Part shown: positions 1 to 64,000 of the stretch, in pieces
Layout: each line of letters opens with the position of its first letter
How positions within the stretch are numbered: the first letter of the stretch is position 1
NCBI RefSeq assembly: GCF_000504285.1
Contig: NZ_KI632511.1
Span: forward strand, 865,372 to 929,371
DNA: 64,000 nt
Direction: 5' to 3'
From: Actinospica robiniae DSM 44927
GTDB taxonomy: Bacteria; Actinomycetota; Actinomycetes; Streptomycetales; Catenulisporaceae
The notes under the pieces: generated by a model
The model's database searches: none
Seen by the model: the letters and a program-made list of their open reading frames with translations, nothing else
What the model was told of the DNA's origin: nothing
Translations under genes and position numbers: made by a program

Positions 1-1
1 G

Positions 2-946
2 AGCGCCACTCACGCCTTCGGCACCGCTCTCTCGGCCATCGCGTTCAAGGCCGGCGATGTCATCCTGGCCACCCGCAACGACTTCATCTCCAACCAGATC
101 GCCTTCCTGTCACTGCAGAAGCGGCACGGAGTGCGGGTCGTGCATGCGCCGGACTCTCCAGAGGGCGGTGTGGACGTGGATGCGATGGCGACGCTGATGC
201 GTTCGCTCCGGCCGCGGCTGGTGACCGCCACCCACATCCCCACCAATTCCGGCCTGGTCCAACCCGTCGCGCAGATCGGCCGGCACTGTCGCGAACTGGA
301 CCTGCTCTACCTCGTCGACGCGTGCCAATCGGTCGGCCAGTACCCCGTCGACGTCGAGGAGATCGGCTGCGACCTGCTCACCGCGACCTGCCGGAAGTTC
401 CTGCGCGGACCGCGCGGCTCCGGGTTCCTGTTCGTCTCCGACCGTGTGCTGCAGGCAGGCTATGAGCCGTTGTTCCTGGACATGCACGGTGCTCTCTGGA
501 TCGAGCCGGGACGGTACCGGCCCGCCGAGACCGCGGCCCGCTTCGAGGAATGGGAGTTCCCTTACGCGACCGTGCTCGGCTGCGCGGCTGCCGCACGCTA
601 CGCGAGGCAGGTCGGCATGGAGGCTGTCGCCCGGCGCTCCCCGGCGCTTGCGGCCCGGCTTCGCGACCGACTCGGGTCGATATCAGGGGTACGCGTGCTC
701 GACCGCGGTCCGCAGGTCGGCGCCATCGTCACGTTCTGTGTCGAAGGCTGGCGGCCGCAGCCCTTCAAGGAGGCCATGGACGCCCATCGCATCACCTCGG
801 CCCTGAGCTTCCGTGAGTTCGCACAGTTCGATTTCGCTGACAAGAACGTCGAGTGGTGCCTGCGCCTGTCGCCGCACTACTACAACACCGAGGCAGAGGT
901 CGATGAAGTGGCCTCAACGGTCGCGGACCTGCGGGGGCGACAATGA
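2..946 (+). CDS. Class V aminotransferase-fold PLP enzyme (5' partial)
   Basis: The reading frame is open from the first bases of the window, so the N-terminus is missing. The visible part has the class V (SufS/isopenicillin-N-epimerase-like) layout: a THIPTNSG segment, the PLP-contacting VDACQSVGQ motif (Asp that pairs with the pyridine nitrogen), and CRKFLRGPRGSGFLFV, whose Lys should form the Schiff base with PLP. The C-terminal small domain follows, ending near LSPHYYNTEAEV. Its stop overlaps the start of the downstream MFS gene (ATGA), so the two are translated together. This suggests an enzyme that makes or modifies an amino-acid-derived metabolite which the transporter exports. The substrate (desulfurase, epimerase or lyase) cannot be assigned. 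Confidence 0.85.
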   Translation, partial: SATHAFGTALSAIAFKAGDVILATRNDFISNQIAFLSLQKRHGVRVVHAPDSPEGGVDVDAMATLMRSLRPRLVTATHIPTNSGLVQPVAQIGRHCRELDLLYLVDACQSVGQYPVDVEEIGCDLLTATCRKFLRGPRGSGFLFVSDRVLQAGYEPLFLDMHGALWIEPGRYRPAETAARFEEWEFPYATVLGCAAAARYARQVGMEAVARRSPALAARLRDRLGSISGVRVLDRGPQVGAIVTFCVEGWRPQPFKEAMDAHRITSALSFREFAQFDFADKNVEWCLRLSPHYYNTEAEVDEVASTVADLRGRQ

Positions 947-2235
947 CTACGGTAGAACCGCCCCTCCGGCCGCCGCGCTCCGATGAGCCTGAGAGCCTTT
1001 GGCGGCATCGGGACTTCCGCACGTTCTGGATCGGCGAGACCGTCTCCCTGCTCGGCACCCAGATCACGAATCTCGCACTGCCGTTGACCGCCGTCTACGC
1101 GTTCCACGCGACCGACGCCCAGGTGGGCCTGCTGCGATTTCTTCAGCTCGCCCCGTATATCGGACTGGCGTTGGTCTTCGGGGTCTGGGTCGACCGGCAC
1201 CGCAGGGGACGGGTGATGCTCTGGACCAACCTGGCCCGGATGGTCCTGGTCGCCCTGGTGCCGGTTCTGAACTGGTTGCATGGACTCGACATGGCGGTGT
1301 TGCTGGTCATCTCCTGTGTCGTCGGCGTCACCTCGGTGATGTTCGATGTGAGCTGGATGCCCTTCGTGCCCGGCCTCGTACGGGACCCTGGCCTCCAGGT
1401 CGACGCCAATGCGAAGATGGGGATCAGCTCCTCCACGGCGGGCGTGGCGGGGCCGGGGATCGCTGGCGCCGTGGTGGCCGCGTTGACCGCGCCGGCTGCC
1501 ATGGCCTTGGACGCGCTTTCCTATGGAGTCTCGGTCACCTCGCTCCTGCTGATCCGAACGCCCGAGCCCCGCCCGGCGCAAACCGCGGATCGGCGCGTGG
1601 CGAGCGAAGTGCGCGACGGGCTGCACTGGGTCTTCGGCAGGCCGATTCTCAGCTGGCTCGCGATGGTCGGCTTCTGCTGCAACCTCTCGATGACCGCCGT
1701 CTGGACCATGTTCCTGCTGTATGGAACCCACGAGCTTCAGCTGAGCCCGTCAGACCTCGGCCTGATCTTCACGATCTCCTCGATCGGCGGAGTGATCGGC
1801 GCGTCGGCCTCCGGATGGATCATCAAGAAGTTCCCACTCGGGCGCGTCTACTTCACTGCTCAGTCCGGACTGCTGCTCGGCCCGGCTTTGATCGTCCTGA
1901 TCTCCGGTCCGCGTTTGTTGGCGATGGCGCTGGCCGCCGGTTCCTTCTTCCTCACCTATCTGGGCCTGGGTGTCGCGAACGTCATCATCGTCACTGTCCG
2001 CCAGGCCGCGACCCCCCAGGCGCTGATGAGCCGGATGACCGCGTGTTTCCGCATGCTGCTGTTCGGCGGCGGCGCCATCGGCGGCCTGCTCGCGGGCCTT
2101 CTCACTGGGTGGATGGGCGACCGGAACGCACTTGTCGCCGCTGCCGTGTTCTCGGCCGTCGTCGTCCTGGCCCTGGCGGCATCTCCGGTCAGCCGAATGC
2201 GCACCCTGCCGCCGAACCTGGAAGACCGCGACTGA
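943..2235 (+). CDS. MFS exporter (EntS-like/MFS_3 type)
   Basis: A 430-residue integral membrane protein with about 12 hydrophobic segments. It begins with the typical N-terminal FRTFWIGETVSLLGTQITNLALPL segment of EntS-like major facilitator exporters and has the loop 2-3 signature GVWVDRHRRGRVM. These transporters usually export siderophores, macrolides or other small metabolites by proton antiport. The start codon overlaps the stop of the upstream PLP enzyme (ATGA), so they form an operon. A strong inverted repeat at 2251-2284 ends it. Confidence 0.9.
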   Translation: MTTVEPPLRPPRSDEPESLWRHRDFRTFWIGETVSLLGTQITNLALPLTAVYAFHATDAQVGLLRFLQLAPYIGLALVFGVWVDRHRRGRVMLWTNLARMVLVALVPVLNWLHGLDMAVLLVISCVVGVTSVMFDVSWMPFVPGLVRDPGLQVDANAKMGISSSTAGVAGPGIAGAVVAALTAPAAMALDALSYGVSVTSLLLIRTPEPRPAQTADRRVASEVRDGLHWVFGRPILSWLAMVGFCCNLSMTAVWTMFLLYGTHELQLSPSDLGLIFTISSIGGVIGASASGWIIKKFPLGRVYFTAQSGLLLGPALIVLISGPRLLAMALAAGSFFLTYLGLGVANVIIVTVRQAATPQALMSRMTACFRMLLFGGGAIGGLLAGLLTGWMGDRNALVAAAVFSAVVVLALAASPVSRMRTLPPNLEDRD

Positions 2236-2250
2236 TCACCGGCACGACCG

Positions 2251-2284
2251 CAGGTGGCCGCCCGCACGGAGGGGCGGCCACCTG
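2251..2284 (+). terminator. Hairpin terminator after the MFS gene
   Basis: Perfect 13-bp arms CAGGTGGCCGCCC and GGGCGGCCACCTG enclose an 8-base loop, 15 bases after the MFS stop codon. There is no T-run, as is usual for actinomycete hairpin terminators. Confidence 0.75.
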
Positions 2285-2520
2285 CGCGCAGCCTACGGGC
2301 AGATCGAATTAATTCAAGGATCGGCCCGTGAGGTGATCCCGGCGCCGCTTTCCGGGCGGATCGGGCATCGGCTGGCATTGCGGACGTCGGCGACGTAGTA
2401 CGCGGAGCCGCTGGTAGAAGGGTTCTGGCTAACTGGGCGTTTGATCATGCCTTGTCGTGATGGAGTGGACGGAGACTCGCGCCGGAAACGCCGGATACGG
2501 CGGTTCTGGCACGCCAGCGC

Positions 2521-2814
2521 GTGCCCCCGGAGGCGTACGGCATGACGAACAGGAGCCCGTACCCCTCCGACATCTCCGACGCCCGCCGGGCACTGATCGG
2601 ACTGTTCCTCACCGCCCGGCAGCAGGCCCGGATCGACCGCCGGCCCACCGGCGGGCCGGCCCGCACCGACGTCCGGGAAGTGTTCAACGCCCTGCTCTAT
2701 CTCAACCGTACGGGAATCGCCTGGAAGTATCTGCCCCATGGCTTCCCGCCCCACGGCACCGTCTATTACTACTACGCCGCCTGGCGCGATGGGCGAGCAC
2801 TCTGCGCAGCATGA
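2521..2814 (+). pseudogene. IS5-family transposase, N-terminal fragment
   Basis: The frame from about 2542 encodes MTNRSPYPSDISDARRALIG and then FNALLYLNRTGIAWKYLPHGFPPHGTVYYYYAAWRDG. This is the N-terminal DNA-binding (DUF4096-type) part of IS5-family transposases. Homology stops after YYYYAAWRDG, and the DDE catalytic core is absent, so this is a truncated remnant. It marks the first of several insertion-sequence scars in the left part of the window. Confidence 0.75.
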
Positions 2815-2984
2815 GCGGCAGCAGCGTGGTCCGCTCCGGCCCGAGCATCGTCGATCCCCGCCTGGGCGCCATCGCCGCAGTGCACGCGGGCGGCTCGTCG
2901 GCTGATCGGCCACGGGACGCGCACAACCACGCCGTCTACCTGAACGAGTCCGAGGTCGCCTGGATCGCCCAGCAGTTCGCATAA
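2811..2984 (+). CDS. Small ORF of unknown function (possible gene remnant)
   Basis: A 57-codon frame begins with ATG inside the degenerate end of the IS5 fragment and ends in VYLNESEVAWIAQQFA. The amphipathic C-terminus looks protein-like, but there is no clear ribosome binding site and no family is recognised. It may be the 3' end of a gene cut by the IS5 insertion rather than an independent gene. Confidence 0.25.
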   Translation: MSGSSVVRSGPSIVDPRLGAIAAVHAGGSSADRPRDAHNHAVYLNESEVAWIAQQFA

Positions 2985-3021
2985 TCGAACCCGCGGCAAC
3001 CGGGGTGCGCGCGAGTACCGC

Positions 3022-3786
3022 CTACCGGGTCTGGACCGAGTGCGTGGGGAATTCGATCTCGGCTTCTTGGCCGGCGTTGAGCAGGAAGTAGCCGAGGAAG
3101 GTCACGCCGTGCTCCTGCGCGTCGAATCGGGCGATGCGGATGCCTGCGGGCTCGTAGAAGGTGTCGCCTGGATGGAGGACGGTGACTGGTTCGCCCTCGA
3201 TCTGGTAGACGGCCGAGCCGGCTTCGATGCTGCCGAAGACCGGGCCGTTGTGGACGTGGAGTCCGCTGGCGTGGCCAGGCGCGATGGTGATCCGCCGGAT
3301 CTCGACCCGCCCGGTGTGCCAGGGCTCTGTCAGCGCCTGGTCCAGCACGACTGTGCGGGTGACGGGGAGCGGGTCCGGGCGCTCGCCGCTACCGTCGGCG
3401 AAGTATTCGTGTTCGGTCACGGGTACGCCGGCCTCGGCGCGGGTGCCGTCCTGTGCATCGGGTTCGAGAGCCAGATGGGTCATGGCGGCGGTCGCGGTGG
3501 CGCCGTGCCAGTGCCACTCCCCGGGTTCGATCAGCACACTGTCGCCGACGTGGAGGGTCTCGAGGGGTCCGCCGCGGTGCTGCACGTGCCCGACGCCCGC
3601 GGTGATGATGAGCGTCTGCCCGGCCGGATGCCGATGCCAGACCGTGCGGGCGCCGGCGGCGAAGTCAACGCTGTCGACGTGGAGGTGCGCGGCGGCCTCG
3701 GGCACCTCCACCGGGTCGATCCGGGTAGCGCCGGTGACCCATTCCTCGGGTGCCTGTGTGCCGGGCGTGCTGCGGGATATGCGCAT
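3022..3786 (-). CDS. Bicupin-domain protein
   Basis: A 254-residue protein with two cupin barrels. The first has HVDSVDFAAGARTVWHRHPAGQTLIIT and GDSVLIEPGEWHWHGA, with the His and Glu ligands of cupin motif 1 and the His of motif 2. The second has ITIAPGHASGLHVHNGPVFGSIEAG and LHPGDTFYEPAGIRIARFD. The first half resembles the small YhhW/carboxymuconolactone-associated cupins that bind a divalent metal. The start is the ATG preceded by AAAGGACG at a good distance. It lies just downstream of the TetR gene on the same strand (23-base gap), so the regulator probably controls it. The substrate is unknown. Confidence 0.8.
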   Translation of the reverse strand: MRISRSTPGTQAPEEWVTGATRIDPVEVPEAAAHLHVDSVDFAAGARTVWHRHPAGQTLIITAGVGHVQHRGGPLETLHVGDSVLIEPGEWHWHGATATAAMTHLALEPDAQDGTRAEAGVPVTEHEYFADGSGERPDPLPVTRTVVLDQALTEPWHTGRVEIRRITIAPGHASGLHVHNGPVFGSIEAGSAVYQIEGEPVTVLHPGDTFYEPAGIRIARFDAQEHGVTFLGYFLLNAGQEAEIEFPTHSVQTR

Positions 3787-3809
3787 GAGCTGATCGTCCT
3801 TTGGCTGGG

Positions 3810-4391
3810 TTATTCGGCGACGTTCGCATCGATGAGGGCGAGGGTTCCGGTGACTGCTTGGTCGAAGGGCTCTGTCGTGCCCGCGGCGCGGGCCAGGACG
3901 TATCCGCCCTGCAGCGTCGCGATGATCATGGCTGCGGTGGCGTCCGGATCCAGGCGGGAACTGAACTCGCCCTGTTCCCGGCCTTCGGCGAGCACTCGGG
4001 CAAGGCGGCTGCGTATCCAGGCGAGGGTCTGCTCGACGGGGGCTCGCAGCGCGGGGATCGCCATGACCTCGGGGTCCTGTGTGAGCCTGCCGATCGGGCA
4101 GCCGCGCAGCACTTCGCGCTCGCGACGCAGGTACGCGCCGATGCGTTCGACGGCGGTGCCGGGGCCGGACAGCTGTGTCTCGGCCGCAGCCCGCAGCTGC
4201 TCCGCGGAGCGGCCGATGGCTTCGGCCGCGAGGGCCTCCTTGCTGGCGAAGTGGTGGTACATGCTGCCCTGCCCGGCGTCTGCCCGCTGTTGGATGGCCT
4301 TCGGGCTGACGCCGACGTAGCCGCGTTCCCACAGCAGTTCACGTGTGCTCTCGATGAGCCGTTCCCTCGTGTCCACGACCCGAGTGTACAT
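3810..4391 (-). CDS. TetR/AcrR-family transcriptional repressor
   Basis: A 193-residue protein with an N-terminal TetR helix-turn-helix: RERLIESTRELLWERGYVGV, then SPKAIQQRADAGQGSMYHHFASKEALAAE. The C-terminal ligand domain contains GCPIGRLTQDPEVM, typical of the YcdC/TetR_C_16-like group. The ATG start lies within a 20-bp palindrome (4385-4404) and has no ribosome binding site, so the message may be leaderless and self-repressed. A GTG at 4376 is an alternative start. The bicupin gene downstream is the likely regulated partner. Confidence 0.88.
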   Translation of the reverse strand: MYTRVVDTRERLIESTRELLWERGYVGVSPKAIQQRADAGQGSMYHHFASKEALAAEAIGRSAEQLRAAAETQLSGPGTAVERIGAYLRREREVLRGCPIGRLTQDPEVMAIPALRAPVEQTLAWIRSRLARVLAEGREQGEFSSRLDPDATAAMIIATLQGGYVLARAAGTTEPFDQAVTGTLALIDANVAE

Positions 4392-4404
4392 ACTAGTTGG
4401 TACA
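4385..4404. promoter_or_regulatory. Probable TetR operator (20-bp palindrome)
   Basis: The sequence reads TGTAC, AT, ACTAGT, TG, GTACA. The outer 5-bp arms and the ACTAGT core are perfectly dyad-symmetric; only the two linking dinucleotides break symmetry. It covers the start codon of the TetR gene, as expected for an autorepressor site. Confidence 0.65.
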
Positions 4405-4541
4405 GAAATCCAGGAGGCCTCAGAACATTGAGGCCATCGAGCGCTGGAGCCAAGTGGTGATCGCCGCCAGGGGGCGCTTCCCGGCGGGCCGCGGCCTGAA
4501 CGACGCCGACCTGACCCGCGCCCATCTCTGGATGCTGTTGG

Positions 4542-5637
4542 TTAATTCGTGGCGAGCGTCGACTTATCGGTGGGGTAGGGAGCGGCGAAGTGGCTGGTGC
4601 GGGTTTCTGCTGGTGTTATGCCTGTCGGGCGGTTGTCGAGTCGGGCGAGGTTGATGGCTGCTCCGGTGAGCTGGTGTTGCAGGCTGGTCTTGGCCAGGCC
4701 GTGGTAGCGGGATCTACGCAGTCAGCTGCGGTGGACCGCTCGGGAGATGGTGCCTTCGACTCCTGCGCGGATCTTGTACTGGGTTTTCCAGAGTGGGTCT
4801 TGTTCCTCGGCGCGGCGTTTTCGCAGTGCCTCGGTGACCTCTCGTTCTTGGATCGAGAGCTGGCGGCGTTTGCCTCGGGTGCAGTCTTGCTTCATCGGGC
4901 ACGGGCCGCAGTCGCGCCGGGAGAACTGCACTCGGATCACGGCTTTCTCGCGCTGGAGTTCTTTCGCCCACCAGATGCTGGTCTTCCCGTTGGGGCAGAT
5001 CGCGTGTTGCTGGTCCCAGTCGATGGTGAACGTTTCGGTGCCGAATCCCTTCTCGGCTCGGCGCTGCCAGCCGGTGTCCGCGTGGGTCGGTCCGCGCAGG
5101 TGGACAACGTGTCGGGCGTGCGCGTCGACGATGTGGTGGCCGCTGACGTACCCGGAGTCCACGAAGTGCTCTTCCGGCAGTAGAGCGCGCTTGGCGAGGG
5201 CGTCGTGGTCGGCGGGGAGTACCTCGACGTCGGTGACGGTGGCCCGGGTGGTTACGACATGGGTGATCAGGTTCGGTGTCTGCGCCCCGCAGGTCTCGGT
5301 GAAGTGGACCTTGTAGCCGTCCCAGATGGTCTCGCGTTTCACGCTGCCGCGCGCCTCTGTGCCGTACGGGGTCACCAGCCGCTTCGCGCCGGGAAGCCTG
5401 TCCTTGGCTTCCCGGCGCCGCAGGATGCCGTCGAGCAGGTGGAACTTCTGGGCCCAGACTTGGCGCAGGGTGCTGATCTGCGGCAGATCCTGTAGAGCGG
5501 CGGGGGCGGAGAGCAGCGCGAGGAGTCGCGCGTCGTCCGCGGCTATGCGTGCCCCGGTCACCTCACGCTTGGCGGTGTCTTGGGGAAGCGTGAGTCTTCG
5601 GCCCGGGTGGCGTAGTGCCTGAACCAGGCCGGTGCGG
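4542..5637 (-). pseudogene. IS1182-family transposase, decayed
   Basis: The central part (4722-5561) encodes an uninterrupted IS1182-type transposase segment: YGTEARGSVKRETIWDGYKVHFTET, HVVTTRATVTDVEVL, HFVDSGYVSGHHIV and CPNGKTSIWW ... CGPCPMKQDC (transposase DDE domain with zinc-binding Cys). It is damaged at both ends. A TGA interrupts the C-terminal RAVHRS*LRRSRYHGLAKT region, with homology continuing in frame to a TAA at 4542. Upstream of 5561 the homology (DSRFPKT, AKREVTGARIAADDARLLALLS) is split over two frames. The N-terminal third is missing, and the fragment stops 5 bases from the LysE stop codon. It is non-functional. Confidence 0.85.
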
Positions 5638-5641
5638 GGCG

Positions 5642-6280
5642 TCAGTCGCTGACGCTCAGGCGGAGGGCGAAGCCGGCGATCACGATGCCGGTGACGCGGT
5701 CGAGGATCTTGCGGGCGTGGGGCTTGCGCAGCCAGCTGCCGAGGGCTGTGGCGGAGGCTATGAGCACTGTGGACCAGATCATGCCGAGGGTGATGTGGAC
5801 GCTGGTGAGCAGGAGCCCCATCGGCAGGTGGGGCACGTCCGCCGGCATGAATTGCGGCAGGACCGCGACGTAGAAGACGCCCATCTTCGGGTTAAGCAGG
5901 TTGGTCAGTGTGCCTTGGCGCCAGCCCGCCGCCAGCGTGTCGGCTCCGGCGAGAGCCTCAGCGGTCTCCTGGGTGACGTGGCCGTTCCCGCGGAAGCTGT
6001 CACGGATCATCCGCGTCGCCATCCACAGCAGGTAGCCGACGCCCGCCCAGCGCACGGTCTCGTAGGCGAGGTGGGAGGCGGTCAGGAGCGCGGTCACGCC
6101 AAGGGAGGTGAGGGTGCCCCACAGCAGGGTGCCGGTCTGTATACCGAGAACTACGCCCCAGGCACGGGTTCTTCCCCTGAGGGCGGCGGTGCGGATGATC
6201 AGTGCGGTATCGAGACCCGGGGTGAGGGTGAGGAGCCCCACGACCAGGGCGAAGGACCAAAGGGCGGTGCTCATTGCCAT
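5642..6280 (-). CDS. LysE/RhtB-family amino-acid exporter
   Basis: A 212-residue membrane protein with six hydrophobic segments. It starts MAMSTALWSFALVVGLLTLTPGLDTALIIRTAALRG, the conserved first helix and PGxD/TALI motif of LysE exporters. A NLLNPKMGVFYVAVLPQFM motif (NPK) follows. The family exports amino acids or derivatives such as lysine, homoserine or threonine. The start at 6280 is preceded by AGGATGG; a second ATG lies two codons later. The stop codon is directly adjacent to the IS1182 remnant, so the natural 3' context has been lost. Confidence 0.85.
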   Translation of the reverse strand: MAMSTALWSFALVVGLLTLTPGLDTALIIRTAALRGRTRAWGVVLGIQTGTLLWGTLTSLGVTALLTASHLAYETVRWAGVGYLLWMATRMIRDSFRGNGHVTQETAEALAGADTLAAGWRQGTLTNLLNPKMGVFYVAVLPQFMPADVPHLPMGLLLTSVHITLGMIWSTVLIASATALGSWLRKPHARKILDRVTGIVIAGFALRLSVSD

Positions 6281-6414
6281 GGAGGGCCATCCTATCGACG
6301 GGGCGATGATGCCCTTCACGCCGCCCCGGTCCGCTCGACCGGTTGCCGTTCTCGATGCGGGCGCCGGAACGAACCGGGGCGGCGAGGTGGGCTCCGGTGA
6401 TCGCGCGCCAGCGG

Positions 6415-6971
6415 CCTGGGCGGACTCGACCATCGAGTACGAGATCGGCACCGGCGAGGTGATCAGGCTCCTGACCTCGATGACCGACCCCGAGCTCCAC
6501 CCGGCCTCCGAGATCGCCCGGCTCTACGTCGAACGCTGGCAGGGCGAGGTCTCCAACCTCCAGGTCAAGACCCAGCAGATCACCCCCGGCCAGGTCCTGC
6601 GCTCCCACCACCCCGACCAGGTCCACCAGGAGATCTGGGCGCACCTGGCCGTCAACCACTGCCTCTCGCGCCTGGTCGCGCTGATGGCCGACGAACGACG
6701 CGAAGACCCCGAGCGCGTCTCGTTCACCAAAGTCCTCAAAGAGGTACGCCGCAGCGTCATCCGCCAGATCGCCTACGCCGTCAACCGGGTCCTGGACATA
6801 GCAGACGACCCGAACCGCTACCGCAACCCCGAACGCGCCCCACGCACCAGCGCACGCACCGTCAAACGCATCCGACAACGCTTCGGGACCCGCCGCACAC
6901 CCCCCAACACGCCGGTCACGGTCAAAGCACCACCCCGAACCATCAGAGTACTGCCACTCAAGATAAGTTGA
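6415..6971 (+). pseudogene. IS4-family transposase, C-terminal fragment
   Basis: An open frame encodes the C-terminal third of an IS4-family DDE transposase: STIEYEIGTGEVIRLLTSMTDPE, then ASEIARLYVERWQGE (the YxxRWxxE signature with the catalytic Glu), LRSHHPDQVHQEIWAHLAVNHCL and a basic tail ending at LPLKIS. The N-terminal two thirds with both catalytic Asp residues are missing, so it is a remnant. It ends only 20 bases before the first CRISPR repeat. Confidence 0.8.
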
Positions 6972-6991
6972 TCAGAACGACATTGCCGGCG

Positions 6992-7264
6992 GGGACCATC
7001 CCCGCGTCCGCGGGGAGCACCCATGGAGGAAGCCCGGGACGAGATCCTGCGCGGGACCATCCCCGCGTCCGCGGGGAGCACTACATCGTGACCGGCCCGG
7101 ACGCGACCGCGCTGGGACCATCCCCGCGTCCGCGGGGAGCACGACGCTGGCCCGTCTCCCAGCGGAAGAGCGCGGGGACCATCCCCGCGTCCGCGGGGAG
7201 CACTTGATCTGTGCCAGTTCCTCGCGCAGAGTCGCGGGATCATCCCCGCGTCCGCGGGGAGCAC
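6992..7264 (-). CRISPR. Type I-E CRISPR array, 5 repeats and 4 spacers
   Basis: Five 29-bp repeats lie at 6992-7020, 7053-7081, 7114-7142, 7175-7203 and 7236-7264. On the plus strand each begins GGGACCATCCCC and ends GGGGAGCAC, with an internal CCCCGCG/CGCGGGG-type dyad. The four spacers are each exactly 32 bp (7021-7052, 7082-7113, 7143-7174, 7204-7235). The 29/32 geometry and the repeat sequence match type I-E (Ecoli-like) arrays of actinomycetes. By comparison with the E. coli repeat, the transcribed orientation is the minus strand (starting GTGCTCCCC, ending GGTCCC). The repeat at 7236 has one change, giving GATCCC at its 3' end. No cas gene is present anywhere in the window. Confidence 0.97.
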
Positions 7265-7400
7265 AGTGCCCGACCAGCTTGATTATCCTGACGCGGACGG
7301 GAAACGCTTCAGATTGCAAGAGTCGGTCATTAGCGACATCTCACCCATTCTGGTCTTGTGGCGAGTGGAATTCGACGACGATCTACCGGAACCGGATGCA
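7265..7400 (-). promoter_or_regulatory. Putative CRISPR leader
   Basis: If the array is transcribed leftward, the leader must lie immediately right of 7264. This stretch is visibly more A+T-rich than its neighbours (for example GCTTGATTATCCTG and GCAAGAGTCGGTCATTAGCG), as leaders usually are. No coding frame is convincing here. The assignment is inferred from repeat orientation only. Confidence 0.4.
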
Positions 7401-7807
7401 GGAGCGAACTGCGCAATGCGAGGACTAGATCCCGAAAGTCGAGCGTCAGCGCCGGCCGCCCTGTGAGCGGACGGCGTTGTAGAGTACAACAACTTCGAGG
7501 TGGATGCTCCGAGAACCCGCGAACGGTGGGCACCCGAACGATGAGCCTTGTCCGCACGAGAAGAACGATCGTGGTTCCTGCACACTGGCCGTCGTGGAGC
7601 CCTGGCCTTGCGACAAGATTACAGCGGCTGGCATCGGCACCCGGACGCTGGTCAGCCAGGACGCGTCCGCCGAATCCTCTCATGGAGACTTCTTCGGCGG
7701 TCTGGTTTACGGCGTCTATCGCCCGGCGGAGAGCGCCGACGCCCCCACCGGCCCGGCCGACGGCGACGAGTTGCGCAACACGACGCGAGGGGCCGGATTC
7801 CGCGTGA

Positions 7808-7947
7808 TGGGCGAGCGGGGCGCGAGCGGATGGGCGTGGACGGCGTGGCGCTTTCGGCTATCAGCGGGACGGGACGGCGGCGGGAAACCGGGCCGGAGCA
7901 CGACAGATGAGACACCTCGGCCTGAGCCGATATATTCTGTACCTGAT
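7808..7947 (+). repeat. Diverged direct repeat, copy A
   Basis: This 140-bp stretch aligns without gaps to 12157-12296 (constant offset 4,349). Shared blocks include TGGGCGAGCG, CGAGCGGATGGGCG, CGGGA/AAACCGG and GAGCCG-TATATTC-GTA-CTGAT. Read in plus-strand frame, both copies encode a similar peptide containing ASGWA-TAW, GRD--GK-GRS and PEP-YSV-D, and several differences are synonymous. This suggests both derive from one coding sequence. It lies directly upstream of a truncated AraC gene. No known element is recognised. Between 7265 and 7985 nothing else is supported. Confidence 0.6.
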
Positions 7948-7985
7948 TTTAATTATCTACGGACTCGGATGGGCGTGTCGGCGCG

Positions 7986-8355
7986 GTGATCCGCCTCGTC
8001 CTGTTCGAGCTCGCCGCCGCCGGACCGCTCCCGCTGGCCGTCTCGCTTCCGCCCGAAGGGCCGTTGCGCGAATGCTGCCTGGACTACCTCGAGGCGCCGT
8101 CCGCCCAGGTCACGAACGCCGATTGGGCGCGAAGGGCGACGATGAGCGAGCGGACGCTCGATCGTACCTTCCGGGGTCTGACGGGCAGCAGCCCGGCCGC
8201 GTGGAGAACCCGCGCACGCCTTGCTCTCTGTGCTGCCGAGACTCAGAGTGGAACCGATCACCGCCATCGCGACAAGCCTCGGATACGCCTCACCGGCCGC
8301 GTTTACCGCGGCGTTCACACGCGTCCTCGGACAGCCGCCGCCAGCTTACCGCTAG
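7986..8355 (+). pseudogene. AraC-family regulator, C-terminal fragment with frameshift
   Basis: The first frame (from GTG 7986) encodes IRLVLFELAAAGPLPLAVSLPP, then GPLRECCLDYLEAPSAQVTNADWARRATMSERTLDRTFRGLTGSSPAAWRTRARL, the first HTH of an AraC/XylS domain. After about 8220 the homology moves to another frame and reads PITAIATSLGYASPAAFTAAFTRVLGQPPPAYR before a TAG at 8353. That is the second HTH with its usual ending. The N-terminal sensing domain is absent and a frameshift splits the DNA-binding domain, so the gene is dead. Confidence 0.8.
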
Positions 8356-8591
8356 ACCGTCCGCGAACGGCGCCTACGATCGAGCATCCATACCGCAGAA
8401 CCGTCCAGCAGCGCACTATGTTCGGCACGCAATCGGCACCGTGCAACGTGATGTGCTGGACCACACGCTCATCGCCGACTTGGCCGACCTGCGTGAGGCC
8501 GCGCGGCGCGCCCTGGCCTGGGACTTGGTGTCCGCTTCTGGGAGAGGGCCCACCCGTCGAGAATTCGATGTGCTTGATCCATCTGCCCGGT

Positions 8592-8597
8592 TAGGCT
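8592..8597 (+). promoter_or_regulatory. -10 hexamer TAGGCT, leaderless start
   Basis: TAGGCT ends 7 bases before the ATG of the S66 peptidase gene. No Shine-Dalgarno sequence is possible in that distance, so transcription probably begins at or next to the start codon. Confidence 0.45.
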
Positions 8598-8604
8598 CGC
8601 CTCC

Positions 8605-9627
8605 ATGCGATTCCCCTCTCCCTTGCGCCCTGGCGACCGTGTCGCCGTCACCTCCCCCTCCAGCGGCGTACCGGATGCCATGCGGGCCCGTTTCGGGCGT
8701 GCGGTCGAGGCCGTCGCGGCGCGTGGGTATGAAGTGGTGGTGGGCAAATGCATGGACGGCGCCGGACACGTCAGCGCGCCGGCTGCGGAGCGGGCCCGCG
8801 AGCTGACGGCGATGCTCACAGACCCGAGCGTGCGGGCAGTGGTGCCGCCCTGGGGCGGGGAAACCGCCATCGACCTGCTACCGCTGCTCGACTGGGAGGC
8901 GATAACGGCGGCCGAGCCGACCTGGCTGGTGGGCTTTTCCGACATATCCACGATCCTTACTCCGCTGACCCTTCGAACCGGCATCGCTACGATCCACGGC
9001 AACAACCTGATGGACACCCCATACCGGGCTCCCGAGGGATTGCTCACGTGGCTGGAGATCGGTGCCGCTGCACCGGGTGCGACGCTGCGCCAGGATTCGC
9101 CCGGCCGGTACCGCTCTGAGGGGTTTGACGACTACCGGACCCACCCGGAGGTCAGCGAGCTCACGCTGGACGCGTCCGGCCGCTGGACGCGCCTGGATAG
9201 CACGCAAGCCGTGGAGGTCACCGGCCGCCTGATCGGCGGCTGCATCGAGACGTTGTGTCATCTTGCGGGCACGCCCTTCGCCGACGTGGCGGGCTTCGCC
9301 CGACGGCACGCACCCGACGGATTGATCGTCTATGTGGAGGCGGCTGGTGACGACGCGTTCACGATCTGCCGCGCCCTCCATGGTATGCGCCTGGCGGGGT
9401 TCTTCGACGAAGCCAACGCCATCGTGGTCGGCCGTACCACAGCCGCCGACACCGCCAGCCTCACCCAGCACGAGGCCGTCTTCGACGCCCTGTCCGTTCT
9501 TGGCGTGCCGATCATCGCAGATGTCGAATGCGGACACGTCGTGCCCTACATGCCGCTGGTAAACGGAGCCCAAGCCCGCCTGGTGTTCAGCGACACCGAG
9601 AACTCTCTCACCCAGACCCTCGCGTGA
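8605..9627 (+). CDS. LD-carboxypeptidase-like S66 peptidase (LdcA/MccF family)
   Basis: A 340-residue cytoplasmic protein of the S66 serine peptidase family. It begins with the family hallmark LRPGDRVAVTSPSSG. The catalytic triad is visible: nucleophile Ser112 in GFSDIS, Glu245 in YVEAAGD and His311 in ECGHVVPYMPL. Members remove D-alanine from muropeptide stems during cell-wall recycling (LdcA) or inactivate peptide-nucleotide antibiotics such as microcin C (MccF). The segment PYRAPEGLLTWLEIGAAAPGATL between the nucleophile and the Glu resembles the longer loop of MccF-type enzymes, so a self-immunity or detoxification role is possible. It stands alone between IS scars and appears to be leaderless. 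Confidence 0.88.
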   Translation: MRFPSPLRPGDRVAVTSPSSGVPDAMRARFGRAVEAVAARGYEVVVGKCMDGAGHVSAPAAERARELTAMLTDPSVRAVVPPWGGETAIDLLPLLDWEAITAAEPTWLVGFSDISTILTPLTLRTGIATIHGNNLMDTPYRAPEGLLTWLEIGAAAPGATLRQDSPGRYRSEGFDDYRTHPEVSELTLDASGRWTRLDSTQAVEVTGRLIGGCIETLCHLAGTPFADVAGFARRHAPDGLIVYVEAAGDDAFTICRALHGMRLAGFFDEANAIVVGRTTAADTASLTQHEAVFDALSVLGVPIIADVECGHVVPYMPLVNGAQARLVFSDTENSLTQTLA

Positions 9628-10083
9628 GAGGGGATGATAGTTCGCCGTATAGGCAGTGGGGAACGGCAGTGAACTTCGAGATCACCTTCGGCGGACGCGT
9701 GTCCGCCGACCGCAAGGAGAACGCCTCACAAGGCGGTTACGTCGACAGATTGTACGGATCCTCAGGGTGTCCTGCCCGGCCTGCTTGAGGCGGGCCGCGG
9801 GGCGGGTGGGCTGCCTGCAGGCGTACCGGGCGGCCGTGGCGCTCGGCCCCTTCCTCGTCGATCAGCGCATCGAGTGGCGGCGATCCATTGCGGGCGTGCG
9901 GAGATGGCGTCCGTGTACGCACGAGGCCCAGATGTGATGTCCGTACGGCCGCGTCGACTCCACACGGTCAGTCGCGCACGGAGCGGCACCACTCGGGCGG
10001 ACGACGATTCAATCGCAGGTCAGCCGGAGCGTTAGCGGTCGGAGGGTCATGCTCCCCGAGCGGTGCCGTTCACATACTCGGCG
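9628..10083. other. 456-bp interval without a supported gene
   Basis: Only short frames occur. One GTG-started 39-codon frame (9669-9788) begins NFEITFGGRVSADRKE behind a weak GGGGA, but it has no homologue that I recognise. No hairpin or repeat stands out. Confidence 0.4.
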
Positions 10084-11160
10084 TCAGTCGATGGCGGTGA
10101 CTGGCGGCTGGCCCTCGGCGTCGGCGATGCCGCGGGCCAGGACGGCGGTCAGGCCGACCAGCATGCCCGCTTTGCCGCCGTCGGTGTCTCGGGTGAGATA
10201 ATCGCGCTCTCCGAGGAAGCGGTAGGTACCGGCGGCGAAGATCCACTCGTGGCGCTCGCCTTGGCCGTCCTCGATGGCGATGCCGAAGCCGTGGCGTCCG
10301 GCCGCGTCCGTGGCATCGCCGGTGGCCACGACGCCCGGGATGAGCGCTGCGGCGCGATAGAGGGTCGCTTCGGCCTGCGGGGTCGGGACGGTGGTGGACA
10401 GGATGCCCCCGATCGCCAGGAACTCGCGGACGTTGTCCGGGTATTCGTAGTCGGAGTCCAGGCCGGCGTGGATGATCGCGAGTACCTGGCGCGGGTCGCT
10501 CGGCAGCTGCGCCACCCATGCGGTGGTGGGGTTCGCCACCGGCGGAACAGTGCTCTGCCCGGCCGGGATCGCCGCGACCATCGGCGTGTCCCGGCCGTTC
10601 TGCCGGAACATCCCGCGGTTTGCGCCGGACGCCTGGGCGTACCAGGTCTCCCTGGTGGTCATCGGCTGCATCGTCCAGGGCGCCTGGGCCTCCTGGGCGT
10701 ACTCGGAGATGGTCTTGACGTAGACGTACTCGCCGGATGCCACTGGTCGCGCTGGGCTCGCCTCGGCCGCGTCGGCCATCTGGTCCAAGACGACGGACGC
10801 CTGGGCGACCTCGCCTGCATGCAGGGTGACGATCGGTACGGGGGCGGCGCCGCCCGCTCCGCCCCCCGCGTGAAGGATCACGGTGCCGGCCACGGCGACC
10901 GCGGCGGTCAGGGCTAGTGCCGTCAATCCGGCGGGACGCAGGGTCATGCGGGTGCGCAACACGCTGCGTGAGGTCGGTCGCATGCCGGGCCGGGGCTCGG
11001 CTTCGAGGTCGGAGTGAAGGGTTTTGTCGTGGATGTGTTGCATGAGTGTCTCCCGGTCTCGGGCGAGGCGGTCGGCGGGAAGCGCCCGATCCGCCGCCTC
11101 CGGCAGCAGACGCAGCAGCCGGTCAGCCTCGCGATCGGCGCGGTCTTCGGCGGGGATCAT
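10084..11160 (-). CDS. Membrane-anchored CU044_5270-type protein, sigma-factor partner
   Basis: A 358-residue protein. The N-terminal cytoplasmic part (about residues 1-85) starts MIPAEDRADREADRLLRLLPEA. One transmembrane helix follows (LTALALTAAVAVAGTVILHAG, about 90-110). The extracytoplasmic domain contains GEYVYVKTISEYAQ ... RETWYAQASGANRGMFR, as in the actinobacterial CU044_5270 family. Its ATG overlaps the TGA of the sigma-factor gene (ATGA). Such proteins regularly sit directly downstream of ECF sigma factors, and by position and topology it may act as a membrane anti-sigma or sensor, though no classic ZAS motif (HxxxCxxC) is present. Role inferred from context. Confidence 0.75.
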   Translation of the reverse strand: MIPAEDRADREADRLLRLLPEAADRALPADRLARDRETLMQHIHDKTLHSDLEAEPRPGMRPTSRSVLRTRMTLRPAGLTALALTAAVAVAGTVILHAGGGAGGAAPVPIVTLHAGEVAQASVVLDQMADAAEASPARPVASGEYVYVKTISEYAQEAQAPWTMQPMTTRETWYAQASGANRGMFRQNGRDTPMVAAIPAGQSTVPPVANPTTAWVAQLPSDPRQVLAIIHAGLDSDYEYPDNVREFLAIGGILSTTVPTPQAEATLYRAAALIPGVVATGDATDAAGRHGFGIAIEDGQGERHEWIFAAGTYRFLGERDYLTRDTDGGKAGMLVGLTAVLARGIADAEGQPPVTAID

Positions 11161-11822
11161 CGGGTTGCCTCCCATCGGGTCCGGGTCGTTTCTGCACGAC
11201 CGGTATTCAGCTGTCCGGCGGCGCCGTTCGGTTCCCGGGTTCCGCGTGCCGCGGCTCTCGGCTCCCGCGAGGTCTGCGCGACCCGCCGGCGCACCTTGGC
11301 CCTGGCCCGGGAGATCCGGGAACGGACCGTGCCGACCGGGATTCCGAGCGCCTCAGCCGCTTCCTCGTAGCTGAGCTCTGCCCACACGCACAGCGCGAGC
11401 AGTTCGCGTTCCTCGGGCCTGAGCCGGGCGAGCGCCTCGCGGGTCGCGCGCACGAGCGCGTCGTTGTCCACGGAACGCGCGACCTCGTCCGCGATGTCGG
11501 GCATCGAATGCTGCGAATACGCGGGCAGGCGCGCGGTGAGCATCCATCCGCGGCGGGCCGCGCGGTTGTGGTTGCGCGCGAGGTTGGTGGCGATCCCGAG
11601 CAGCCACGGCCGCAGGGTGCCGCCCCCGGGTTCGATCCGGCCCCGCACACGCCACGCCTCGAGGAACACCGCCGACATGACGTCCTGCGCCGCCGACCAG
11701 TCGCCGATCAGCCGGAAGACGTGATTGCACACGGCCTCGGCATATCGGTCGAACAACAGTCCGAACGCGTCGGGATCACCGTCCCGGACCCTGCTACGGA
11801 GCTCGTCCCTGATCTCTTCCAC
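11157..11822 (-). CDS. ECF-type RNA polymerase sigma factor
   Basis: A 221-residue sigma-70 family protein. Region 2 is DAFGLLFDRYAEAVCNHVFRLIGDWSAAQDVMSAVFLEAW, with the promoter-melting aromatic/acidic pattern. Region 4 is ALARLRPEERELLALCVWAELSYEEAAEALGIPVGTVRSRISRARAKVRR, a typical helix-turn-helix recognising the -35. A basic, low-complexity tail of about 35 residues follows. It is translationally coupled to the downstream membrane protein, which probably controls it. Its cognate promoters are not evident in the window. Confidence 0.9.
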   Translation of the reverse strand: MEEIRDELRSRVRDGDPDAFGLLFDRYAEAVCNHVFRLIGDWSAAQDVMSAVFLEAWRVRGRIEPGGGTLRPWLLGIATNLARNHNRAARRGWMLTARLPAYSQHSMPDIADEVARSVDNDALVRATREALARLRPEERELLALCVWAELSYEEAAEALGIPVGTVRSRISRARAKVRRRVAQTSREPRAAARGTREPNGAAGQLNTGRAETTRTRWEATR

Positions 11823-11929
11823 GGTCCCTAACTGTCGCCCGCGGCTCCCCGGTTCCCGTGGCCTACGTCACACACCGCCGATCGCCCCCCCGCGCACGCG
11901 GGAAACGGCCCGGCATACGAGATCACCAC

Positions 11930-12040
11930 ATCAGGGCGGCGCCCGTCCAGCGCGGCCGCTTTGCGCAGGATCTCCTTCTCTTTCCGCAGCTCGCCACCTC
12001 GCGCCGCAGCCGATGCAGTGGAGTGGACCCCGAGACCCGA
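11930..12040 (-). pseudogene. IS3-family OrfA remnant
   Basis: The minus-strand frame contains GGELRKEKEILRKAAAL, closely resembling the C-terminal coiled-coil of IS3-family OrfA proteins (LRKEKEILRKAAAFFA). The rest of the OrfA HTH and the whole OrfB integrase are missing. The fragment is short, so the assignment is tentative. Confidence 0.4.
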
Positions 12041-12156
12041 CATTGGCCGCCGCGCTCAGCCGGGGTGGGTGCGCCGAGGGCTGAGTAGTTATCCCCATCG
12101 ATACCAACCCGACAGCGCCGAGCGGTTCCGGTCGAAGAGGGTGATCGCTCCGTCGC

Positions 12157-12296
12157 TGGGCGAGCGCTGGGCGAGCGGATGGGCGCGAACTGCGTGGGAC
12201 TACCGGGCATCGGTAGGACGCGACCGGGATGGGAAAACCGGACGGAGCCTCGGAAAACGGACATCGCAACCCGAGCCGGTATATTCGGTATCTGAT
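12157..12296 (+). repeat. Diverged direct repeat, copy B
   Basis: This is the partner of the 7808-7947 repeat. The two copies align without gaps over about 140 bp. Copy B reads GERWASGWARTAW, GRDRDGKTGRS and QPEPVYSVSDL in the plus frame, against GERGASGWAWTAW, GRDGGGKPGRS and RPEPIYSVPDF in copy A. It lies beside the IS3 OrfA remnant. No known element is recognised. In 11823-12566 only this repeat and that remnant are supported. Confidence 0.6.
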
Positions 12297-12566
12297 CTAT
12301 GTCGTCTACATATGGGCACGCAGGCTCTACAACAGGTGAACGCTCGTCTGCCGCAGGATCGGAGGCTGGGCCCGGCCCGGCCCACATCACTTGCGCTCGG
12401 CGCAAGCAAGGCGCAACAAGGCCCAGTGGCCAGTCAGCTCGCCGAACGCTGACTGGCCCAGGAGCCCGGCGCGGTCGGCGTCTATGTCGTCGGCTGGTAC
12501 CTGTGTCCCGAGTGGAAGCCAAGGAACGCGCGAGACTGGGCTGCCTCGGCGACGGCGTCCGCTCAA

Positions 12567-12776
12567 TCAGGGCGCGGTGATACTCCCGGCGAATGCGAAC
12601 ACGGTGAGGGCCGGGTATTCGTCGTCACGGTCTGGAGTCGGCCGGTAGGAGTGGACCTGGCCGCCGAACGACAACTCGATCGTGGCGTCCAGGGGAGTGA
12701 AGTCCAGGGTTCGGCCGTCCGCCGGGCCGCCGCGCAGAACGATGTTGGGGTGTCCCTGCAAGTCGTTGTTGTCCAT
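12567..12776 (-). CDS. Small conserved actinobacterial protein, unknown function
   Basis: A 69-residue soluble protein starting MDNNDLQGHPNIVLRGGPADGRT and ending with YRPTPDRDDEYPALTVFAFAGS. The LRGGPADGR opening and the YRPT-x-RDDEYP motif recur in small actinomycete proteins, as far as I can recall. No enzymatic motif is present. It stands alone, 134 bases downstream of the esterase gene on the same strand. Confidence 0.55.
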   Translation of the reverse strand: MDNNDLQGHPNIVLRGGPADGRTLDFTPLDATIELSFGGQVHSYRPTPDRDDEYPALTVFAFAGSITAP

Positions 12777-12910
12777 GTCGACTCGGGTGACCGCTCAGGC
12801 ACCGGCCACACGGGTGCTGCCTGCAGTAGCCGGCCGCCTTCGTCGGCGGCCCCGAATGGCTCGGGTCCACTGCCAAGGGAGCACTGCTCTAGGTCTCGCC
12901 GTCGTCGTGT

Positions 12911-13900
12911 TCACGTCGTGTTCGCGACGTGAACGGCGGATGCCGGGGCCGGGCGGATGAGGGTGAATGCTGCGCGCAGGGCGTGCGACGCGTCGGCGAG
13001 CGCCACCTCGGCGTCGTCGAAGGGATGGCGCAGGAACTCGTGGATCATGCCGTCGTAGCGCTTGACTACGACCGGGACCCCCGCTTCCGCCAGACGCGCT
13101 CCGTACTGCTCGCCTTCGTCGCGCAGCGCGTCGTATTCGGCGGTGATGATGAAGGCCGGAGGTAGACCGCCGAGGTCCGGCTCCAGCAGAGGCGATACCG
13201 AGGGATCGAGCTTCTGCGCCTCGCTGGAGAGATAGTGGTCCATGAACCACTGTTGCGCCTCACGGGTCACATTGCCGTACTGGCCGGCGAGCTCGGTGAT
13301 CGAACGGTTGGTCCGGCGGAAGTCGACATCGGGATAGATCAGCAGCTGGAAGACGATGCGGGGTGCGCCGACAGCCCGGGCTTTGAGCGCGACGACGGTG
13401 GCGAGGTTTCCGCCCGCGCTGTCGCCCGCCACCGCGAGGCGCGCCGGGTCGATGCCGAGCTCTTCGGCGTGCTGTGCGATCCACGCGGTCGCGGCGAATC
13501 CCGCCTCGACGGGGGCGGGAAACTTGTGCTCCGGCGCCAGCGGATAGCCGACCGAGGCCACCACGCTGCCGGATCCTTCGGCGAGGGCCCGGGCGAGGCC
13601 GTCGTGGGAGTCCAGATCGCCGAGCACGTAGCCGCCGCCGTGGAAGAACACGACGACCGGCGGCGCGCTGCCGTCGTCCGACACGCCCAGGGGGCGGTAA
13701 AGGCGCACGGGGATCTCTCCGGCGCCGGTCGCGATCACACGGTCTGTCACCTCCGCGACCTGTGTGGGGTTTCGCGTCGAGAGCTGGGTCAGATGGCGCG
13801 CGCCCGCGCGGGCCTGTTCCGGGCTGACCGTGTGCAGGGCGGCGAAATTCGCCGCGGCGAGTCGCTCTAGGTGGGCGGCGACTTGAGGGTGTAGCGGCAT
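12911..13900 (-). CDS. Alpha/beta hydrolase, HSL-type esterase/lipase
   Basis: A 329-residue esterase of the hormone-sensitive-lipase family. The oxyanion-hole motif HGGG is at residues 87-90 and the nucleophile Ser161 is in GDSAGG. The acid is the Asp in TAEYDALRDEG and the base His is in GMIHEF. Members hydrolyse short-chain acyl esters in the cytoplasm. The gene is divergent from a MerR regulator, and the MerR-like dyad at 13962-13983 lies between the two starts. The regulator probably controls both genes. Confidence 0.92.
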   Translation of the reverse strand: MPLHPQVAAHLERLAAANFAALHTVSPEQARAGARHLTQLSTRNPTQVAEVTDRVIATGAGEIPVRLYRPLGVSDDGSAPPVVVFFHGGGYVLGDLDSHDGLARALAEGSGSVVASVGYPLAPEHKFPAPVEAGFAATAWIAQHAEELGIDPARLAVAGDSAGGNLATVVALKARAVGAPRIVFQLLIYPDVDFRRTNRSITELAGQYGNVTREAQQWFMDHYLSSEAQKLDPSVSPLLEPDLGGLPPAFIITAEYDALRDEGEQYGARLAEAGVPVVVKRYDGMIHEFLRHPFDDAEVALADASHALRAAFTLIRPAPASAVHVANTT

Positions 13901-13961
13901 GGCATGTCTCCTCCGGGGCGGGTCGGGTTGTTTCCCGGCCTCAGCTTTTCCCCTAGGATCC

Positions 13962-13983
13962 GACTTGAAGCGTGGTTCAAGTC
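13962..13983. promoter_or_regulatory. MerR-type operator dyad
   Basis: Perfect 8-bp arms GACTTGAA and TTCAAGTC are separated by 6 bases. This is the usual form of a MerR-family site, resembling SoxR-type ACTTGAAGT/TTCAAGT boxes. It lies 31 bases before merR and 61 bases before the divergent esterase start. Confidence 0.7.
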
Positions 13984-14014
13984 AACCGCGGCAACGAAAC
14001 GAGGAGGCTCGGCC

Positions 14015-14419
14015 ATGCCCGCGACGATCGGGACGGATCGGGTTCGACTGGATATCGCGGATGTGGCGGCACGCACGGGTATGGCCGCCTCGGGACTGCG
14101 TTACTACGAGAAGCGCGGGCTGATCGAGTCGGCCGGCCGCAACGGACTTCGCCGCACGTACGCGCTCGACGTCGTCGACCGCATCACCGTGATCAGCTGT
14201 GCGAAGGCCGCGGGATTCACGCTTGCGCAGATCGCCCGCTTCCTCGCGGCCACGCCCTCGGACACCGAGCTTCGGCGGCGGATGGCCGAGCGGGCGGACG
14301 AGCTCGAAGCGGACATCGCGCGGCTCATCCGGATGCGCGACAGCCTTCGGCACGCCGCGACCTGCGACCACGTTCCGCTGGTGGAGTGCCCGGAGTTCAA
14401 GGGCGAACTCGGTATCTGA
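14015..14419 (+). CDS. MerR-family transcriptional regulator
   Basis: A 134-residue regulator. The winged-helix N-terminus is LDIADVAARTGMAASGLRYYEKRGLIESAGRNGLRRTY, the canonical MerR pattern. A dimerisation coiled-coil follows (residues about 85-115). The C-terminal HAATCDHVPLVECPEF carries two Cys, as in MerR proteins that sense thiol-reactive or redox signals. The start is the ATG behind GAGGAGG (14000-14006). It is divergent from the esterase and shares the dyad operator with it. Confidence 0.9.
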   Translation: MPATIGTDRVRLDIADVAARTGMAASGLRYYEKRGLIESAGRNGLRRTYALDVVDRITVISCAKAAGFTLAQIARFLAATPSDTELRRRMAERADELEADIARLIRMRDSLRHAATCDHVPLVECPEFKGELGI

Positions 14420-14734
14420 GCACACTGCGCCGGCGCACCCCGAAGTGTCCGATCTGCATGATCGCGCAGCTCTTATAGGAGAAATAGCCCGATTGCGTTT
14501 CCCGCTCGTGCGCCGTCGTACAGGATCCGCGGTACGCGATAAGCTGCCTTATAGCAAGGCTCTGTGTCGGACCGCTCTCCGTGGGCGCCGCCGCCGGGAC
14601 GTGGGGAGCCACGGCTGTCACCCCCGCACCCTCGTCAAGCCCCTGCCCGCCACGCCCCTGTCCGGCAGAGCAAGTCGCTGCCGGCCGAGTCTCCATTTGC
14701 CAAGCGCCCCAAGCCTGGTACATCCACAACGGGC

Positions 14735-15330
14735 TCAGTGCTCCTGTCGGAGACGTTCGCCGGCCCGTCCGTCGCCGACCCCGGATTCCTTCCGCTCGAC
14801 CCGGCAACGGCGGGCTCCAGGTGACGTTCAAGCAGTATCAGTACGGCGGCAACGGCGTGGACGGCATCGGGTTCTTCCTGGTGAACGGCACGATCAACCT
14901 GACGACGGCGGGCGCGGGCGGCGGATCGCTCGGCTACGCGCAGCGGAATTTGACGCTCGGCATCGACGGCGGCTACCTGGGCATCGGGCTCGACGCCTAC
15001 GGCACCTTCGCTGACGATGCCGAGCTGCTGGGCCAGGGTCGCGCCGCACCGGACACCTCGCCGGTGACCAGCGGCAACCCGGTCACCGACACGGTGACCG
15101 TGCGCGGACCGGGGGAGGGGGATTTCGGGTACTGCTGGCTGGACTCGAGAATGACCGCCGATGCCACGACCTCGTCCGGCTTTCCGCACGACGCTGCCAG
15201 AGAGTTTCCGCACCGAAGCGAGCCCTACACGGTCAGAGCGGACCGTGCGGATCACTGTCAGTGCCTCGCCCGCGCCGGGCCGTTCCACTGTGAACCGGGT
15301 CACCGACCCCGCGCCGCGGATCGACGGAAT
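14735..15330 (+). pseudogene. Secreted lectin-domain-like protein, decayed
   Basis: Three collinear protein segments lie in different frames. The first is ETFAGPSVADPGFLPL. The second is GGLQVTFKQYQYGGNGVDGIGFFLVNG, then GGSLGYAQRN ... GIDGGYLGIGLDAYGTFADDAELLGQG, an L-type-lectin-like beta-sandwich seen in large secreted actinomycete proteins. The third is RTVRITVSASPAPGRSTV, further downstream. The frame changes and missing pieces show a broken gene. The 300 bases before it (14420-14734) hold nothing I can support. Confidence 0.6.
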
Positions 15331-15568
15331 TGTCGCCGATTGCCGGTTGGTGCGGGCGGATCTCCGTGCCGTCGGTCGCTGCGACGCCGACCTGCCGAAG
15401 CGCTGCGCGCACGCTATGCCCGAACCGCGGACTCTCGGCCCGTGAGGGCCGCGCGGTTCACTGGCGATCTCGATCACTGATCGCTGTGATTCCGGGATGA
15501 GGCTGGCCGCCGACCCCGCGGTGTGGTGGACTCGGTTCGTATCGGCCCCTCCGGCCTCGGGAGAGATC

Positions 15569-15958
15569 GTGTCCGTGATCCCTGGCAGCCACGCCGACTT
15601 GCTGGAACGGCCTTTGTTCTGCCACCTGGCGACGCTCCGGGCAGACGGCACGCCACACGTGAACCCCATGTGGTTCCTCTGGGACGGCGACTGCCTCTCC
15701 TTCACCACTTCGACTCGGCGTGCGAAGTACAGGGAGCTGGTGGACCGGCCCGATGCCGCGGTCTCGATCAACGATCCGGAAGCGCCATACCGGTATCTGG
15801 AGGTGCGCGGGCGGGTCGAGCGGATCGAACCCGACACGACCGGGGAGTTCTTCGACGTGCTCGCCAAGCGCTACGGTCTTGCGACGGACGGGCCGGTGGG
15901 CGACGCACCCCAGCGGGTGCGCATATTCCTGAGGCCGACCCACACGACGTCTCAGTAG
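15569..15958 (+). CDS. PPOX-class F420- or FMN-dependent oxidoreductase
   Basis: A 129-residue split-barrel flavoprotein with the pattern DLLERPLFCHLATLRADGTPHVNPMWFLWDGDCLSF and TTSTRRAKYRELVDRPDAAVSINDPEAPYRYLEVRGRVERI. These are characteristic of pyridoxamine-5'-phosphate-oxidase-like proteins of the F420-dependent TIGR03618/Rv1155 type. The GTG at 15569 has a GGGAGA ribosome binding site and begins just before the conserved domain; an upstream ATG at 15497 would add an unrelated leader. Members reduce small quinones, biliverdin or enones. No functional partner is adjacent. Confidence 0.8.
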   Translation: MSVIPGSHADLLERPLFCHLATLRADGTPHVNPMWFLWDGDCLSFTTSTRRAKYRELVDRPDAAVSINDPEAPYRYLEVRGRVERIEPDTTGEFFDVLAKRYGLATDGPVGDAPQRVRIFLRPTHTTSQ

Positions 15959-16206
15959 CCGTCCACGCAACCGGCGGGAGCCGTCGGTCCGGTGCGCCGG
16001 TAAAAGAAGCGGAGCAGCGCGGGAAGGCCGGCTCACGGTCACTTGTCCGCGAGCTAACCCTGGTACGTTCCCTCGTCCTGACCCCCGTTCCCGAGTGCCG
16101 TCGGGGTCGGGAGGTAGATCGCGGCGGTTTAACACTGACAGTAGGCAGCTTCGTCGAAGGCCAGCGATCGTTAGCCTGCGTCGCTGCGGCATTTTGGCCC
16201 TCCTGC

Positions 16207-17588
16207 TGTATCCGTGGGTCAGGTTCGTCCTGGCAGGGTGGGCTTGTAGCCGCCGAGGCTCAGGAGGGCGAGGGCGATGAGGGCTTCGGGGTCGGCGAAT
16301 CCGAAGGCGAGTCTGGTGATCAGGCGGATCTTCGTGTTGACGGACTCGATCAGGGCGTTGGACAGGTGGTGTTTGAGGGCTGCGTCGATGCTGGCGCGTA
16401 CCGTTTTGATACGGCGGGCCACGTCGATGAACGCGGGGATGCGGCAGCGCGCGGCCCAGGCGAGCCACCGGTCCAGTGCCTCCCTGCCCTTGGTGCCCTT
16501 AACCTTGAATACGTACCGGAGGCCTTCTTTGAGCAGGTAGGCCCGGTAGAGGCGGGGGTCGGTCTTGGCGATCCATTCGATCTTCGCGTGCTGTTGCTCG
16601 GTGAGGTCCTCGGGGTTCTTCCACAAGGCCAGCCGGGTGTTCTTCAGCGCCCTGGAGGGCCCGTGCGAGCGCTCGCGGGTGAGTTGGGTGTTGCTGGCCC
16701 GGCCTTTCGCGGTGTTCCAGGCCTCGCGCCGGACCTGGTCGAGTGCGTCGGTGGCCCAGGCGATCACGTGGAACGGATCGGCGCATTGCACCGCGTTGGG
16801 CAGGTGCTTTTTGACTGCCTGGGCGATGTAGCGCGCGGCGTCGGCGGAGACCAGGATGATCTCGCCGGCGCGGGCGGGGCCGAGGATCTCGAAGAACTCC
16901 TCCAGGGTCGCGCTCTCGCGTCCGGTCCCGGCCCACACCAGCCGCCCGGTGTCGTGGTCGACCACGACGGTCAGGTACTTGCGGCCCTTCTTGTATGCGA
17001 TCTCGTCGATGCCGATCCGGCGCAGCCCGTCGTAGCGGTCGTAGCAGTCCTCCACGTCCTGCCGGTACCGGGCCGGGATCGTCCCGACGGTGCGCCAGGC
17101 GATCCTTATCAGCTCGACCACGGCGCTCTTGCTGGTACGGGTGGCGAGGTAGGCGACCTGCCGGTCGAAGTCCACGCTGTGCCCGGCCCCGGCACGCGCC
17201 CACGGGATATAGATGACGTTCACCCCGCAGGCACGACACCGCACCCGCGGGACGTCGGCCTCGATGAACACCCGCAGCGTCCCGGCGTCCAGGTGCCGCC
17301 AGCGGCGCCGGCCCTCGCCGCGGTCATACCGCGGGCTCTTGCGCCGGCACCGCGAGCAGCGCAGTGCCGCGCCCTTGCGCACCCGCACGTGCGCGACGAT
17401 CGCGCCACGCTCGGGCTCGAGCTCGACATCCTCGACCACGGCATCCGACAACCCGAGCATCTCGCGCCATACACTGACATCACGCACGCCGTTCTCCGCA
17501 CTCTACGTTCCATGGCTTGATCACCTCGAAACGTAGTACCGGAACGGCGTGCGGCCGTGTAACGGCACGTCAAACACCCACGGATGCA
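16207..17588 (-). mobile_element. ISL3-family insertion sequence
   Basis: A complete-looking element of about 1.38 kb. The ends are 13-bp imperfect inverted repeats: TGTATCCGTGGGT at 16207-16219 and ACCCACGGATGCA at 17576-17588 (12 of 13 match). The single transposase gene fills the interior, its stop codon overlapping the left repeat. No 8-bp target duplication is visible around these ends, so the exact boundaries may differ by a few bases. Confidence 0.7.
16219..17487 (-). CDS. ISL3-family transposase
   Basis: A 422-residue intact transposase. The N-terminal zinc-finger part has LRCSRCRRKSPRYDRG and VRCRACGVNVIYIPWAR. The DDE domain includes RRIGIDEIAYKKGRKYLTVVVDHDTGRLVW, ILVSADAARYIAQAVKKHLPNAVQCADPFHVI (second Asp) and SNALIESVNTKIRLITRLAFGF (Glu), all diagnostic for ISL3. 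No frameshift or stop is seen, so it could be active. It is the only complete transposase frame in the window. Confidence 0.93.
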   Translation of the reverse strand: MRDVSVWREMLGLSDAVVEDVELEPERGAIVAHVRVRKGAALRCSRCRRKSPRYDRGEGRRRWRHLDAGTLRVFIEADVPRVRCRACGVNVIYIPWARAGAGHSVDFDRQVAYLATRTSKSAVVELIRIAWRTVGTIPARYRQDVEDCYDRYDGLRRIGIDEIAYKKGRKYLTVVVDHDTGRLVWAGTGRESATLEEFFEILGPARAGEIILVSADAARYIAQAVKKHLPNAVQCADPFHVIAWATDALDQVRREAWNTAKGRASNTQLTRERSHGPSRALKNTRLALWKNPEDLTEQQHAKIEWIAKTDPRLYRAYLLKEGLRYVFKVKGTKGREALDRWLAWAARCRIPAFIDVARRIKTVRASIDAALKHHLSNALIESVNTKIRLITRLAFGFADPEALIALALLSLGGYKPTLPGRT

Positions 17589-17760
17589 GCACAAGAGCCG
17601 GCATTTTGCAGGGGACGACGTGGCTGGCCGGATGGGTGGGGGTACGGCGGCGAGGCGGCGGTGTGTGTCGTTGCCGGAAGCAGTCCCCGGCTGAGACGAA
17701 GCCCAGATCGGAATGCGTGCCTTCATGTATGAAGTCGGCTGGGTGGTTGGGGAGCGGCCG

Positions 17761-18657
17761 TCAGGCGATGGCGGGAGCGGATTCGGCTCGCGTATGCGTG
17801 GCGGCTGCCACTGTGCAGGCGGCGCGCACGAAGGCGGCGAGGGCCGGCGAGCGCGCGTTCTGCGGCCAGATCAGGGTCAGTGCGGCGTCCGGTAGGTCGG
17901 TGACGGGCCGGTAAGCGATGCCGGGTCGCACGTAGCGCCGGGCTACGGAGGCGGGCGTGAAGAATACGGCGCTGCCCGTCTCGACGAGGCTGAAGATCTC
18001 CGACAGGTTGGAGGCCGGCGGCGCGGCGCCTGGGGCGGGTTCGCCGGGTCGGCCGTGCTTGGCCGGGGATCCGCCGGGAAGTGTGCGGCCGGCCAGGTCG
18101 GCCAGGCACAGTCGGGAGTGGGCGGCCAGGGGGTCGGTGGCGGCCACTGCGAGCAGGACCGGCTCAGTCATCAGCGGCTCGCACTCCAGGCCGCGCTCGT
18201 CGAACGGGAGCAGCACCAGCCCGACGTCGGCCAGGCCCTCGCGCAGCGCCTGCGGCTGCTCGCCGAATCCGCCCAGGACCAGCTCCGGCGGCACGGCCGC
18301 GGCCTCGGAGCCGTAGGCGTCGAGGATCTTCGGGAGCAGGCCGCCGTCGACGTCGGCTTTGAGCGCGATACGCAGTCTGGGCGAACTGCTGCCGGCCTGC
18401 CGGGCTCGGTGGGCGGCGGCGGTGACGGCTTCCAGGGCCGTGCGGGCGTCGCGCAGGAGAACGTGGCCGGCGGAGGTGAGCCTGACCTGCCGGGTGGTGC
18501 GCTCGAACAGCACCACGCCGAGCTGCCGTTCGAGATCCCGGATCGCGCGGGAGAGCGGGGGCTGGGTCATTTCCAGGCGCGCGGCGGCGCGTCCGAAGTG
18601 CAGTTCCTCGGCGACCGCGACGAAGTAGCGCAACTGCTTCACCTCGAGGTCATTCAT
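17761..18657 (-). CDS. LysR-family transcriptional regulator
   Basis: A 298-residue LysR protein. The N-terminal winged helix is LEVKQLRYFVAVAEELHFGRAAARLEMTQPPLSRAIRDLERQLGVVLFERTTRQVRLT. The effector domain contains LRIALKADVDGGLLPKIL and ADVGLVLLPFDERGLECEPLMTEPVLLAV. The ATG at 18657 gives the standard LysR N-terminus; the longer upstream frame is unlikely. It is divergent from the NmrA-like reductase, which it probably regulates through the shared 122-bp intergenic region. Confidence 0.92.
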   Translation of the reverse strand: MNDLEVKQLRYFVAVAEELHFGRAAARLEMTQPPLSRAIRDLERQLGVVLFERTTRQVRLTSAGHVLLRDARTALEAVTAAAHRARQAGSSSPRLRIALKADVDGGLLPKILDAYGSEAAAVPPELVLGGFGEQPQALREGLADVGLVLLPFDERGLECEPLMTEPVLLAVAATDPLAAHSRLCLADLAGRTLPGGSPAKHGRPGEPAPGAAPPASNLSEIFSLVETGSAVFFTPASVARRYVRPGIAYRPVTDLPDAALTLIWPQNARSPALAAFVRAACTVAAATHTRAESAPAIA

Positions 18658-18718
18658 ACTCCCAGGGTACCTATCGCGACCGGATCGGTCCTTCACCCCC
18701 GCCGCCGAACCCTGTTGA

Positions 18719-18732
18719 CTGATCACGATCAG
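18719..18732. promoter_or_regulatory. Dyad in LysR/NmrA intergenic region
   Basis: CTGATC and GATCAG are separated by AC, a perfect 6-bp dyad, and it overlaps a TTGACT that could be a -35 box for the rightward gene. The position fits a LysR binding site. Confidence 0.4.
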
Positions 18733-18779
18733 GCAGCGGCCTTACGTGCTCCGCTGCCGTCCGAGTCCCGGAGGAATCC

Positions 18780-19667
18780 ATGATCGTCATCACCACGCCG
18801 ACTGGCACCATCGGAGCGCAGGTCCTCGAGCGCGTACTGGAGCGCGGTGCGGCGGTCCGGGTGATCGCGCGCGATCCCGCCCGGCTCCCGGCGAGGGTGC
18901 TCGCCCTTGCCGAGGTGGTGGAAGGCTCCCACGGCGACGTGGGAACCATCACCAAGGCGCTCGAGGGCGCTGAGGGCTTGTTCTGGCTCGTGCCCCCGGC
19001 CGGTTTCGGCTATGCCGAAAGCGCCGAGTACTACTACCGGGAGTTCAGTCGGGCCGCCTGCCAGGTGGCCGCGAGCCGAGGTGTGCGGGTGGCGGGCGTC
19101 ACCAGCCTCGGCCACGGCTACCGAAGCGAGGCAGGGCTCCTTTCGGCCGCGCTGGCGATGGATGAGCAGTTCACGGCTGTCGGCGTGCAATACCGGGCCC
19201 TGGCTTTGCCGTTCTTCATGGAGAATCTTCTGCGCCAGGCCCGGGCAATGGTCGAGCAGGGCACCTTCTCGATGGCGAATATCGCGGACCGGCCGCTGCC
19301 GACCGTCGCCACCCGGGATGCGGCAGCCGCCGCGGCGGCGTTGCTGCTCGATACGTCCTGGAGCGGCCAAGCCCGCGTCCCCCTGGTCAGCTCCGACAAC
19401 CTCAGCCCCGACGAGATGGCCGACGTTATCTCCGGGGTCCTCGGCCGCACGGTCGACTACCGTCAGATTCCGCTCGCGGACTATCAGGCCGCGATGGTGC
19501 GGCGCGGGGCGAGCCGGGCGGCGGCACAGGACTTCGCAGACATGGTCGAGGCGCAGAACAACGGAATCTACGACGCCGAACCCCGCGATCCCGCCCACGC
19601 CGAAGCTGCCGCCACAAGCTTCCGCGAGTGGTGCCACGACGTTCTCACCCCGGCCGTCCAGGCCTGA
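18780..19667 (+). CDS. NmrA-like NAD(P)-binding atypical SDR
   Basis: A 295-residue Rossmann protein. It starts with MIVITTPTGTIGAQVLERVLERG, a TGxxG-type nucleotide-binding motif, and continues VRVIARDPARL and the NmrA/HSCARG-like LFWLVPPAGFG. Members bind NADP(H) and act as quinone reductases or redox sensors. The start has GGAGGAA upstream. It is divergent from LysR and is followed after 151 bp by an FMN reductase, so the three may form a redox-response locus. Confidence 0.85.
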   Translation: MIVITTPTGTIGAQVLERVLERGAAVRVIARDPARLPARVLALAEVVEGSHGDVGTITKALEGAEGLFWLVPPAGFGYAESAEYYYREFSRAACQVAASRGVRVAGVTSLGHGYRSEAGLLSAALAMDEQFTAVGVQYRALALPFFMENLLRQARAMVEQGTFSMANIADRPLPTVATRDAAAAAAALLLDTSWSGQARVPLVSSDNLSPDEMADVISGVLGRTVDYRQIPLADYQAAMVRRGASRAAAQDFADMVEAQNNGIYDAEPRDPAHAEAAATSFREWCHDVLTPAVQA

Positions 19668-19818
19668 GTCGCCATCTCCGGGAAGCAGGCGGGGCCACAA
19701 CAGCGTGCCACGGCCGCTCGCGCCGCGCAGCGGCCCCGAGCGCGCCCCGCCCACCCGCCCGCCAAGCCACGGCTGGCCAGGAACGACCAGACAACTCGAC
19801 CCACGGAGGAACCCTTAC

Positions 19819-20406
19819 ATGCTCGCCAAGCAACAGCACATCGCCGTCGTCATCGGCAGCACACGCCCAACGCGGATCTGCGCGCGCATTGCGGCATGGG
19901 CGTGCGAGGGGATTGAAAAAGACAGCGACCTGCATTACGAACTGCTCGACCTCGCCGAGGTCGACCTGCCCTTCCTCGACGAGCCGCTCAAAGCCGCGCT
20001 CGGGAACTATCAGAATGAGTATACTCGATCCTGGAGTCAGACCGTGGAGTCCTACGACGGGTTCTTGTTCGTGTTCCCGCAGTACAACTGGGGCTACCCG
20101 GCGGTGCTCAAGAACGCGCTGGACTATCTCTACCGGGAGTGGCACGAGAAGCCGGCCGGCTTCATCACCTACGGCACCCGAGGCGGAGTCAAGGCCGCCG
20201 AACAGTTCACCGAGGTTCTCCGAGGACTGCGTATGCGAGTAGTGGACCACGTGGGGGCCGTGATCACCGATGCCGACGTCGACGAGGACTGGCAGCTGAG
20301 GGACATCGACGCCACCCTCGGACCCGTCCTACCCGCGCTCGCCGCCATCGACCTCCAACTGACCGAGGCGCTCGCAGAACCCCAGAGACATCCCGTCCAA
20401 AGGTGA
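19819..20406 (+). CDS. NADPH-dependent FMN reductase (flavodoxin-fold)
   Basis: A 195-residue protein with IAVVIGSTRPTRICARIAAW at the N-terminus (phosphate-binding loop for FMN) and YDGFLFVFPQYNWGYPAVLKNALDYLYREW, the characteristic PxYN(W/H)xxPxxLKNAxD motif of the FMN_red family. It reduces FMN or quinones with NADPH. The ATG is preceded by GGAGGA. It follows the NmrA-like gene in the same direction. Confidence 0.9.
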   Translation: MLAKQQHIAVVIGSTRPTRICARIAAWACEGIEKDSDLHYELLDLAEVDLPFLDEPLKAALGNYQNEYTRSWSQTVESYDGFLFVFPQYNWGYPAVLKNALDYLYREWHEKPAGFITYGTRGGVKAAEQFTEVLRGLRMRVVDHVGAVITDADVDEDWQLRDIDATLGPVLPALAAIDLQLTEALAEPQRHPVQR

Positions 20407-20702
20407 GGCACCCGCCTTCGTCGCAGTGGCCTGCCGGAGGCCGAGCGGGCAGCGATCGAGCCGGAGCCATGCATGAGGCTAGCGTCGCAAGATACGAGGA
20501 GGTCCTGTCCGACGCATTGACGGGATCCCTCGCTGCGGCGGCGGGCCGAACATGCTTTTCCTTTACGCCGCCGGACCCGCTTCATCATCCCGGCAGGCTC
20601 TTCACCTCCCTACTTCCTGGACACTCACGCCTCCTGCCAAACACGGAACATGGGACACGTAAGAGCTCGATTCCGCGGTCCGGTGCCCGACCGTGCCGCG
20701 AC

Positions 20703-20742
20703 GCCACCGCGCCACCGCGCCACCGCGCCACCGCGCCATCGC
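20703..20742 (+). repeat. Octanucleotide tandem repeat (GCCACCGC)5
   Basis: Four perfect copies and one copy with a T change (GCCATCGC) run head-to-tail. The tract lies in a 379-bp gene-free interval (20407-20785) that has no other supported feature. Confidence 0.85.
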
Positions 20743-20785
20743 GCGGCCTGGCCTCATGATGGCTCCCCTCGCACGGGTGGGGGAG

Positions 20786-21620
20786 TCAGCCGCCGATTTT
20801 TACCGCGCGCCGCACGTCGTCGGCGTACGCGCCAGGTTGCTCCCATGCTGCGAAGTGCCCGCCGGCACGGTGTTGCACGTAGCCTCGGATGTTCAGGAAC
20901 GCCTCCGCGTAGCTGCGCGGCTCGGGTTTGATGTCGTGTGCGAAGACCGACAGGATGGTCGGGGTCTCGACGCGCTCGGGAAGAGCAGCCGGCTCGGTGT
21001 ACGGACCGAACGACGTTCCGATCGTGCCGGTCGCCCAATAGGCGGTCACCCAGGTCAGCAGCTCGTCCATGGTGAAGGCCGATTCGTCGGACCAGGACTG
21101 TAGCTTCTCGACGATCCACGCCGCGAGCCCGGCGGGTGAGTCGCCGAGGGCGACGGCGAGCGTGTTCGGCCGGGTCGACTGCTCGGCGATGTACCCGCCC
21201 TCGGTCCTGAACCAGCGCGCCGAGGAATCAAGGTAGGCCACGGCGTCGGGCGTGAGGCTCGAGCGATCGGAGTAGCGCCAGTCGGCGACTGCTTCGCTCG
21301 TTGCCTCGTCCGCGCCGTGCCCGACGTCGAGTTGGGAGAGCGGCACGGCGAGCGCGTCGGTGGGGCGGTGGCCCCAGCGAATGAGGACGAACATCCCGCA
21401 TTCGCACTTGTCTTCCCTCGCCATTCCGAGAGCCTCGACCTCGTCACCGACGCGCAGCGGGGAGATCTGCCGCGCGGCGTCGCAGACGGCGGTGAAGGGG
21501 AACGCGATGCAGTCTTGCAGGTAGTAGTACCGGCCCCATCGCCTGCTCTTCGGGGCCGTATGCGTCGACGATCACCTCGTCGTGGAGAGCGGGTTTCGGC
21601 CTCGCCCGGTGAGGGCTCAC
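20786..21620 (-). pseudogene. Chimera: calcium-binding-like protein fused to epoxide-hydrolase C-terminus
   Basis: The GTG at 21620 overlaps the stop of the upstream DUF6398 gene (GTGA). It opens a frame with ALHDEVIVDAYGPEEQAM, which continues in the next frame as GRYYYLQDCIAFPFTAVCDAARQISPLRVGDEVEALGMA ... TSEAVADWRY. This matches a small actinomycete protein usually annotated as calcium-binding. One extra G in a GGGG run near 21534-21537 causes the shift. After ADWRY (about 21265) the sequence changes to an epoxide-hydrolase C-terminus: GGYIAEQSTRPNTLAVALGDSPAGLAAWIVEKLQSWSD ... HRAGGHFAAWEQP, with the catalytic His in GGHFAAWE. The hydrolase N-terminal half with the nucleophile Asp is missing. 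Neither half should be functional. Confidence 0.7.
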
Positions 21621-22153
21621 TCGCCGCCGCCTTCGCCTGGCGACATGAAGGGAAGGATGCCGGTTTCGACGAGGGCACGCTGGGACTTCTCCGGTAGCCA
21701 CCGGGCGTCGATCGGGAGCCCGTTGATCTCGATAAGCCAGGCAAACGGGCTCTTCTCGATCATCTCGCGGCGGGAGAATTCGGGGTCGAACCGGCCGATG
21801 CCGAGCCGGTCGTGGATGAGCGCTCCCTTGTTGCCCATGGTCGTCTGCTTGACGCCGAGCAGGTCGGCGAGCTGCTCGGTGCGCAGATGCGGACGCTGGG
21901 CCGGGTCGGCGAGGAAGTTGACCCAGCCGACGGTGTGCACGATGCCGGCCGCCCAGATGCGTCGATCCCCGCGGCGCAGTGGGAAGGGCCGTTTGCGGGC
22001 GAGTTCGGCGGCCAGATCACGGCACAGGTCGGCGTACTCACCATCGAGGTGTTCGCCGCAGAACTCATCGGTGATCTGCACGATCTCGCCGAGGACTGCC
22101 CACTCCGCTTTCGGCACGCGCTGCTGCGCCATCCATGAGGCCGACTCGGCCAC
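21617..22153 (-). CDS. DUF6398-like protein
   Basis: A 178-residue soluble protein. The pattern VLGEIVQITDEFCGEHLDGEYADLCRDLAAELARKRPFPLRRGDRRIWAAGIVHTVGWVNFLAD resembles the DUF6398 domain of bacterial and phage-related proteins. The part LADLLGVKQTTMGNKGALIHDRLGI looks like a short HTH. No catalytic residues are apparent. It is translationally coupled (GTGA) to the broken calcium-binding-like gene, so an original two-gene operon was probably damaged downstream. Confidence 0.6.
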   Translation of the reverse strand: MAESASWMAQQRVPKAEWAVLGEIVQITDEFCGEHLDGEYADLCRDLAAELARKRPFPLRRGDRRIWAAGIVHTVGWVNFLADPAQRPHLRTEQLADLLGVKQTTMGNKGALIHDRLGIGRFDPEFSRREMIEKSPFAWLIEINGLPIDARWLPEKSQRALVETGILPFMSPGEGGGE

Positions 22154-22579
22154 CTGCGCGCACCCCTCCCGATTTAGATGAGATCTGCTGCTCTCGGCAT
22201 GGTCAGCTTACCGAGATTCCATCAGTTCCCGCGCACGATCAGCTGATTCGGATCCCGGCGCAGAAGCGGAAGAGACAGAGCCGTCCGCGCGCCATGGCGC
22301 GCTGGTGGCGACAAGCCATTTTAGTACACATGTTCGATGCCGATGGCGGTCGATCCGTAGCCCGCCTCAACCCGGCCGCTGCTACACAGCGTGTTTTGAC
22401 GGCGGCTGCGCATCTGATTCGTGTGGCCTGCCTCTGCGGGCCCGGACGCGCGAAAGAGGTGGAACTCGTTCCTGGCGCCATACTCGGAGGGGCAGCAAGA
22501 AGGCTGCCGGGGCCGTGTCGCGACTCGAGTGGGCGATCACGCGGCGTGCCCATGGGTCACGTCCATTGTGGTGGTGTAA
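22154..22579. other. 426-bp interval without a supported gene
   Basis: Short overlapping frames on both strands have no recognisable protein pattern. It ends at the left inverted repeat of the IS256-family element. Confidence 0.4.
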
Positions 22580-23912
22580 GGCCACCGGTTGATCCGTGGT
22601 CACCAGTTTATGCAGTGAGGGGGACGAGGGCTGTTTCTGTGCCCTGATTTCCCTCGATCGTGTGAGCGGTGCCGATCTTGCGGCAGCGCTCGAGGACTTC
22701 GGCGCCCATGTACCGGCGCTGTTCGGTCCACTCGTCGGACTGCTCGGCCAGCACGGCGCCGACCAGGCGGATGATCGCGTCGCGGTCGGGGAAGATCCCG
22801 ACGACGTCGGTGCGCCGGCGGATCTCCTTGTTCAGCCGCTCCTGGGGGTTGTTCGACCAGATCTGGCGCCACACCTCCCGGGGATAGGCGGCGAACGCGA
22901 GCAGGTCCTCGCGGGCGTGCTCGAGGTGCTCGGCGGCCTTGGGGAACTTCTCGTCGAGCGCTGCGATCACGCTGGCCTCTGGGTGCGCACGGCCTGTTCG
23001 TCGGGCTGCTCGAAGACGGTGCGCAGCAGCGTGGCCACCCACGGAGCGGCGCTCTTCGGCACCTGGTTCATCAAGTTCCTTGCATAATGGGTGCGGCACC
23101 TCTGCCAGGCGGCCCCCGGCAGCACCGCGCCGATCGCGTCGATCAGGCCGCCGTGGGCGTCGGAGACGACCAGCTGCACTCCGGACAGGCCACGGGCGAG
23201 CAGGGAGCGCAGGAACGCGACCCAGCCCGAGCCGTTCTCGCTGCCGGTGACATCGACCCCGAGGATCTCGCGGTGCCCCTCGGCGTTCACGCCGACCGCG
23301 ACGAGACAGGCGACGTTGATCACCCGGCCGCCCTCGCGCACCTTCTGCATCAGCGCGTCGACCCACACGAACGTGTACGGCGAGCCGTCGAGCGGCCGGT
23401 TGCGAAACTCCGCCACCCGCGCATCGAGCGTCTTCGCCATCTCGCTCACCTGCGACTTCGACAGCGCCGTCACCCCCAGGCTCTGCGCGAGCTTCTCCAC
23501 CCGTCGGGTGGAGACCCCGAGCAGGTAGCAGGTGGCCACCACGCTGATCAGTGCCTGTTCCGCACGGGAACGGCGCTCGAGCAGCCACTCCGGGAAGTAC
23601 GAACCCGTGCGCAGCTTCGGGATCGCCAGCTCCACGCTGCCGGCCCGGGTGTCCCAGGCCCGCGGCCGGTAGCCGTTGCGCGAGTTCACCCGCTCCTCGC
23701 TCGGCCGGCCGTAGGCCGCGCCGCACAGCGCGTCGGCCTCGGCGCCCATCAGCTGCTGGGCGAACAGGGCCACCATCGCCCGGAGCATGTCGGGACTCGC
23801 CGAGGCGAGGTTCTCCTCCAACGCAGCAGCGAACGGCAGACTATCTACAGCGGTCATCGATCTGATCCTGTCTTCGAGTTCTTGGTCGTTCTCGAAGGAT
23901 CAGCCGGTGGCC
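22580..23912 (-). mobile_element. IS256-family insertion sequence
   Basis: A 1.33-kb element bounded by 16-bp inverted repeats: GGCCACCGGTTGATCC at 22580-22595 and GGATCAGCCGGTGGCC at 23897-23912 (15 of 16 match). Size and layout fit IS256/mutator-type elements. The 8-9 bases on either side are not duplicated (GTGGTGTAA versus GCCTCGCAT), so the target duplication has decayed or was lost by recombination. Confidence 0.85.
22608..23857 (-). pseudogene. IS256-family (mutator) transposase, frameshifted
   Basis: The N-terminal 290 codons (ATG at 23857) carry [46 protein letters not shown] and [15 protein letters not shown] (first Asp), then [34 protein letters not shown] (second Asp). After QPDEQAVR the frame ends. 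Homology resumes in another frame from about 22985 with [63 protein letters not shown], containing the catalytic Glu in [10 protein letters not shown] 1-base change near 22970-22985 therefore breaks the gene. No slippery sequence typical of programmed frameshifting is evident. Confidence 0.9.
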
Positions 23913-24921
23913 GCCTCGCATCCGGGCACCACGCCCGCCATACGAGGCAGCATCACTCCATCGCGAAGATCAGCCGTACACCACTTCCTTGGACGTAACC
24001 GTGCCCATGTGATGCCTACCGACTTCGGACCGCCTGAATCAGTGCTTGAACAGAGAGCGTCTGTCAGCGCTGGTGGTGTCCAAGCTGCGGCTTGGACACC
24101 ACCATGCGTGTATGGTTATGCGCCGGGGTCGGCTGCGACTTGTTGGTGGCGAATTGCGATTACATTAGTCCGATCGAATGACGTGCGTGGCGTTGACGTG
24201 ACCCAGCTGCTGCATCGATACTGGTTATAGAGCCTTTGTGCTTCCAGTGGCTAGCAGTGTCCGGCCAGCTGCGTGGCGGAGTGCTCGAGCGTGAAATGCC
24301 CGATTTGGCGCATCGAATTACGTCTGCATAATTTTCGATACACCCCTCCCGTAATGAACCCCTGCGGTGAACTCGGATCAGTGGCGGCGGCGTTACGGCG
24401 CCAACGGACGGACATGGCTGCAGTTGGGGTGATCGTAACGGCTTTACGGGCTGGTCGGTCCAGATGGTGCACGTTCGATGCTGTTGAGTGCTAGTGGACG
24501 AATGGAGGAGGCCAGCTTCCCCTTCAGCGGCCGCATGCAACTGCGGCGAACGAGTTGCAATAGTTGCAGACAGTAGAAGCTCTTCGGAGTGGCACCGAAG
24601 AGTTCTAACGAGGTTTCAGCGACTTGTGTTTGAGTCGATGGACTGCGCCGGAGCGACTGCATGGCCGTGATTCCGGTTCCTTCCTGAGCGCGAGATCCTA
24701 ACGAGTCGTCGGAACTGATTGGCGACGACCTCGAACTCACTTCCGTCGGCGCCGTCTCTCGGGGAGCTGAAGGCCGTTGAGTCAGGCGAGTGGAATCAGG
24801 CGGCGTGGAAACGGGTCAACGGGTCAGTGTTGTTGACGGCAGTCGCGGACGGTTGAATACCGTTCCGTGTTGTTCTCGATGCAGAGCGGGATTCTCCGGG
24901 CGCCGCTCCCATGGCGCTCCC
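23913..24921. other. About 1 kb of gene-free DNA left of tRNA-Val
   Basis: The stretch is visibly lower in G+C than the rest of the window (for example ATTACATTAGTCC and TGCATAATTTTCG) and contains no convincing coding frame on either strand. It holds one strong palindrome at 24071-24104. Probably it is residual foreign DNA or eroded mobile-element sequence. Confidence 0.5.
24071..24104. repeat. Perfect 15-bp inverted repeat with 4-base loop
   Basis: Arms TGGTGGTGTCCAAGC (24071-24085) and GCTTGGACACCACCA (24090-24104) flank TGCG. It is not next to any recognised gene and has no T-rich tail, so its role (terminator, mobile-element end or protein site) is open. Confidence 0.8.
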
Positions 24922-24943
24922 TGCTCCCACGCTTATGGGAGCA
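24922..24943 (-). other. Second hairpin downstream of tRNA-Val
   Basis: Arms TGCTCCCA and TGGGAGCA with a 6-base loop follow the tRNA terminator on the minus strand. It may act as a back-up terminator or 3'-end stabiliser. Confidence 0.5.
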
Positions 24944-24955
24944 GATACAAGTAAA

Positions 24956-24986
24956 GCCCATGATTACCTTTCGGTAACACATGGGC
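24956..24986 (-). terminator. Terminator of tRNA-Val
   Basis: On the minus strand GCCCATGTGTTACC, loop GAAA, GGTAATCATGGGC forms a stem with two small mismatches, followed by TTTACTTGT. It starts 20 bases after the tRNA 3' end. A GNRA-type loop plus a T-rich tail fits intrinsic termination. Confidence 0.75.
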
Positions 24987-25006
24987 CTGACCTGCGTACT
25001 TCGCGG

Positions 25007-25078
25007 TGGGCGATACTGGGATCGAACCAGTGACCTCTTCGGTGTGAACGAAGCGCTCTCCCGCTGAGCTAATCGCCC
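25007..25078 (-). tRNA. tRNA-Val (anticodon CAC)
   Basis: The reverse strand folds as a standard 72-nt cloverleaf. The acceptor stem GGGCGAT pairs with ATCGCCC, with discriminator A. The D-arm is TAGCTCAGCGGGAGAGC. The anticodon stem CTTCG/CGAAG holds loop TTCACAC, giving anticodon CAC. The T-arm is CTGGTTCGATCCCAG. CCA is not encoded; the next bases are CCG. It separates the IS-rich left part from the gene-dense right part of the window. Confidence 0.97.
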
Positions 25079-25296
25079 GCGACGTGGAAACAGTAGCAGG
25101 TGCGGGGGCGCGGGATCCAATCCGTTGCGGGGGCGCGAACGCCGGGGGAGCAGTTGGAGGCGCCGCTGGGCACGGCCGGGCACGGCTGGCGGCCGGCGCC
25201 GCCCTCCCCGGACGCCGCCCGCGCCACTCCGCCTCGCCCCCGGCCCGCCGCGCCCCACCTCAGCCCGCGTCGCCCCGCCTCACCCACCCCGGCTTC

Positions 25297-26064
25297 TCAA
25301 CTCCCCGGCGGCGTCGGCAGTGCCCGGCAGGCGGCGCCTTTGCCGCGGTGGCGGGGGGTTTCGCGGCCGCCGTACTTCCAGCCGACCATGCAGGCGTCGA
25401 TCTGCTCGTCGTCGAGGGGAGGGGCGGGGAGCGGGGGGTGCTCGGTGGGGTGGCCCTGCTGGTCGCGGCCGGCGCGCATGCCGTCGAGGACGATGGCGAG
25501 GAAGCGCTGCCAGGCGTCGGGGGCGGCGACGGCGGTGAACTCGGCGGCGCCGAGGACGGCCACCTCGAGCACGCCGACGTCGGTGGACGTCAGGTCCTCG
25601 CGCAGGTCGCCCTCTTGCTGGGCGCGGTGCACGAGGCGGTCGAGCGGGGGCTTGAGGTGGTCTCTGAGCACGTCGTGCTCGGGGTTGGGGGAGCGCTGGG
25701 AGAGCATCACGTCGCGCAGGCCGCGGTCGGCGGTCTGCATCTGCAGCACCGAGGTCATGAAGTGGCGCAGGCCGTCCCAGGCTCGCGGCTCCGCTTCGGC
25801 CTCGTCGACGATGTGCATGATCTCGTTGATACCGTCGTCGAACAGCGCGTCGATGAGTGCTTCGCGGTTGGGGAACCTGCGGTACACCGTGCCCACGCCC
25901 AGGCCCGCTTCCCGGGCCACCTCGTCAAGGGTGGCCTCGAGCCCGCGCTGGGCGAACACGACCCGTGCCGCGCGCAGGATCAGCAGGCGGTTGCGCTCGG
26001 CATCCCGGCGCAAGGGCCGCGGCTTCGTCGTCGCGTATCCCTGGTCCATCGCGTCCGCGTCCAT
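25297..26064 (-). CDS. TetR-family repressor of the adjacent drug exporter
   Basis: A 255-residue TetR protein. The HTH is RNRLLILRAARVVFAQRGLEATLDEVAREAGLGVGTVYRRFPNREALIDALF. The C-terminal domain of about 170 residues is of the SACE_7040/TetR_C_33-like type and ends in a proline-rich, charged tail. I chose the ATG at 26064 (MDADAMDQGY); an internal ATG at 26049 is also possible. It is divergent from an EmrB/QacA-type exporter, with several dyad elements in between, a classical drug-sensing repressor arrangement. Confidence 0.9.
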   Translation of the reverse strand: MDADAMDQGYATTKPRPLRRDAERNRLLILRAARVVFAQRGLEATLDEVAREAGLGVGTVYRRFPNREALIDALFDDGINEIMHIVDEAEAEPRAWDGLRHFMTSVLQMQTADRGLRDVMLSQRSPNPEHDVLRDHLKPPLDRLVHRAQQEGDLREDLTSTDVGVLEVAVLGAAEFTAVAAPDAWQRFLAIVLDGMRAGRDQQGHPTEHPPLPAPPLDDEQIDACMVGWKYGGRETPRHRGKGAACRALPTPPGS

Positions 26065-26152
26065 CACTCGCAGCCTACTCTTTTCCGGCAAAGTCCCGGC
26101 TCGCCGCCTCTCCCGGCTCGCGGCCGCTCGCCGCCCTCCTCGGGCGGCGGCC

Positions 26153-26241
26153 CTCCAAGCGGAGACGGCCTCCAAGCGGAGGGTACCTCTCCAAGTGGAG
26201 GTCCACTCTCCGTTTCCATGATACGCTTCCGAGGAAACGGA
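26153..26241. promoter_or_regulatory. Repeated operator elements between TetR and exporter
   Basis: Three copies of the imperfect palindrome CTCCAAGCGGAG or CTCCAAGTGGAG occur at 26153-26164, 26170-26181 and 26189-26200. A perfect inverted repeat, TCCGTTTCC (26209-26217) and GGAAACGGA (26233-26241), follows. These probably bind the TetR protein; the second type lies 32 bases before the exporter start. Confidence 0.6.
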
Positions 26242-26273
26242 ATGATCTCCTCCAGATCCAGGGGAACCCAGTC

Positions 26274-27797
26274 ATGGCCCAAACCCAGACGTCCGCCGCG
26301 CGCGGCGAGTCGGGCGGCGCACCCGCCGATGAGAATCCCCATCACGCCAAGCGCTGGCTGATCCTGGCCGTCATCGGCCTGGCTCAGCTGATGATCGTGC
26401 TCGACGTCACGATCGTGAACATCGCGCTGCCGGACGCGCAGAAGGCGCTGAAGTTCACCGACGGCGACCGGCAGTGGATCGTCACCGCCTACTCGCTCGC
26501 CTTCGGCAGCCTGCTGCTGCTGTTCGGGCGCGTGTCCGACCTGGTCGGGCGGCGGCTGATGTTCCTGGTCGGGCTGGTCGGCTTCGCCGCGGCCTCCGCG
26601 CTCGGCGGCGCGGCGCCCAACTTCGAGGTGCTGGTCACGGCGCGTGCCATCCAGGGCCTGGCGGGCGCGATGCTCGCCCCGGCGGCGCTCTCGCTGCTGA
26701 GCACGACCTTCACCGAGGCGAAGGAGCGGGCCAAGGCGTTCGCCGTGTTCGGCGGCATCGCCGGTTCCGGCGCGGCCATCGGCATGCTGCTCGGCGGCGT
26801 GCTCACCGAGTACCTCAACTGGCGCTGGACCCTGTTCGTCAACGTCGCCATCAGTGTCGTCGCGATCGCCGGCGCCGCCATGCTGATCCCGCGCCAGTCC
26901 AAGACCGAGGACCGGCCGAAGCTCGACATCCTCGGCACCGTGCTGGTCTCGCTCGGTCTGTTCGGCATCGTCTACGGCTTCGCCAACGAGGAGTCGCATT
27001 CCTGGGGCGCGGCGAGCACCTGGGGCTTCCTGGTCGTCGGCGTCGTGCTGATCGTCGCGTTCGTCGCCTGGCAGACGCGCGCCTCGCACCCGCTGCTGCC
27101 GCTGCGCGTGCTGCTCGACCGCAACCGCGGCGGCTCCTACCTGGCGGTGTTCATCACCGGCATCGGCATGTTCGGCGTGTTCCTGTTCCTGACCTACTAC
27201 CTCCAGGCGATCCTGCTCTACTCGCCGGTCAAGACGGGCCTCGCGTTCCTGCCCATGGTCGGCGTTCTGATGGTGACGGCCACGGTCTGCACCACGCAGT
27301 TCTACCCGCGGATCGGCGCGAAGATCCTTGTCTTCCTGGGCATGCTGATCGGCGCCGGCGGCATGGCGTGGCTCACCGGCATCGGGCTCTCGAGCTCTTA
27401 CGCGACGAACATCCTCGGCCCGCTGCTCCTGATCGGCATCGGCATGGGCGCCATCTTCGCGCCGGCGATGAACGCGGCCACCTCCGGCATCGAACCGCAC
27501 GACGCGGGCGTCGCCTCGGCCACGGTCAACACCAGCCAGCAGATCGGCGGCTCGATCGGCACGGCCCTGCTCAACTCGCTGGCCGCCTCGGCGACGACCA
27601 CGTATCTGGCGGGCAAGGGCGCGGCGGCGAAGACCGACCAGATCATCCAGGCGAACGGCGCCATCCACGGCTACATCGTGGCCTTCTGGTGGGCGACGGC
27701 GATCTTCGTCGCCGGCGCGGTCATCTGCGGGCTGATCCTGCGGGCGGGCAAGCCGGATCCGGTGGACCCGGACGCGGTGCCGGCGGTGCACGCGTAG
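26274..27797 (+). CDS. EmrB/QacA-type MFS multidrug exporter (DHA2, 14 TM)
   Basis: A 507-residue proton antiporter with about 14 transmembrane segments. Motif D1 is in helix 1 (LAQLMIVLDVTIVNIALPDAQ), motif A in loop 2-3 (GRVSDLVGRRLMF), and motif C in helix 5 (GIAGSGAAIGMLLGGVLTEYLNWRWTLFVNV). The last loop has PHDAGVASATVNTSQQIGGSIGTALL, typical of DHA2 drug exporters. The ATG at 26274 follows AGGGGA. It is divergent from, and probably repressed by, the TetR gene. The substrate may be an antibiotic or dye. Confidence 0.93.
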   Translation: MAQTQTSAARGESGGAPADENPHHAKRWLILAVIGLAQLMIVLDVTIVNIALPDAQKALKFTDGDRQWIVTAYSLAFGSLLLLFGRVSDLVGRRLMFLVGLVGFAAASALGGAAPNFEVLVTARAIQGLAGAMLAPAALSLLSTTFTEAKERAKAFAVFGGIAGSGAAIGMLLGGVLTEYLNWRWTLFVNVAISVVAIAGAAMLIPRQSKTEDRPKLDILGTVLVSLGLFGIVYGFANEESHSWGAASTWGFLVVGVVLIVAFVAWQTRASHPLLPLRVLLDRNRGGSYLAVFITGIGMFGVFLFLTYYLQAILLYSPVKTGLAFLPMVGVLMVTATVCTTQFYPRIGAKILVFLGMLIGAGGMAWLTGIGLSSSYATNILGPLLLIGIGMGAIFAPAMNAATSGIEPHDAGVASATVNTSQQIGGSIGTALLNSLAASATTTYLAGKGAAAKTDQIIQANGAIHGYIVAFWWATAIFVAGAVICGLILRAGKPDPVDPDAVPAVHA

Positions 27798-27918
27798 GAA
27801 CGGGCCCCGCCCGCGAAATCCGATTCGTGCGACTGCGACTGCGACCGCAACCGCGCCGATTTCGCAGCGCACCGAATACGCACCGCACCAATACGCACAG
27901 CACCCATACGCACCGCCA

Positions 27919-27964
27919 CGATCCCCTCTCCGGGCGCCGTTCACCGCGCCGGGAGAGGGGATCG
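27919..27964. terminator. Terminator hairpin after the MFS exporter
   Basis: Arms CGATCCCCTCTCCGGGCGC (27919-27937) and GCGCCGGGAGAGGGGATCG (27946-27964) pair with one mismatch around an 8-base loop. The preceding 120 bases contain imperfect ATACGCACC-type repeats and no gene. Confidence 0.75.
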
Positions 27965-28010
27965 TCGCGCCAAGGGATGGGCGAGGAGGCTGACATGTCG
28001 TCCGATCCCT

Positions 28011-28016
28011 TATGAT
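28011..28016 (+). promoter_or_regulatory. -10 hexamer TATGAT, leaderless start
   Basis: TATGAT lies 8 bases before the GTG of the cation-transporter gene. A possible CTGACA -35 is at 27990-27995. No ribosome binding site fits, so the transcript is probably leaderless. Confidence 0.5.
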
Positions 28017-28024
28017 CCGGTGCG

Positions 28025-28984
28025 GTGAGTACCTCAGGAGGCAGCAAGGCGGTTGTGGCCGCCCTCAGCTCGAATCTCGCCATCGCCGCGTCGAAATTCG
28101 TCGCGTTCGCCATCTCCGGTTCCTCGTCGATGCTCGCCGAGGGCGTGCACTCGGTGGCGGACTCGGGCAATCAGATCCTGCTGCTGATCGGAGGCCGCAA
28201 GGCCCGCCGCGCCGCGGACGAGGAGCACCCGTTCGGATACGGCCGCGAACGCTATATCTTCGGATTCCTCGTCTCGATCGTGTTGTTCACCGTCGGCGGC
28301 GTCTTCGCGATTTATGAGGGCATTGAAAAAGTCACCCACCCGCACAAACTGGAAGAGTGGTACTGGCCACTCGGCGTGCTGATCTTCGCGATATTCGCCG
28401 AGGGCTACTCCTTCCGCACGGCCGTCCGCGAATCGCGCGAGACCAAGGGCAAGCAGAGCTGGCCCGCCTTCGTGCGCACGGCGAAGGCGCCCGAGCTTCC
28501 GGTGGTGCTGTTCGAGGACTTCGGCGCGCTGATCGGCCTGGCCTTCGCGCTGGCCGGCGTGGGGCTGTCGGTGGCGACGGGTGACGGGGTGTGGGACGGC
28601 GTCGGCACGCTCGCGATCGGCTCGCTGCTGGTGTGCATCGCCCTCGTGCTCTCGATGGAGACGAAGTCGCTGCTGCTCGGCGAGGCCGCGTCGCCGGCGG
28701 CCGTGGCCGGCATCCGGTCCGCGCTGGTCGACGGGGTGAAGGTGACCCGGGTGATCCACATGCGGACGCTGCATCTGGGGCCTGAGGAACTCCTCGTCGC
28801 GGCGAAGATCGCGGTGCGTCCGGAGCTGACGGCGGCGAGTGTGGCGGAGGCGATCAACGCGGCTGAGGCCCGGGTGCGCGCGGCCGAGCCGATCGCCCGG
28901 GTGATCTACCTCGAGCCGGACATCTACAGCGCCGAGGAGGCCGCCCACGGAGCCGATCCGGAGGCGACGCCCGGCGGCCGCTGA
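28025..28984 (+). CDS. Cation diffusion facilitator family transporter
   Basis: A 319-residue protein. The N-terminal membrane domain starts VVAALSSNLAIAASKFVAFAISGSSSMLAEGVHSVADSGNQILLLIG, where the HSVAD motif supplies the metal-site His and Asp of CDF helix 2. DEEHPFGYGRERYIFGF is the loop 2-3 signature. Helix 5 has LFEDFGALIGLAFALAG (ED in place of the usual HxxxD). A cytoplasmic ferredoxin-like domain follows, from about residue 215. The HSxxD/ED pair fits the Mn/Fe/unknown-metal CDF subfamily rather than zinc. Start is GTG. Confidence 0.88.
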   Translation: MSTSGGSKAVVAALSSNLAIAASKFVAFAISGSSSMLAEGVHSVADSGNQILLLIGGRKARRAADEEHPFGYGRERYIFGFLVSIVLFTVGGVFAIYEGIEKVTHPHKLEEWYWPLGVLIFAIFAEGYSFRTAVRESRETKGKQSWPAFVRTAKAPELPVVLFEDFGALIGLAFALAGVGLSVATGDGVWDGVGTLAIGSLLVCIALVLSMETKSLLLGEAASPAAVAGIRSALVDGVKVTRVIHMRTLHLGPEELLVAAKIAVRPELTAASVAEAINAAEARVRAAEPIARVIYLEPDIYSAEEAAHGADPEATPGGR

Positions 28985-29007
28985 CCGGCCGGACCACGAC
29001 CTCCCTT

Positions 29008-29040
29008 GTGCGGCGAGCGCCCTACCGGCGCTCGCCGCAC
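29008..29040. terminator. Terminator between CDF and TldD genes
   Basis: Perfect 14-bp arms GTGCGGCGAGCGCC and GGCGCTCGCCGCAC with loop CTACC, 24 bases after the CDF stop. Confidence 0.8.
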
Positions 29041-29091
29041 TCGTTCCGGCGGCGCGGCGGCGGCGTACTGCACAATGTAGGGGTCAGGTAG

Positions 29092-29097
29092 TAGGTT
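29092..29097 (+). promoter_or_regulatory. -10 hexamer TAGGTT before tldD
   Basis: TAGGTT ends 7 bases before the ATG of tldD, consistent with leaderless transcription. Confidence 0.4.
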
Positions 29098-29104
29098 CGC
29101 TCCT

Positions 29105-30616
29105 ATGCCAAGCCTTGATCCCTCCTTTGCCGCGCTGCCGCTGCGGGAGCTCGCGCGAGCCGCCCTGGACCGGGCCCGCGAGCTCGGCGTCGATCACGCC
29201 GACCTGCGCTCAGAACGCGTTCGCCAACAGACCATCCGCCTGCGCGACGCAGAGCTCGATGGCATTCACGAGACGGTGGACTCCGGACTCTCGGTGCGCG
29301 TCGTGCATCGGGGCACCTGGGGGTTCGCCGCCGGCACCGTGCAGACGCCGGAGGCCGCGGTCCGCCTGGTCGACCAGGCGGTGCGGGTGGCGGAGGTCTC
29401 CGCGCCGGTGAATCAGGAGCCGGTCATCCTCGCGCCGGAGGCCTCGCACGGTGACCGGGAGTGGGTCTCCTCCTACGAGGTGGACCCCTTCGACGTTCCG
29501 GACACCGAGAAGATCGGCCTGCTGGCGGACTGGTCGCGGCGGCTGCTCGCCGCGGACGCGGTGGCGCACGTGGACGCGTCCGTCATAGTGGTCAAGGAGA
29601 ACAAGTTCTACGCCGACACGAACGGCACCACGACCACCCAGCAGCGCGTCCGGCTGCACGCCGAGCTCGAGGCGGTGGCCGTGGACGAGTCCACCGGCGC
29701 GTTCGAGACGATGCGCACGCTGGCCCCGCCGGTGGGACGTGGCTGGGAGTTCCTGCGCGGCGTCGGCTGGGACTGGGACTCCGAGCTGGCCGCGCTGCCG
29801 GCCCTGCTGGCCGAGAAGCTGGCCGCACCCTCGATCGAGGCGGGCGTGTACGACGTCGTCATCGACCCGTCGAACCTGTGGCTGACCATCCACGAGTCCA
29901 TCGGGCACGCGACCGAGCTCGACCGGGCGCTCGGCTACGAGGCCGCCTACGCGGGCACCTCGTTCGCGACTCTGGACAAGCTCGGCAGCCTCGAGTACGG
30001 CTCGCCGGTGATGCACGTGACCGGCGACCGGGTGGTCGAGAACGGTCTGTCCACGGTCGGCTTCGACGACGAAGGCGTCGAGACCCAGCAGTGGGATCTG
30101 ATCAAGGACGGGATCCTGACCGGGTATCAGCTCGACCGGCGCATCGCCCAGCTCAAGGGGCTCAACGGCGGCCGCTCGAACGGGTGCGCCTTCGCCGACT
30201 CGCCGGGACACGCGCCGATCCAGCGGATGGCGAACGTCTCGCTGCAGCCGGTCGCGGACGGCCCCTCCACGGCGGAGCTGATCGCGCAGGTCAAGGACGG
30301 ACTCTACATCCTCGGCGACAAGTCCTGGTCGATCGACATGCAGCGCTACAACTTCCAGTTCACCGGGCAGCGCGCCTTCCGGATCAAGGACGGCAAGCTG
30401 GCCGGGCAGGTCAAGGACTTCGCCTATCAGGCCACGACCACCGACTTCTGGGGTTCGATGGAGGCGGTGGGCGGCCCGGAGACCTACGTCCTGGGCGGTG
30501 CGTTCAACTGCGGCAAGGGCCAGCCCGGGCAGGTCGCGCCGGTCTCGCACGGGTGCCCCTCGGCGCTCTTCCGCGGGGTCCGGATTCTCAACACGGTGCA
30601 GGAGGCGGGCAAGTGA
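29105..30616 (+). CDS. tldD: TldD-type metalloprotease subunit
   Basis: A 503-residue member of the TldD/PmbA family (U62). The zinc-binding HExxxH motif is in LTIHESIGHATELD, with the first His near residue 263. The C-terminus contains GRSNGCAFADSPGHAPIQRMANVSLQPV and the conserved Cys region VSHGCPSALFRG. TldD is the catalytic half of the TldD/TldE heterodimer, which degrades unfolded peptides. In E. coli it matures microcin B17 and degrades CcdA. The next gene, tldE, overlaps by 4 bases (GTGA). Confidence 0.93.
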   Translation: MPSLDPSFAALPLRELARAALDRARELGVDHADLRSERVRQQTIRLRDAELDGIHETVDSGLSVRVVHRGTWGFAAGTVQTPEAAVRLVDQAVRVAEVSAPVNQEPVILAPEASHGDREWVSSYEVDPFDVPDTEKIGLLADWSRRLLAADAVAHVDASVIVVKENKFYADTNGTTTTQQRVRLHAELEAVAVDESTGAFETMRTLAPPVGRGWEFLRGVGWDWDSELAALPALLAEKLAAPSIEAGVYDVVIDPSNLWLTIHESIGHATELDRALGYEAAYAGTSFATLDKLGSLEYGSPVMHVTGDRVVENGLSTVGFDDEGVETQQWDLIKDGILTGYQLDRRIAQLKGLNGGRSNGCAFADSPGHAPIQRMANVSLQPVADGPSTAELIAQVKDGLYILGDKSWSIDMQRYNFQFTGQRAFRIKDGKLAGQVKDFAYQATTTDFWGSMEAVGGPETYVLGGAFNCGKGQPGQVAPVSHGCPSALFRGVRILNTVQEAGK

Positions 30617-32022
30617 CCGGGCAGGTTTCCCCCCAGCAGCTGGCCGAGCGGGCGCTCGGGCACTCCCGGGCCGACGGCGCGGTGGTCCTGGTCGAGGAGG
30701 ACTCGACGGCCAACCTGCGCTGGGCCAACAACACCCTGACGACCAACGGCGTCGCGGCCGACCGCCGTGTCACGGTCATCTCCACGGTCGCCGGCACGAC
30801 CGGCACCGCGGCCGCCGCGGTGACCCAGGCCGGGATCGACGAGGACACGCTCGAGTCGCTGGTGCGCGCGAGCGAGCAGGCGGCCCGCGACGCCGGTCCC
30901 GCCCCGGACGCCCGCGCGCTGGTCGGTCCGGCGGAGGCGGGCGCGGCGCAGGGCGCGCGCTGGGAGGAGGCCGCCGCGTCGACCGACATCGAGGTCTTCG
31001 CCGGCCTCGCCCCGGCGCTCGGCGAGGCGTTCGAGGCGGCGCGTTCGACCGGGCAGCTGCTGTTCGGCTTCGCCGAGCACACGGTGGTCTCGACGTATCT
31101 GGCTTCGAGCACCGGCCTGCGGCTGCGGCACGACCAGCCCACCGGCAAGCTCGAGCTGAACGCGAAGAGCCCTGACTTCGTGCGCTCGGCGTGGGGCGGC
31201 GTGGCGACGCGCGACTTCACCGATGTGGACGTGGTCGCGCTGGCCGGCGACCTGAGCCGGCGGCTGGAGTGGCAGAAGCGGAGGATCGAACTTCCGGCGG
31301 GGCGCTACGAGACGGTGCTGCCGGCGACGGCCGTCGCCGATCTGATGATCTACCTGTACTGGACCGCCTCGGCCCGGGACGCGGCGGACGGGCGCACCGT
31401 CTTCTCGTCCGCGGGTACGGCCTCGCGCACGAAGGCGGGCCAGCGCGTCGGCGGTTCCGGGGTGCGGCTGTGGTCGGACCCGTCGGCCGCCGGCATCGAG
31501 TGCGCGCCGTTCATCACGACCGCCAGTTCCAGCTCGAGCTCGTCGGTGTTCGACAACGGCCTGCCGCTGGGGAGCACCGACTGGATCCGCGACGGCGTGC
31601 TCGAGCACCTGCTGACCACGCGTCAGTCGGCCGAGGAGACCGGTCTGGCGATGACGGGTCCCGTGGACAACCTGCTCCTCGAGGCCGGCGGCAGCGGCGG
31701 GGTGGAGGACGTGACCCGGTCCACCCAGGACGGTCTGCTGCTCACCTGCCTGTGGTACATCCGCGAAGTGGATCCGCAGTCGCTGCTGCTGACCGGGCTG
31801 ACCCGCGACGGGGTCTACCGGGTGGAGGGCGGCGAGGTGACCGGCGTGGTGAACAACTTCCGGTTCAACGAGTCCCCGGTCGACATCCTCAGCCGGATCA
31901 GCGCGGCGGGAGCGACCGAGAACACGCTGCCGCGAGAGTGGAATGATTACTTCACCCGTACATCAATGCCCGCACTGAGGATCGCGGACTTCAACATGTC
32001 CTCGGTGTCCAAGGCGAACTGA
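30613..32022 (+). CDS. tldE: TldE/PmbA-type protease subunit
   Basis: A 469-residue partner subunit without the HExxxH motif. The GTG start overlaps the tldD stop. Conserved features include [28 protein letters not shown]-like [19 protein letters not shown], and the C-terminal [52 protein letters not shown], typical of actinobacterial TldE. Together with TldD it forms a cytosolic heterodimeric peptidase. A terminator hairpin follows at 32046-32084. Confidence 0.93.
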
Positions 32023-32045
32023 GTCCGGTTCGCAGCGGCTCGTCG

Positions 32046-32084
32046 CGGCCGAGCGGTCGGGGTGACGCCCTGACCGCTCGGCCG
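32046..32084. terminator. Terminator between convergent tldE and SARP genes
   Basis: 13-bp arms CGGCCGAGCGGTC and GACCGCTCGGCCG flank a 13-base loop. Rightward reading gives a TTTCTAG tail, so it ends the tldDE transcript. Confidence 0.8.
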
Positions 32085-32087
32085 TTT

Positions 32088-35000
32088 CTAGCCGAGCTGG
32101 GCGAGCACCTGCTCGGCCGTGCGCTGTCCGGCGCGATACCCGCTTTCCCGGGCCATCTCGGCGCCGATGCGGGCGTGTGCCAGAGCTCTGGCACGCCTGC
32201 CGAAGACGGCGTGCGACTGCGCGAGTTCCAGGTGCGCGTCCGCGATCTGCACGCGGTGGCCGGACTTCTGCACCAATCGCAGGGCCCTGGCAGCTGCCCG
32301 CACGGCGGCCCCGGCCTGGGACGCGGCGCGTTCGCAGGCGGCGATGCCGATCAGCGCGCGGGCCGAGTGCCACGAGTCTCCGGCCGTCTCGCCGTAAGAC
32401 AGAACCCGTTCATACCAGCCGCGCGCGGTGCCGGCGCGCCCCTGGACGAGGTCGAACCAGCCTGCGTGCAACGAGGTCAGTGCATTGAGTTTGGCCAGAC
32501 CGACGATCTCGACGAGTTGCCAGGCGTGGTCCAAGCGCTCCTGGGCCTCCGCATACTCCCCGACGTCGCACGCCACGCCGATCAGGGTGGCCTCGGCTAC
32601 GCAGGTGAAGTAGCGCTCGCCCGTCTCCCGGCCGATCCGCACCGCGTCGAACAGCTGCTCCCGGGCCTGCCCGGGCTGGCCGAGGTCACGGTAGGCCGCG
32701 CCGAGCCCGGTGTGCAGACTGACCATGGCGGCGCGCGGGCCGATCAGGGCTCGTATCCGCAGCGCTTCGCGCATCAGCTCCACGCCCTCGCGCGGCCGCC
32801 CCGACACCGAGAGCAGGAGGCCCAGATTCGTCAGGGCCAGGGCTTCGCCGTCCTTGTTCCCGGCTTCTCGCATGATCCTGATGTTGTGCCGGAAGGCCTC
32901 TGCCGCCTCTTGGAGCCGCCCGCTCTGGGTCTGGATGACTCCGAGGTTGTTGAGCGCCACGCCTTGGGCGTCTCCCCAACCCAGGACCTCGCTGAGCTTT
33001 GCGCTGCGGTGCAGGTGCCGGGCCGCGGTCGACAGGTCGCCGATGGCCTCGGCCGCCAAGGCCAGTGTGAAGCCAGCGGCGGCTTCGCCGAGCCGGTCCC
33101 CGCCTTCGCGGGCGGCGGACAGCGCCGTGATGCCCGCCTCGAGCATCGGTCGGGCCAGCCACCGCGCCATGAGATGCGGCCGGTAGGCGAACGCCAGCCG
33201 CCAGGCCTCACCCGGCGCTCCGTGGTCCGCGGCGTGCTCGATGACGGCAGTGATATTCGGATACTCGGCGTCGAGCCAGGCCTGTGCGGCACCCGTGTCG
33301 GCGAAACTGCCGCGCACCGGCACGGGCGGTTCGTCCGGCAGCCGCAGTGCATGCGGGTAAGCAGCCTGACACGCCGCACGCACCGCCGCCAGGTACCACG
33401 CGGCGAGCCGATGCGCGGGTGCTTCGACCGGGCCGGCCGCCACCGCCGAGTCGCGCGCGTACGCCTGGAGCAGGCTGTGCAGCGCGTACCGGCCGTCCCG
33501 GCCACGCTTATGCACCAGGTTCGCGGCGCAGAGCCGTTGCAGCCGCTGCTCGGCCTCCTCCAGGCCAATCCCGGCCAGCGCGGCCGCGGCGCCCGCGCCG
33601 AAGTCCGAGCCGGGCACCAGGCCGAGTAGGCGGAACAATTCCTGCTCGGGGGAGGAGAGCGCGTCGTAGGAAAGCTGGAATGCCGCGCGCACATGGGGAT
33701 CCGGGTCTCCCGGCTCGTCCAGTGCACGCAGCCATGCGTCCGTCTCCAACAGTGCGACGTAGGCTTCGACCGAGTCGGCCGGCTGTGTCCCGAGGAACGC
33801 GGCCGCGATCCGCAACGCGAGTGGAAGGCAGCCGCACGCCCGAGCCAGCCGCTGCGCCTGCGCCTTCGTGCACGCGTTGCCGAGCAGTTGACCGAGCAGA
33901 TCCACGGCCTCGTCGATACTGAGTTCGTCTGCTGCGATGTCCCAGGCGCCGTTGCGCGCGACCAGTCCGTAGAGCGGTTCGCGGCTGGTGACCAGGACCG
34001 CGCTGCCGAGCGAGCCGGGAATGAGGGGCCTGATCTGCTCCGGATCGCGCGCGTTGTCGAGAACGATCAGGAGCCTGCGATCTGCGGCCTCGGCGCGGAA
34101 GAGCGCCACCGCCTCGTCCAGGTCGCCGGGAATCCGGTCGGCCGGAAGGCCGAGCGCCCGCAGTATCGCGCCCAGGGCGGCCAGCGGCGCGACCGGGGGC
34201 TGGTGCGAATGCCCGCGCAGATCGAGGAAGAGCTGCCCGTCCGGGAATCGGGAGACCGACCGCCTGGCCCAGCGCACGGCGAGTTGCGTCTTCCCGCAGC
34301 CGCCGGCCCCGCTGATGACCGCGAGGCCGCTCGCCGCCGGGCCGGGCAGAAGGTGGCGGTCGAGCTCGTCGAGCTGAGCGGACCGGCCGACGAACCCTGA
34401 GATGCCGACGGGCAGCTGGGCGGGCACACTCCGGCGTTCGTCGTCAGACGGTATCCGGGAGCGAGCCGAGCGCTCCGGCCGGCCGGTGCGCTCGTCAAGA
34501 ATCAGTGTCCTGATGGTGGCGAGCTCCCGGCCCGGATCCACGCCCAGTTCATCGCGCAGTTGGACCCGCACCCGCGCGTAGAGTTCGGAGGCTGCGTCGC
34601 GTCGCCCCGACTCGGCCAACGCGGCGATCAATCGAGCGGCCAGGCCTTCGTGCAGAGGCTCGGTGGCAAACAGGGTTCTGAGAACCGGCACGGCCTGCGC
34701 CGACAGACCCAGCCGCATCGCGCAATCCGCGTGGGCCAAGGCGACCGCGACCCGCCGCTGCGCCACCTCCAGCAGCGCCGGATGCCCGGCGAACACCTCG
34801 GCCAGGTCGGCCAGCACCGCGCCGTGGGCGAGATGCAGGGCCCTGCCGAACAGGTCGAAAGCCAGCTGCGGCCGACGCGGCTTCTCCGCCGACCCCTGGC
34901 CGGCCAGAGCGTCGAACTCGAGCAGGTCGAGCCGTTCGGCGGGCAGCTCCAGCCGATAGCAGCCCGGCTGCGAGACCACGATCCCGGTGCCCACGACGGT

Positions 35001-35297
35001 GCGCAGCCGCGAGACGTGGGAGTACAGCAGGTTCCGGGCACCGTTCGGCGCCGCGTCGTCCCACAGCGTCCGCACGATCTCCTCGTGCGGGACCGGCCGA
35101 CCCGGATGCAGCGCCAGCAGAGCCAGCAGCCTGCGTTGCTTGGCCGAGCGCAGCGGCACGCTCGCACCGCCGCGAGTGATCGTGAGCGGACCGAAGATCC
35201 GCACCGTCACCGGCTCGAGGGGCAGGCCCGGTTCGCGCGCCGGAGCGAGCGTGCCGGAACCGCCACGGGCACGGCCCGCGGCCTTCATCGTCGTCAT
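32088..35297 (-). CDS. AfsR/SARP-type regulator with NB-ARC and TPR domains
   Basis: A 1,069-residue signal-transduction ATPase. About residues 30-110 form an OmpR-like winged helix (VRIFGPLTITRGGASVPLRSAKQRRLLALLALHPGRPVPHEEIV). A bacterial transcriptional activation domain follows to about 255, ending in RVQLRDELGVDPGRELATI. The NB-ARC ATPase has Walker A GAGGCGKT near 331-338 and RRLLIVLDNARDPEQIRPL (Walker B). Winged-helix and TPR repeats fill about 700-1060 (for example GVALNNLGVIQTQSGRLQEAAEAFRHNI). The family activates secondary-metabolism genes; no biosynthetic cluster is visible here, so it may be pleiotropic like AfsR. ATG at 35297 is preferred over upstream starts because the DNA-binding domain begins soon after. 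Confidence 0.92.
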   Translation of the reverse strand: MTTMKAAGRARGGSGTLAPAREPGLPLEPVTVRIFGPLTITRGGASVPLRSAKQRRLLALLALHPGRPVPHEEIVRTLWDDAAPNGARNLLYSHVSRLRTVVGTGIVVSQPGCYRLELPAERLDLLEFDALAGQGSAEKPRRPQLAFDLFGRALHLAHGAVLADLAEVFAGHPALLEVAQRRVAVALAHADCAMRLGLSAQAVPVLRTLFATEPLHEGLAARLIAALAESGRRDAASELYARVRVQLRDELGVDPGRELATIRTLILDERTGRPERSARSRIPSDDERRSVPAQLPVGISGFVGRSAQLDELDRHLLPGPAASGLAVISGAGGCGKTQLAVRWARRSVSRFPDGQLFLDLRGHSHQPPVAPLAALGAILRALGLPADRIPGDLDEAVALFRAEAADRRLLIVLDNARDPEQIRPLIPGSLGSAVLVTSREPLYGLVARNGAWDIAADELSIDEAVDLLGQLLGNACTKAQAQRLARACGCLPLALRIAAAFLGTQPADSVEAYVALLETDAWLRALDEPGDPDPHVRAAFQLSYDALSSPEQELFRLLGLVPGSDFGAGAAAALAGIGLEEAEQRLQRLCAANLVHKRGRDGRYALHSLLQAYARDSAVAAGPVEAPAHRLAAWYLAAVRAACQAAYPHALRLPDEPPVPVRGSFADTGAAQAWLDAEYPNITAVIEHAADHGAPGEAWRLAFAYRPHLMARWLARPMLEAGITALSAAREGGDRLGEAAAGFTLALAAEAIGDLSTAARHLHRSAKLSEVLGWGDAQGVALNNLGVIQTQSGRLQEAAEAFRHNIRIMREAGNKDGEALALTNLGLLLSVSGRPREGVELMREALRIRALIGPRAAMVSLHTGLGAAYRDLGQPGQAREQLFDAVRIGRETGERYFTCVAEATLIGVACDVGEYAEAQERLDHAWQLVEIVGLAKLNALTSLHAGWFDLVQGRAGTARGWYERVLSYGETAGDSWHSARALIGIAACERAASQAGAAVRAAARALRLVQKSGHRVQIADAHLELAQSHAVFGRRARALAHARIGAEMARESGYRAGQRTAEQVLAQLG

Positions 35298-35664
35298 ACC
35301 CACCGTCCCCGTCAGGAGCGGCAGTGCGCCCGGGAGGCGGGTCGTGGACGCGGCGGTTCGCCGTGCCCTGCGCCCGTCTGCGGAGACCGGCCCCACTGCC
35401 GGTTCCGTCCGCGGCCCTGCCCTGGTTCCACCTTCGCCGTCTCTGCCTTTCCGCCGCTGCCTGCCGCCCGCCGCCGGGGAACGGGGTCGACTCCCGTCCG
35501 GTTCCGCTGGGTCAGCGCAGTCTCACTGAGCGTGCCCGCGGCGGCCGCGTGCGTCAAGCTGTCCGTCAGCCTACTGCCGAATCAGGGTAGAAGAACACGA
35601 ACACAAGTTCGCAGGGCACTGCGATGTCGGGCGGGCGGCCGGCGCGCGCCGGCGTCCGTCGGCC
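35298..35664. other. 367-bp interval between SARP and HAD genes
   Basis: No protein pattern is recognised on either strand, and the frames present are low-complexity Arg/Pro-rich shadows. It should contain the promoter of the SARP gene. Confidence 0.4.
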
Positions 35665-36372
35665 TCAGTCGGCGGTGAGCTCGGCGATCAGCGCCGGGAT
35701 CTCGGCCAGCGCGGCCACCCGCATCCCGGCCCATTCGGCCGGCCGGTCGAACGCCCTGTGCTCGGCCCAGTCCGGTCCGGCCAGCATCACCGGATGCATG
35801 CCGACGGCGGCCGCCCCGGGGAGCTCGCCCCCGCCGCCGTCACCCACGTAAAGGCAGGACTCCGGCGCCACGCCGAGCCGCTCCGCGGCCGTGCGGAACA
35901 GCCGCGGATCGGGTTTGCAGGCGCCCTCGGAGCTGGAGAAGACCGTCGCGTCGAACAGCGGCGCGAACTCGAACTCCGCCCACAGGTCCGGCAGTTCGGG
36001 CGTGCAGTCGCTGACCAGCGCGATCTTCAGTCCGTCCGCGCGCAGGGCGCGCAGGGTGGGCAGCGCGTCCGGCCGCAAGTCGGCCACATCCCGGTAAGCG
36101 GCCAGGCGGGCCGCGACCGCGGCGGTCAACTGCTCGTCGCTGGGGGAGAGCCCGAGGTCCGCGGCGACCTTGCGGAAGGTCTCGTGCACCGAGCCGAGCC
36201 CGCCGACCACGCGTTCGGACCAGGTGGCGTCGAGCGCCGCGACCCAGGCCTCGGCCGGGATCCCCAGCGGCTCGGCGCAGACCGCCTTCTGCGCGTCCCA
36301 GTACGCCTGCGGCCGGCTCGGGGTGAGCGTGCCGTACATGTCGAAGATCACTGCGGAGATCGGGACTGCCAC
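35665..36372 (-). CDS. HAD-superfamily hydrolase
   Basis: A 235-residue HAD phosphatase/dehalogenase-like protein. Motif I is AVIFDMYGT (nucleophile Asp; the second position is Tyr, as in 2-haloacid-dehalogenase-type members). Motif II is ALVSDC (Ser/Asp). The motif III Lys is in SEGACKPDPRLF, and motif IV is LYVGDGGGGELPGA. The GTG start lies 6 bases after a TAGGGT hexamer, so the gene is probably leaderless. Substrate unknown. Confidence 0.87.
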   Translation of the reverse strand: MAVPISAVIFDMYGTLTPSRPQAYWDAQKAVCAEPLGIPAEAWVAALDATWSERVVGGLGSVHETFRKVAADLGLSPSDEQLTAAVAARLAAYRDVADLRPDALPTLRALRADGLKIALVSDCTPELPDLWAEFEFAPLFDATVFSSSEGACKPDPRLFRTAAERLGVAPESCLYVGDGGGGELPGAAAVGMHPVMLAGPDWAEHRAFDRPAEWAGMRVAALAEIPALIAELTAD

Positions 36373-36378
36373 GACGCG

Positions 36379-36384
36379 ACCCTA
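36379..36384 (-). promoter_or_regulatory. -10 hexamer TAGGGT before the HAD gene
   Basis: On the minus strand TAGGGT ends 6 bases before the GTG start codon. The layout matches the other leaderless candidates in this window. Confidence 0.4.
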
Positions 36385-36437
36385 CCAGCGGGTGCGTGCG
36401 GAGGCGTGAGCGGCGCCGAGCAGGCAATCTGGTAAGT

Positions 36438-36842
36438 ATGAAGGAAGTACTGAACCTCGTCCTGAACGTCCTGTGGTTCTTCCTGTGCGGCCTCTGGCTC
36501 GCGCTCGGATATGCGCTCGCCGCGCTGATCTGCTTCATCCTGATCATCACGATCCCGTTCGGGGTCGCCGCGCTGCGCATCGCCTCGTTCGTGATCTGGC
36601 CGTTCGGCCGCACCGCCGTGCGCCGGCAAGACGCCGGGACCGTCTCCCTCGTCGGCAACGTGATCTGGATGGTGGTGGCCGGCATCTGGCTGGCCATCGG
36701 CCACATCGCCACCAGCATCGCGCTCGCCGTGACGATCATCGGGATCCCGTTCGCCTGGGCGAACCTCAAGCTGGTGCCGATCTCGCTGTTCCCGCTCGGC
36801 GCCGAGATCGTCCCGAGCGAGCGCGCCTTCGCCGGCTGGTGA
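36438..36842 (+). CDS. yccF: YccF-domain membrane protein
   Basis: A 134-residue membrane protein with two YccF repeats. The first is LNLVLNVLWFFLCGLWLALGYALAALICFILIITIPFGVAALRIASFVIWPFGR; the second is LVGNVIWMVVAGIWLAIGHIATSIALAVTIIGIPFAWANLKLVPISLFPLG. Each has a membrane hairpin ending in a conserved IPF motif. It is conserved widely, but its function is unknown. Start ATG at 36438. Confidence 0.9.
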   Translation: MKEVLNLVLNVLWFFLCGLWLALGYALAALICFILIITIPFGVAALRIASFVIWPFGRTAVRRQDAGTVSLVGNVIWMVVAGIWLAIGHIATSIALAVTIIGIPFAWANLKLVPISLFPLGAEIVPSERAFAGW

Positions 36843-36883
36843 TCCTCGGCGGCCCGGTCGCGCGCAGCCGGCGTGCCCAGATC

Positions 36884-36930
36884 TCTTGACATCAAGATAG
36901 ATCGAGCGGCAAGATATCTCGATGTCAAGA
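36884..36930. promoter_or_regulatory. Two dyad operators over the Tam-like gene promoter
   Basis: Site 1 TCTTGACATCAAGA (36884-36897) and site 2 TCTCGATGTCAAGA (36917-36930) are 14-bp dyads 33 bp apart. They are also mirror images within a larger inverted repeat (36882-36932). TTGACA in site 1 can serve as -35, and GATATC next to site 2 as -10. The motif resembles MarR-family sites. No regulator gene is adjacent, so a distant MarR protein is implied. Confidence 0.65.
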
Positions 36931-36966
36931 GATTCTGCACGGCACGGCTGAGAGCGACGAGGCGAG

Positions 36967-37857
36967 ATGACCACCACGAACACCACCTGGGACCCGGAAC
37001 GCTACCTGCGATTCGAGCGGCAGCGCGGCCAGGCCTACCGCGACCTGCTCGCCCGCCTCGCCCCGCCCGTCGGCGCGGCCGTCGGCGCGGCCGGCGGGGC
37101 GGCCGGCGGGGCGGCCGGCGGCTGGAGCCCCGGCACGATCGTCGATCTCGGCTGCGGCCCCGGGAACACCACCGCGCTGCTGCCCACGCTCTGGCCGGAC
37201 GCGCGCGTGATCGGCGTGGACAGCTCCGCACAGATGATCGAGGCTGCCGAATCCCGCGCCGTACCCGGAAAGCTGGAGTTCCGCCGCGCCGATCTGCGCG
37301 AGGTGACGGCCGACGATCTCGGCGGCCAGGTCGACCTCGTGATCACCAATGCGACCCTGCAGTGGATCCCCGGCCACCTCGACCTGTTCCCGCGCTTCGC
37401 CGACCTGCTCACGCCGCAAGGCGTGATCGCCCTCGGCGTCCCCGGCAACTTCGACTCGCCGACCCACACGCTGCTGGCCGACCTCCAGCACGAGCCGCGC
37501 TGGTCGGCGCGGCTGAGCGGCCTCGAGGTGCGCCCGGCCGTGCCCAAGCCGGCGGACTACCTGCGCACCCTGACGGAGGCAGGTCTCCGCGCGGAGGTCT
37601 GGGAGACCACGTACCTGCACGTCATCGAGGGCCAAGACGGCATCTTCGACTTCGTCAGCTCCACCGCGCTGCGCCCCGTCCTCGCCGAGCTCGGCGGCCT
37701 GGACTCACCAGCGGCACGCGAGTTCTGCGACGAGTACCGCCAAGCCCTGCGTGCCGCCTACCCCGCGACGCAACTCGGCGGCAAGACAGCCCAGCTCCTG
37801 CCCTTCCGGCGCATCTTCGCACTCGGATACGCCGCGGATCACCCAGAGCAGCTGTAG
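36967..37857 (+). CDS. tam: Trans-aconitate 2-methyltransferase-like SAM methyltransferase
   Basis: A 296-residue class I methyltransferase. It starts with TTWDPERYLRFERQRGQAYRDLLARL, as in Tam proteins. Motif I is IVDLGCGPGNTTALLPTLWPDARVIGVDSSAQM, with TNATLQWIPGHLDLFPRFADLL as the Tam-specific motif 4. A low-complexity GAAVGAAGGAAGGAAGG insert, encoded by a GC-rich tandem repeat, precedes motif I. Tam methylates trans-aconitate, which spontaneously forms and inhibits aconitase. Its 3' end overlaps the convergent kinase-linked gene by 19 bases. Confidence 0.87.
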   Translation: MTTTNTTWDPERYLRFERQRGQAYRDLLARLAPPVGAAVGAAGGAAGGAAGGWSPGTIVDLGCGPGNTTALLPTLWPDARVIGVDSSAQMIEAAESRAVPGKLEFRRADLREVTADDLGGQVDLVITNATLQWIPGHLDLFPRFADLLTPQGVIALGVPGNFDSPTHTLLADLQHEPRWSARLSGLEVRPAVPKPADYLRTLTEAGLRAEVWETTYLHVIEGQDGIFDFVSSTALRPVLAELGGLDSPAAREFCDEYRQALRAAYPATQLGGKTAQLLPFRRIFALGYAADHPEQL

Positions 37858-38699
37858 TCGAACGCCGCCGTGGCCTTGCGCGGCGAGCCCGGCCCGAGAA
37901 TGTCCAGCTCGGCCGTGGCATGCATCGAGCCGATACCGTCGAAGTTCCACACCAAGGTGACGTCCACCAGCTTCGAGCCGGAGTCCACGGTCTGGTGCAA
38001 GACAGCGGACTTCGTGCCGTCGCTGCGCACCCACTGGTAGCTGAACTCGCCGGAACCACCATTCGTCGTGACGACCCCGGTCAGCGTCTCCTGCCCCGAG
38101 CAGGCGACCTTCGCCGCGGACGTGCGGACACTGACGCCGCTGATCGCCATCGACGTCGTCGAGCGCCCGAAGAGGAAGTAGACGACGACCGCGATGACGA
38201 GGATGAGCACCGTCAGCGGCAGGATCCAGCGCTGCCCGCCAGCGCGCGACGTCCGCACCGTCGTCGCGCCCGTGGCCCCGGTCCCGGCTGCCCCCACCTC
38301 GACCCCGCCGCCCCGCCAGATCGCCGTCGCGCGATCCGGCGGCGGCGCCACCGGCACGCCCGGCCCGAAGTGGACGTAGGTCGTCTCGCGATCCGGGTTC
38401 CCCGGGACGCCCTCGGTCGGCTCGTCGTCCATGCGCTGAGTCACGTCAACGGGCATGTGCTCGGTCGGCTCGCCGGCCATCCAGTGGGTCTGCTCGTCGT
38501 CCATGCGCTCGGTGGATTCGCCGATCATGCGCTCGGTCGGCTCGCCCACGATCGGCTGGATCTGTCCGGCGGCGACTGGGCCGGCCTCGCCGGCTGCGGT
38601 CGTCTGCGCCTGAGCGCGGGAGGCAACCCACTGCGTCTGCGCCAGCGCGTCATCCGGTGCCACGCCATCGTCCATCCGCTGTGTCTCGTCCCCGCTCAT
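37839..38699 (-). CDS. Single-pass membrane protein coupled to a Ser/Thr kinase
   Basis: A 286-residue protein. Residues 1 to about 150 are cytoplasmic and rich in TxxM repeats such as GEPTERM, GESTERMDDE, GEPTEHM, VTQRMDDE and ETQRMDD, which could be phosphorylation sites. A TM helix (ILPLTVLILVIAVVVYFLF) follows at about 165-185. An extracellular beta-sandwich-like domain of about 100 residues contains two Cys (AKVACSGQETLTG ... FDYSCSG). Its ATG overlaps the kinase stop (ATGA). The extracellular part resembles the C-terminal domain of that kinase. I infer a co-sensor or substrate; no named family is recognised. Confidence 0.75.
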   Translation of the reverse strand: MSGDETQRMDDGVAPDDALAQTQWVASRAQAQTTAAGEAGPVAAGQIQPIVGEPTERMIGESTERMDDEQTHWMAGEPTEHMPVDVTQRMDDEPTEGVPGNPDRETTYVHFGPGVPVAPPPDRATAIWRGGGVEVGAAGTGATGATTVRTSRAGGQRWILPLTVLILVIAVVVYFLFGRSTTSMAISGVSVRTSAAKVACSGQETLTGVVTTNGGSGEFSYQWVRSDGTKSAVLHQTVDSGSKLVDVTLVWNFDGIGSMHATAELDILGPGSPRKATAAFDYSCSG

Positions 38700-40450
38700 T
38701 GGATGCAGCCAGTCGAAGGGATGGGGTCCGTCACGCCTGTACCCAACTTGATTGCTGTCGGCGAGGTGGAAATGTCGATGCCCCAGGAGCTCGCGCACGT
38801 GTATGGGGCAAAGCTTTCCATCGCGGTGAAGGTCTGGATGTCCAAGATTCCTGCGCGAAGATCCACAGTGGTCGCCGATCCCTTGATCGTCTGCTTCACG
38901 CCGGCTTCGTCCACGTAGTACCAGGAGTAGGTGAGCGTGCCGCCGGCCAGGCCATTCGTTGTCACCGAGATCGTCGCACTTACTTGCGTGTAATCGTTGG
39001 TCAGGTTCGTCAAGTTCAGGAGCGTGATCAACGGCCCGGTCGAGGCGCTTGCCGAAGGGGACGGGCTTGCCGAAGCTGACGGACTCGTCGATGCCTTCGC
39101 CGAGGCGGAACTCGTCGGTTGGCCGCCCCCACCTGTGCCGCTCGTCGTGGTCACGATCGCTACCGCGCTTGCAGATGGGCTGGCGCTGGCGCTGGCCGAC
39201 GGACTGGGCTGCGCAGACGGCGACGCTGCCGGAGTCTCGCTGGGCGTCACCAACGTCGTCGCGCCTTCGGCGGTCGTCGAGGCCGCAGGCTGCTGCGAAG
39301 TCTTGGCCGGCTTATGCGGCAGTTGGACGGCTGCCGCCACGCCGAGGCCTGCGACGACCAGCGCTCCCGCGACGCTCGTTGCGACGGTGGAGCGTTTGAG
39401 GTGCCGCCGCCCTGACGCCGCGGCTCCCACGAGCAGTCCCGCGCCCGCGCCCGCGCCCGCGCCAGCTCCGGCGCCTGCGGCCCCGGCTTCGGCGGCCGCG
39501 CCCCCTCCACCGAGCACCGTCGTCGCGACGGAGGTCGTGGCCGCCGGGGCCGCAGGTTGCGCACTTCGCAGCAGTAGAAGCGGCAGCAGCGCCATCAGCG
39601 TCGCGATTTTCCGCTGGCCGCGTTCTTCCCAGTCCTCGCCGTACGCGCCGACGGCAGCCTGCTCGAGCTCGTCCAGGAACTCGAGCGCCGTCGCGGGCCG
39701 GTCGGCCGCGGCCTTCGCCATGCCGCGCCGAATCAGGCCGCGTACGGCCTCGGGCGCTTCGTCATCCGGGATGGTGCCGAGGGCGTGCTGCGCCATCAGT
39801 TCGATGGCGTTGGCGCCCGAGTAAGGACGCTTCCCGGTCACGCACTGGAAAAAGGTCACCGTGGCCGAGTAGACGTCCGCCGCCGGAGAAGCAGGCTCAC
39901 CGGAGAACTGTTCGGGCGCCATGTAGAGCGGCGTTCCCGCCGCCTGCACAGCCTCCCCGGACCGCGCCGCGATCCCGAAGTCCACCAGCTTCGACACTCC
40001 GTCGGGCGTGACCAGCACGTTCGCCGGTTTGTAGTCGCGGTGGACCACACCGACCGCATGCGCCGCGGCCAGTCCCAGCAGCGACCCCTTTAGCACGCAC
40101 AGCGCCGCCTCAGGCGTCGTCGCCCCTTCCTGCTGCATCAGCGCCCGCAGCGACGAGCCCTCGACCGCCTCCATCACGATCGCCGCGCCCGGCGGCCCTT
40201 CGACGTACTCATAGAGCTGCGAGACGTGCGGCGAGTCCAGCCCGGCCAGCAGCTGCGCCTCAGATCGGTACGCCTCGCGGAAATCAGCAGCCTCATGCAG
40301 CCCTGGCACCAGGTACTTGACCGCGACCAGCGTGCCCGTGCCAAGGTGCCGGGCCAGCCAGACCTGTCCGCCGGCGCCCGACCCGAGCGGTTGTACGTGT
40401 TCGTATCCCGGTAACGTCCAGCCGACCGGTGCAGCTTCGCCGACCACCAT
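38696..40450 (-). CDS. Transmembrane Ser/Thr protein kinase (PknB/Hanks type)
   Basis: A 584-residue receptor kinase. In the kinase domain (about 14-270) the Gly loop is GSGAGG (23-28), the catalytic Lys is VAVKYL (K45), HRDYKPANVL carries D139, and DFG is at 157-159. The HRD-Y-KPAN pattern has Tyr where Leu/Ile is common. A GA-repeat juxtamembrane stretch (about 310-345), a TM helix (about 354-377), an SPSASAS linker and a 110-residue extracellular domain (LITLLNLTNLTNDYTQVSATISVTTNG ... CIQ) follow. I prefer ATG 40450, which has GGAGGGG upstream, over ATG 40504. Coupled to the downstream membrane protein. Confidence 0.9.
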   Translation of the reverse strand: MVVGEAAPVGWTLPGYEHVQPLGSGAGGQVWLARHLGTGTLVAVKYLVPGLHEAADFREAYRSEAQLLAGLDSPHVSQLYEYVEGPPGAAIVMEAVEGSSLRALMQQEGATTPEAALCVLKGSLLGLAAAHAVGVVHRDYKPANVLVTPDGVSKLVDFGIAARSGEAVQAAGTPLYMAPEQFSGEPASPAADVYSATVTFFQCVTGKRPYSGANAIELMAQHALGTIPDDEAPEAVRGLIRRGMAKAAADRPATALEFLDELEQAAVGAYGEDWEERGQRKIATLMALLPLLLLRSAQPAAPAATTSVATTVLGGGGAAAEAGAAGAGAGAGAGAGAGLLVGAAASGRRHLKRSTVATSVAGALVVAGLGVAAAVQLPHKPAKTSQQPAASTTAEGATTLVTPSETPAASPSAQPSPSASASASPSASAVAIVTTTSGTGGGGQPTSSASAKASTSPSASASPSPSASASTGPLITLLNLTNLTNDYTQVSATISVTTNGLAGGTLTYSWYYVDEAGVKQTIKGSATTVDLRAGILDIQTFTAMESFAPYTCASSWGIDISTSPTAIKLGTGVTDPIPSTGCIQ

Positions 40451-40702
40451 GGCCTTGTGTTTTCCCCTCCGCAACTGCGGCTCCCATCCGCGTTGCGCAG
40501 CCATGCTAGGGCCGCCGCGCGCCCAGCGAAATGTCTGGCCGGTAACACTTCGGAGCGCGCCAGTGCCACGCAGCTCACGACGCGTCAGGGAATGCGCCAG
40601 CGCTGTGCGGCTCGCGCCGCGCAGCTCTTGAGCGCGACGGTTTGGGCCCGCGCTATACGGCGCCGGCCTCGCGTCCTCGTCGTGTCGCCGCGCTCGAGTT
40701 GC

Positions 40703-41083
40703 TCACCCGAGCGTGAGCCGCACCGCCTTGGGCAGACCGGCTCGAACCAGGTCGTACGAGTCCTCGATCATCTCCCGGACGAGTTGATCCGGCACGCTGC
40801 CGTCGATCAGCACCGTATTCCAGTGCTGCTTGTTCAGGTGGTACCCGGCCGTGATCGCCTTGTACTCGATGCGCAGCTTCACCGCGACTTCCGGCACGCA
40901 CTTGAGGCTGATACTCAGCGGCTCCTCGTCCAACGCGGACAACGCGAACATCTTGCCGCCGACCTTGAAGACCGACACCTCGGGGTTGAAAGGAAAGGTC
41001 TCCTCCGTGCTTGCCTGGTCCAAGCAGATCGCCTTGAGGTCACCCGCCGTCAGCATGTCGCCCGCCACACCCTCATCCGTCAC
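40703..41083 (-). CDS. MmcQ/YjbR-family protein
   Basis: A 126-residue protein with the MmcQ/YjbR pattern: ICLDQASTEETFPFNPEVSVFKVGGKMFALSAL, SISLKCVPEVAVKLRIEY, ITAGYHLNKQHWNTVLIDGSVPDQLVREMIEDSYDLV. The family has a CyaY-like fold that binds double-stranded DNA in structural studies; its function is not established. An internal ATG ten codons in is an alternative start. It is a single gene with no obvious operon partner. Confidence 0.85.
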   Translation of the reverse strand: MTDEGVAGDMLTAGDLKAICLDQASTEETFPFNPEVSVFKVGGKMFALSALDEEPLSISLKCVPEVAVKLRIEYKAITAGYHLNKQHWNTVLIDGSVPDQLVREMIEDSYDLVRAGLPKAVRLTLG

Positions 41084-41141
41084 GTGTCGAACTGAACGGT
41101 TTCAGCGTACGGATTGCCGCTCACCGCTCGCTCGCCCGCCT

Positions 41142-42017
41142 TCACGATGCTGCGGCAGCCAGGCCCTCGGTCGCGACGCGCTCGAACAGGTCCACCTCGG
41201 CGGCGAACTCGGAGTCGGCTACCGGCCAGTGCAGCACGAGCTCCGTGATGCCGGCCTCGCGGTACCGCCCGGCCCAGTCGACGAACGCGTCGAACGAGGT
41301 CAGCGGACGCTCCGACGCGGACCTGGGCATGTTGAGCAAGGTGATCTCGAAGTCGCTGATGTCGACACCGGTCTCGGCGCAGATCTCGCGCAGCTTCTCG
41401 ATCTGGGTGGCCGCAGCTTTCGGCCCGAGTTCCAGATCGCCGACGGTGACCCAACCCTGGCCGAGCTCCGCCGCGAGCCGCATCCCGCGTGGTCCGGCGG
41501 CCGCGATGTGGAACGGCATGCGCGGACGCTGCGTGCTCCCCGGCAGCATTTCCGCGTCGTCGGCACGGTAGTAGACGCCGTCGGGGGAGGTCGTCCGGTC
41601 CTCGGTCAGCAGCCGCGACAGCAGTCGGGTGAACTCGCCGAAGCGGTCTGTCCGCTCGCGCGTCGACCACGAAGGCTCGCCGAGCGTGTGCGCGTCGAAG
41701 CCCGTCCCGCCGGACCCGATTCCGAGCGTCATGCGACCGTCGGACAGGTCGTCGAGTGTCATCAGTTCCTTGGCGAACGGCACGGGGTGCCGGAAGTTCG
41801 GCGACGCGACCATCGTCCCGAGCCGGATCCGCGACGTCGCCGTCGCGGCCGCCGCAAGAGTCGGCACCGTCGCGAACCAGGGTCCGCCACGGAAGGTCTG
41901 CCAAGACAGGTGGTCGTAGGTGTAGGCCGCGTGCAACCCGAGTTCCTCGGCCCGCCGCCATACCTCCTGACCTTCGCGCCATCGGTAAACGGGGAGGATG
42001 ACGGTGCTGAGGTGCAT
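41142..42017 (-). CDS. LLM-class flavin-dependent oxidoreductase
   Basis: A 291-residue luciferase-like TIM-barrel protein: MHLSTVILPVYRWREGQEVWRRAEELGLHAAYTYDHLSWQ, RIRLGTMVASPNFRHPVPFAKELMTLDDLSDGRMTLGIGSGG, then IAAAGPRGMRLAAELGQGWVT. This arrangement fits FMN- or F420-dependent oxidoreductases of the MSMEG_type. A minus-strand TATCAT 6 bases before the ATG suggests leaderless transcription. The substrate is unknown. Confidence 0.9.
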   Translation of the reverse strand: MHLSTVILPVYRWREGQEVWRRAEELGLHAAYTYDHLSWQTFRGGPWFATVPTLAAAATATSRIRLGTMVASPNFRHPVPFAKELMTLDDLSDGRMTLGIGSGGTGFDAHTLGEPSWSTRERTDRFGEFTRLLSRLLTEDRTTSPDGVYYRADDAEMLPGSTQRPRMPFHIAAAGPRGMRLAAELGQGWVTVGDLELGPKAAATQIEKLREICAETGVDISDFEITLLNMPRSASERPLTSFDAFVDWAGRYREAGITELVLHWPVADSEFAAEVDLFERVATEGLAAAAS

Positions 42018-42023
42018 GAATGG

Positions 42024-42029
42024 ATGATA
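42024..42029 (-). promoter_or_regulatory. -10 hexamer TATCAT before the LLM gene
   Basis: On the minus strand TATCAT is 6 bases upstream of the ATG, too close for a ribosome binding site. Confidence 0.4.
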
Positions 42030-42145
42030 GCCCCACCCGGATGCTCGACGCTCCCACTCCGACGGGCGTCTCGGGTTCGACCCGCACCCACGCCCTTCGC
42101 GCCCTCCCGTACCGGGCTCGTATCCCGCCGCATCGCATGGCCAAA

Positions 42146-42177
42146 AATTGGTCTAGACAATAATGGTCTAGACCTTG
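42146..42177. promoter_or_regulatory. Two tandem DasR-like (dre) operators
   Basis: AATTGGTCTAGACAAT (42146-42161) and AATGGTCTAGACCTTG (42162-42177) lie end to end. Both match the dre consensus of the GlcNAc-responsive GntR regulator DasR (TGGTCTAGACCA core); the central GGTCTAGAC is identical in both. They lie about 110 bp before a secreted chitin-binding protein, the kind of gene DasR controls in Streptomyces. Confidence 0.8.
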
Positions 42178-42286
42178 ACCGGAGATCCGGTCCGCGCTTA
42201 ACTGGGCGAAGTCAGCCGACTACGAGTACTGCGTCACCCGTTCGGTTCTTCCACCCACATCCGTCGACGACGCGGAGATCCCATCC

Positions 42287-43465
42287 ATGTCCGCATTGCT
42301 TTCGCGCGCCCGTCTCTGGGCGGCCGCGGTGGCCACGGCTGCGCTCGCGGCCGGCGTGGTGCTGTTGATGCCGCCCACGCTCGCTCAGGCCACCACCCCG
42401 CCCGCCGCCACTGACGCCGCCGCCACTGACGCAGCTGACGCCGCGGCGGCACTGCCCGCGTGCCCGTTCTGGGCAGCCGGCATCACCCCGCCCGCGCGCA
42501 GCACCACCCCCTGGGTGGCGCCGCTGCAGACGGCGCCGGCCGTGGACTTCGCCACCCGCCAGGTCGCCCCGACACTCACCGGAGCGCTCGTCAACGGCCA
42601 GGTGACGCTGACGGTCTCGCCCGTCCCCAATGCCGTGGCCTACCGCGTCTGGCGTGACGGCGTGAACCTCGGATACATCAGCTACTGGGGTCAGACCGGC
42701 CCGCTGACCGTCACCGACACCGCCCCCTGCCAGGGTGCTTACTACGACGTCGTGGCCATGTACGACACGAGCAACTCGGACGCCTCGCTCGGCCAGCTTT
42801 CCCAGCCTTACTGGCTCGGTGCGGACGGTACCGTCGCCCCCGGCGCCGGCGACGTGCCGGTCGGCACGCAGATCTCGATGATGGTCACCTCCTATGACAA
42901 CACTGGCTCGACTGCGTCGGGATACAACGCCCAGCTCGGGATGTGTGCCACCGACCCGCGTGTGATCCCTTGGGGCACTTACTTCAGCGTGCCGGGATAC
43001 GGCACGTGTTATGCCGCAGACCTCGGCACCTGGATCCAGAACGACACTGTCGACGTCTGGCTCCCCGACGCCCAGGCGAACAACTGGGGCGTGCAGGACC
43101 GCACCGTCACGGTGATCGCCAACCCCTACGCCAGCGGCGGCGGGACTGGCTCCAGTCCTTCGGCGTCGGCGAGCGCCTCGGCCCCGGCATCCTCGTCGCC
43201 ATCGGCGTCCGCTTCAGCTTCCGCCCCGGGCTCCGGCTCCGCGTCGGCAAGCCCGAGCGCGTCCGCCTCGGCCTCAGCGCGCCCCACTTCCACGGCATCG
43301 GGTTCCTGCGCCGTGGCGTGGAATAGTTCGACGTCGTACTCGCCCGGACAGATCGTCTCCTATCAAGGCACGAACTACACGGCGACGTACTACTCGACCG
43401 GCGCCGTACCCGGAGCCGCGACATCGTGGGCTGTGTGGTCGAGTGACGGGCCGTGCAGCAGCTGA
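42287..43465 (+). CDS. Secreted 3D-domain protein with chitin-binding CBM5/12 module
   Basis: A 392-residue secreted protein. Residues 1-35 form a signal peptide (ARLWAAAVATAALAAGVVLLMPPTLAQA). A fibronectin-like region may cover about 85-160 (VTLTVSPVPNAVAYRVWRDGVNLGY). About 200-270 is a 3D domain: MMVTSYDNTGSTASGYNAQLGMCATDPRVIPWGTYFSVPGYGTCYAADLG ... NDTVDVWL, with the three conserved Asp of the MltA/YuiC-type lytic-transglycosylase fold. A Ser/Ala linker precedes a C-terminal CBM5/12-like module (about 343-392: WNSSTSYSPGQIVSYQGTNYTATYYST ... WAVWSSDGPC). With the tandem dre sites it is probably part of the chitin/GlcNAc response. Enzymatic activity on peptidoglycan or chitin is unproven. 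Confidence 0.85.
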   Translation: MSALLSRARLWAAAVATAALAAGVVLLMPPTLAQATTPPAATDAAATDAADAAAALPACPFWAAGITPPARSTTPWVAPLQTAPAVDFATRQVAPTLTGALVNGQVTLTVSPVPNAVAYRVWRDGVNLGYISYWGQTGPLTVTDTAPCQGAYYDVVAMYDTSNSDASLGQLSQPYWLGADGTVAPGAGDVPVGTQISMMVTSYDNTGSTASGYNAQLGMCATDPRVIPWGTYFSVPGYGTCYAADLGTWIQNDTVDVWLPDAQANNWGVQDRTVTVIANPYASGGGTGSSPSASASASAPASSSPSASASASAPGSGSASASPSASASASARPTSTASGSCAVAWNSSTSYSPGQIVSYQGTNYTATYYSTGAVPGAATSWAVWSSDGPCSS

Positions 43466-43822
43466 GCGAAAGCCCACCGCCGAGCGCCACCCCGCGCACG
43501 CCACGTTTCGTGCGCCCGACTCGCCCACATGCCCGCCTACCCACCCACAAGCCGCTCCCTCCGCGCCCGAGCAGCGGAGGGGGCACCATCGGGCGCCGCC
43601 CTGCGAACTCCGGACCAGCGCGCGGGGCGGCGCCGCCCGGCAGGTGACGGGCGGGCCACCACCGCCTCACCACCCCGGGCCACCACCCGGGCAGCCATCG
43701 CGCCCCACCGGTTCACCCCCACCGGTTCACCGGCTGCCTCACGCATCGCGTCCCCACGGCGCCGCGATGGGCGAGGTCGGGAGGATCCTCCGCGCCGGCG
43801 GCTCTGGACCGCATTTGCCAGG
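43466..43822. other. 357-bp interval between convergent genes
   Basis: The interval is C-rich and shows only Pro/Arg-rich shadow frames. No clear terminator hairpin or gene is seen. Confidence 0.4.
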
Positions 43823-44686
43823 TCATTTCGCCATAGCGTGCCTCTCCAGCCAGCCGGCGATGGCTCGGCCTATGTCGGCAGGGCGGTCCTCAGGCGCGTG
43901 GTGCCCTGCCGCGCCCAGGTGCTCGACCTCGAGGGCGACGATGTGCTTCCGCGCCCACTCCCCGATTTCCGGGGTGATCAGGAGCGTGGGGGAGGAGTCG
44001 AAGGTAAGCAGCAGCTTCGGGACGTCGGGGCTCTCCGCGAGCCACGCGCCGTAGCGCTCGATGCGGGCGACGACGTCGGCCGGCTCGCCGTCGATCGGCA
44101 TCATCCGCGGCCAGGCCAGCAGCGGCCGGCGCGATTCCGGCGTGGGATAGGGGGCCTGGTACGGCGCCACCTCTTCCTCACTCAGAGGGTTGAGCACTCC
44201 GCCCTTGAACGCCGTCTTCAGGAAGATGTTCTCCTCCAGGACGAGCTTCTCGCCGACGCCCGGCGTGCGGAAGGCCTCGAACCGCTCCCTGGCCTGCGCG
44301 GACAGCTCCGACCCGGCTATGGGCTTGAGGAAGGTCTCGAGCAAGGCCACGGCCCGCACGCGCTCGGGGTGCCGCGCGGCCCAGTCCAGCGCGAGCGCGC
44401 CGCCCCAGTCGTGGCCCACGAGGACCACCTCGCTCAGGTCGAGCGCGTCGAACCACGCGTCGAGGTAGCGCGCATGGTCGTCGAACTCGTACGCGATCTC
44501 GGGTCGGCCCGACGCGCCCATGCCGATGAGGTCGGGGGCGATGCTTCTGGCCCGGCCGGCCAGCTGCGGGATGACGTTGCGCCACAGGTAGGACGAGGTC
44601 GGATTGCCGTGCAGGAACACGACCGGCAGGCCGGTGCCGGACTCTTCGTAGTGCATGGTCGAGTCGAGGACGTCGATCGTGGACAT
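43823..44686 (-). CDS. Haloalkane dehalogenase-like alpha/beta hydrolase
   Basis: A 287-residue protein close to DhaA/LinB-type dehalogenases. Its motifs are HGNPTSSYLWRNVIPQL (halide-binding Asn28), APDLIGMGASGRP, and VVLVGHDWGGALALDWA, with nucleophile Asp93 and halide-binding Trp94. ETFLKPI may supply the acid, and GHHAPEDRP the catalytic His (about 266). The family cleaves carbon-halogen bonds by water. The ATG at 44686 has AGGAGG upstream. A MarR regulator is divergent, with a dyad between the two genes, so expression is probably inducible. Confidence 0.9.
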   Translation of the reverse strand: MSTIDVLDSTMHYEESGTGLPVVFLHGNPTSSYLWRNVIPQLAGRARSIAPDLIGMGASGRPEIAYEFDDHARYLDAWFDALDLSEVVLVGHDWGGALALDWAARHPERVRAVALLETFLKPIAGSELSAQARERFEAFRTPGVGEKLVLEENIFLKTAFKGGVLNPLSEEEVAPYQAPYPTPESRRPLLAWPRMMPIDGEPADVVARIERYGAWLAESPDVPKLLLTFDSSPTLLITPEIGEWARKHIVALEVEHLGAAGHHAPEDRPADIGRAIAGWLERHAMAK

Positions 44687-44786
44687 AGGAGCCTCCTGGC
44701 TTCGCTTGATCCCGTGCGTTTGATTCCATGCGTTCGATCCATAAACGTTTATGCTCCGAACGTTTGTGCTGTGAACGACCATACAT

Positions 44787-44803
44787 CGTTAGTTCCACTA
44801 ACG
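44787..44803. promoter_or_regulatory. MarR-type operator dyad
   Basis: CGTTAGT and ACTAACG are perfect 7-bp arms separated by TCC. It lies between the dehalogenase and marR starts, overlapping the expected -35 region of marR. Confidence 0.7.
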
Positions 44804-44812
44804 CAAGCGCGC

Positions 44813-44818
44813 TAGGAT
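44813..44818 (+). promoter_or_regulatory. -10 hexamer TAGGAT before marR
   Basis: TAGGAT ends 7 bases before the ATG of marR. The MarR dyad at 44787-44803 occupies the -35 region, which would allow autorepression. Confidence 0.5.
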
Positions 44819-44825
44819 GGGGTTC

Positions 44826-45332
44826 ATGGCCACCTCGTCCAGGGCTGAATCCGACCTCTCCGACACCCCCGACCACGCCGACATGCCTGCAGCCGGCGCG
44901 CCGCCCGCCCGGCTGCGCCGTCTGCCGACACGTCTGCTGAACCAGAACGCGTTCCGGGCAGACCGGATCGCGGCAGAACGGCTGTCCGCGATTGGAGCGC
45001 GAAAGTGGCACTACGCCGTGCTCTCGTCACTCGAGGAGTCGGGGCCGGCCAGTCAGGCGGAGCTCTCGCGGCGCACCGGGATCTACCGCAGCGACATGGT
45101 CGCCCTGCTCAATGAGCTGGCCGAGGAGAACTACATCCGCCGTGCGCCCGATCCGGAGGACCGGCGGCGCAACGTCGTGCACATCACCAGTCCGGGGAAG
45201 AAGAGGCTTGAAGAGCTCGCCCAGCTGATCGCGCGGATCGAGGATGACCTGCTCGCGCCGTTCTCACCGGCGGAACGCGAGCTGCTTATCGATTTGCTGC
45301 TGCGCCTCAACGAACATCTGCAGCCGCGCTGA
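44826..45332 (+). CDS. MarR-family transcriptional regulator
   Basis: A 168-residue MarR protein. The winged helix is WHYAVLSSLEESGPASQAELSRRTGIYRSDMVALLNELAEENYIRRAPDPEDRRRNVVHITSPGKKRLEEL, including the DRRRN wing. A proline-rich extension of about 35 residues precedes the domain. The TAGGAT hexamer at 44813-44818 is 7 bases from this ATG, so the start at 44826 (leaderless) is preferred to ATG 44817. It probably represses the divergent dehalogenase gene and itself. Confidence 0.88.
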   Translation: MATSSRAESDLSDTPDHADMPAAGAPPARLRRLPTRLLNQNAFRADRIAAERLSAIGARKWHYAVLSSLEESGPASQAELSRRTGIYRSDMVALLNELAEENYIRRAPDPEDRRRNVVHITSPGKKRLEELAQLIARIEDDLLAPFSPAERELLIDLLLRLNEHLQPR

Positions 45333-45417
45333 CCGGGCAATCCGAGGTGCCGCTGCGGGGTGTCAAAACGCTGAAGGGCTCGCCGGCTAGGGCTATGGAC
45401 ACCTAGGGCAAGCAAAA

Positions 45418-45453
45418 GTCGCCCACGTCTGACGCATTGCAGACGTGGGCGAC
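45418..45453 (-). terminator. Terminator of the amino-sugar operon
   Basis: 14-bp perfect arms GTCGCCCACGTCTG and CAGACGTGGGCGAC with an 8-base loop, followed on the minus strand by TTTTGCTT. It ends the leftward SIS-ROK-aldolase operon and also faces the convergent marR. Confidence 0.9.
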
Positions 45454-45481
45454 GGGTGAAGGCGGGTGAGGCGGGTGCTTC

Positions 45482-46330
45482 CTAGCGGGAGACCACCGTG
45501 AGCATCTGTGCGACGGTCTCCGCGAGCGCGATACGCGCGGGCTTGAGGAACTTGCGCGGGTCGACCGTGCGCTCGTCCTCCGCGAGGAACGAGCGGACCG
45601 CGCCGGTGTACGCCAGATTCAGCGCCGTCCCGATGTTGACCTTGACGATGCCCGCGCGTACGCCGGCGGCCAGCGCATCGTCCGGCACGCCCGAGGAACC
45701 GTGCAGCACCAACGGAATCGGCACGGCGTCGCGAAGCCGCTCGATCAGTTCGAAGTCCAGCCCGGCCGTGCGCGTCGTCATCGCGTGCGAGCTGCCCACG
45801 GCGACCGCGAGCGCGTCGACGCCGGTAGCTGCGACGTACTCGGCCGCCTCGTCCGGATCCGTGCGGGCACCGGGCTCGTGGGCACCGAGGTGCACGCCGT
45901 CCTTGCCGCCGACCTGGCCGAGTTCGGCCTCGATGAGCAAGCCGTGCTCGTGCGCCCACTCCGCGGCCCGGCGCGTGGCCGTGACGTTCTCCGCGTAGTC
46001 AGAGTGCGACGCGTCGAACATCACGGAGCTGAATCCCGCCTCCGCGGCCTGGCGGAGCAGGCCGTCGTCCTCGACGTGGTCGAGGTGGAGCGAGACCGGC
46101 ACGCGGGCCGCCTCGGCCACGGCGGCGCTCGCGCGGGCGATCGGCAGCAGGCTGCCGCCGTGGAACTTCACCGCGTTCTCACTGATTTGGAGTATCACCG
46201 GGACGCCGATCTGCTCGGCGCCGGCGACTATGCCCTCGGCGTGCTCGAGCGTGATGACGTTGAACGCGGCGACGGCCCGGTTTCCCGCCCGGGCGTCGGC
46301 TATCAGCTCGGCGGTCGAACGCAGTGCCAT
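45482..46330 (-). CDS. Class II (zinc) ketose-bisphosphate aldolase, GatY/KbaY-like
   Basis: A 282-residue class II aldolase. FNVITLEHAEGIVAGAEQIGVPVILQIS opens the barrel. LHLDHVEDDGLL has the catalytic Asp and zinc His, and SSVMFDASHSDYAENV the next ligand region. GSSHAM and VLHGSSGVPDDALAAGVRAGIVKVNIGT carry the zinc His and phosphate loop. Members split tagatose-1,6- or fructose-1,6-bisphosphate into triose phosphates. It is the last gene of an operon with a ROK kinase and a SIS-domain AgaS-like isomerase, which points to galactosamine or tagatose-phosphate catabolism. Confidence 0.9.
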   Translation of the reverse strand: MALRSTAELIADARAGNRAVAAFNVITLEHAEGIVAGAEQIGVPVILQISENAVKFHGGSLLPIARASAAVAEAARVPVSLHLDHVEDDGLLRQAAEAGFSSVMFDASHSDYAENVTATRRAAEWAHEHGLLIEAELGQVGGKDGVHLGAHEPGARTDPDEAAEYVAATGVDALAVAVGSSHAMTTRTAGLDFELIERLRDAVPIPLVLHGSSGVPDDALAAGVRAGIVKVNIGTALNLAYTGAVRSFLAEDERTVDPRKFLKPARIALAETVAQMLTVVSR

Positions 46331-46334
46331 GAGA

Positions 46335-47294
46335 TCAGATCCTCGAATTCGGTGCGTGCCTGGGGCGGTCGGTGGGACGTTCAGCGAGCAGGTCCAGCGC
46401 GATCAGAGCCGCGCCGGCCACGGCTGCCTCGTCGCCGAGTTCGGCCTGGACCAGGCGTGGCGGGCGTTGGAAGGTGAGACGCGCGTCGATCTCGGCGCGC
46501 AGGGGGGCCAAGAGCTGCTCGCCGGCCTTGGCGACGCCGCCGCCGACCACGATCACGTCGAGGTCCAGCAGCGTGATGGCGCCTGTCAGTGCGGTCGCCA
46601 GCCCTTGAACGGCGTCGGACCATACCTCACCGGCGCGCGGGTCACCCGCCGCGGCGAGTTGCGCGACCTCGTGGGCTGAGATGCCGGTGCCGAAGCGCTG
46701 CTTGATCCCGGTGGCGGAGGCGATCGTCTCGAGGCAGCCGCGCTGGCCGCAGCCACACGGATCCCCGGCCGGGTCGACGATGACGTGGCCGATCTCTCCG
46801 GCACGGTGGTGCGGCCCCAGGCGCGGAACCCCGTCGAGGCACAGCATGCCGCCGACGCCGGTGCCGAGAGCCACGAACAGGTAGTCCCGGCTGCCGCGGG
46901 CCGCGCCGATGCGGCCCTCGGCCAGGCCGCCGAGCCGCACGTCGTGACCGAGCGCGACCGGAATGCCCGCGAGCCGCTCGGTCAGCAGCGCGCGCAGCGG
47001 CAAGTCAGCCCACTGAGGCGCCACGGAGTACTCCGCCACGCCCGCCACGTCGTCCACGATTCCCGGAACGCCCACGCCGACCGCGTCCACCGGCCCGTGC
47101 GCGGCGAGGAGGTCGGCGGCGAAGTCACCGAGTACGTCGGCCGCCGCGGCGTCCGGCGGCGTCGCCCGGCGTTCGGCGTGCTCGGGCTCGCCGAGCCGGC
47201 CGTCGGCCTGCACGGTGCGGAACGCGGCCTTCATGGAGGTGCCGCCGACGTCGATCCCGAGCACTCGTGCCGGAGCGTGCGCGGCCGAGGTCAC
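46335..47294 (-). CDS. ROK-family sugar kinase
   Basis: A 319-residue ROK protein. The ATP-binding motif is VLGIDVGGTSMKAAF. GHDVRLGGLAEGRIGAARGSRDYLFVALGTGVGGMLCLDG is the catalytic/ATP region. The ROK zinc/signature motif is HRAGEIGHVIVDPAGDPCGCGQRGCLETIAS, with the His and CGCGQRGC Cys ligands. These phosphorylate glucose, GlcNAc or related sugars. The GTG start overlaps the SIS stop (GTGA). In this operon it would phosphorylate the amino sugar or its keto product. Confidence 0.92.
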   Translation of the reverse strand: MTSAAHAPARVLGIDVGGTSMKAAFRTVQADGRLGEPEHAERRATPPDAAAADVLGDFAADLLAAHGPVDAVGVGVPGIVDDVAGVAEYSVAPQWADLPLRALLTERLAGIPVALGHDVRLGGLAEGRIGAARGSRDYLFVALGTGVGGMLCLDGVPRLGPHHRAGEIGHVIVDPAGDPCGCGQRGCLETIASATGIKQRFGTGISAHEVAQLAAAGDPRAGEVWSDAVQGLATALTGAITLLDLDVIVVGGGVAKAGEQLLAPLRAEIDARLTFQRPPRLVQAELGDEAAVAGAALIALDLLAERPTDRPRHAPNSRI

Positions 47295-48181
47295 GGGAGG
47301 ATGACCGAACGCGTCAGGTGCCGCGGCTGGTCCGGGTCGAGGCCGCGCGCCTCGGCGATCGCGACGGCCAGGCGCTGCACCCGGATCAGGTCGGCCATCG
47401 GGTCGAGCGTGCTCGTCTCCAGGTGGCCGCCGGTCGCGGCGATCTGCGCGTCCAGGCCGTCCGGGAGCGCGCCGAAGCCCCAGGCGACGCGGTTCGGGCC
47501 GGTGATGCTGATCGGTCCGTGGCGGTACTCCATCGCCGGGTACGACTCGGTCCAGGCGCACGCGGCTTCGCGCATCTTGAGCCCGGCCTCGGTGGCCAGA
47601 CCGTTGGTCCAACCCGTGCCGAGGAAGCTGAACTGCTCGGCGCCGGTGAGCGTGTCCGCGAGCGGGGCGGCGACGGCGGTGCGGGCGTCGGCGATCGCGC
47701 AGGTCAGGTCCTCGCCGAGGTGCGCGCGCAGCAGGGCGAGCGCGGTGGTGGCGAAGCGGGTCTGGACCACGGACTTCTCGTCGGCGAATTCGAGCACGAT
47801 GACGTCGTCGGCCGCGGTCATGATCGGGGTGCGCGGGTCGCCGGTGATCGCGGTGGTCGGCACGATGCCGCGCACGCGGTCGAGCAGCGCGAGGACCTCG
47901 GTGGTGGTGCCCGAACGGGTGATGGTGACGATCCGGTCGTAGCGGCCGGCCGCCGCGACGCGACCGAACGGGAACTCGGAGGCCGCGAAGGCGTCGGTCT
48001 CGCCCTGACCGGCCGCTTCACGCAGCGCGGCGTAGCTCATGGCGATGAACCACGACGTGCCGCAGCCCACCACGGCGACCCGCTCGCCCGGCGCGGGCAG
48101 CCCGGCGGCGGTCGGTGCTAGCTCCACGGCCTTGGCCCAGCATTCCGGCTGACTGGCTATCTCTGCGGTGACGTGTCGCAC
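47291..48181 (-). CDS. SIS-domain sugar isomerase/deaminase (AgaS-like)
   Basis: A 296-residue protein with two SIS domains. The first begins ERVAVVGCGTSWFIAMSYAALREAAG, with RIVTITRSGTTTEVLALLDRV as the phosphosugar-binding Ser/Thr loop. The second has EQFSFLGTGWTNGLATEAGLKMREAACAWTESYPAMEYRHGPIS, in which Glu and His of the E-x-x-HGP motif act in isomerisation. AgaS-type enzymes deaminate/isomerise galactosamine-6-phosphate. It is the first gene of the operon. Confidence 0.9.
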   Translation of the reverse strand: MRHVTAEIASQPECWAKAVELAPTAAGLPAPGERVAVVGCGTSWFIAMSYAALREAAGQGETDAFAASEFPFGRVAAAGRYDRIVTITRSGTTTEVLALLDRVRGIVPTTAITGDPRTPIMTAADDVIVLEFADEKSVVQTRFATTALALLRAHLGEDLTCAIADARTAVAAPLADTLTGAEQFSFLGTGWTNGLATEAGLKMREAACAWTESYPAMEYRHGPISITGPNRVAWGFGALPDGLDAQIAATGGHLETSTLDPMADLIRVQRLAVAIAEARGLDPDQPRHLTRSVILP

Positions 48182-48235
48182 GGCGGGCTCCCTCTGCTCC
48201 GGATGCGCGAACCGCGCATCATCATGCTCGATAGT

Positions 48236-48247
48236 GATCGAAAGATC
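48236..48247. promoter_or_regulatory. Possible DeoR-type operator
   Basis: GATCGAAAGATC, read on the minus strand as GATCTTTCGATC, lies 55 bases upstream of the SIS gene. Repeats of TTTCGATCA-like sequence are common in DeoR-regulated sugar operons. No regulator gene is adjacent. Confidence 0.4.
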
Positions 48248-48464
48248 TCAGAAACGCGCAGGATTGGCAAGCTGGACGAGGGGGTGTGTCGCGTGGCGCG
48301 CGTCAGGCGAGGCCGTCCTGGTGCGGGCGTCAGGGTGCGGGCGAGTGCTCGTGGTGCCGCAGTGGCGTCGCGCCGGCGAAGGTGCTGGTGAAGGTGTTCA
48401 TCATTTCGTGTGAGGATTGACGATTGGCTTGTCTTGAAGACTCTCGGTAGCCGACAGTTGACGC

Positions 48465-49093
48465 ATGGTCAGTTCGTCGCACGAAGTTGCGCATCACCTC
48501 ATCCGGGAAGACCCAGATGCCATCGTCAGACTCGGTGAAGTCTCAGGTAAGAAATTCCCCCGGACGAAGTCCGTGGAGGTCTTCCCGTCCGACGCCACGG
48601 AAACGCGCCCGGTGGAGCGCAGGATCGATTCGACGACGTCGAGGCCGCTGCCAAGGACATCACGCTGGCTGTGCTCTCGGCGATCATCCATGCCAAATCG
48701 CCTGATATGGACCGCATCCAGCGGTCGGTCGCTCTGGCGTTGAGCCGTCGCTCGGACGTCGACTTCACCGTGTGGGCTGAATCACTCGAGCGCGGCCTGG
48801 GGGATACGCAGGCCGCAGAGAATTGGAGGACAATGATGAGCCTGGATCTCTCGTTCTTCAGGTCGAAGACGTCCCAGTGGCTGCGTGAAATGGGTCGCGA
48901 AGAGGGTCGTGCCGAGGGCCGAGTGCAGGAGCGCGCCCACGGCATCGTCGCGATCATGACGGCGCGGGAGGTGCCGCTGACCGCCGACGAGGTCGAGCGC
49001 GTCCAGTCGTGCACGGATGAGGCACTACTGGACCGCTGGTTCGGCCGGGCGGTCTCGGCCGAGTCCGCCGCCGAGCTTTTCGCCGAGGGCTGA
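48465..49093 (+). pseudogene. Rpn/YhgA-like transposase-nuclease-family gene with internal deletion
   Basis: The N-terminal frame (ATG 48465) reads MVSSSHEVAHHLIREDP and VEVFPSDATETRPVERRIDS, like the start of actinomycete proteins of the PD-(D/E)XK (Rpn/YhgA) type. Homology then jumps, with a frame change near 48615, to DDVEAAAKDITLAVLSAIIHAKSP ... LDLSFFRSKTSQWLREMGREEGRAEGR ... LDRWFGRAVSAESAAELFAEG, the C-terminal part of the same kind of protein. The central nuclease core, about 100 residues, is missing. The gene is therefore non-functional unless the C-terminal ORF (48671) is translated alone. Confidence 0.7.
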
Positions 49094-49179
49094 ACCACTT
49101 CCTCGCGAGTGACGGTGTGCTGCTTCAGGGCACGTAAACCCGTTTCTCCCCGAGGCGCTGATCCGCCACACTCGTACGC

Positions 49180-50961
49180 ATGCTCGTCACGATCACAGCG
49201 ACACGGCCGCCTGGGGCGGAGTGGGCGGCCACCGACCTCGGCTACCTGCTCGCAAAGAACCCCGCGACCGTCCAGTCCTTCAGCCACGGCTTCGGTCGGT
49301 CCCGGGTGTTCTACCCGGAGGCCGACGAGGGCCGGTGCACGGCTGCGCTCTACCTCGAGATCGACCCGATCGGGTTGATCAAGAGCCGCAACCTGGACTC
49401 CGCCGACTTCTCGCTGTCGCAATACGTCAACGACCGGCCCTACGCGGCGACCTCGCTGCTCGCGGGGGCGATCGGGCAGGTGTTCCGCACGGCGATCCGC
49501 GGCACGTCGAAGGAGCGGCCGGAGCTGGCCGCGACCGCTCTGCCGCTGACGCTGCGGCTGCCGGTGGTGCCGGCCACGCCTGAGCTCATCGAGCGGCTCT
49601 TCACTCCGCTCGGGTGGGCGGTGACGGCGACGCCGCTCCCGCTCGACCCGGCGTTTCCCGAGTGGGGGGAGTCGCGGTACTGCGATGTCGAACTCTCCGG
49701 CGAGCAGCGTGTTTCCGACGCGCTGAGCCAGCTTTATGTGCTGCTGCCGGTGCTCGACGGGTCCAAGCACTACTGGATCGACGCCGCGGAGGTCGAGAAG
49801 CTGCTGCGCGCGGGGGAGGCTTGGCTGGCCGGGCATCCGGACCGCGAGCTGATCACGCGTCGGTATCTCGGCCGTCGGCCCACGCTCGTGCGCAGCGCGC
49901 TGGCTCGGCTGGCCGAGTCGGACGAGGTGCCCGAGTCCGAGCTCGACAATGCGGTGAGCGAGGACGCGGACGGGGAGAGCGAGACCGTCGTCGATGGCGC
50001 AGCCGGTGCGGTCGACGCCGTCGGTGCGGCTGGCGCGGCCGGTGCGACCGCCGATGCTGAGGAGCCGCGCGTCTCGTTGGCCACGCAGCGGCATCACGCC
50101 GTCGTCGCGGCGCTCAAGGACGTCGGCGGCAAGGCGGTGCTCGACCTCGGTTGCGGCGGCGGTGCGCTGCTGCAGCACTTGCTGAACGACCGATACTTCC
50201 GCGAGATCTTGGGCGTCGACGTCTCCGTCAGGGCCCTGCAGTACGCGGCGCGCAAGCTGCGGCTGGAGCGGCTGCCGGAAGCGGTGGCCTCGCGGCTCAC
50301 GCTGAAGCAGGGGTCGCTGACGTACACCGACTCGTCGCTCAAGGGCTTCGACGCAGCCGTGCTGATGGAGGTCATCGAGCACGTGGATCCGCCGCGGCTG
50401 GCCTCGCTCGAACACGCCGTGTTCGGGGCGGCGCGGCCTGGGGCGGTGATCGTCACGACGCCGAACGTCGAGTACAACGTGCGCTACGAGACGCTCGAGG
50501 CGGGGCGGCTGCGGCACCGGGACCACCGGTTCGAGTGGAGTCGGGACGAGTTCGGCGTGTGGGCGCGGGACGTCGCCTCGCAGTACGGGTACGAGGTGGA
50601 ATTCCGGACGGTCGGGGAGGTCGACGAGGAAGTGGGCTCGCCGACGCAGCTGGCGCTGTTCCGGCGGAGCGACGCGCGCGAGCAGGAGAGCGGGCAGGCG
50701 GCCGGAGACGCGCGGGAAGGTGGAAAGATAACAGGCCCAACGCGCAGCGCCGAATCCCACGCTGGTACCGCAGCCGACGACGCCACGACAGCAGAGGCCA
50801 CATCCGCGGCCGCGACGACAGCCGAGCTCACACCCGCGGCCCCGGCCACGGCCGTATCCCCACGCACGGCCGCACCCGCATCCGCACCCGCACCCGCACC
50901 AACGCCCGCACCAACGCAGGCACCCACATCCGCAACCGACGCCGCGAAGGAGGCGAACTAG
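49180..50961 (+). CDS. hen1: Hen1: 3'-terminal RNA ribose 2'-O-methyltransferase
   Basis: A 593-residue member of the bacterial Hen1 family. The N-terminal Hen1-specific domain is LVTITATRPPGAEWAATDLGYLLAKNPATVQSFSHGFGRSRVFYPEA and DRPYAATSLLAGAIGQVFRTA. An acidic linker (about 245-295) precedes the methyltransferase domain: SAM motif DLGCGGG near 322, metal ligands in EVIEHVD (about 397-402) and the RHRDHRFEWSRDEF segment. Hen1 2'-O-methylates the damaged 3' end so the repaired RNA cannot be cut again at the same site. The C-terminal 90 residues are Ala/Thr/Pro-rich and probably disordered; the usual size is nearer 460-500 residues. It is 3 bases from pnkp. Confidence 0.93.
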   Translation: MLVTITATRPPGAEWAATDLGYLLAKNPATVQSFSHGFGRSRVFYPEADEGRCTAALYLEIDPIGLIKSRNLDSADFSLSQYVNDRPYAATSLLAGAIGQVFRTAIRGTSKERPELAATALPLTLRLPVVPATPELIERLFTPLGWAVTATPLPLDPAFPEWGESRYCDVELSGEQRVSDALSQLYVLLPVLDGSKHYWIDAAEVEKLLRAGEAWLAGHPDRELITRRYLGRRPTLVRSALARLAESDEVPESELDNAVSEDADGESETVVDGAAGAVDAVGAAGAAGATADAEEPRVSLATQRHHAVVAALKDVGGKAVLDLGCGGGALLQHLLNDRYFREILGVDVSVRALQYAARKLRLERLPEAVASRLTLKQGSLTYTDSSLKGFDAAVLMEVIEHVDPPRLASLEHAVFGAARPGAVIVTTPNVEYNVRYETLEAGRLRHRDHRFEWSRDEFGVWARDVASQYGYEVEFRTVGEVDEEVGSPTQLALFRRSDAREQESGQAAGDAREGGKITGPTRSAESHAGTAADDATTAEATSAAATTAELTPAAPATAVSPRTAAPASAPAPAPTPAPTQAPTSATDAAKEAN

Positions 50962-50964
50962 TCC

Positions 50965-53514
50965 ATGCGCACCCTCACCGTCCCCGAGCTTTCGCTCGTG
51001 GTCCTGATCGGCACGACCGGGTCCGGAAAGTCGACATTCGCCGCCAGACACTTCCTACCGACCCAGGTGATCTCTTCCGACCACTGCCGTGGCCTGGTCA
51101 GCGATGACGAGAACGACCAGTCCGCTACGCCGGATGCTTTCGCTCTGCTTCATCATCTGGCCGGGATCCGCCTGCGGCGCGGGCTGCTTACCGTCATCGA
51201 TGCGACCAACGTGCAGCCCAAGGCGCGCGAGGCTTTGGTGAAGGTCGCGCGCGAGTATGACGTGCTGCCGGTGGCGATCGTGCTCGACGTGCCGGAACAG
51301 GTGTGTCGCGAGCGAAACGAGCTGCGGCCGGACCGGGTCATGGGGCCGCACGTGATCTCGCGTCAGCGGCGCGAGCTTCGTGCGCATCTGCGGAACCTCG
51401 AACGCGAGGGCTTTCGCAAGGTGCACATCCTGCACGGCGTCGAGGAGATCGACACCGCCGAGCTCGCGTACGAGAAGGCCTACAACGACAAGCGCGAACT
51501 GCCCGGGCCCTTCGACGTCATCGGCGACGTGCACGGGTGCCGTGCTGAGCTGGAGTCGCTGCTGGTCTCGCTCGACTACACGCTGGTCCGTGACGAGGTC
51601 GGCCGCGCGGTCGACGCCGTGCCTCCGGAGAGCCGTACCGCGGTCTTCGTCGGCGACCTCGTCGACCGCGGTCCTGACACGCCAGGCGTGCTGCGGCTGG
51701 TGATGGGCATGGTCGAGGCCGGCCACGCGCTGTGTGTACCGGGCAACCACGAGAACAAGCTCGTGCGCGCCCTCACCGGTCGCAAGGTGCAGGTGCGGCA
51801 CGGGTTGGCCGAGTCGCTTGAGCAGCTCGAGCGTGAGCCGGAGGAGTTCCGCAAGCGTGTCATCGACTTCTGTCGCGGCCTGATCAGCCATTACGTGCTC
51901 GATGAGGGACGGCTTGTGGTCGCTCACGCCGGGCTGAAGGAGTCCTACCAGGGCCGTGCGTCGGGGCGGGTACGCTCGTTCGCGCTCTACGGCGAGACCA
52001 CCGGGGAGACGGACGAGTACGGGTTGCCGGTGCGCTACCCGTGGGCCGAGGAGTACCGCGGCTCGGCCATGGTGCTCTACGGCCACACTCCGGTGCTGGA
52101 GCCGGCGTGGGTCAACAACACCCTGTGTCTCGACACCGGCTGCGTGTTCGGCGGTTCGCTGACGGCTCTGCGCTACCCGGAGCGCGAACTGGTCGCCGTG
52201 CCGGCCGAGCAGGTCTGGTACGAGCCGGTGCGTCCGCTGGCGTCGGCGCGGGTGGGTCGTGACCCCGGCGTGCTCGACCTCGGCGACGTGTTCGGCCGTC
52301 GCACCGTGCAGACGCGGTTCATGGGCGACCTGATCGTGCACGAGGAGAACTCGGCCGCGGCCCTGGAGGTGATGAGCCGGTTCGCCGTGGATCCGCGCTG
52401 GCTCGTCTACCTGCCGCCGACGATGGCGCCGGTGGCCACGTCGGCCCGGGAGGACGTGCTCGAACATCCGGCGGAGGCCTTCGGCTACTTCGGCGCTGCA
52501 GGGGTGTCGCGTGTCGTGTGCGAGGAGAAGCACATGGGCTCGCGGGCCGTGGTGTTGGTCACCCGGGATGCGGCCGGCGAGGCCGCGGCGCAGCGGTTCG
52601 GGGTGACCGACGGATCGACGGGTGTCGTCGTGACGCGGACCGGGCGGCCGTTCTTCGACTCCGCCGCGGTGACCGAGGATCTGCTGGCGAGGGTGCGCGC
52701 GGCTGCGACTACGGCTGGGTTGTGGGACGAGCTCGCCACGGACTGGCTGCTGCTCGACTGCGAGCTGCTGCCATGGTCGGCGAAGGCCATGGGACTGCTG
52801 CGCGACCAGTACGCGGCGGTCGGTGCAGCGTCACGGGCCGGGCTCGGGGCGACGATAGCGGTGCTCGAACAGGGTGCTGCGCGTGGGCTCGATCTCGGCA
52901 CGATGATCGACGATCAGCGTGGCCGACGCGAGGCGGCGGAATCGTTCACGGCTGCTTACGGTCGTTACTGCTGGTCGACTTCCGGCCTGGACGGTGTGCG
53001 GCTCGCGCCGTTCCAGGTGCTGGCGGCCGAGGGCGTCGTGCATGCTGAGCGTGACCACGGCTGGCATCTGGAGGTGCTCGACCGGCTGTGCGCCGCCGAC
53101 ACGTCGCTGTTCCAGCCGACCGCTCGACGCGTCGTCGACCTCGAGGACGCGGCGGCCGTGGCGGAAGCGACCGCGTGGTGGGAGGAATTGACCGGCGGCG
53201 GGGGAGAGGGCATGGTCGTCAAGCCCTTCGACGCGCTGGTGCGCGACGGCCGCCGGATCGTCCAGCCCGGGGTGAAGTGCCGCGGTCCGGAGTACCTGCG
53301 GATCATCTACGGCCCGGAATACCTCGAGCCGCGCAACCTGGCCCGGCTGCGTCGCCGGTGGCTCGGGCGCAAGCAGTCGCTGGCGCTGCGCGAGTACGTG
53401 CTCGGGCTCGAGGCGCTTGAGCGGTTCGTGGCGCGGGAGCCGCTCTACCGCGTGCACGAGTCGGTCTTCGCGGTGCTGGCACTCGAGTCGGAGCCGGTCG
53501 ACCCTCGCCTCTAG
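50965..53514 (+). CDS. pnkp: Pnkp: polynucleotide kinase-phosphatase-ligase
   Basis: An 849-residue three-domain RNA-end-healing enzyme. The kinase P-loop is GTTGSGKST (residues 16-24). The metallophosphatase domain has GDVHGC (about 187), GDLVDRGPD (about 230) and GNHE (about 259). The ligase-like adenylyltransferase has EEKHMGSRAVVL, with the nucleotidyl Lys at 522, and EGMVVKPFDALV near the end. Pnkp heals 2',3'-cyclic phosphate and 5'-OH ends and, with Hen1, seals and marks cleaved RNAs such as ribotoxin-cut tRNAs. Immediately downstream of hen1, so an operon. A 17-bp-arm terminator follows. Confidence 0.95.
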   Translation: MRTLTVPELSLVVLIGTTGSGKSTFAARHFLPTQVISSDHCRGLVSDDENDQSATPDAFALLHHLAGIRLRRGLLTVIDATNVQPKAREALVKVAREYDVLPVAIVLDVPEQVCRERNELRPDRVMGPHVISRQRRELRAHLRNLEREGFRKVHILHGVEEIDTAELAYEKAYNDKRELPGPFDVIGDVHGCRAELESLLVSLDYTLVRDEVGRAVDAVPPESRTAVFVGDLVDRGPDTPGVLRLVMGMVEAGHALCVPGNHENKLVRALTGRKVQVRHGLAESLEQLEREPEEFRKRVIDFCRGLISHYVLDEGRLVVAHAGLKESYQGRASGRVRSFALYGETTGETDEYGLPVRYPWAEEYRGSAMVLYGHTPVLEPAWVNNTLCLDTGCVFGGSLTALRYPERELVAVPAEQVWYEPVRPLASARVGRDPGVLDLGDVFGRRTVQTRFMGDLIVHEENSAAALEVMSRFAVDPRWLVYLPPTMAPVATSAREDVLEHPAEAFGYFGAAGVSRVVCEEKHMGSRAVVLVTRDAAGEAAAQRFGVTDGSTGVVVTRTGRPFFDSAAVTEDLLARVRAAATTAGLWDELATDWLLLDCELLPWSAKAMGLLRDQYAAVGAASRAGLGATIAVLEQGAARGLDLGTMIDDQRGRREAAESFTAAYGRYCWSTSGLDGVRLAPFQVLAAEGVVHAERDHGWHLEVLDRLCAADTSLFQPTARRVVDLEDAAAVAEATAWWEELTGGGGEGMVVKPFDALVRDGRRIVQPGVKCRGPEYLRIIYGPEYLEPRNLARLRRRWLGRKQSLALREYVLGLEALERFVAREPLYRVHESVFAVLALESEPVDPRL

Positions 53515-53527
53515 GCCGGGCAAACGG

Positions 53528-53569
53528 CCCGGACAAGCTCACGCGTCAAGGTGCGTGAGCTTGTCCGGG
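53528..53569. terminator. Convergent terminator of pnkp and sigma-J genes
   Basis: 17-bp perfect arms CCCGGACAAGCTCACGC and GCGTGAGCTTGTCCGGG with an 8-base loop. The stop codon and last codons of the convergent sigma-factor gene lie inside the hairpin, so the coding end doubles as terminator. Confidence 0.85.
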
Positions 53570-54480
53570 TTGGCGACCATGTAGAGGTGCGCGATGCGTC
53601 CGTCCTCATCGATGTCGAAGATGTAGACGAACGTGAGGGTCGGGCGCCGTACGAGCAGCGCAGGCGCGTGGTTGTACCAGGTGAAGGCGAAGCTGGTGCC
53701 CTCGCCGTAGCGCTTCGGGATCACGTGCGTGTACAGGCGGGCCGCCTTCGCCGATCCGGAGATCGGGTTGCGCGCGGCCGAGATCTTGCCGCCGCCGTCG
53801 GTGTAGACGACGACGTCCTCGTGGAACAGCGCCTTGAGCCGCTCGAAGTCGCCGCCGCGTGCTGCGGCCAGGAATCCCTCGACGATGCGCTTGTCGCGCG
53901 CCGGATCGGACTGACGCGGTGTCGCACCTCTGCGCTTGGAACTGGTGGCGAGGCGCTGCCTGGCCCGGTGGTGCAGTTGGCGGCAGGACTCGGGACTGTG
54001 CTCGATGATCTCGGCGATCTGCGGGTAGGGCAGCTCGAAGGCCTCGCGCAGCACGAACACGGCCCGCTCGGCCGGAGTCAGCTGTTCGAGCAGGAGGAGC
54101 ATGCCGATCGAGGCCGATTCGCGCATGGCCGCAGCCGTGGCCGGATCTGCGCCGAAGTCGGTGGATGCCCACGCGTACGGGCTGCCGGTCGGCAGCGGCT
54201 CGGGCAGCCACGGCCCGACGTAGAGCTCGCGGCGAACCGCGGCCGAGCGCAGCCTGTCCAGGCACAGCCGCGTGGTGACGGTGGTGAGGAACCCGGCGGG
54301 GTTGGCGACGGCCGCGGTGTCCTGCGAAATCCAGCGCAGGTAGGCGTCCTGGACCACGTCCTCGGCGTCGTGGACCGAGCCGAGCATGCGGTACGCGATG
54401 GCGTGCAGCAGCGGCCGGTGCTCGAGGAACTCGTCCTCGAGCGGGGCCGGCCGCTGAGCGGTGAGCGTGGGCGCGTTCAC
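53539..54480 (-). CDS. sigJ: SigJ-like ECF sigma factor with SnoaL-like C-terminal domain
   Basis: A 313-residue sigma factor. Region 2 is HRPLLHAIAYRMLGSVHDAEDVVQDAYLRWI, and region 4 is LTPAERAVFVLREAFELPYPQIAEIIEHSPESCRQLHHRARQRL. A SnoaL/NTF2-like domain follows (VEGFLAAARGGDFERLKALFHEDVVVYTDGGGK), as in ECF41/SigJ factors where this domain controls activity in place of an anti-sigma. The GTG at 54480 overlaps the upstream AhpD-like stop (GTGA) and is preferred over ATG 54531, which would overlap by 55 bases. ECF41 genes are typically beside a carboxymuconolactone decarboxylase, as here. Confidence 0.92.
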   Translation of the reverse strand: MNAPTLTAQRPAPLEDEFLEHRPLLHAIAYRMLGSVHDAEDVVQDAYLRWISQDTAAVANPAGFLTTVTTRLCLDRLRSAAVRRELYVGPWLPEPLPTGSPYAWASTDFGADPATAAAMRESASIGMLLLLEQLTPAERAVFVLREAFELPYPQIAEIIEHSPESCRQLHHRARQRLATSSKRRGATPRQSDPARDKRIVEGFLAAARGGDFERLKALFHEDVVVYTDGGGKISAARNPISGSAKAARLYTHVIPKRYGEGTSFAFTWYNHAPALLVRRPTLTFVYIFDIDEDGRIAHLYMVANPDKLTHLDA

Positions 54481-54935
54481 GCCGTCCGCGTCGGGATGGT
54501 CATCCGGGTGCTGACTGCGAACCGGTTCCATCCGTTGATCGTAACAATGGCGGTGAGCAGGTTCGTCAGCTCGACCTCGTCGAACTCGGCCGCGGCCGCC
54601 GCCCAGACCTCGTCGCCCACGCCGTGCCCGCCGCTGCTGCTGAGTTCGGTGACCTCCTCGGTGAGCGCGAGGGCGGCCCGCTCCTTGGCGGTATAGAGGT
54701 CCTCGGCCTCGCGCCACACCCCGACGAGCAGGATCCGCTGCAGGTTCTCGCCCTGCTTGAGCGCGTCGTGGGCGTGCATGTCGACGCAGTAGGCGCAGCC
54801 GTTGAGGTGGGACGCGCGCAGCTTCACCAGCTCGTAGAGATCCGGGTCGACGTTCGCCTTGGCGTAACGTTCGAGGCCGCTCATCGCCTCGTACGCGCCG
54901 GGTGCCGCCTTCGCCCAAGCCAGCCGCTGAGTCAT
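54477..54935 (-). CDS. AhpD-like carboxymuconolactone decarboxylase family protein
   Basis: A 152-residue helical protein. The CMD core LERYAKANVDPDLYELVKLRASHLNGCAYCVDMHAHDALKQGE contains the redox-active CxxC (CAYC) and the general-base Glu/His context. LTEEVTEL and AAAEFDEVELTNLLTAIVTINGWNRFAV close the domain. Such proteins are alkylhydroperoxidase-like reductants and are the usual partner of ECF41 sigma factors, which control their own operon. GGAGAGG lies upstream of the ATG. Confidence 0.92.
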   Translation of the reverse strand: MTQRLAWAKAAPGAYEAMSGLERYAKANVDPDLYELVKLRASHLNGCAYCVDMHAHDALKQGENLQRILLVGVWREAEDLYTAKERAALALTEEVTELSSSGGHGVGDEVWAAAAAEFDEVELTNLLTAIVTINGWNRFAVSTRMTIPTRTA

Positions 54936-55324
54936 GGGTGTTCCTCTCCTTCGCGCGCCCGCGGCGCGCCGTGTCTTTTCGTCGGGACGAACGTCTGACG
55001 AGGCAGCGCGGTCACCTGTGACGGTTCCGAGTGTGACGCCGATCACTTTCCGGGCCCGGTCGGGAGCGTGACGCCGCTCGTCATGCGCTCGGATGATCAT
55101 CTGAGCTACTCCGAATGGTGGACCGTCTTTCGGACCAGGGCGTGTATATGCCGGATTAGGCGGGGCAGATCTGGTATGGGCCGGTTCTGAGGCTGCGCTC
55201 AGCAGTGGCTTCAGAAGCGTTAACATGCCACTCGTACGCTGACCGATCGAGCACATCATCAGGCGACCGCCGGGAGCAGGAGACCCGAAGGGACCCTGCG
55301 ACCCTAGAAGTGGGGAGCGAAGGA
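54936..55324. other. 389-bp intergenic region between divergent genes
   Basis: It contains promoters for the AhpD/sigma operon (leftward) and the dioxygenase-like gene (rightward). A TGTCTTTTCGTCGGGAC... TGTGACGGTTCC stretch near 54970-55025 could be the ECF41 promoter (TGTCACA-CGTC-like), but it does not match well enough to call. No gene is seen. Confidence 0.35.
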
Positions 55325-56053
55325 ATGTCAGGCCTCACCGACGTTCTGAAGAACGAATACACCGGAAAGCTGCTCAACCTGGCGGGGGTGCGCAAGCCCC
55401 CGTTCGTCCCGGACCTCAACACCAAGCACTACCGCACCCCGCTGGTCGAGGCCGGCGGCGGGCACGTGACGCTGAAGAAGTACTCCGGTCCGGAGATCCC
55501 CGCCTCGGAGTGGGAGAGCCTGGAGTACACCACCTACAAGAGCGACCCGTTCACCTGGTTCGCCCCGATCACCTCGCCGACGGGCAAGAACGAGATGATC
55601 GGCGCCGCCGAGGTGGGCAAGGAGGAGCTCGACTGCGTGCCGACGCCGAACTCCGAGAAGTGCCCGACCATCATGGCCTGGCTCGACTCGATGGGCGCGC
55701 GTTACGGCCGGGTGCAGCTGCTGCGCATGAAGCCCAACACGCTGCGCGAGTGCCGCTGGGGCCTGCACCAGGACAACAACAACCTGAAGAACCCGGACAC
55801 CCACGGCTGGATCGTGCGGATCTGGCTGGAGCTGACCCACGACGCCACCAGCCAGCTGCTGGTGCGCTCGGAGCACTTCAACAAGAAGACCGAGCACGCC
55901 ATCGCCCTGCCGGCCGGCCAGCAGGCCGTGGTGGACTCGGAGCGGCTGTGGCACGGTGGCTCGCACTCGGGCACGCACACGCGCTACGCGCTGATCGCGA
56001 GCATGGAGTCCAGCCCCGAGCTCAACGACTGGATAAAGTCGCAGCTGCCGTAA
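55325..56053 (+). CDS. Fe(II)/2-oxoglutarate-dioxygenase-like protein (AspH-type fold), unknown substrate
   Basis: A 242-residue cytoplasmic protein. The candidate iron motif is in WGLHQDNNNLKNPDTHGWIVRIWLELTHDATSQLLVR (HxD) and WHGGSHSGTHTRYALIASME (distal His plus Arg for 2-oxoglutarate). This His-x-Asp...His...Arg spacing resembles aspartyl/asparaginyl hydroxylase-like double-stranded beta-helix proteins. No further family is recognised. A GGAGCGAAGGA precedes the ATG. It is monocistronic and ends in a strong terminator. Confidence 0.55.
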   Translation: MSGLTDVLKNEYTGKLLNLAGVRKPPFVPDLNTKHYRTPLVEAGGGHVTLKKYSGPEIPASEWESLEYTTYKSDPFTWFAPITSPTGKNEMIGAAEVGKEELDCVPTPNSEKCPTIMAWLDSMGARYGRVQLLRMKPNTLRECRWGLHQDNNNLKNPDTHGWIVRIWLELTHDATSQLLVRSEHFNKKTEHAIALPAGQQAVVDSERLWHGGSHSGTHTRYALIASMESSPELNDWIKSQLP

Positions 56054-56081
56054 GCGACTTCGCGACGACAGCTGCAGCAGC

Positions 56082-56114
56082 GCGGCGGGTGAGGCTGATC
56101 GCCTCACCCGCCGC
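56082..56114 (+). terminator. Terminator after the dioxygenase-like gene
   Basis: 14-bp arms GCGGCGGGTGAGGC and GCCTCACCCGCCGC, loop TGATC, followed by TTTGCTTTT. It is a classical intrinsic terminator, also placed to stop leftward readthrough. Confidence 0.9.
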
Positions 56115-56147
56115 TTTGCTTTTCCACGAGGCCCGATGGCCGCGGGC

Positions 56148-57746
56148 TCAGCTCGGGTGGTGCCAGCCGTCGTGCAGCCGCCGGTCGAGCTCGGCCAGGT
56201 CGAACACGTCGGCGCCGGCGTCGCCGTGCCGCCGCAACGAATCCTGGTAGCGCGCCATGCCGCCGCAGTCCTCGGGCGGAGCCGCGCGCCGTCCGCCGAT
56301 GCAGCGCGGATAGACCGTGCCGGGCTCCGGCTCCTTGACGCTCTCGACCCGGATCACGTGCTCCCAGTAGTCGCCGTAGTCGTAGACATAGCCGATCTTC
56401 GCGTTGCCCTGCAGGATTTGATCGACCGTCACCTCGCCGTCGTGGCGGTGGCCGAGGGCGACGTCGCCGTCCCCGAACTCGCCCAGCGGGGTCTCGAACA
56501 CGTGCAGGTGGCTGCCTTCCCATTCGAACACGGTCTGGATGACCTCGTGCAGGCCGGCCAGAGTCAGATCGCCCGGGACCTCGACCCGGCGCCAGATCGG
56601 CGGCTTGGCGCCCTTCAAATCGATGCGCAACCGGTAGATCCGGCTCGCCGCCGCGTCGGACGCCGCCGGGCTCTTGCCCGAACGGTAGGCGGCCGGGCGG
56701 CCCGCGGTGAAGCCGGAGTGGGTGGCGCCGGGGCCCGGCTGCGCGCCGATGAAGAGCTCGATCCCGGCGGCACCGGGGAAGTCCGGGAAGGCCAGGTCCA
56801 GCCCCGCCCCGAATTCGAGCTCTGCCCCGGCCGGTCCGCCCGCCCCGGCCGCGGACGCCGGCAGGTGCTCGACCCGGTGCCGGAGCACCGGAATCATCGT
56901 GGGCACCGGCGGCGCGAGCGGGTCGTCATCGGCCTCGGTCCACTGCTCCAGCCTGGCCTCGAGGTCCAGGCCCGCGTCGTGGGACGCGCGCAGCCGCAAC
57001 GCGCTCTCCAACTGCGACCGCGCCTCGGCCGGCGAAAGGGGCTCGGTCTCGGCCTCCTCGATCTCGCCCGGGGGAACCAGTTGCGCGACCAGGTCGGCCA
57101 GCCGCGCCGGCACCTCCACCGCGGTCAACGGGGCGATCCGCTTGAAGGCCGGGCACTGCCCGTCCTCGAGCGTGATCGCGAACGCGTGCCGGCGCCCGGC
57201 CCGGCGGAACGAGCAGAGCAGGATCCGCTCGCCCAGCGGGCGGCGCACGCTCAGGCACTCTTCGGCCACCACGTCCCGGTCGAGCTCCTCGAACCAGAAC
57301 GGCGGCAGGATCCCGGCGCGCCACAGCCGCGCGGCACCGCGTCCGGCCACGGCGCCGGCCGGGCCGTCGGTGATCAGGGCGAGGGTGGCGAGCACGGCCA
57401 GGGCCAGCGGGTCGGCCCGGGCCTCGAGCCGGCCGACCAGATCGGCGACCGCGTCCGCGGGCAGGGCGCCCTCGAGGATCGCGGCGAAGCCGGAGACGGT
57501 CAGCTCGAACGCGAACGGGTCCTCGCGCTCGGCCACCCGCGCCAGGTCGGTCAGCAGCGCGGCGGCGAACGCGGCCGCGTCCAGTCCGCCGGCCCGGGCC
57601 GGGGTCGGGGCGGCGTCCCGGTCCGGCTTGCGGCGGGAGCGGCGGGCCGGCGGAAGCGGGGCGGGATCCGCGGGTTCCTCGGACCGGCCGGACGGTTCGC
57701 CTCCGCCGAGCGGCTCGGTCTCGCCGAGATGGTGGTCTGTGCTCAC
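56148..57746 (-). CDS. Plasmid pRiA4b ORF-3 family protein
   Basis: A 532-residue cytoplasmic protein. Residues 1-50 are a basic/proline-rich tail. A helical domain (about 55-270) lies in the middle. The C-terminal PRiA4_ORF3 domain (about 368-510) has IYRLRIDLKGAKPPIWRRVEVPGDLTLAGLHEVIQTVFEWEGSHLHVFETP, then YVYDYGDYWEHVIRVESV and YPRCIGGRRAAPPEDCGGMARY. The family is widespread on plasmids and chromosomes, and its function is unknown. GTG start at 57746. Confidence 0.9.
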   Translation of the reverse strand: MSTDHHLGETEPLGGGEPSGRSEEPADPAPLPPARRSRRKPDRDAAPTPARAGGLDAAAFAAALLTDLARVAEREDPFAFELTVSGFAAILEGALPADAVADLVGRLEARADPLALAVLATLALITDGPAGAVAGRGAARLWRAGILPPFWFEELDRDVVAEECLSVRRPLGERILLCSFRRAGRRHAFAITLEDGQCPAFKRIAPLTAVEVPARLADLVAQLVPPGEIEEAETEPLSPAEARSQLESALRLRASHDAGLDLEARLEQWTEADDDPLAPPVPTMIPVLRHRVEHLPASAAGAGGPAGAELEFGAGLDLAFPDFPGAAGIELFIGAQPGPGATHSGFTAGRPAAYRSGKSPAASDAAASRIYRLRIDLKGAKPPIWRRVEVPGDLTLAGLHEVIQTVFEWEGSHLHVFETPLGEFGDGDVALGHRHDGEVTVDQILQGNAKIGYVYDYGDYWEHVIRVESVKEPEPGTVYPRCIGGRRAAPPEDCGGMARYQDSLRRHGDAGADVFDLAELDRRLHDGWHHPS

Positions 57747-57874
57747 GCGGTCAGTCTGGCATAGCCGCGCGGAGCCGGGACGGGGTTTTGCGCGACCTTC
57801 GTCGGGGCCTGAGAACGGGGACGCGGAGAAATTCAGCCGGGCTCAGCCAAAGCCCAGGATCCGCGCCGAACCCT

Positions 57875-58090
57875 TCAGGGGATCCGGGAGTCGTGGTGTT
57901 CGGCGGCCTCGGCCAGCTCGGTCGGGCTGAGCGTGGCCGGATCCACCTGCTCGATCATCGCCCAGTGCCGGCCGACCGGGCAGCGCTGGTAGCGCTTGCG
58001 CCCGAGCCGCACCGCCTTGAAGGAAGCGAGCGGCACCCAGGTGGAGGTGAACAGGTGCCCGGCGCTGCACCGGGCTATGACCTCAGCCAT
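57875..58090 (-). CDS. Small conserved Cys/His protein, unknown function
   Basis: A 71-residue protein: MAEVIARCSAGHLFTSTWVPLASFKAVRLGRKRYQRCPVGRHWAMIEQVDP. The CSAGH ... CPVGRHW pattern suggests a small zinc-ribbon-like or treble-clef site with Cys and His ligands. I recall similar small proteins in actinomycetes, but no function is known. ATG start at 58090. It lies just downstream of the LuxS-like gene. Confidence 0.7.
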   Translation of the reverse strand: MAEVIARCSAGHLFTSTWVPLASFKAVRLGRKRYQRCPVGRHWAMIEQVDPATLSPTELAEAAEHHDSRIP

Positions 58091-58130
58091 CGCAGACTCC
58101 TTATCCCCGAGAAAACCGGTGATACGGCCA

Positions 58131-59135
58131 TTATCCCGCCAGGGCCTCCGGCGCGTAACGCTCGATGTGCTGCAGACTGAACCGGGCGTCGCGCGCGGCG
58201 GCGAGGCGCACCGGCCCGCCGCCGGTGTACGCGCCGACCTCGGCGAGCGTTCCGGCGACGACGAGGTGCGCTGAGCGCAGCACCTCGGCCGCGGCCAGTC
58301 CGGCGGCGTCGGCCACCATCAGGTATTCGCCGGTGCTGCAGCCGAAGTTCCCGGCCGTCAGCGCGGGGGAGTCGGACTCGATCTGCTGGGAGATCAGGTG
58401 GCCGCCGAGCAGATCGAGCACCTGCTGGTCGAAGGCGTCGGGCAGGCGCGGCTTGACCAGGCGCAGGTCGCAGACGTAGAGCTGGCGCGCCCCGGTTTCG
58501 GCGAAGGTGACCTCGACCCCGTCCGCGGCCGCGGACGCAGGCTCGGCGAGCACGGAGTCGATCAGTTCGAGTGCTGCTTCGGCCGAGTGCAGGTTGTACT
58601 GCCCGCAGGCCTCCGGGGTGGAGAAGGGCACTGGTTCGCCCGCCCGGAACTTCTCCCGGATCACCTCGAGCGCCGCGCGGTAGGCGGCCAGCAGCGTCGC
58701 GGTGGGCAGCGGGCCGCCCTCCTGCCCGTCGCCGGCGCCATCGAGGGTGACGAAGGTGGAGCGGAAGCCGAGCGGCAGGCTCTCGCCGTCGGCCGAGTCC
58801 AGCAGGCCTGGAATATAAGGGCTCATATCGATCAGGCGCGCGGCGAAGGCGGCACCGGCGCCGGTGGCCTCGGCGATCCGGGCGCGCAGGTCGCCGCCGT
58901 CCGGCGACGCCAGCGCGTGCTCGATCGAGTGGATCCCGGCGAACAGGTGGTCGCGGGCCGGCCCGGGCTCGGCCGGGTGGACGGCGGCGACCGGGAAGAA
59001 GGCGTGCTGCAGCCGCAGCGGCGCACTGCCGGTGACGCGCTTGTCCGCGTTGAGCGTGCCGCCGGTCATGGCCAGGTGGTCCTTGCCGGAGGAGTGCTTG
59101 GCCAGCAGCTCGACCGTGATCTCGGCGGCGCTCAT
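58131..59135 (-). CDS. Two-domain LuxS-like S-ribosylhomocysteine lyase homologue
   Basis: A 334-residue protein, about twice the usual LuxS length (about 157). The N-half has HLFAGIHSIEHAL (His69, Glu72, His73) and EACGQYNLHSAEAALELI (Cys177), matching the three zinc ligands of LuxS (HxxEH and the CGQ Cys). At the catalytic-Cys position it reads LGFRSTFVTLD instead of MGCQTGFYL. The C-half repeats the fold: VCDLRLVKPRLPDAFDQQVLDLLGG, then NFGCSTGEYLMVAD with Cys266 at the catalytic position, but it lacks the zinc ligands. It is coupled to pfs (ATGA), whose product makes the LuxS substrate. I infer a fused pseudo-dimer; activity is untested. Confidence 0.75.
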   Translation of the reverse strand: MSAAEITVELLAKHSSGKDHLAMTGGTLNADKRVTGSAPLRLQHAFFPVAAVHPAEPGPARDHLFAGIHSIEHALASPDGGDLRARIAEATGAGAAFAARLIDMSPYIPGLLDSADGESLPLGFRSTFVTLDGAGDGQEGGPLPTATLLAAYRAALEVIREKFRAGEPVPFSTPEACGQYNLHSAEAALELIDSVLAEPASAAADGVEVTFAETGARQLYVCDLRLVKPRLPDAFDQQVLDLLGGHLISQQIESDSPALTAGNFGCSTGEYLMVADAAGLAAAEVLRSAHLVVAGTLAEVGAYTGGGPVRLAAARDARFSLQHIERYAPEALAG

Positions 59136-59839
59136 CGGGCGATCCCCGCGGGCTCGCCGGCGCCGATGCCGTGCGCGTGCAGTATCTGGTCGGCGACGGC
59201 GGACAGGTGCGAGAGCGCGTAGGGCATGTTCTCGTCGAAGGCGTCCGGAGAATCGCTGTCGCAGTAGTCCGAGGGCGCCTTGTAGCTCTCCAGCCGGTCG
59301 AGTTGTCCGTTGCGCAGCAGCGTGTGCGCGATCGCGGTCAGCTCCATGTCGACGAAGTCGGCGGCGAACCCGGCCAGCTCCGGGTGGAATCCGTCACGTC
59401 CGGTGACGAAGGTGTCGCCGGACAGCAGCTTGGCCGTCGGCAGCGAGCGCGCCTCGACCGGCTCGGACAGCGGGTACTCGTGCACCTCGGTCTCCGGGAT
59501 CTGGCCGATCTTGTAACCGAAGGCGGTGACGTCCACGTCGAAGAAGGCGCAGGTGGACACGGAGTGCACGGCGCCGATCGGGATGTCGTGGTTGAGGCAG
59601 CCGACCAGGCCGAGGTTGACCACGCGGTCCGGGGCGAACCGGTCGAGCACGTGCTGGGTGGCCGCCGCCGCGTTCGTGGTGCCGATCCCGCTGACCACGA
59701 CCACGGCCTGGGTGCCGCCCTCGGCGAGACGGTAGACCGGGAAGGGGCTCAGGCTCAGCTCCTCCCAGGAGCTCAGCCGGAAGATGCCCTCGGCCTCCTC
59801 CATCATCGCGATCACGAACGCCACCGGAGTCTGTGTCAT
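59132..59839 (-). CDS. pfs: MTA/SAH nucleosidase (Pfs-type)
   Basis: A 235-residue nucleosidase. Family motifs are AFVIAMMEEAEG (catalytic Glu), VVVVSGIGTTNAAAATQHVLDRFAPDRVVNLGLVG, DVDVTAFGYKIGQIPE and DFVDMELTAIAHTL (MExT adenosine-binding region), with a SDYCDSD segment in the place of the SDxxD motif. Pfs cleaves S-adenosylhomocysteine to adenine and S-ribosylhomocysteine. The downstream gene, coupled by ATGA, is a LuxS homologue that would use the second product. A minus-strand TAGCAT 6 bases before the ATG suggests leaderless transcription. Confidence 0.9.
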   Translation of the reverse strand: MTQTPVAFVIAMMEEAEGIFRLSSWEELSLSPFPVYRLAEGGTQAVVVVSGIGTTNAAAATQHVLDRFAPDRVVNLGLVGCLNHDIPIGAVHSVSTCAFFDVDVTAFGYKIGQIPETEVHEYPLSEPVEARSLPTAKLLSGDTFVTGRDGFHPELAGFAADFVDMELTAIAHTLLRNGQLDRLESYKAPSDYCDSDSPDAFDENMPYALSHLSAVADQILHAHGIGAGEPAGIAR

Positions 59840-59845
59840 GCGATC

Positions 59846-59851
59846 ATGCTA
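59846..59851 (-). promoter_or_regulatory. -10 hexamer TAGCAT before pfs
   Basis: On the minus strand TAGCAT ends 6 bases before the pfs ATG; a ribosome binding site cannot fit. Confidence 0.4.
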
Positions 59852-60005
59852 CCTGCCATCAGGTCGCCGGTCGGCTGGGATACCGCGACATGGACACACA
59901 CCGCTGTGAAGTCCGCGGCTGGGGTGCGGCGCCCGGCCCCGTGGCGGCCCGCGCCCGGCCGGTCCGGCGGATCCGGCGGGGCGGCGTGGTCCCGGCGGCG
60001 GGCTC

Positions 60006-60011
60006 TAGGCT
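60006..60011 (+). promoter_or_regulatory. -10 hexamer TAGGCT before phzF
   Basis: TAGGCT ends 7 bases before the phzF ATG, again a leaderless layout. Confidence 0.4.
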
Positions 60012-60018
60012 GGCCGGT

Positions 60019-60708
60019 ATGAGGATGACTGTGCTGGTGGTGCGGGTGTTCACGGATGAGGCCGGAAGCTTCGGCAACGAACTCGGCGTGGTGCTCGACG
60101 CCGCAGGGCTGCCCGACGAGCTCGGACCGCGGCTGACCGCGCACCTCGGCTTCCACGAGACCGTCTTCGTCGACGACCTCGCGCACGCCGACCTGCGCAT
60201 TTTCGCCCCCACGGCGGAGCTGCCGCTGGCCGGCCACCCGCTGGTGGGAGTGGCCCGGGTGCTGGCGGACGTCACCGGACGGGTGCCGGAAGTCCTCCGG
60301 CCGCGGCTGGTCGACCCGGTGGAGACGTGGCAGGACGGCGAGCTGACCTGGATCCGGGCGAACACCGCCTCCGCGCCGGAGTTCGCCTTCACGCAGCTCG
60401 ACTCGCCCGCCGAGGTCGAGGCACTGAGTCTGCCCGTCCCCGGCCAAGCGCCGAAGGACCAGTTCTGGGCGTGGATCGACGAGCCGGCCGGAGAACTGCG
60501 GGCGCGGACGTTCGCCGAGGCGCTGGGCATGGGCGAGGACGAGGCGACCGGCTCGGCCGCGCTGCTGCAGGCGCAGCGCCACGGCCGCGAGCTGACCATC
60601 CGTCAGGGCCGCGGCTCGGTGCTGCACGCCCGCCCGGCGCCGCAACCGGGCTGGTCGGAGGTCGGCGGGCGCGTGGTGGATGAACAGGAGCGCGTCGTCG
60701 AGCTCTGA
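60019..60708 (+). CDS. PhzF-family isomerase/epimerase
   Basis: A 229-residue protein with the PhzF/DAP-epimerase-like fold. LRIFAPTAELPLAGHPLVGVARVLA carries the signature LPFAGHPTxG region, here APTAELPLAGHPLVG. GEDEATGSAALLQAQ is the C-terminal phosphate/substrate loop. The usual family length is about 260-290, so this is a short member. PhzF enzymes isomerise trans-2,3-dihydro-3-hydroxyanthranilate; most homologues have unknown substrates. No phenazine genes are present here. Confidence 0.85.
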   Translation: MRMTVLVVRVFTDEAGSFGNELGVVLDAAGLPDELGPRLTAHLGFHETVFVDDLAHADLRIFAPTAELPLAGHPLVGVARVLADVTGRVPEVLRPRLVDPVETWQDGELTWIRANTASAPEFAFTQLDSPAEVEALSLPVPGQAPKDQFWAWIDEPAGELRARTFAEALGMGEDEATGSAALLQAQRHGRELTIRQGRGSVLHARPAPQPGWSEVGGRVVDEQERVVEL

Positions 60709-60806
60709 TGATCGGGCGCGGTGAGCGTGCGCTGCGCGGGTGGAGTGGGCGTCGATGGCGGACGTAGGGGCGTGGATAACCTGAGGACCGAGCGCCGGAG
60801 GGTCGT

Positions 60807-60812
60807 TATCCT
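60807..60812 (+). promoter_or_regulatory. -10 hexamer TATCCT before the APH-GNAT gene
   Basis: TATCCT ends 6 bases before the ATG, in the same leaderless arrangement. Confidence 0.4.
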
Positions 60813-60818
60813 GGCGCG

Positions 60819-62381
60819 ATGGTTGATCGAGATGCCACGGACGCCCGTGCTGCTGCCGCTGCGGACCTTGCTGCTGATGCTGAGGTGGCTGGTGCCGGCG
60901 TCGACCGGGAGTTGGATGTGGACGTCGACCGGGAAGTGCTCGTCGGTGGCGTGAACGAGGTCGTGCGCGAAGGAGGCACTGTCAGGCGTCCGGCTGGACC
61001 ATGGAGCGAGACGGTGCAGCGGCTGCTCGCGCACCTGGCCGCGAGCGGCTTCGCGGGAGCTCCGGAGCCGCTCGGGTTCAGCGAAGACGGCCGCGAGGAG
61101 CTCGTCGAATTCCTGCCCGGCGAGGTCGGGCACGACTTCGCCGCACCGCAGGTGCGCAGCGACGCGTCGCTCGTGGCCGTGGCCAAGCTGCTGCGAGGGC
61201 TGCACGACGCCTCGGCGACGTTCGTCCGCAGCGATGCAGACGTCTGGTACATGCCGCCGCGCGAACCGGCCGAGGTGATCTGCCACGGCGACGCCGCGAC
61301 GTACAACACCGTCTTCCGCGACGGCGTGCCCGTCGCCTTCTTCGACTTCGACACCGCTCACCCCGCGCCGCGCATCTGGGACGCGGCGTACACCGCGTAC
61401 CGCTTCGTGCCCCTCTATGCGCCGGATGAGGCCGAGCTGACGCAGCCGGTCGACGAAGCGCGCCGCCGTATCGCGCTTTTCGCCGACGCGTACGGCCTGA
61501 CCGACGCCGAGCGTGCAGCGCTGCCAGCAGCAGCGGCCGAACGCCTGCGCGCCCACGTCGCGCTGATGCGAAGCCAGGCGGCAGCGGGCAACGCTGCATT
61601 CGCCCGGCACGTCGCGGAAGGCCACGACCGCAGGTACCTGACCGACGCGGAGTGGATCGAGCGTGTCTATGGAGGTGTGTTGCGCAGCGAACGGCTCGCG
61701 CTGCGGCCCGTGCGCCCGGACATCGACCACGCGTGGCTGCTGGCCCACTGGACCGAGCTCGACGTGCGCAGATTCCTGCACGACGGCGAGCTGCTGACGC
61801 CCGATGAGATCGCGACGGAGATCGCGGAGAGCGTGCGCAGCTTTGCCGAGGGCGGATACGGCCTCTGGCTCATCGAGCCGATCGACGGCGACGCGGGCAT
61901 GGACGCAGACCCGAACGCGGGCACGGACATGACCGGCGCCACCACTGGCGCCGACGTCACCGCCGACGCCATCGCCGGTGCCGGTGCTGCCGCTGACGGC
62001 ACGGCTGGGGCCGACGTCACCGCCGATCCCATCCCCAGCGCTGACGGCGGATCCCTTGCCGCCGCTGCTAGCCGCGGCCACCGCCGCTGCCTCGGCACGG
62101 TCGGCATCCGCCCGCTCGATGACCTCGGACTCGAGCTCTACTACAGCCTCGCCCCCGATGCGTGGGGCCGCGGCTACGCCACCGAGGCCGCGAGCATGGT
62201 GCGCGACCACGCGCTCGCCGCGCTCGGGCTGCCCGAACTGCTTGCCGAGGTGGACGCCGACAACAGCGCGTCCGCCGCTGTCATCGCCAAGCTCGGCATG
62301 GTCCCGTTCGACGTGGTGCCCGGCTTGCTCGGCCCGATGACGAGGTATCGCACCGTCAGTTCGCCCACCACCACGGCCTGA
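60819..62381 (+). CDS. Fusion of aminoglycoside-phosphotransferase-like and GNAT acetyltransferase domains
   Basis: A 520-residue two-domain protein. Residues about 45-285 form an APH/choline-kinase-like fold, with VICHGDAATYNTVF (catalytic HGD, His near 156) and VAFFDFDTAHPAPRIWD (metal-binding Asp). Residues about 290-510 form a GNAT domain of the RimJ/RimL type: RSERLALRPVRPDIDHAWLLAHWTELD, then WGRGYATEAASMVRDHAL (the acetyl-CoA loop) and DADNSASAAVIAKLGM. The GNAT domain is interrupted between strands by about 70 residues of Ala/Asp/Gly/Thr-rich low complexity (about 360-428). Fused APH and GNAT activities recall bifunctional aminoglycoside-modifying enzymes, but in the opposite order. 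Substrate unknown. Confidence 0.85.
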   Translation: MVDRDATDARAAAAADLAADAEVAGAGVDRELDVDVDREVLVGGVNEVVREGGTVRRPAGPWSETVQRLLAHLAASGFAGAPEPLGFSEDGREELVEFLPGEVGHDFAAPQVRSDASLVAVAKLLRGLHDASATFVRSDADVWYMPPREPAEVICHGDAATYNTVFRDGVPVAFFDFDTAHPAPRIWDAAYTAYRFVPLYAPDEAELTQPVDEARRRIALFADAYGLTDAERAALPAAAAERLRAHVALMRSQAAAGNAAFARHVAEGHDRRYLTDAEWIERVYGGVLRSERLALRPVRPDIDHAWLLAHWTELDVRRFLHDGELLTPDEIATEIAESVRSFAEGGYGLWLIEPIDGDAGMDADPNAGTDMTGATTGADVTADAIAGAGAAADGTAGADVTADPIPSADGGSLAAAASRGHRRCLGTVGIRPLDDLGLELYYSLAPDAWGRGYATEAASMVRDHALAALGLPELLAEVDADNSASAAVIAKLGMVPFDVVPGLLGPMTRYRTVSSPTTTA

Positions 62382-62527
62382 GTCGCTCCGCCGCTCCCTG
62401 CCCGGGCCCTGTCGTGTCCTGGCGTGCCCTGCCCATCCTCATCGCGATGCCTCCGCGCAAAGGCGCACTGCCGCCAGGGCCTCGGGTGTGGTCTTCTGTG
62501 TTCTTCGCTTGCCCGGATTCGACCTCC

Positions 62528-64000
62528 TCACTTCGCGTCCGCGTAGCAGCGCACTGTCGCCAGGTGCAGCGGGAACCGCACCGGTGTCGCGCCGAAGACC
62601 AGCCGGCTGGCCTCGGCCGCGGACGCGGTGACTGCTTCGCGCACTTGTTCCGCCTCGCTCTCCGGGCAGTGCAGCACCACCTCGTCGTGCAGGAAGAACA
62701 CCAGTTCGGACGACAGGCCCGACAGTTTGCCGCGCAACATCGCGATCAGTGACAACGCCCACTCGGCCGCGCTGCCCTGGACGACGAAGTTGCGGGTGAA
62801 CCGGCCGCGGGAGTTGCGGACCTGGTCTGCCCGGGTCTCGCCTTCCGAGCCCGCGACCAGGCGGTTCCAGCGCGCAGACGGCGGTGGGCAGGCGCGGCCG
62901 AGCTGAGTGTGGACGATGCGGCCCTCCACACCCGCCTTCGCCGCGTCGTCGACGAAGCCGATCGCTGCCGGGAAGCGTCGGCGGAGCGTGGCGAGCAGCG
63001 GACCGACCTCGCCGCTGGTCTGGCCGTACATCGCACCGAGCAGCCCGAGTTTGGCCTTTGTCCGGTCGCCGCCGAACACGTCGCCGAGTTCGGTGTACAG
63101 ATCCTCCGCCTGCGCGGCGCCGGCCAGGCCGCGGTCAGCGGATATCGCCGCGAGGACGCGCGGTTCGAGCTGCCCCGCGTCCGCGACGACGAAGGTCCAG
63201 CCCGGGTCGGCGACGACGGCTTTGCGCACCATCGCGGGCAGCTGCAGAGCGCCGCCGCCGCGGCTGGCCCAGCGTCCGGTGACCACGCCGCCGACCACGT
63301 ACTCGGGACGGAACCTGCCTCCGCGCACCCAGGCTCGCAGCCACGCCCAGCCGTTGGCGGTGTAGAGCCGCGAGAGTTCCTTGTACTCCAGCAGCAGCGG
63401 TACCGCGGGGTGCTCCATCCGCCGCAGCTCCCACGCCCGGGTCGTCGCGGCCGGTAGCCCGGCGAGCGACAGGGCTTTGAGGACCTGGGCGGGCGAGTCC
63501 GGGTTGAGCGACGGCGTGCCGATCGCCTTGCCGAGTCGTTCCGCCAGGTCCTGCAGCTTCGCGGGGCGCGAGGCCGGGCCGCTGCCGTACGGCGACTGCG
63601 GGCCGAGGAGTTCGGTCAGGTTCTCCGCGTGCAGCTGCGGGTCGAGGGGCAGACCGGCGTGCGTCATCTCCGCGGCGGCCAGGGCCCCGGCCGACTCCGC
63701 CGCCGCCAGCAGCCGCAGCGCCGGCGACTGCGCGGACTCCAGTGCCGTCAGCTGGGCTTGGTAGACCTCGATGAGCGCGGAAAGCGGATCGACCTCGGCA
63801 GGCAGACCGGTGTCGTCGGGCTCGAACAACGCCTCCTGCTGCGGCCCCTCGGCGCCGGCCGCCTCGTGCGCGGCCCCCAGCCGCCCGACATCCGGCACCG
63901 GCAGGTCGTGCAGCCGCGCGTAGGCCGCCCCGAGCGTGCGCGGCGCACCGAACTGCCCCGCCCGTGCGGCCAGGATCTCGTCGACCAGCACCACATCATG
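62528..64000 (-). CDS. Bifunctional 3'-5' exonuclease/family A DNA polymerase (partial)
   Basis: The frame is open through the right edge, so the N-terminus is outside the window. The visible 491 residues hold a small degenerate helical/exonuclease part and the polymerase fold: KAVVADPGWTFVVADAGQLEPRVLAAISADRGL (motif A), FGGDRTKAKLGLLGAMYGQTSGEV (motif B), and LVFFLHDEVVLHCPE (motif C with HDE). It lacks the usual PolI 5' nuclease. Such proteins are common in actinomycetes besides PolA; the role in repair is inferred. The 146-bp gap to the APH-GNAT gene holds no feature. Confidence 0.9.
   Translation of the reverse strand, partial: HDVVLVDEILAARAGQFGAPRTLGAAYARLHDLPVPDVGRLGAAHEAAGAEGPQQEALFEPDDTGLPAEVDPLSALIEVYQAQLTALESAQSPALRLLAAAESAGALAAAEMTHAGLPLDPQLHAENLTELLGPQSPYGSGPASRPAKLQDLAERLGKAIGTPSLNPDSPAQVLKALSLAGLPAATTRAWELRRMEHPAVPLLLEYKELSRLYTANGWAWLRAWVRGGRFRPEYVVGGVVTGRWASRGGGALQLPAMVRKAVVADPGWTFVVADAGQLEPRVLAAISADRGLAGAAQAEDLYTELGDVFGGDRTKAKLGLLGAMYGQTSGEVGPLLATLRRRFPAAIGFVDDAAKAGVEGRIVHTQLGRACPPPSARWNRLVAGSEGETRADQVRNSRGRFTRNFVVQGSAAEWALSLIAMLRGKLSGLSSELVFFLHDEVVLHCPESEAEQVREAVTASAAEASRLVFGATPVRFPLHLATVRCYADAK

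Follow-up and report, generated by a model that had tools for sequence, protein, structure and literature searches.

Canonical LuxS and related families

Canonical LuxS (Pfam PF02664; PDB entries 2fqo from B. subtilis and 4xch from S. suis) forms homodimers, each chain being about 155 aa long, with two active sites per dimer. Excerpts of the literature describe its residues as follows: (i) the metal ligands are His54, His58 and Cys126 (PMC5029033); (ii) Cys84 and Glu57 are critical and Ser6, His11 and Arg39 important for catalysis (PMC4618692, PMC3019222), with the Arg39 strand adjoining the Cys84 strand (PMC3019222); (iii) Glu57, Arg65 and Asp78 are important in substrate binding, Phe7 works across the subunit interface, and three His and a Glu lie in one subunit (PMC2656534). 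In the excerpted part of a homology-model paper, one chain contributes its metal-cysteine region and helices to the substrate pocket, and the other its N-terminal region and strand beta5 (PMC8301110); since beta5 would come last among the strands, we infer it to be the one with Cys84. The pocket given for a monomer model of E. coli LuxS, again in an excerpt, comprises Glu57, His58, Asp77, Ile78 and Cys128 (PMC10100900), and the absence of Cys83 and Arg39 from it fits both coming from the other subunit. Both pocket descriptions (PMC8301110, PMC10100900) agree with a role of Cys84 and Arg39 across the interface. In the excerpts available from the openly licensed PMC literature we found no explicit statement of which subunit carries Cys84, and no mention of a fused or tandem LuxS or of LuxS in Actinospica.

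The M16 metallopeptidases (insulin-degrading enzyme, mitochondrial processing peptidase) are related to LuxS in fold by structural alignment (VIA-align, below). Their HxxEH motif is common to both groups; M16 proteins have duplicated domains, one of which keeps the zinc site while another gives substrate-binding residues, and their third metal ligand is a Glu, where that of the LuxS type is a Cys. The Pfs enzymes, with which LuxS is paired, use MTA as well as SAH.

The window studied here is the whole 64,000-nucleotide stretch of DNA from the soil actinomycete Actinospica robiniae DSM 44927. On its minus strand, a pfs gene is followed by a gene for a two-domain LuxS-like protein. Their features are, in window coordinates:

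58131..59135, minus strand: two-domain LuxS-like gene, an ORF with ATG start, 334 aa, with a PF02664 match
58527..59135, minus strand: N-half (residues 1-203), putative metal-binding LuxS domain, with profile and fold match
58134..58526, minus strand: C-half (residues 204-334), LuxS-like, clear metal site absent, with profile match; best Pfam stretch 215-278
58917..58931, minus strand: HSIEH, residues 69-73, aligned with canonical His54, Glu57 and His58; identical in 3/3 species
58818..58832, minus strand: IDMSP, residues 102-106, aligned with the canonical Asp78/Ser80/Pro81 loop; identical in 3/3 species
58764..58766, minus strand: Phe124 in GFRSTF, aligned with the position of catalytic Cys84
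58599..58607, minus strand: CGQ, residues 177-179, aligned with the canonical metal ligand Cys126; invariant in three species and a truncated copy
58449..58469, minus strand: DLRLVKP, residues 223-229, with Arg225 aligned to Arg39
58320..58343, minus strand: GCSTGEYL, residues 265-272, with Cys266 aligned to Cys84; invariant in three species and the truncated copy
59132..59839, minus strand: pfs, MTA/SAH nucleosidase, 235 aa, PF01048, best PDB match 3eei
59132..59135, minus strand: ATGA start/stop overlap of the pfs stop and the LuxS-like ATG; also in two other species

The pfs gene and its neighbours

The two frames and their 4-base overlap are as the first-pass annotation had described them, and the overlap is kept in all three Actinospica species. 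The pfs product scores 67.6 bits against PF01048 (PNP_UDP_1; cut-off 25.1), and its best PDB match is the MTA/SAH nucleosidase 3eei (E = 8.8e-19). The likeness to Pfs/MTAN structures (3eei, 1jys) is nearly full-length and includes an FGYxxGQxP stretch; its Glu15, Glu166 and Asp191 are matched by the same residue types in 3eei, at positions that we take to be the catalytic Glu12, Glu174 and Asp197 of the E. coli enzyme. Since the NCBIfam cut-offs are missed (TIGR01704, 70.6 bits with cut-off 73.8; NF004079, 80.8 with cut-off 169), the protein appears to be a somewhat divergent member of the MTA/SAH nucleosidases. It is among nine PNP_UDP_1 matches in its genome.

Several neighbouring genes may be recorded: (i) A PhzF-like gene (Pfam) at 59833-60708 is divergent from pfs-luxS, and by eye it is also divergent at L004 3488-4276 and L005 1328-2143, hence in 3/3 species. 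(ii) Downstream of the LuxS gene and on the same strand lies a gene for a pRiA4b ORF-3-like protein (Pfam, 56148-57746); a similar ORF is seen by eye at L005, and L004 has another gene there. (iii) An APH-type phosphotransferase and GNAT acetyltransferase fusion (Pfam) at 60819-62381 contains an Ala/Asp/Thr-rich insert, shorter by eye in the A. durhamensis homologue (L004 959-2347). (iv) A 282-aa ORF at 55205-56053 contains the stretches HQDNNN, HGG and RYAL and reaches the cut-off of no Pfam family; from these motifs we presume that it may be a divergent aspartyl-hydroxylase-like oxygenase.

LuxS homology of both halves

The 334-aa protein matches PF02664 in two stretches with 34.2 bits (cut-off 27), and a Pfam scan of it at E up to 1 returned LuxS alone, with no M16 family. 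When a six-frame search of the genome scored the two stretches apart, they gave 19.5 and 12.6 bits, both below that cut-off, and no second LuxS match was found in this genome at E up to 1. Scores against NCBIfam S-ribosylhomocysteine lyase models reach 23.8 bits at best, far under what the nine listed models require (158-307). Among PDB sequences the closest match was S. suis LuxS, 4xch, with E 0.0083 for the single sequence and 0.0012 for a three-species profile.

Against 40 canonical LuxS, 24 of them from Actinomycetota genomes and 16 from viral contigs, the N-half profile (three species) aligned with probability 96.6 and E 6.7e-10, and the C-half profile (three species and the truncated copy) with probability 88.5 and E 2.7e-6. 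The lowest E values among 50 column-shuffled profiles per half were 0.02 (N) and 0.0099 (C); because the real values lie far below these, the LuxS likeness of both halves is not due to chance, and the earlier description of two LuxS-like halves is borne out. Aligned directly to each other with hhalign, the N-half and C-half showed no similarity (E 0.53), so their common LuxS ancestry is the one argument for an origin by internal duplication.

Partition of conserved residues

We defined conserved columns as those with an identity of 95% or more among the 40 canonical LuxS (n = 27), and counted a column as kept when its residue is present in all three species. Fourteen columns are kept in the N-half only, six in the C-half only, two in both and five in neither. 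The N-half keeps Ser6 (as Ser15), His11 (His20), His54, Glu57 and His58 (69, 72, 73), Ala61, Arg65 (Arg84), the Asp78/Ser80/Pro81 loop (103, 105, 106), and Cys126 with Gly127 (177, 178); Ala55 and Phe124 take the places of Arg39 and Cys84, which it has lost. The C-half has retained Asp37, Arg39 and Pro43 (223, 225, 229) and Gly83, Cys84, Thr86, Gly87 and Tyr89 (265, 266, 268, 269, 271), and has lost His54, Glu57, Asp78, Ser80 and Cys126. Neither half retains Phe7, Asn44, Met82 or the Asn that follows Cys126-Gly127; the fifth column lost from both is an Ala, variable in the C-half. In this alignment each of the eight residues reported for metal binding or catalysis occurs in exactly one half, in 3/3 species.

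The first-pass annotation had read HSIEH and CGQ in the N-half as zinc ligands, with Phe in place of the catalytic Cys, and had assigned that Cys to GCSTGEYL in the C-half; alignment with the 40 canonical LuxS places His69, Glu72, His73 and Cys177 on His54, Glu57, His58 and Cys126, Phe124 of the N-half on Cys84, and Cys266 of the C-half on Cys84 as well. Its further statement, that the C-half has none of the zinc ligands, stands for His54 and Cys126 and needs qualifying for His58: the conserved C-half His246 falls on or next to that position in two alternative alignments (on it in the row set used for the structure model), so the claim is alignment-dependent for this one His. The arm residues and His246 are placed less certainly than the core motifs.

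Should Cys84 and Arg39 act in trans, the residues retained would form one whole interface site and those lost would belong to the other; the partition fits the single composite site that had been suggested for the fused chain. The three His and one Glu placed in one subunit in the excerpt of PMC2656534 fit the partition only if the third His is His11. The N-terminal arm may not match this simple model, because Ser15 and His20 align in the metal half, and in the excerpt of PMC8301110 the arm found at the pocket belongs to the other chain.

Distribution and selection

Within the collections searched, the full-length fused gene is found in Actinospica only. Four of 60 relatives had a match, namely the three Actinospica genomes (the other two being A. 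durhamensis and A. acidithermotolerans) and a single genome from a different genus of the same family; the 10 genomes searched from a third genus of that family gave no match. A scan of genome contigs returned two loci, those of the other two Actinospica, and no match to the fusion was found in plasmids, phages or viral contigs. Among 21 relatives, close homologues of this pfs were found in the three Actinospica only. A broad search used a three-member profile against 396 genomes of the phylum and 394 of the class, with up to five candidates scored per genome. It matched two genomes in each set, the own genome and one weak match. Both weak matches were judged chance: that of the phylum set (19.3 bits) had no LuxS-like ORF by eye and was not among the LuxS matches; that of the class set (20.9 bits) was a 359-aa ORF with VNHSIEHAL, in which no other LuxS motif was seen.

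The match in the other genus is a truncated copy of 202 aa (L009, ORF 1486-2094, minus strand) that starts shortly before the CGQ region. Its frame is open, CGQ and GCSTGEYL are intact, and it matches at the Cys84 strand, with a His at the Arg39 position; an HxxEH part and a close pfs were not found. Relative to the three full genes its dN is 0.41-0.44 and its dS 0.84-1.05 (ratio about 0.41-0.49), and it is a relic in decay or else a remainder that stands by itself.

The three species pairs give dN/dS ratios of 0.329, 0.327 and 0.346 for the whole LuxS-like gene. By part, the ratio is 0.26-0.46 for the N-half, 0.19-0.42 for the C-half and 0.27-0.41 for pfs; at 0.19-0.46 across the halves, both are maintained by selection.

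Coexistence with SahH

SahH is encoded in 354 of 396 sampled Actinomycetota genomes and in all 21 relatives (one as a partial match). Canonical LuxS scores over cut-off in 24 of the 396, and none of these 24 has SahH. Among genomes without canonical LuxS, the own genome left out, 353/371 have it (Fisher p = 2e-27 for exclusivity, shared ancestry being ignored). The three Actinospica genomes have both SahH and the Pfs-LuxS pair. The first-pass annotation had contrasted a possible LuxS-type enzyme with the usual SahH of actinomycetes; sahH is indeed present, so the fused LuxS is an addition to SahH and not a replacement for it. Because Actinospica also has SahH, the fused LuxS is probably not the main SAH route, nor needed for SAH recycling.

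A proposed single-chain LuxS and its alternatives

We regard it as probable that the protein is a pseudo-dimeric single-chain LuxS with one composite site, which would split the S-ribosylhomocysteine (SRH) that the coupled Pfs releases. An ancestral luxS may have been duplicated and then fused; of the two interface sites, identical at first, each half would then have given up the residues of one. From the N-half would come the divalent metal, bound by His69, His73 and Cys177, together with Glu72 as acid/base and the loop Asp103-Ser105. Packed on it as the other subunit, the C-half would give Arg225 and the catalytic Cys266, with one active site left per chain. Pfs, probably coupled translationally through the 4-base overlap, would take adenine off S-adenosylhomocysteine, and the fused LuxS would split the resulting SRH into homocysteine and DPD. 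With SahH encoded in the genome as well, this pathway probably serves as a side route that produces DPD/AI-2-like compounds or clears SRH, and not as the main methyl cycle. Several points count against the pseudo-dimer: five conserved columns, Phe7 and Asn44 among them, are missing from both halves; the NCBIfam lyase cut-offs lie far above its scores; and SahH leaves LuxS no evident metabolic need to meet.

The substrate may instead have changed: the composite site could apply its metal-assisted keto-isomerisation and thioether cleavage to a different Pfs product or a related 5-thio-ribose compound, and Pfs enzymes do take MTA besides SAH. The wide divergence of the protein, which falls below the LuxS equivalog cut-offs, is in keeping with this, as are the presence of SahH, with which SRH need not be the substrate, and the extra N-half residues between IDMSP and GFRSTF, adjoining the substrate loop. 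However, Glu57, Arg65 and Asp78, the substrate-binding residues named in the excerpt of PMC2656534, are all kept in the N-half, and we consider a changed substrate rather unlikely.

A LuxS relative without catalytic activity, binding metal or SRH/SAH and serving Pfs as regulator or scaffold, is improbable. Such a protein would suit the incompleteness of each half, the five conserved columns missing from both and the presence of SahH for SAH recycling; but the eight metal and catalysis residues survive in one half or the other in 3/3 species, and a pseudoenzyme would have no need of them.

Structure model

The LuxS likeness was also examined in predicted structures. With four relatives as alignment rows, AlphaFold gave a model of pLDDT 42.2 and pTM 0.35, which was not taken into the fold search. 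A second input, with 46 pieces of 23 of the 40 canonical LuxS added as rows, raised these values to 71.1 and 0.73; as the model was poor without them, the better one was led in part by the supplied LuxS rows. The row set used puts canonical Arg39 and Cys84 on residues 225 and 266 and Cys126 on 177, and has the flaw that the LuxS N-terminal arms are laid over N-half residues 155-197. Other layouts of the LuxS pieces (MAFFT) were set aside: depending on the set, whole LuxS went to the N-half or the C-half, and short pieces were often misplaced.

In VIA-align, residues 34-206 of the model align with B. subtilis LuxS 2fqo (Z 11.6, rmsd 3.1, 130 aligned). Fourteen LuxS entries come on top (Z 9.9-11.6), and bc1-core and M16-type proteins reach at most 7.5. 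All rows lie within residues 34-214, so that this fold evidence covers the N-half, in a model biased by LuxS rows; the lack of a separate C-half row does not speak against that half. Foldseek also put LuxS first, but weakly (E 1.4e-3), and nothing reached E 0.001 or better. A LuxS fold is predicted, in short, for the N-half only and from a model made with LuxS rows. The shared HxxEH motif and the M16-fold proteins in the list (Z up to 7.5) could suggest an M16-like zinc peptidase, or another HxxEH protein, mistaken for LuxS, but this is hardly credible given the LuxS chains on top (with LuxS rows in the model alignment), LuxS as the one Pfam family, and pfs as the partner gene. Besides HSIEH, the protein has the conserved Cys177, which would be a third ligand of LuxS type, that of M16 being a Glu.

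Relation to canonical LuxS and significance

The fused protein resembles canonical LuxS in the predicted fold of its N-half, the HxxEH and CG metal site, the counterparts of Glu57, the Asp78/Ser80 loop, Arg39 and Cys84, and the pairing with Pfs. It differs in carrying two LuxS-like domains in one 334-aa chain, in the splitting of the residues of one site between halves, with one site per chain expected as against two per dimer, and in coexisting with SahH. It is a member of the LuxS superfamily that departs from two features defining the canonical enzyme, namely the Cys and metal ligands in one domain and the single-domain homodimer, and its likeness in mode of working, to a LuxS active site shared across an interface, has stronger support than its formal assignment to the family. 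More specifically, we suggest, tentatively and as a possibility rather than an expectation, a one-chain, one-site LuxS that arose by fusion and complementary loss and serves, in a filamentous actinomycete with SahH, not the recycling of SAH but a dedicated side pathway to DPD (AI-2) or a related dicarbonyl signal or metabolite.

The single-chain LuxS, if such it is, would amount to a natural experiment, in which the residues of one active site have been sorted onto two covalently joined halves; the partition points to residues that act together and to those that act across the interface. Half-of-the-sites behaviour of the LuxS dimer has been a speculation from simulation (excerpt of PMC2929236), and a one-site chain would make it testable. 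Actinospica breaks the sampled pattern, in which none of 24 LuxS genomes has SahH, and this raises the question of why both routes are kept.
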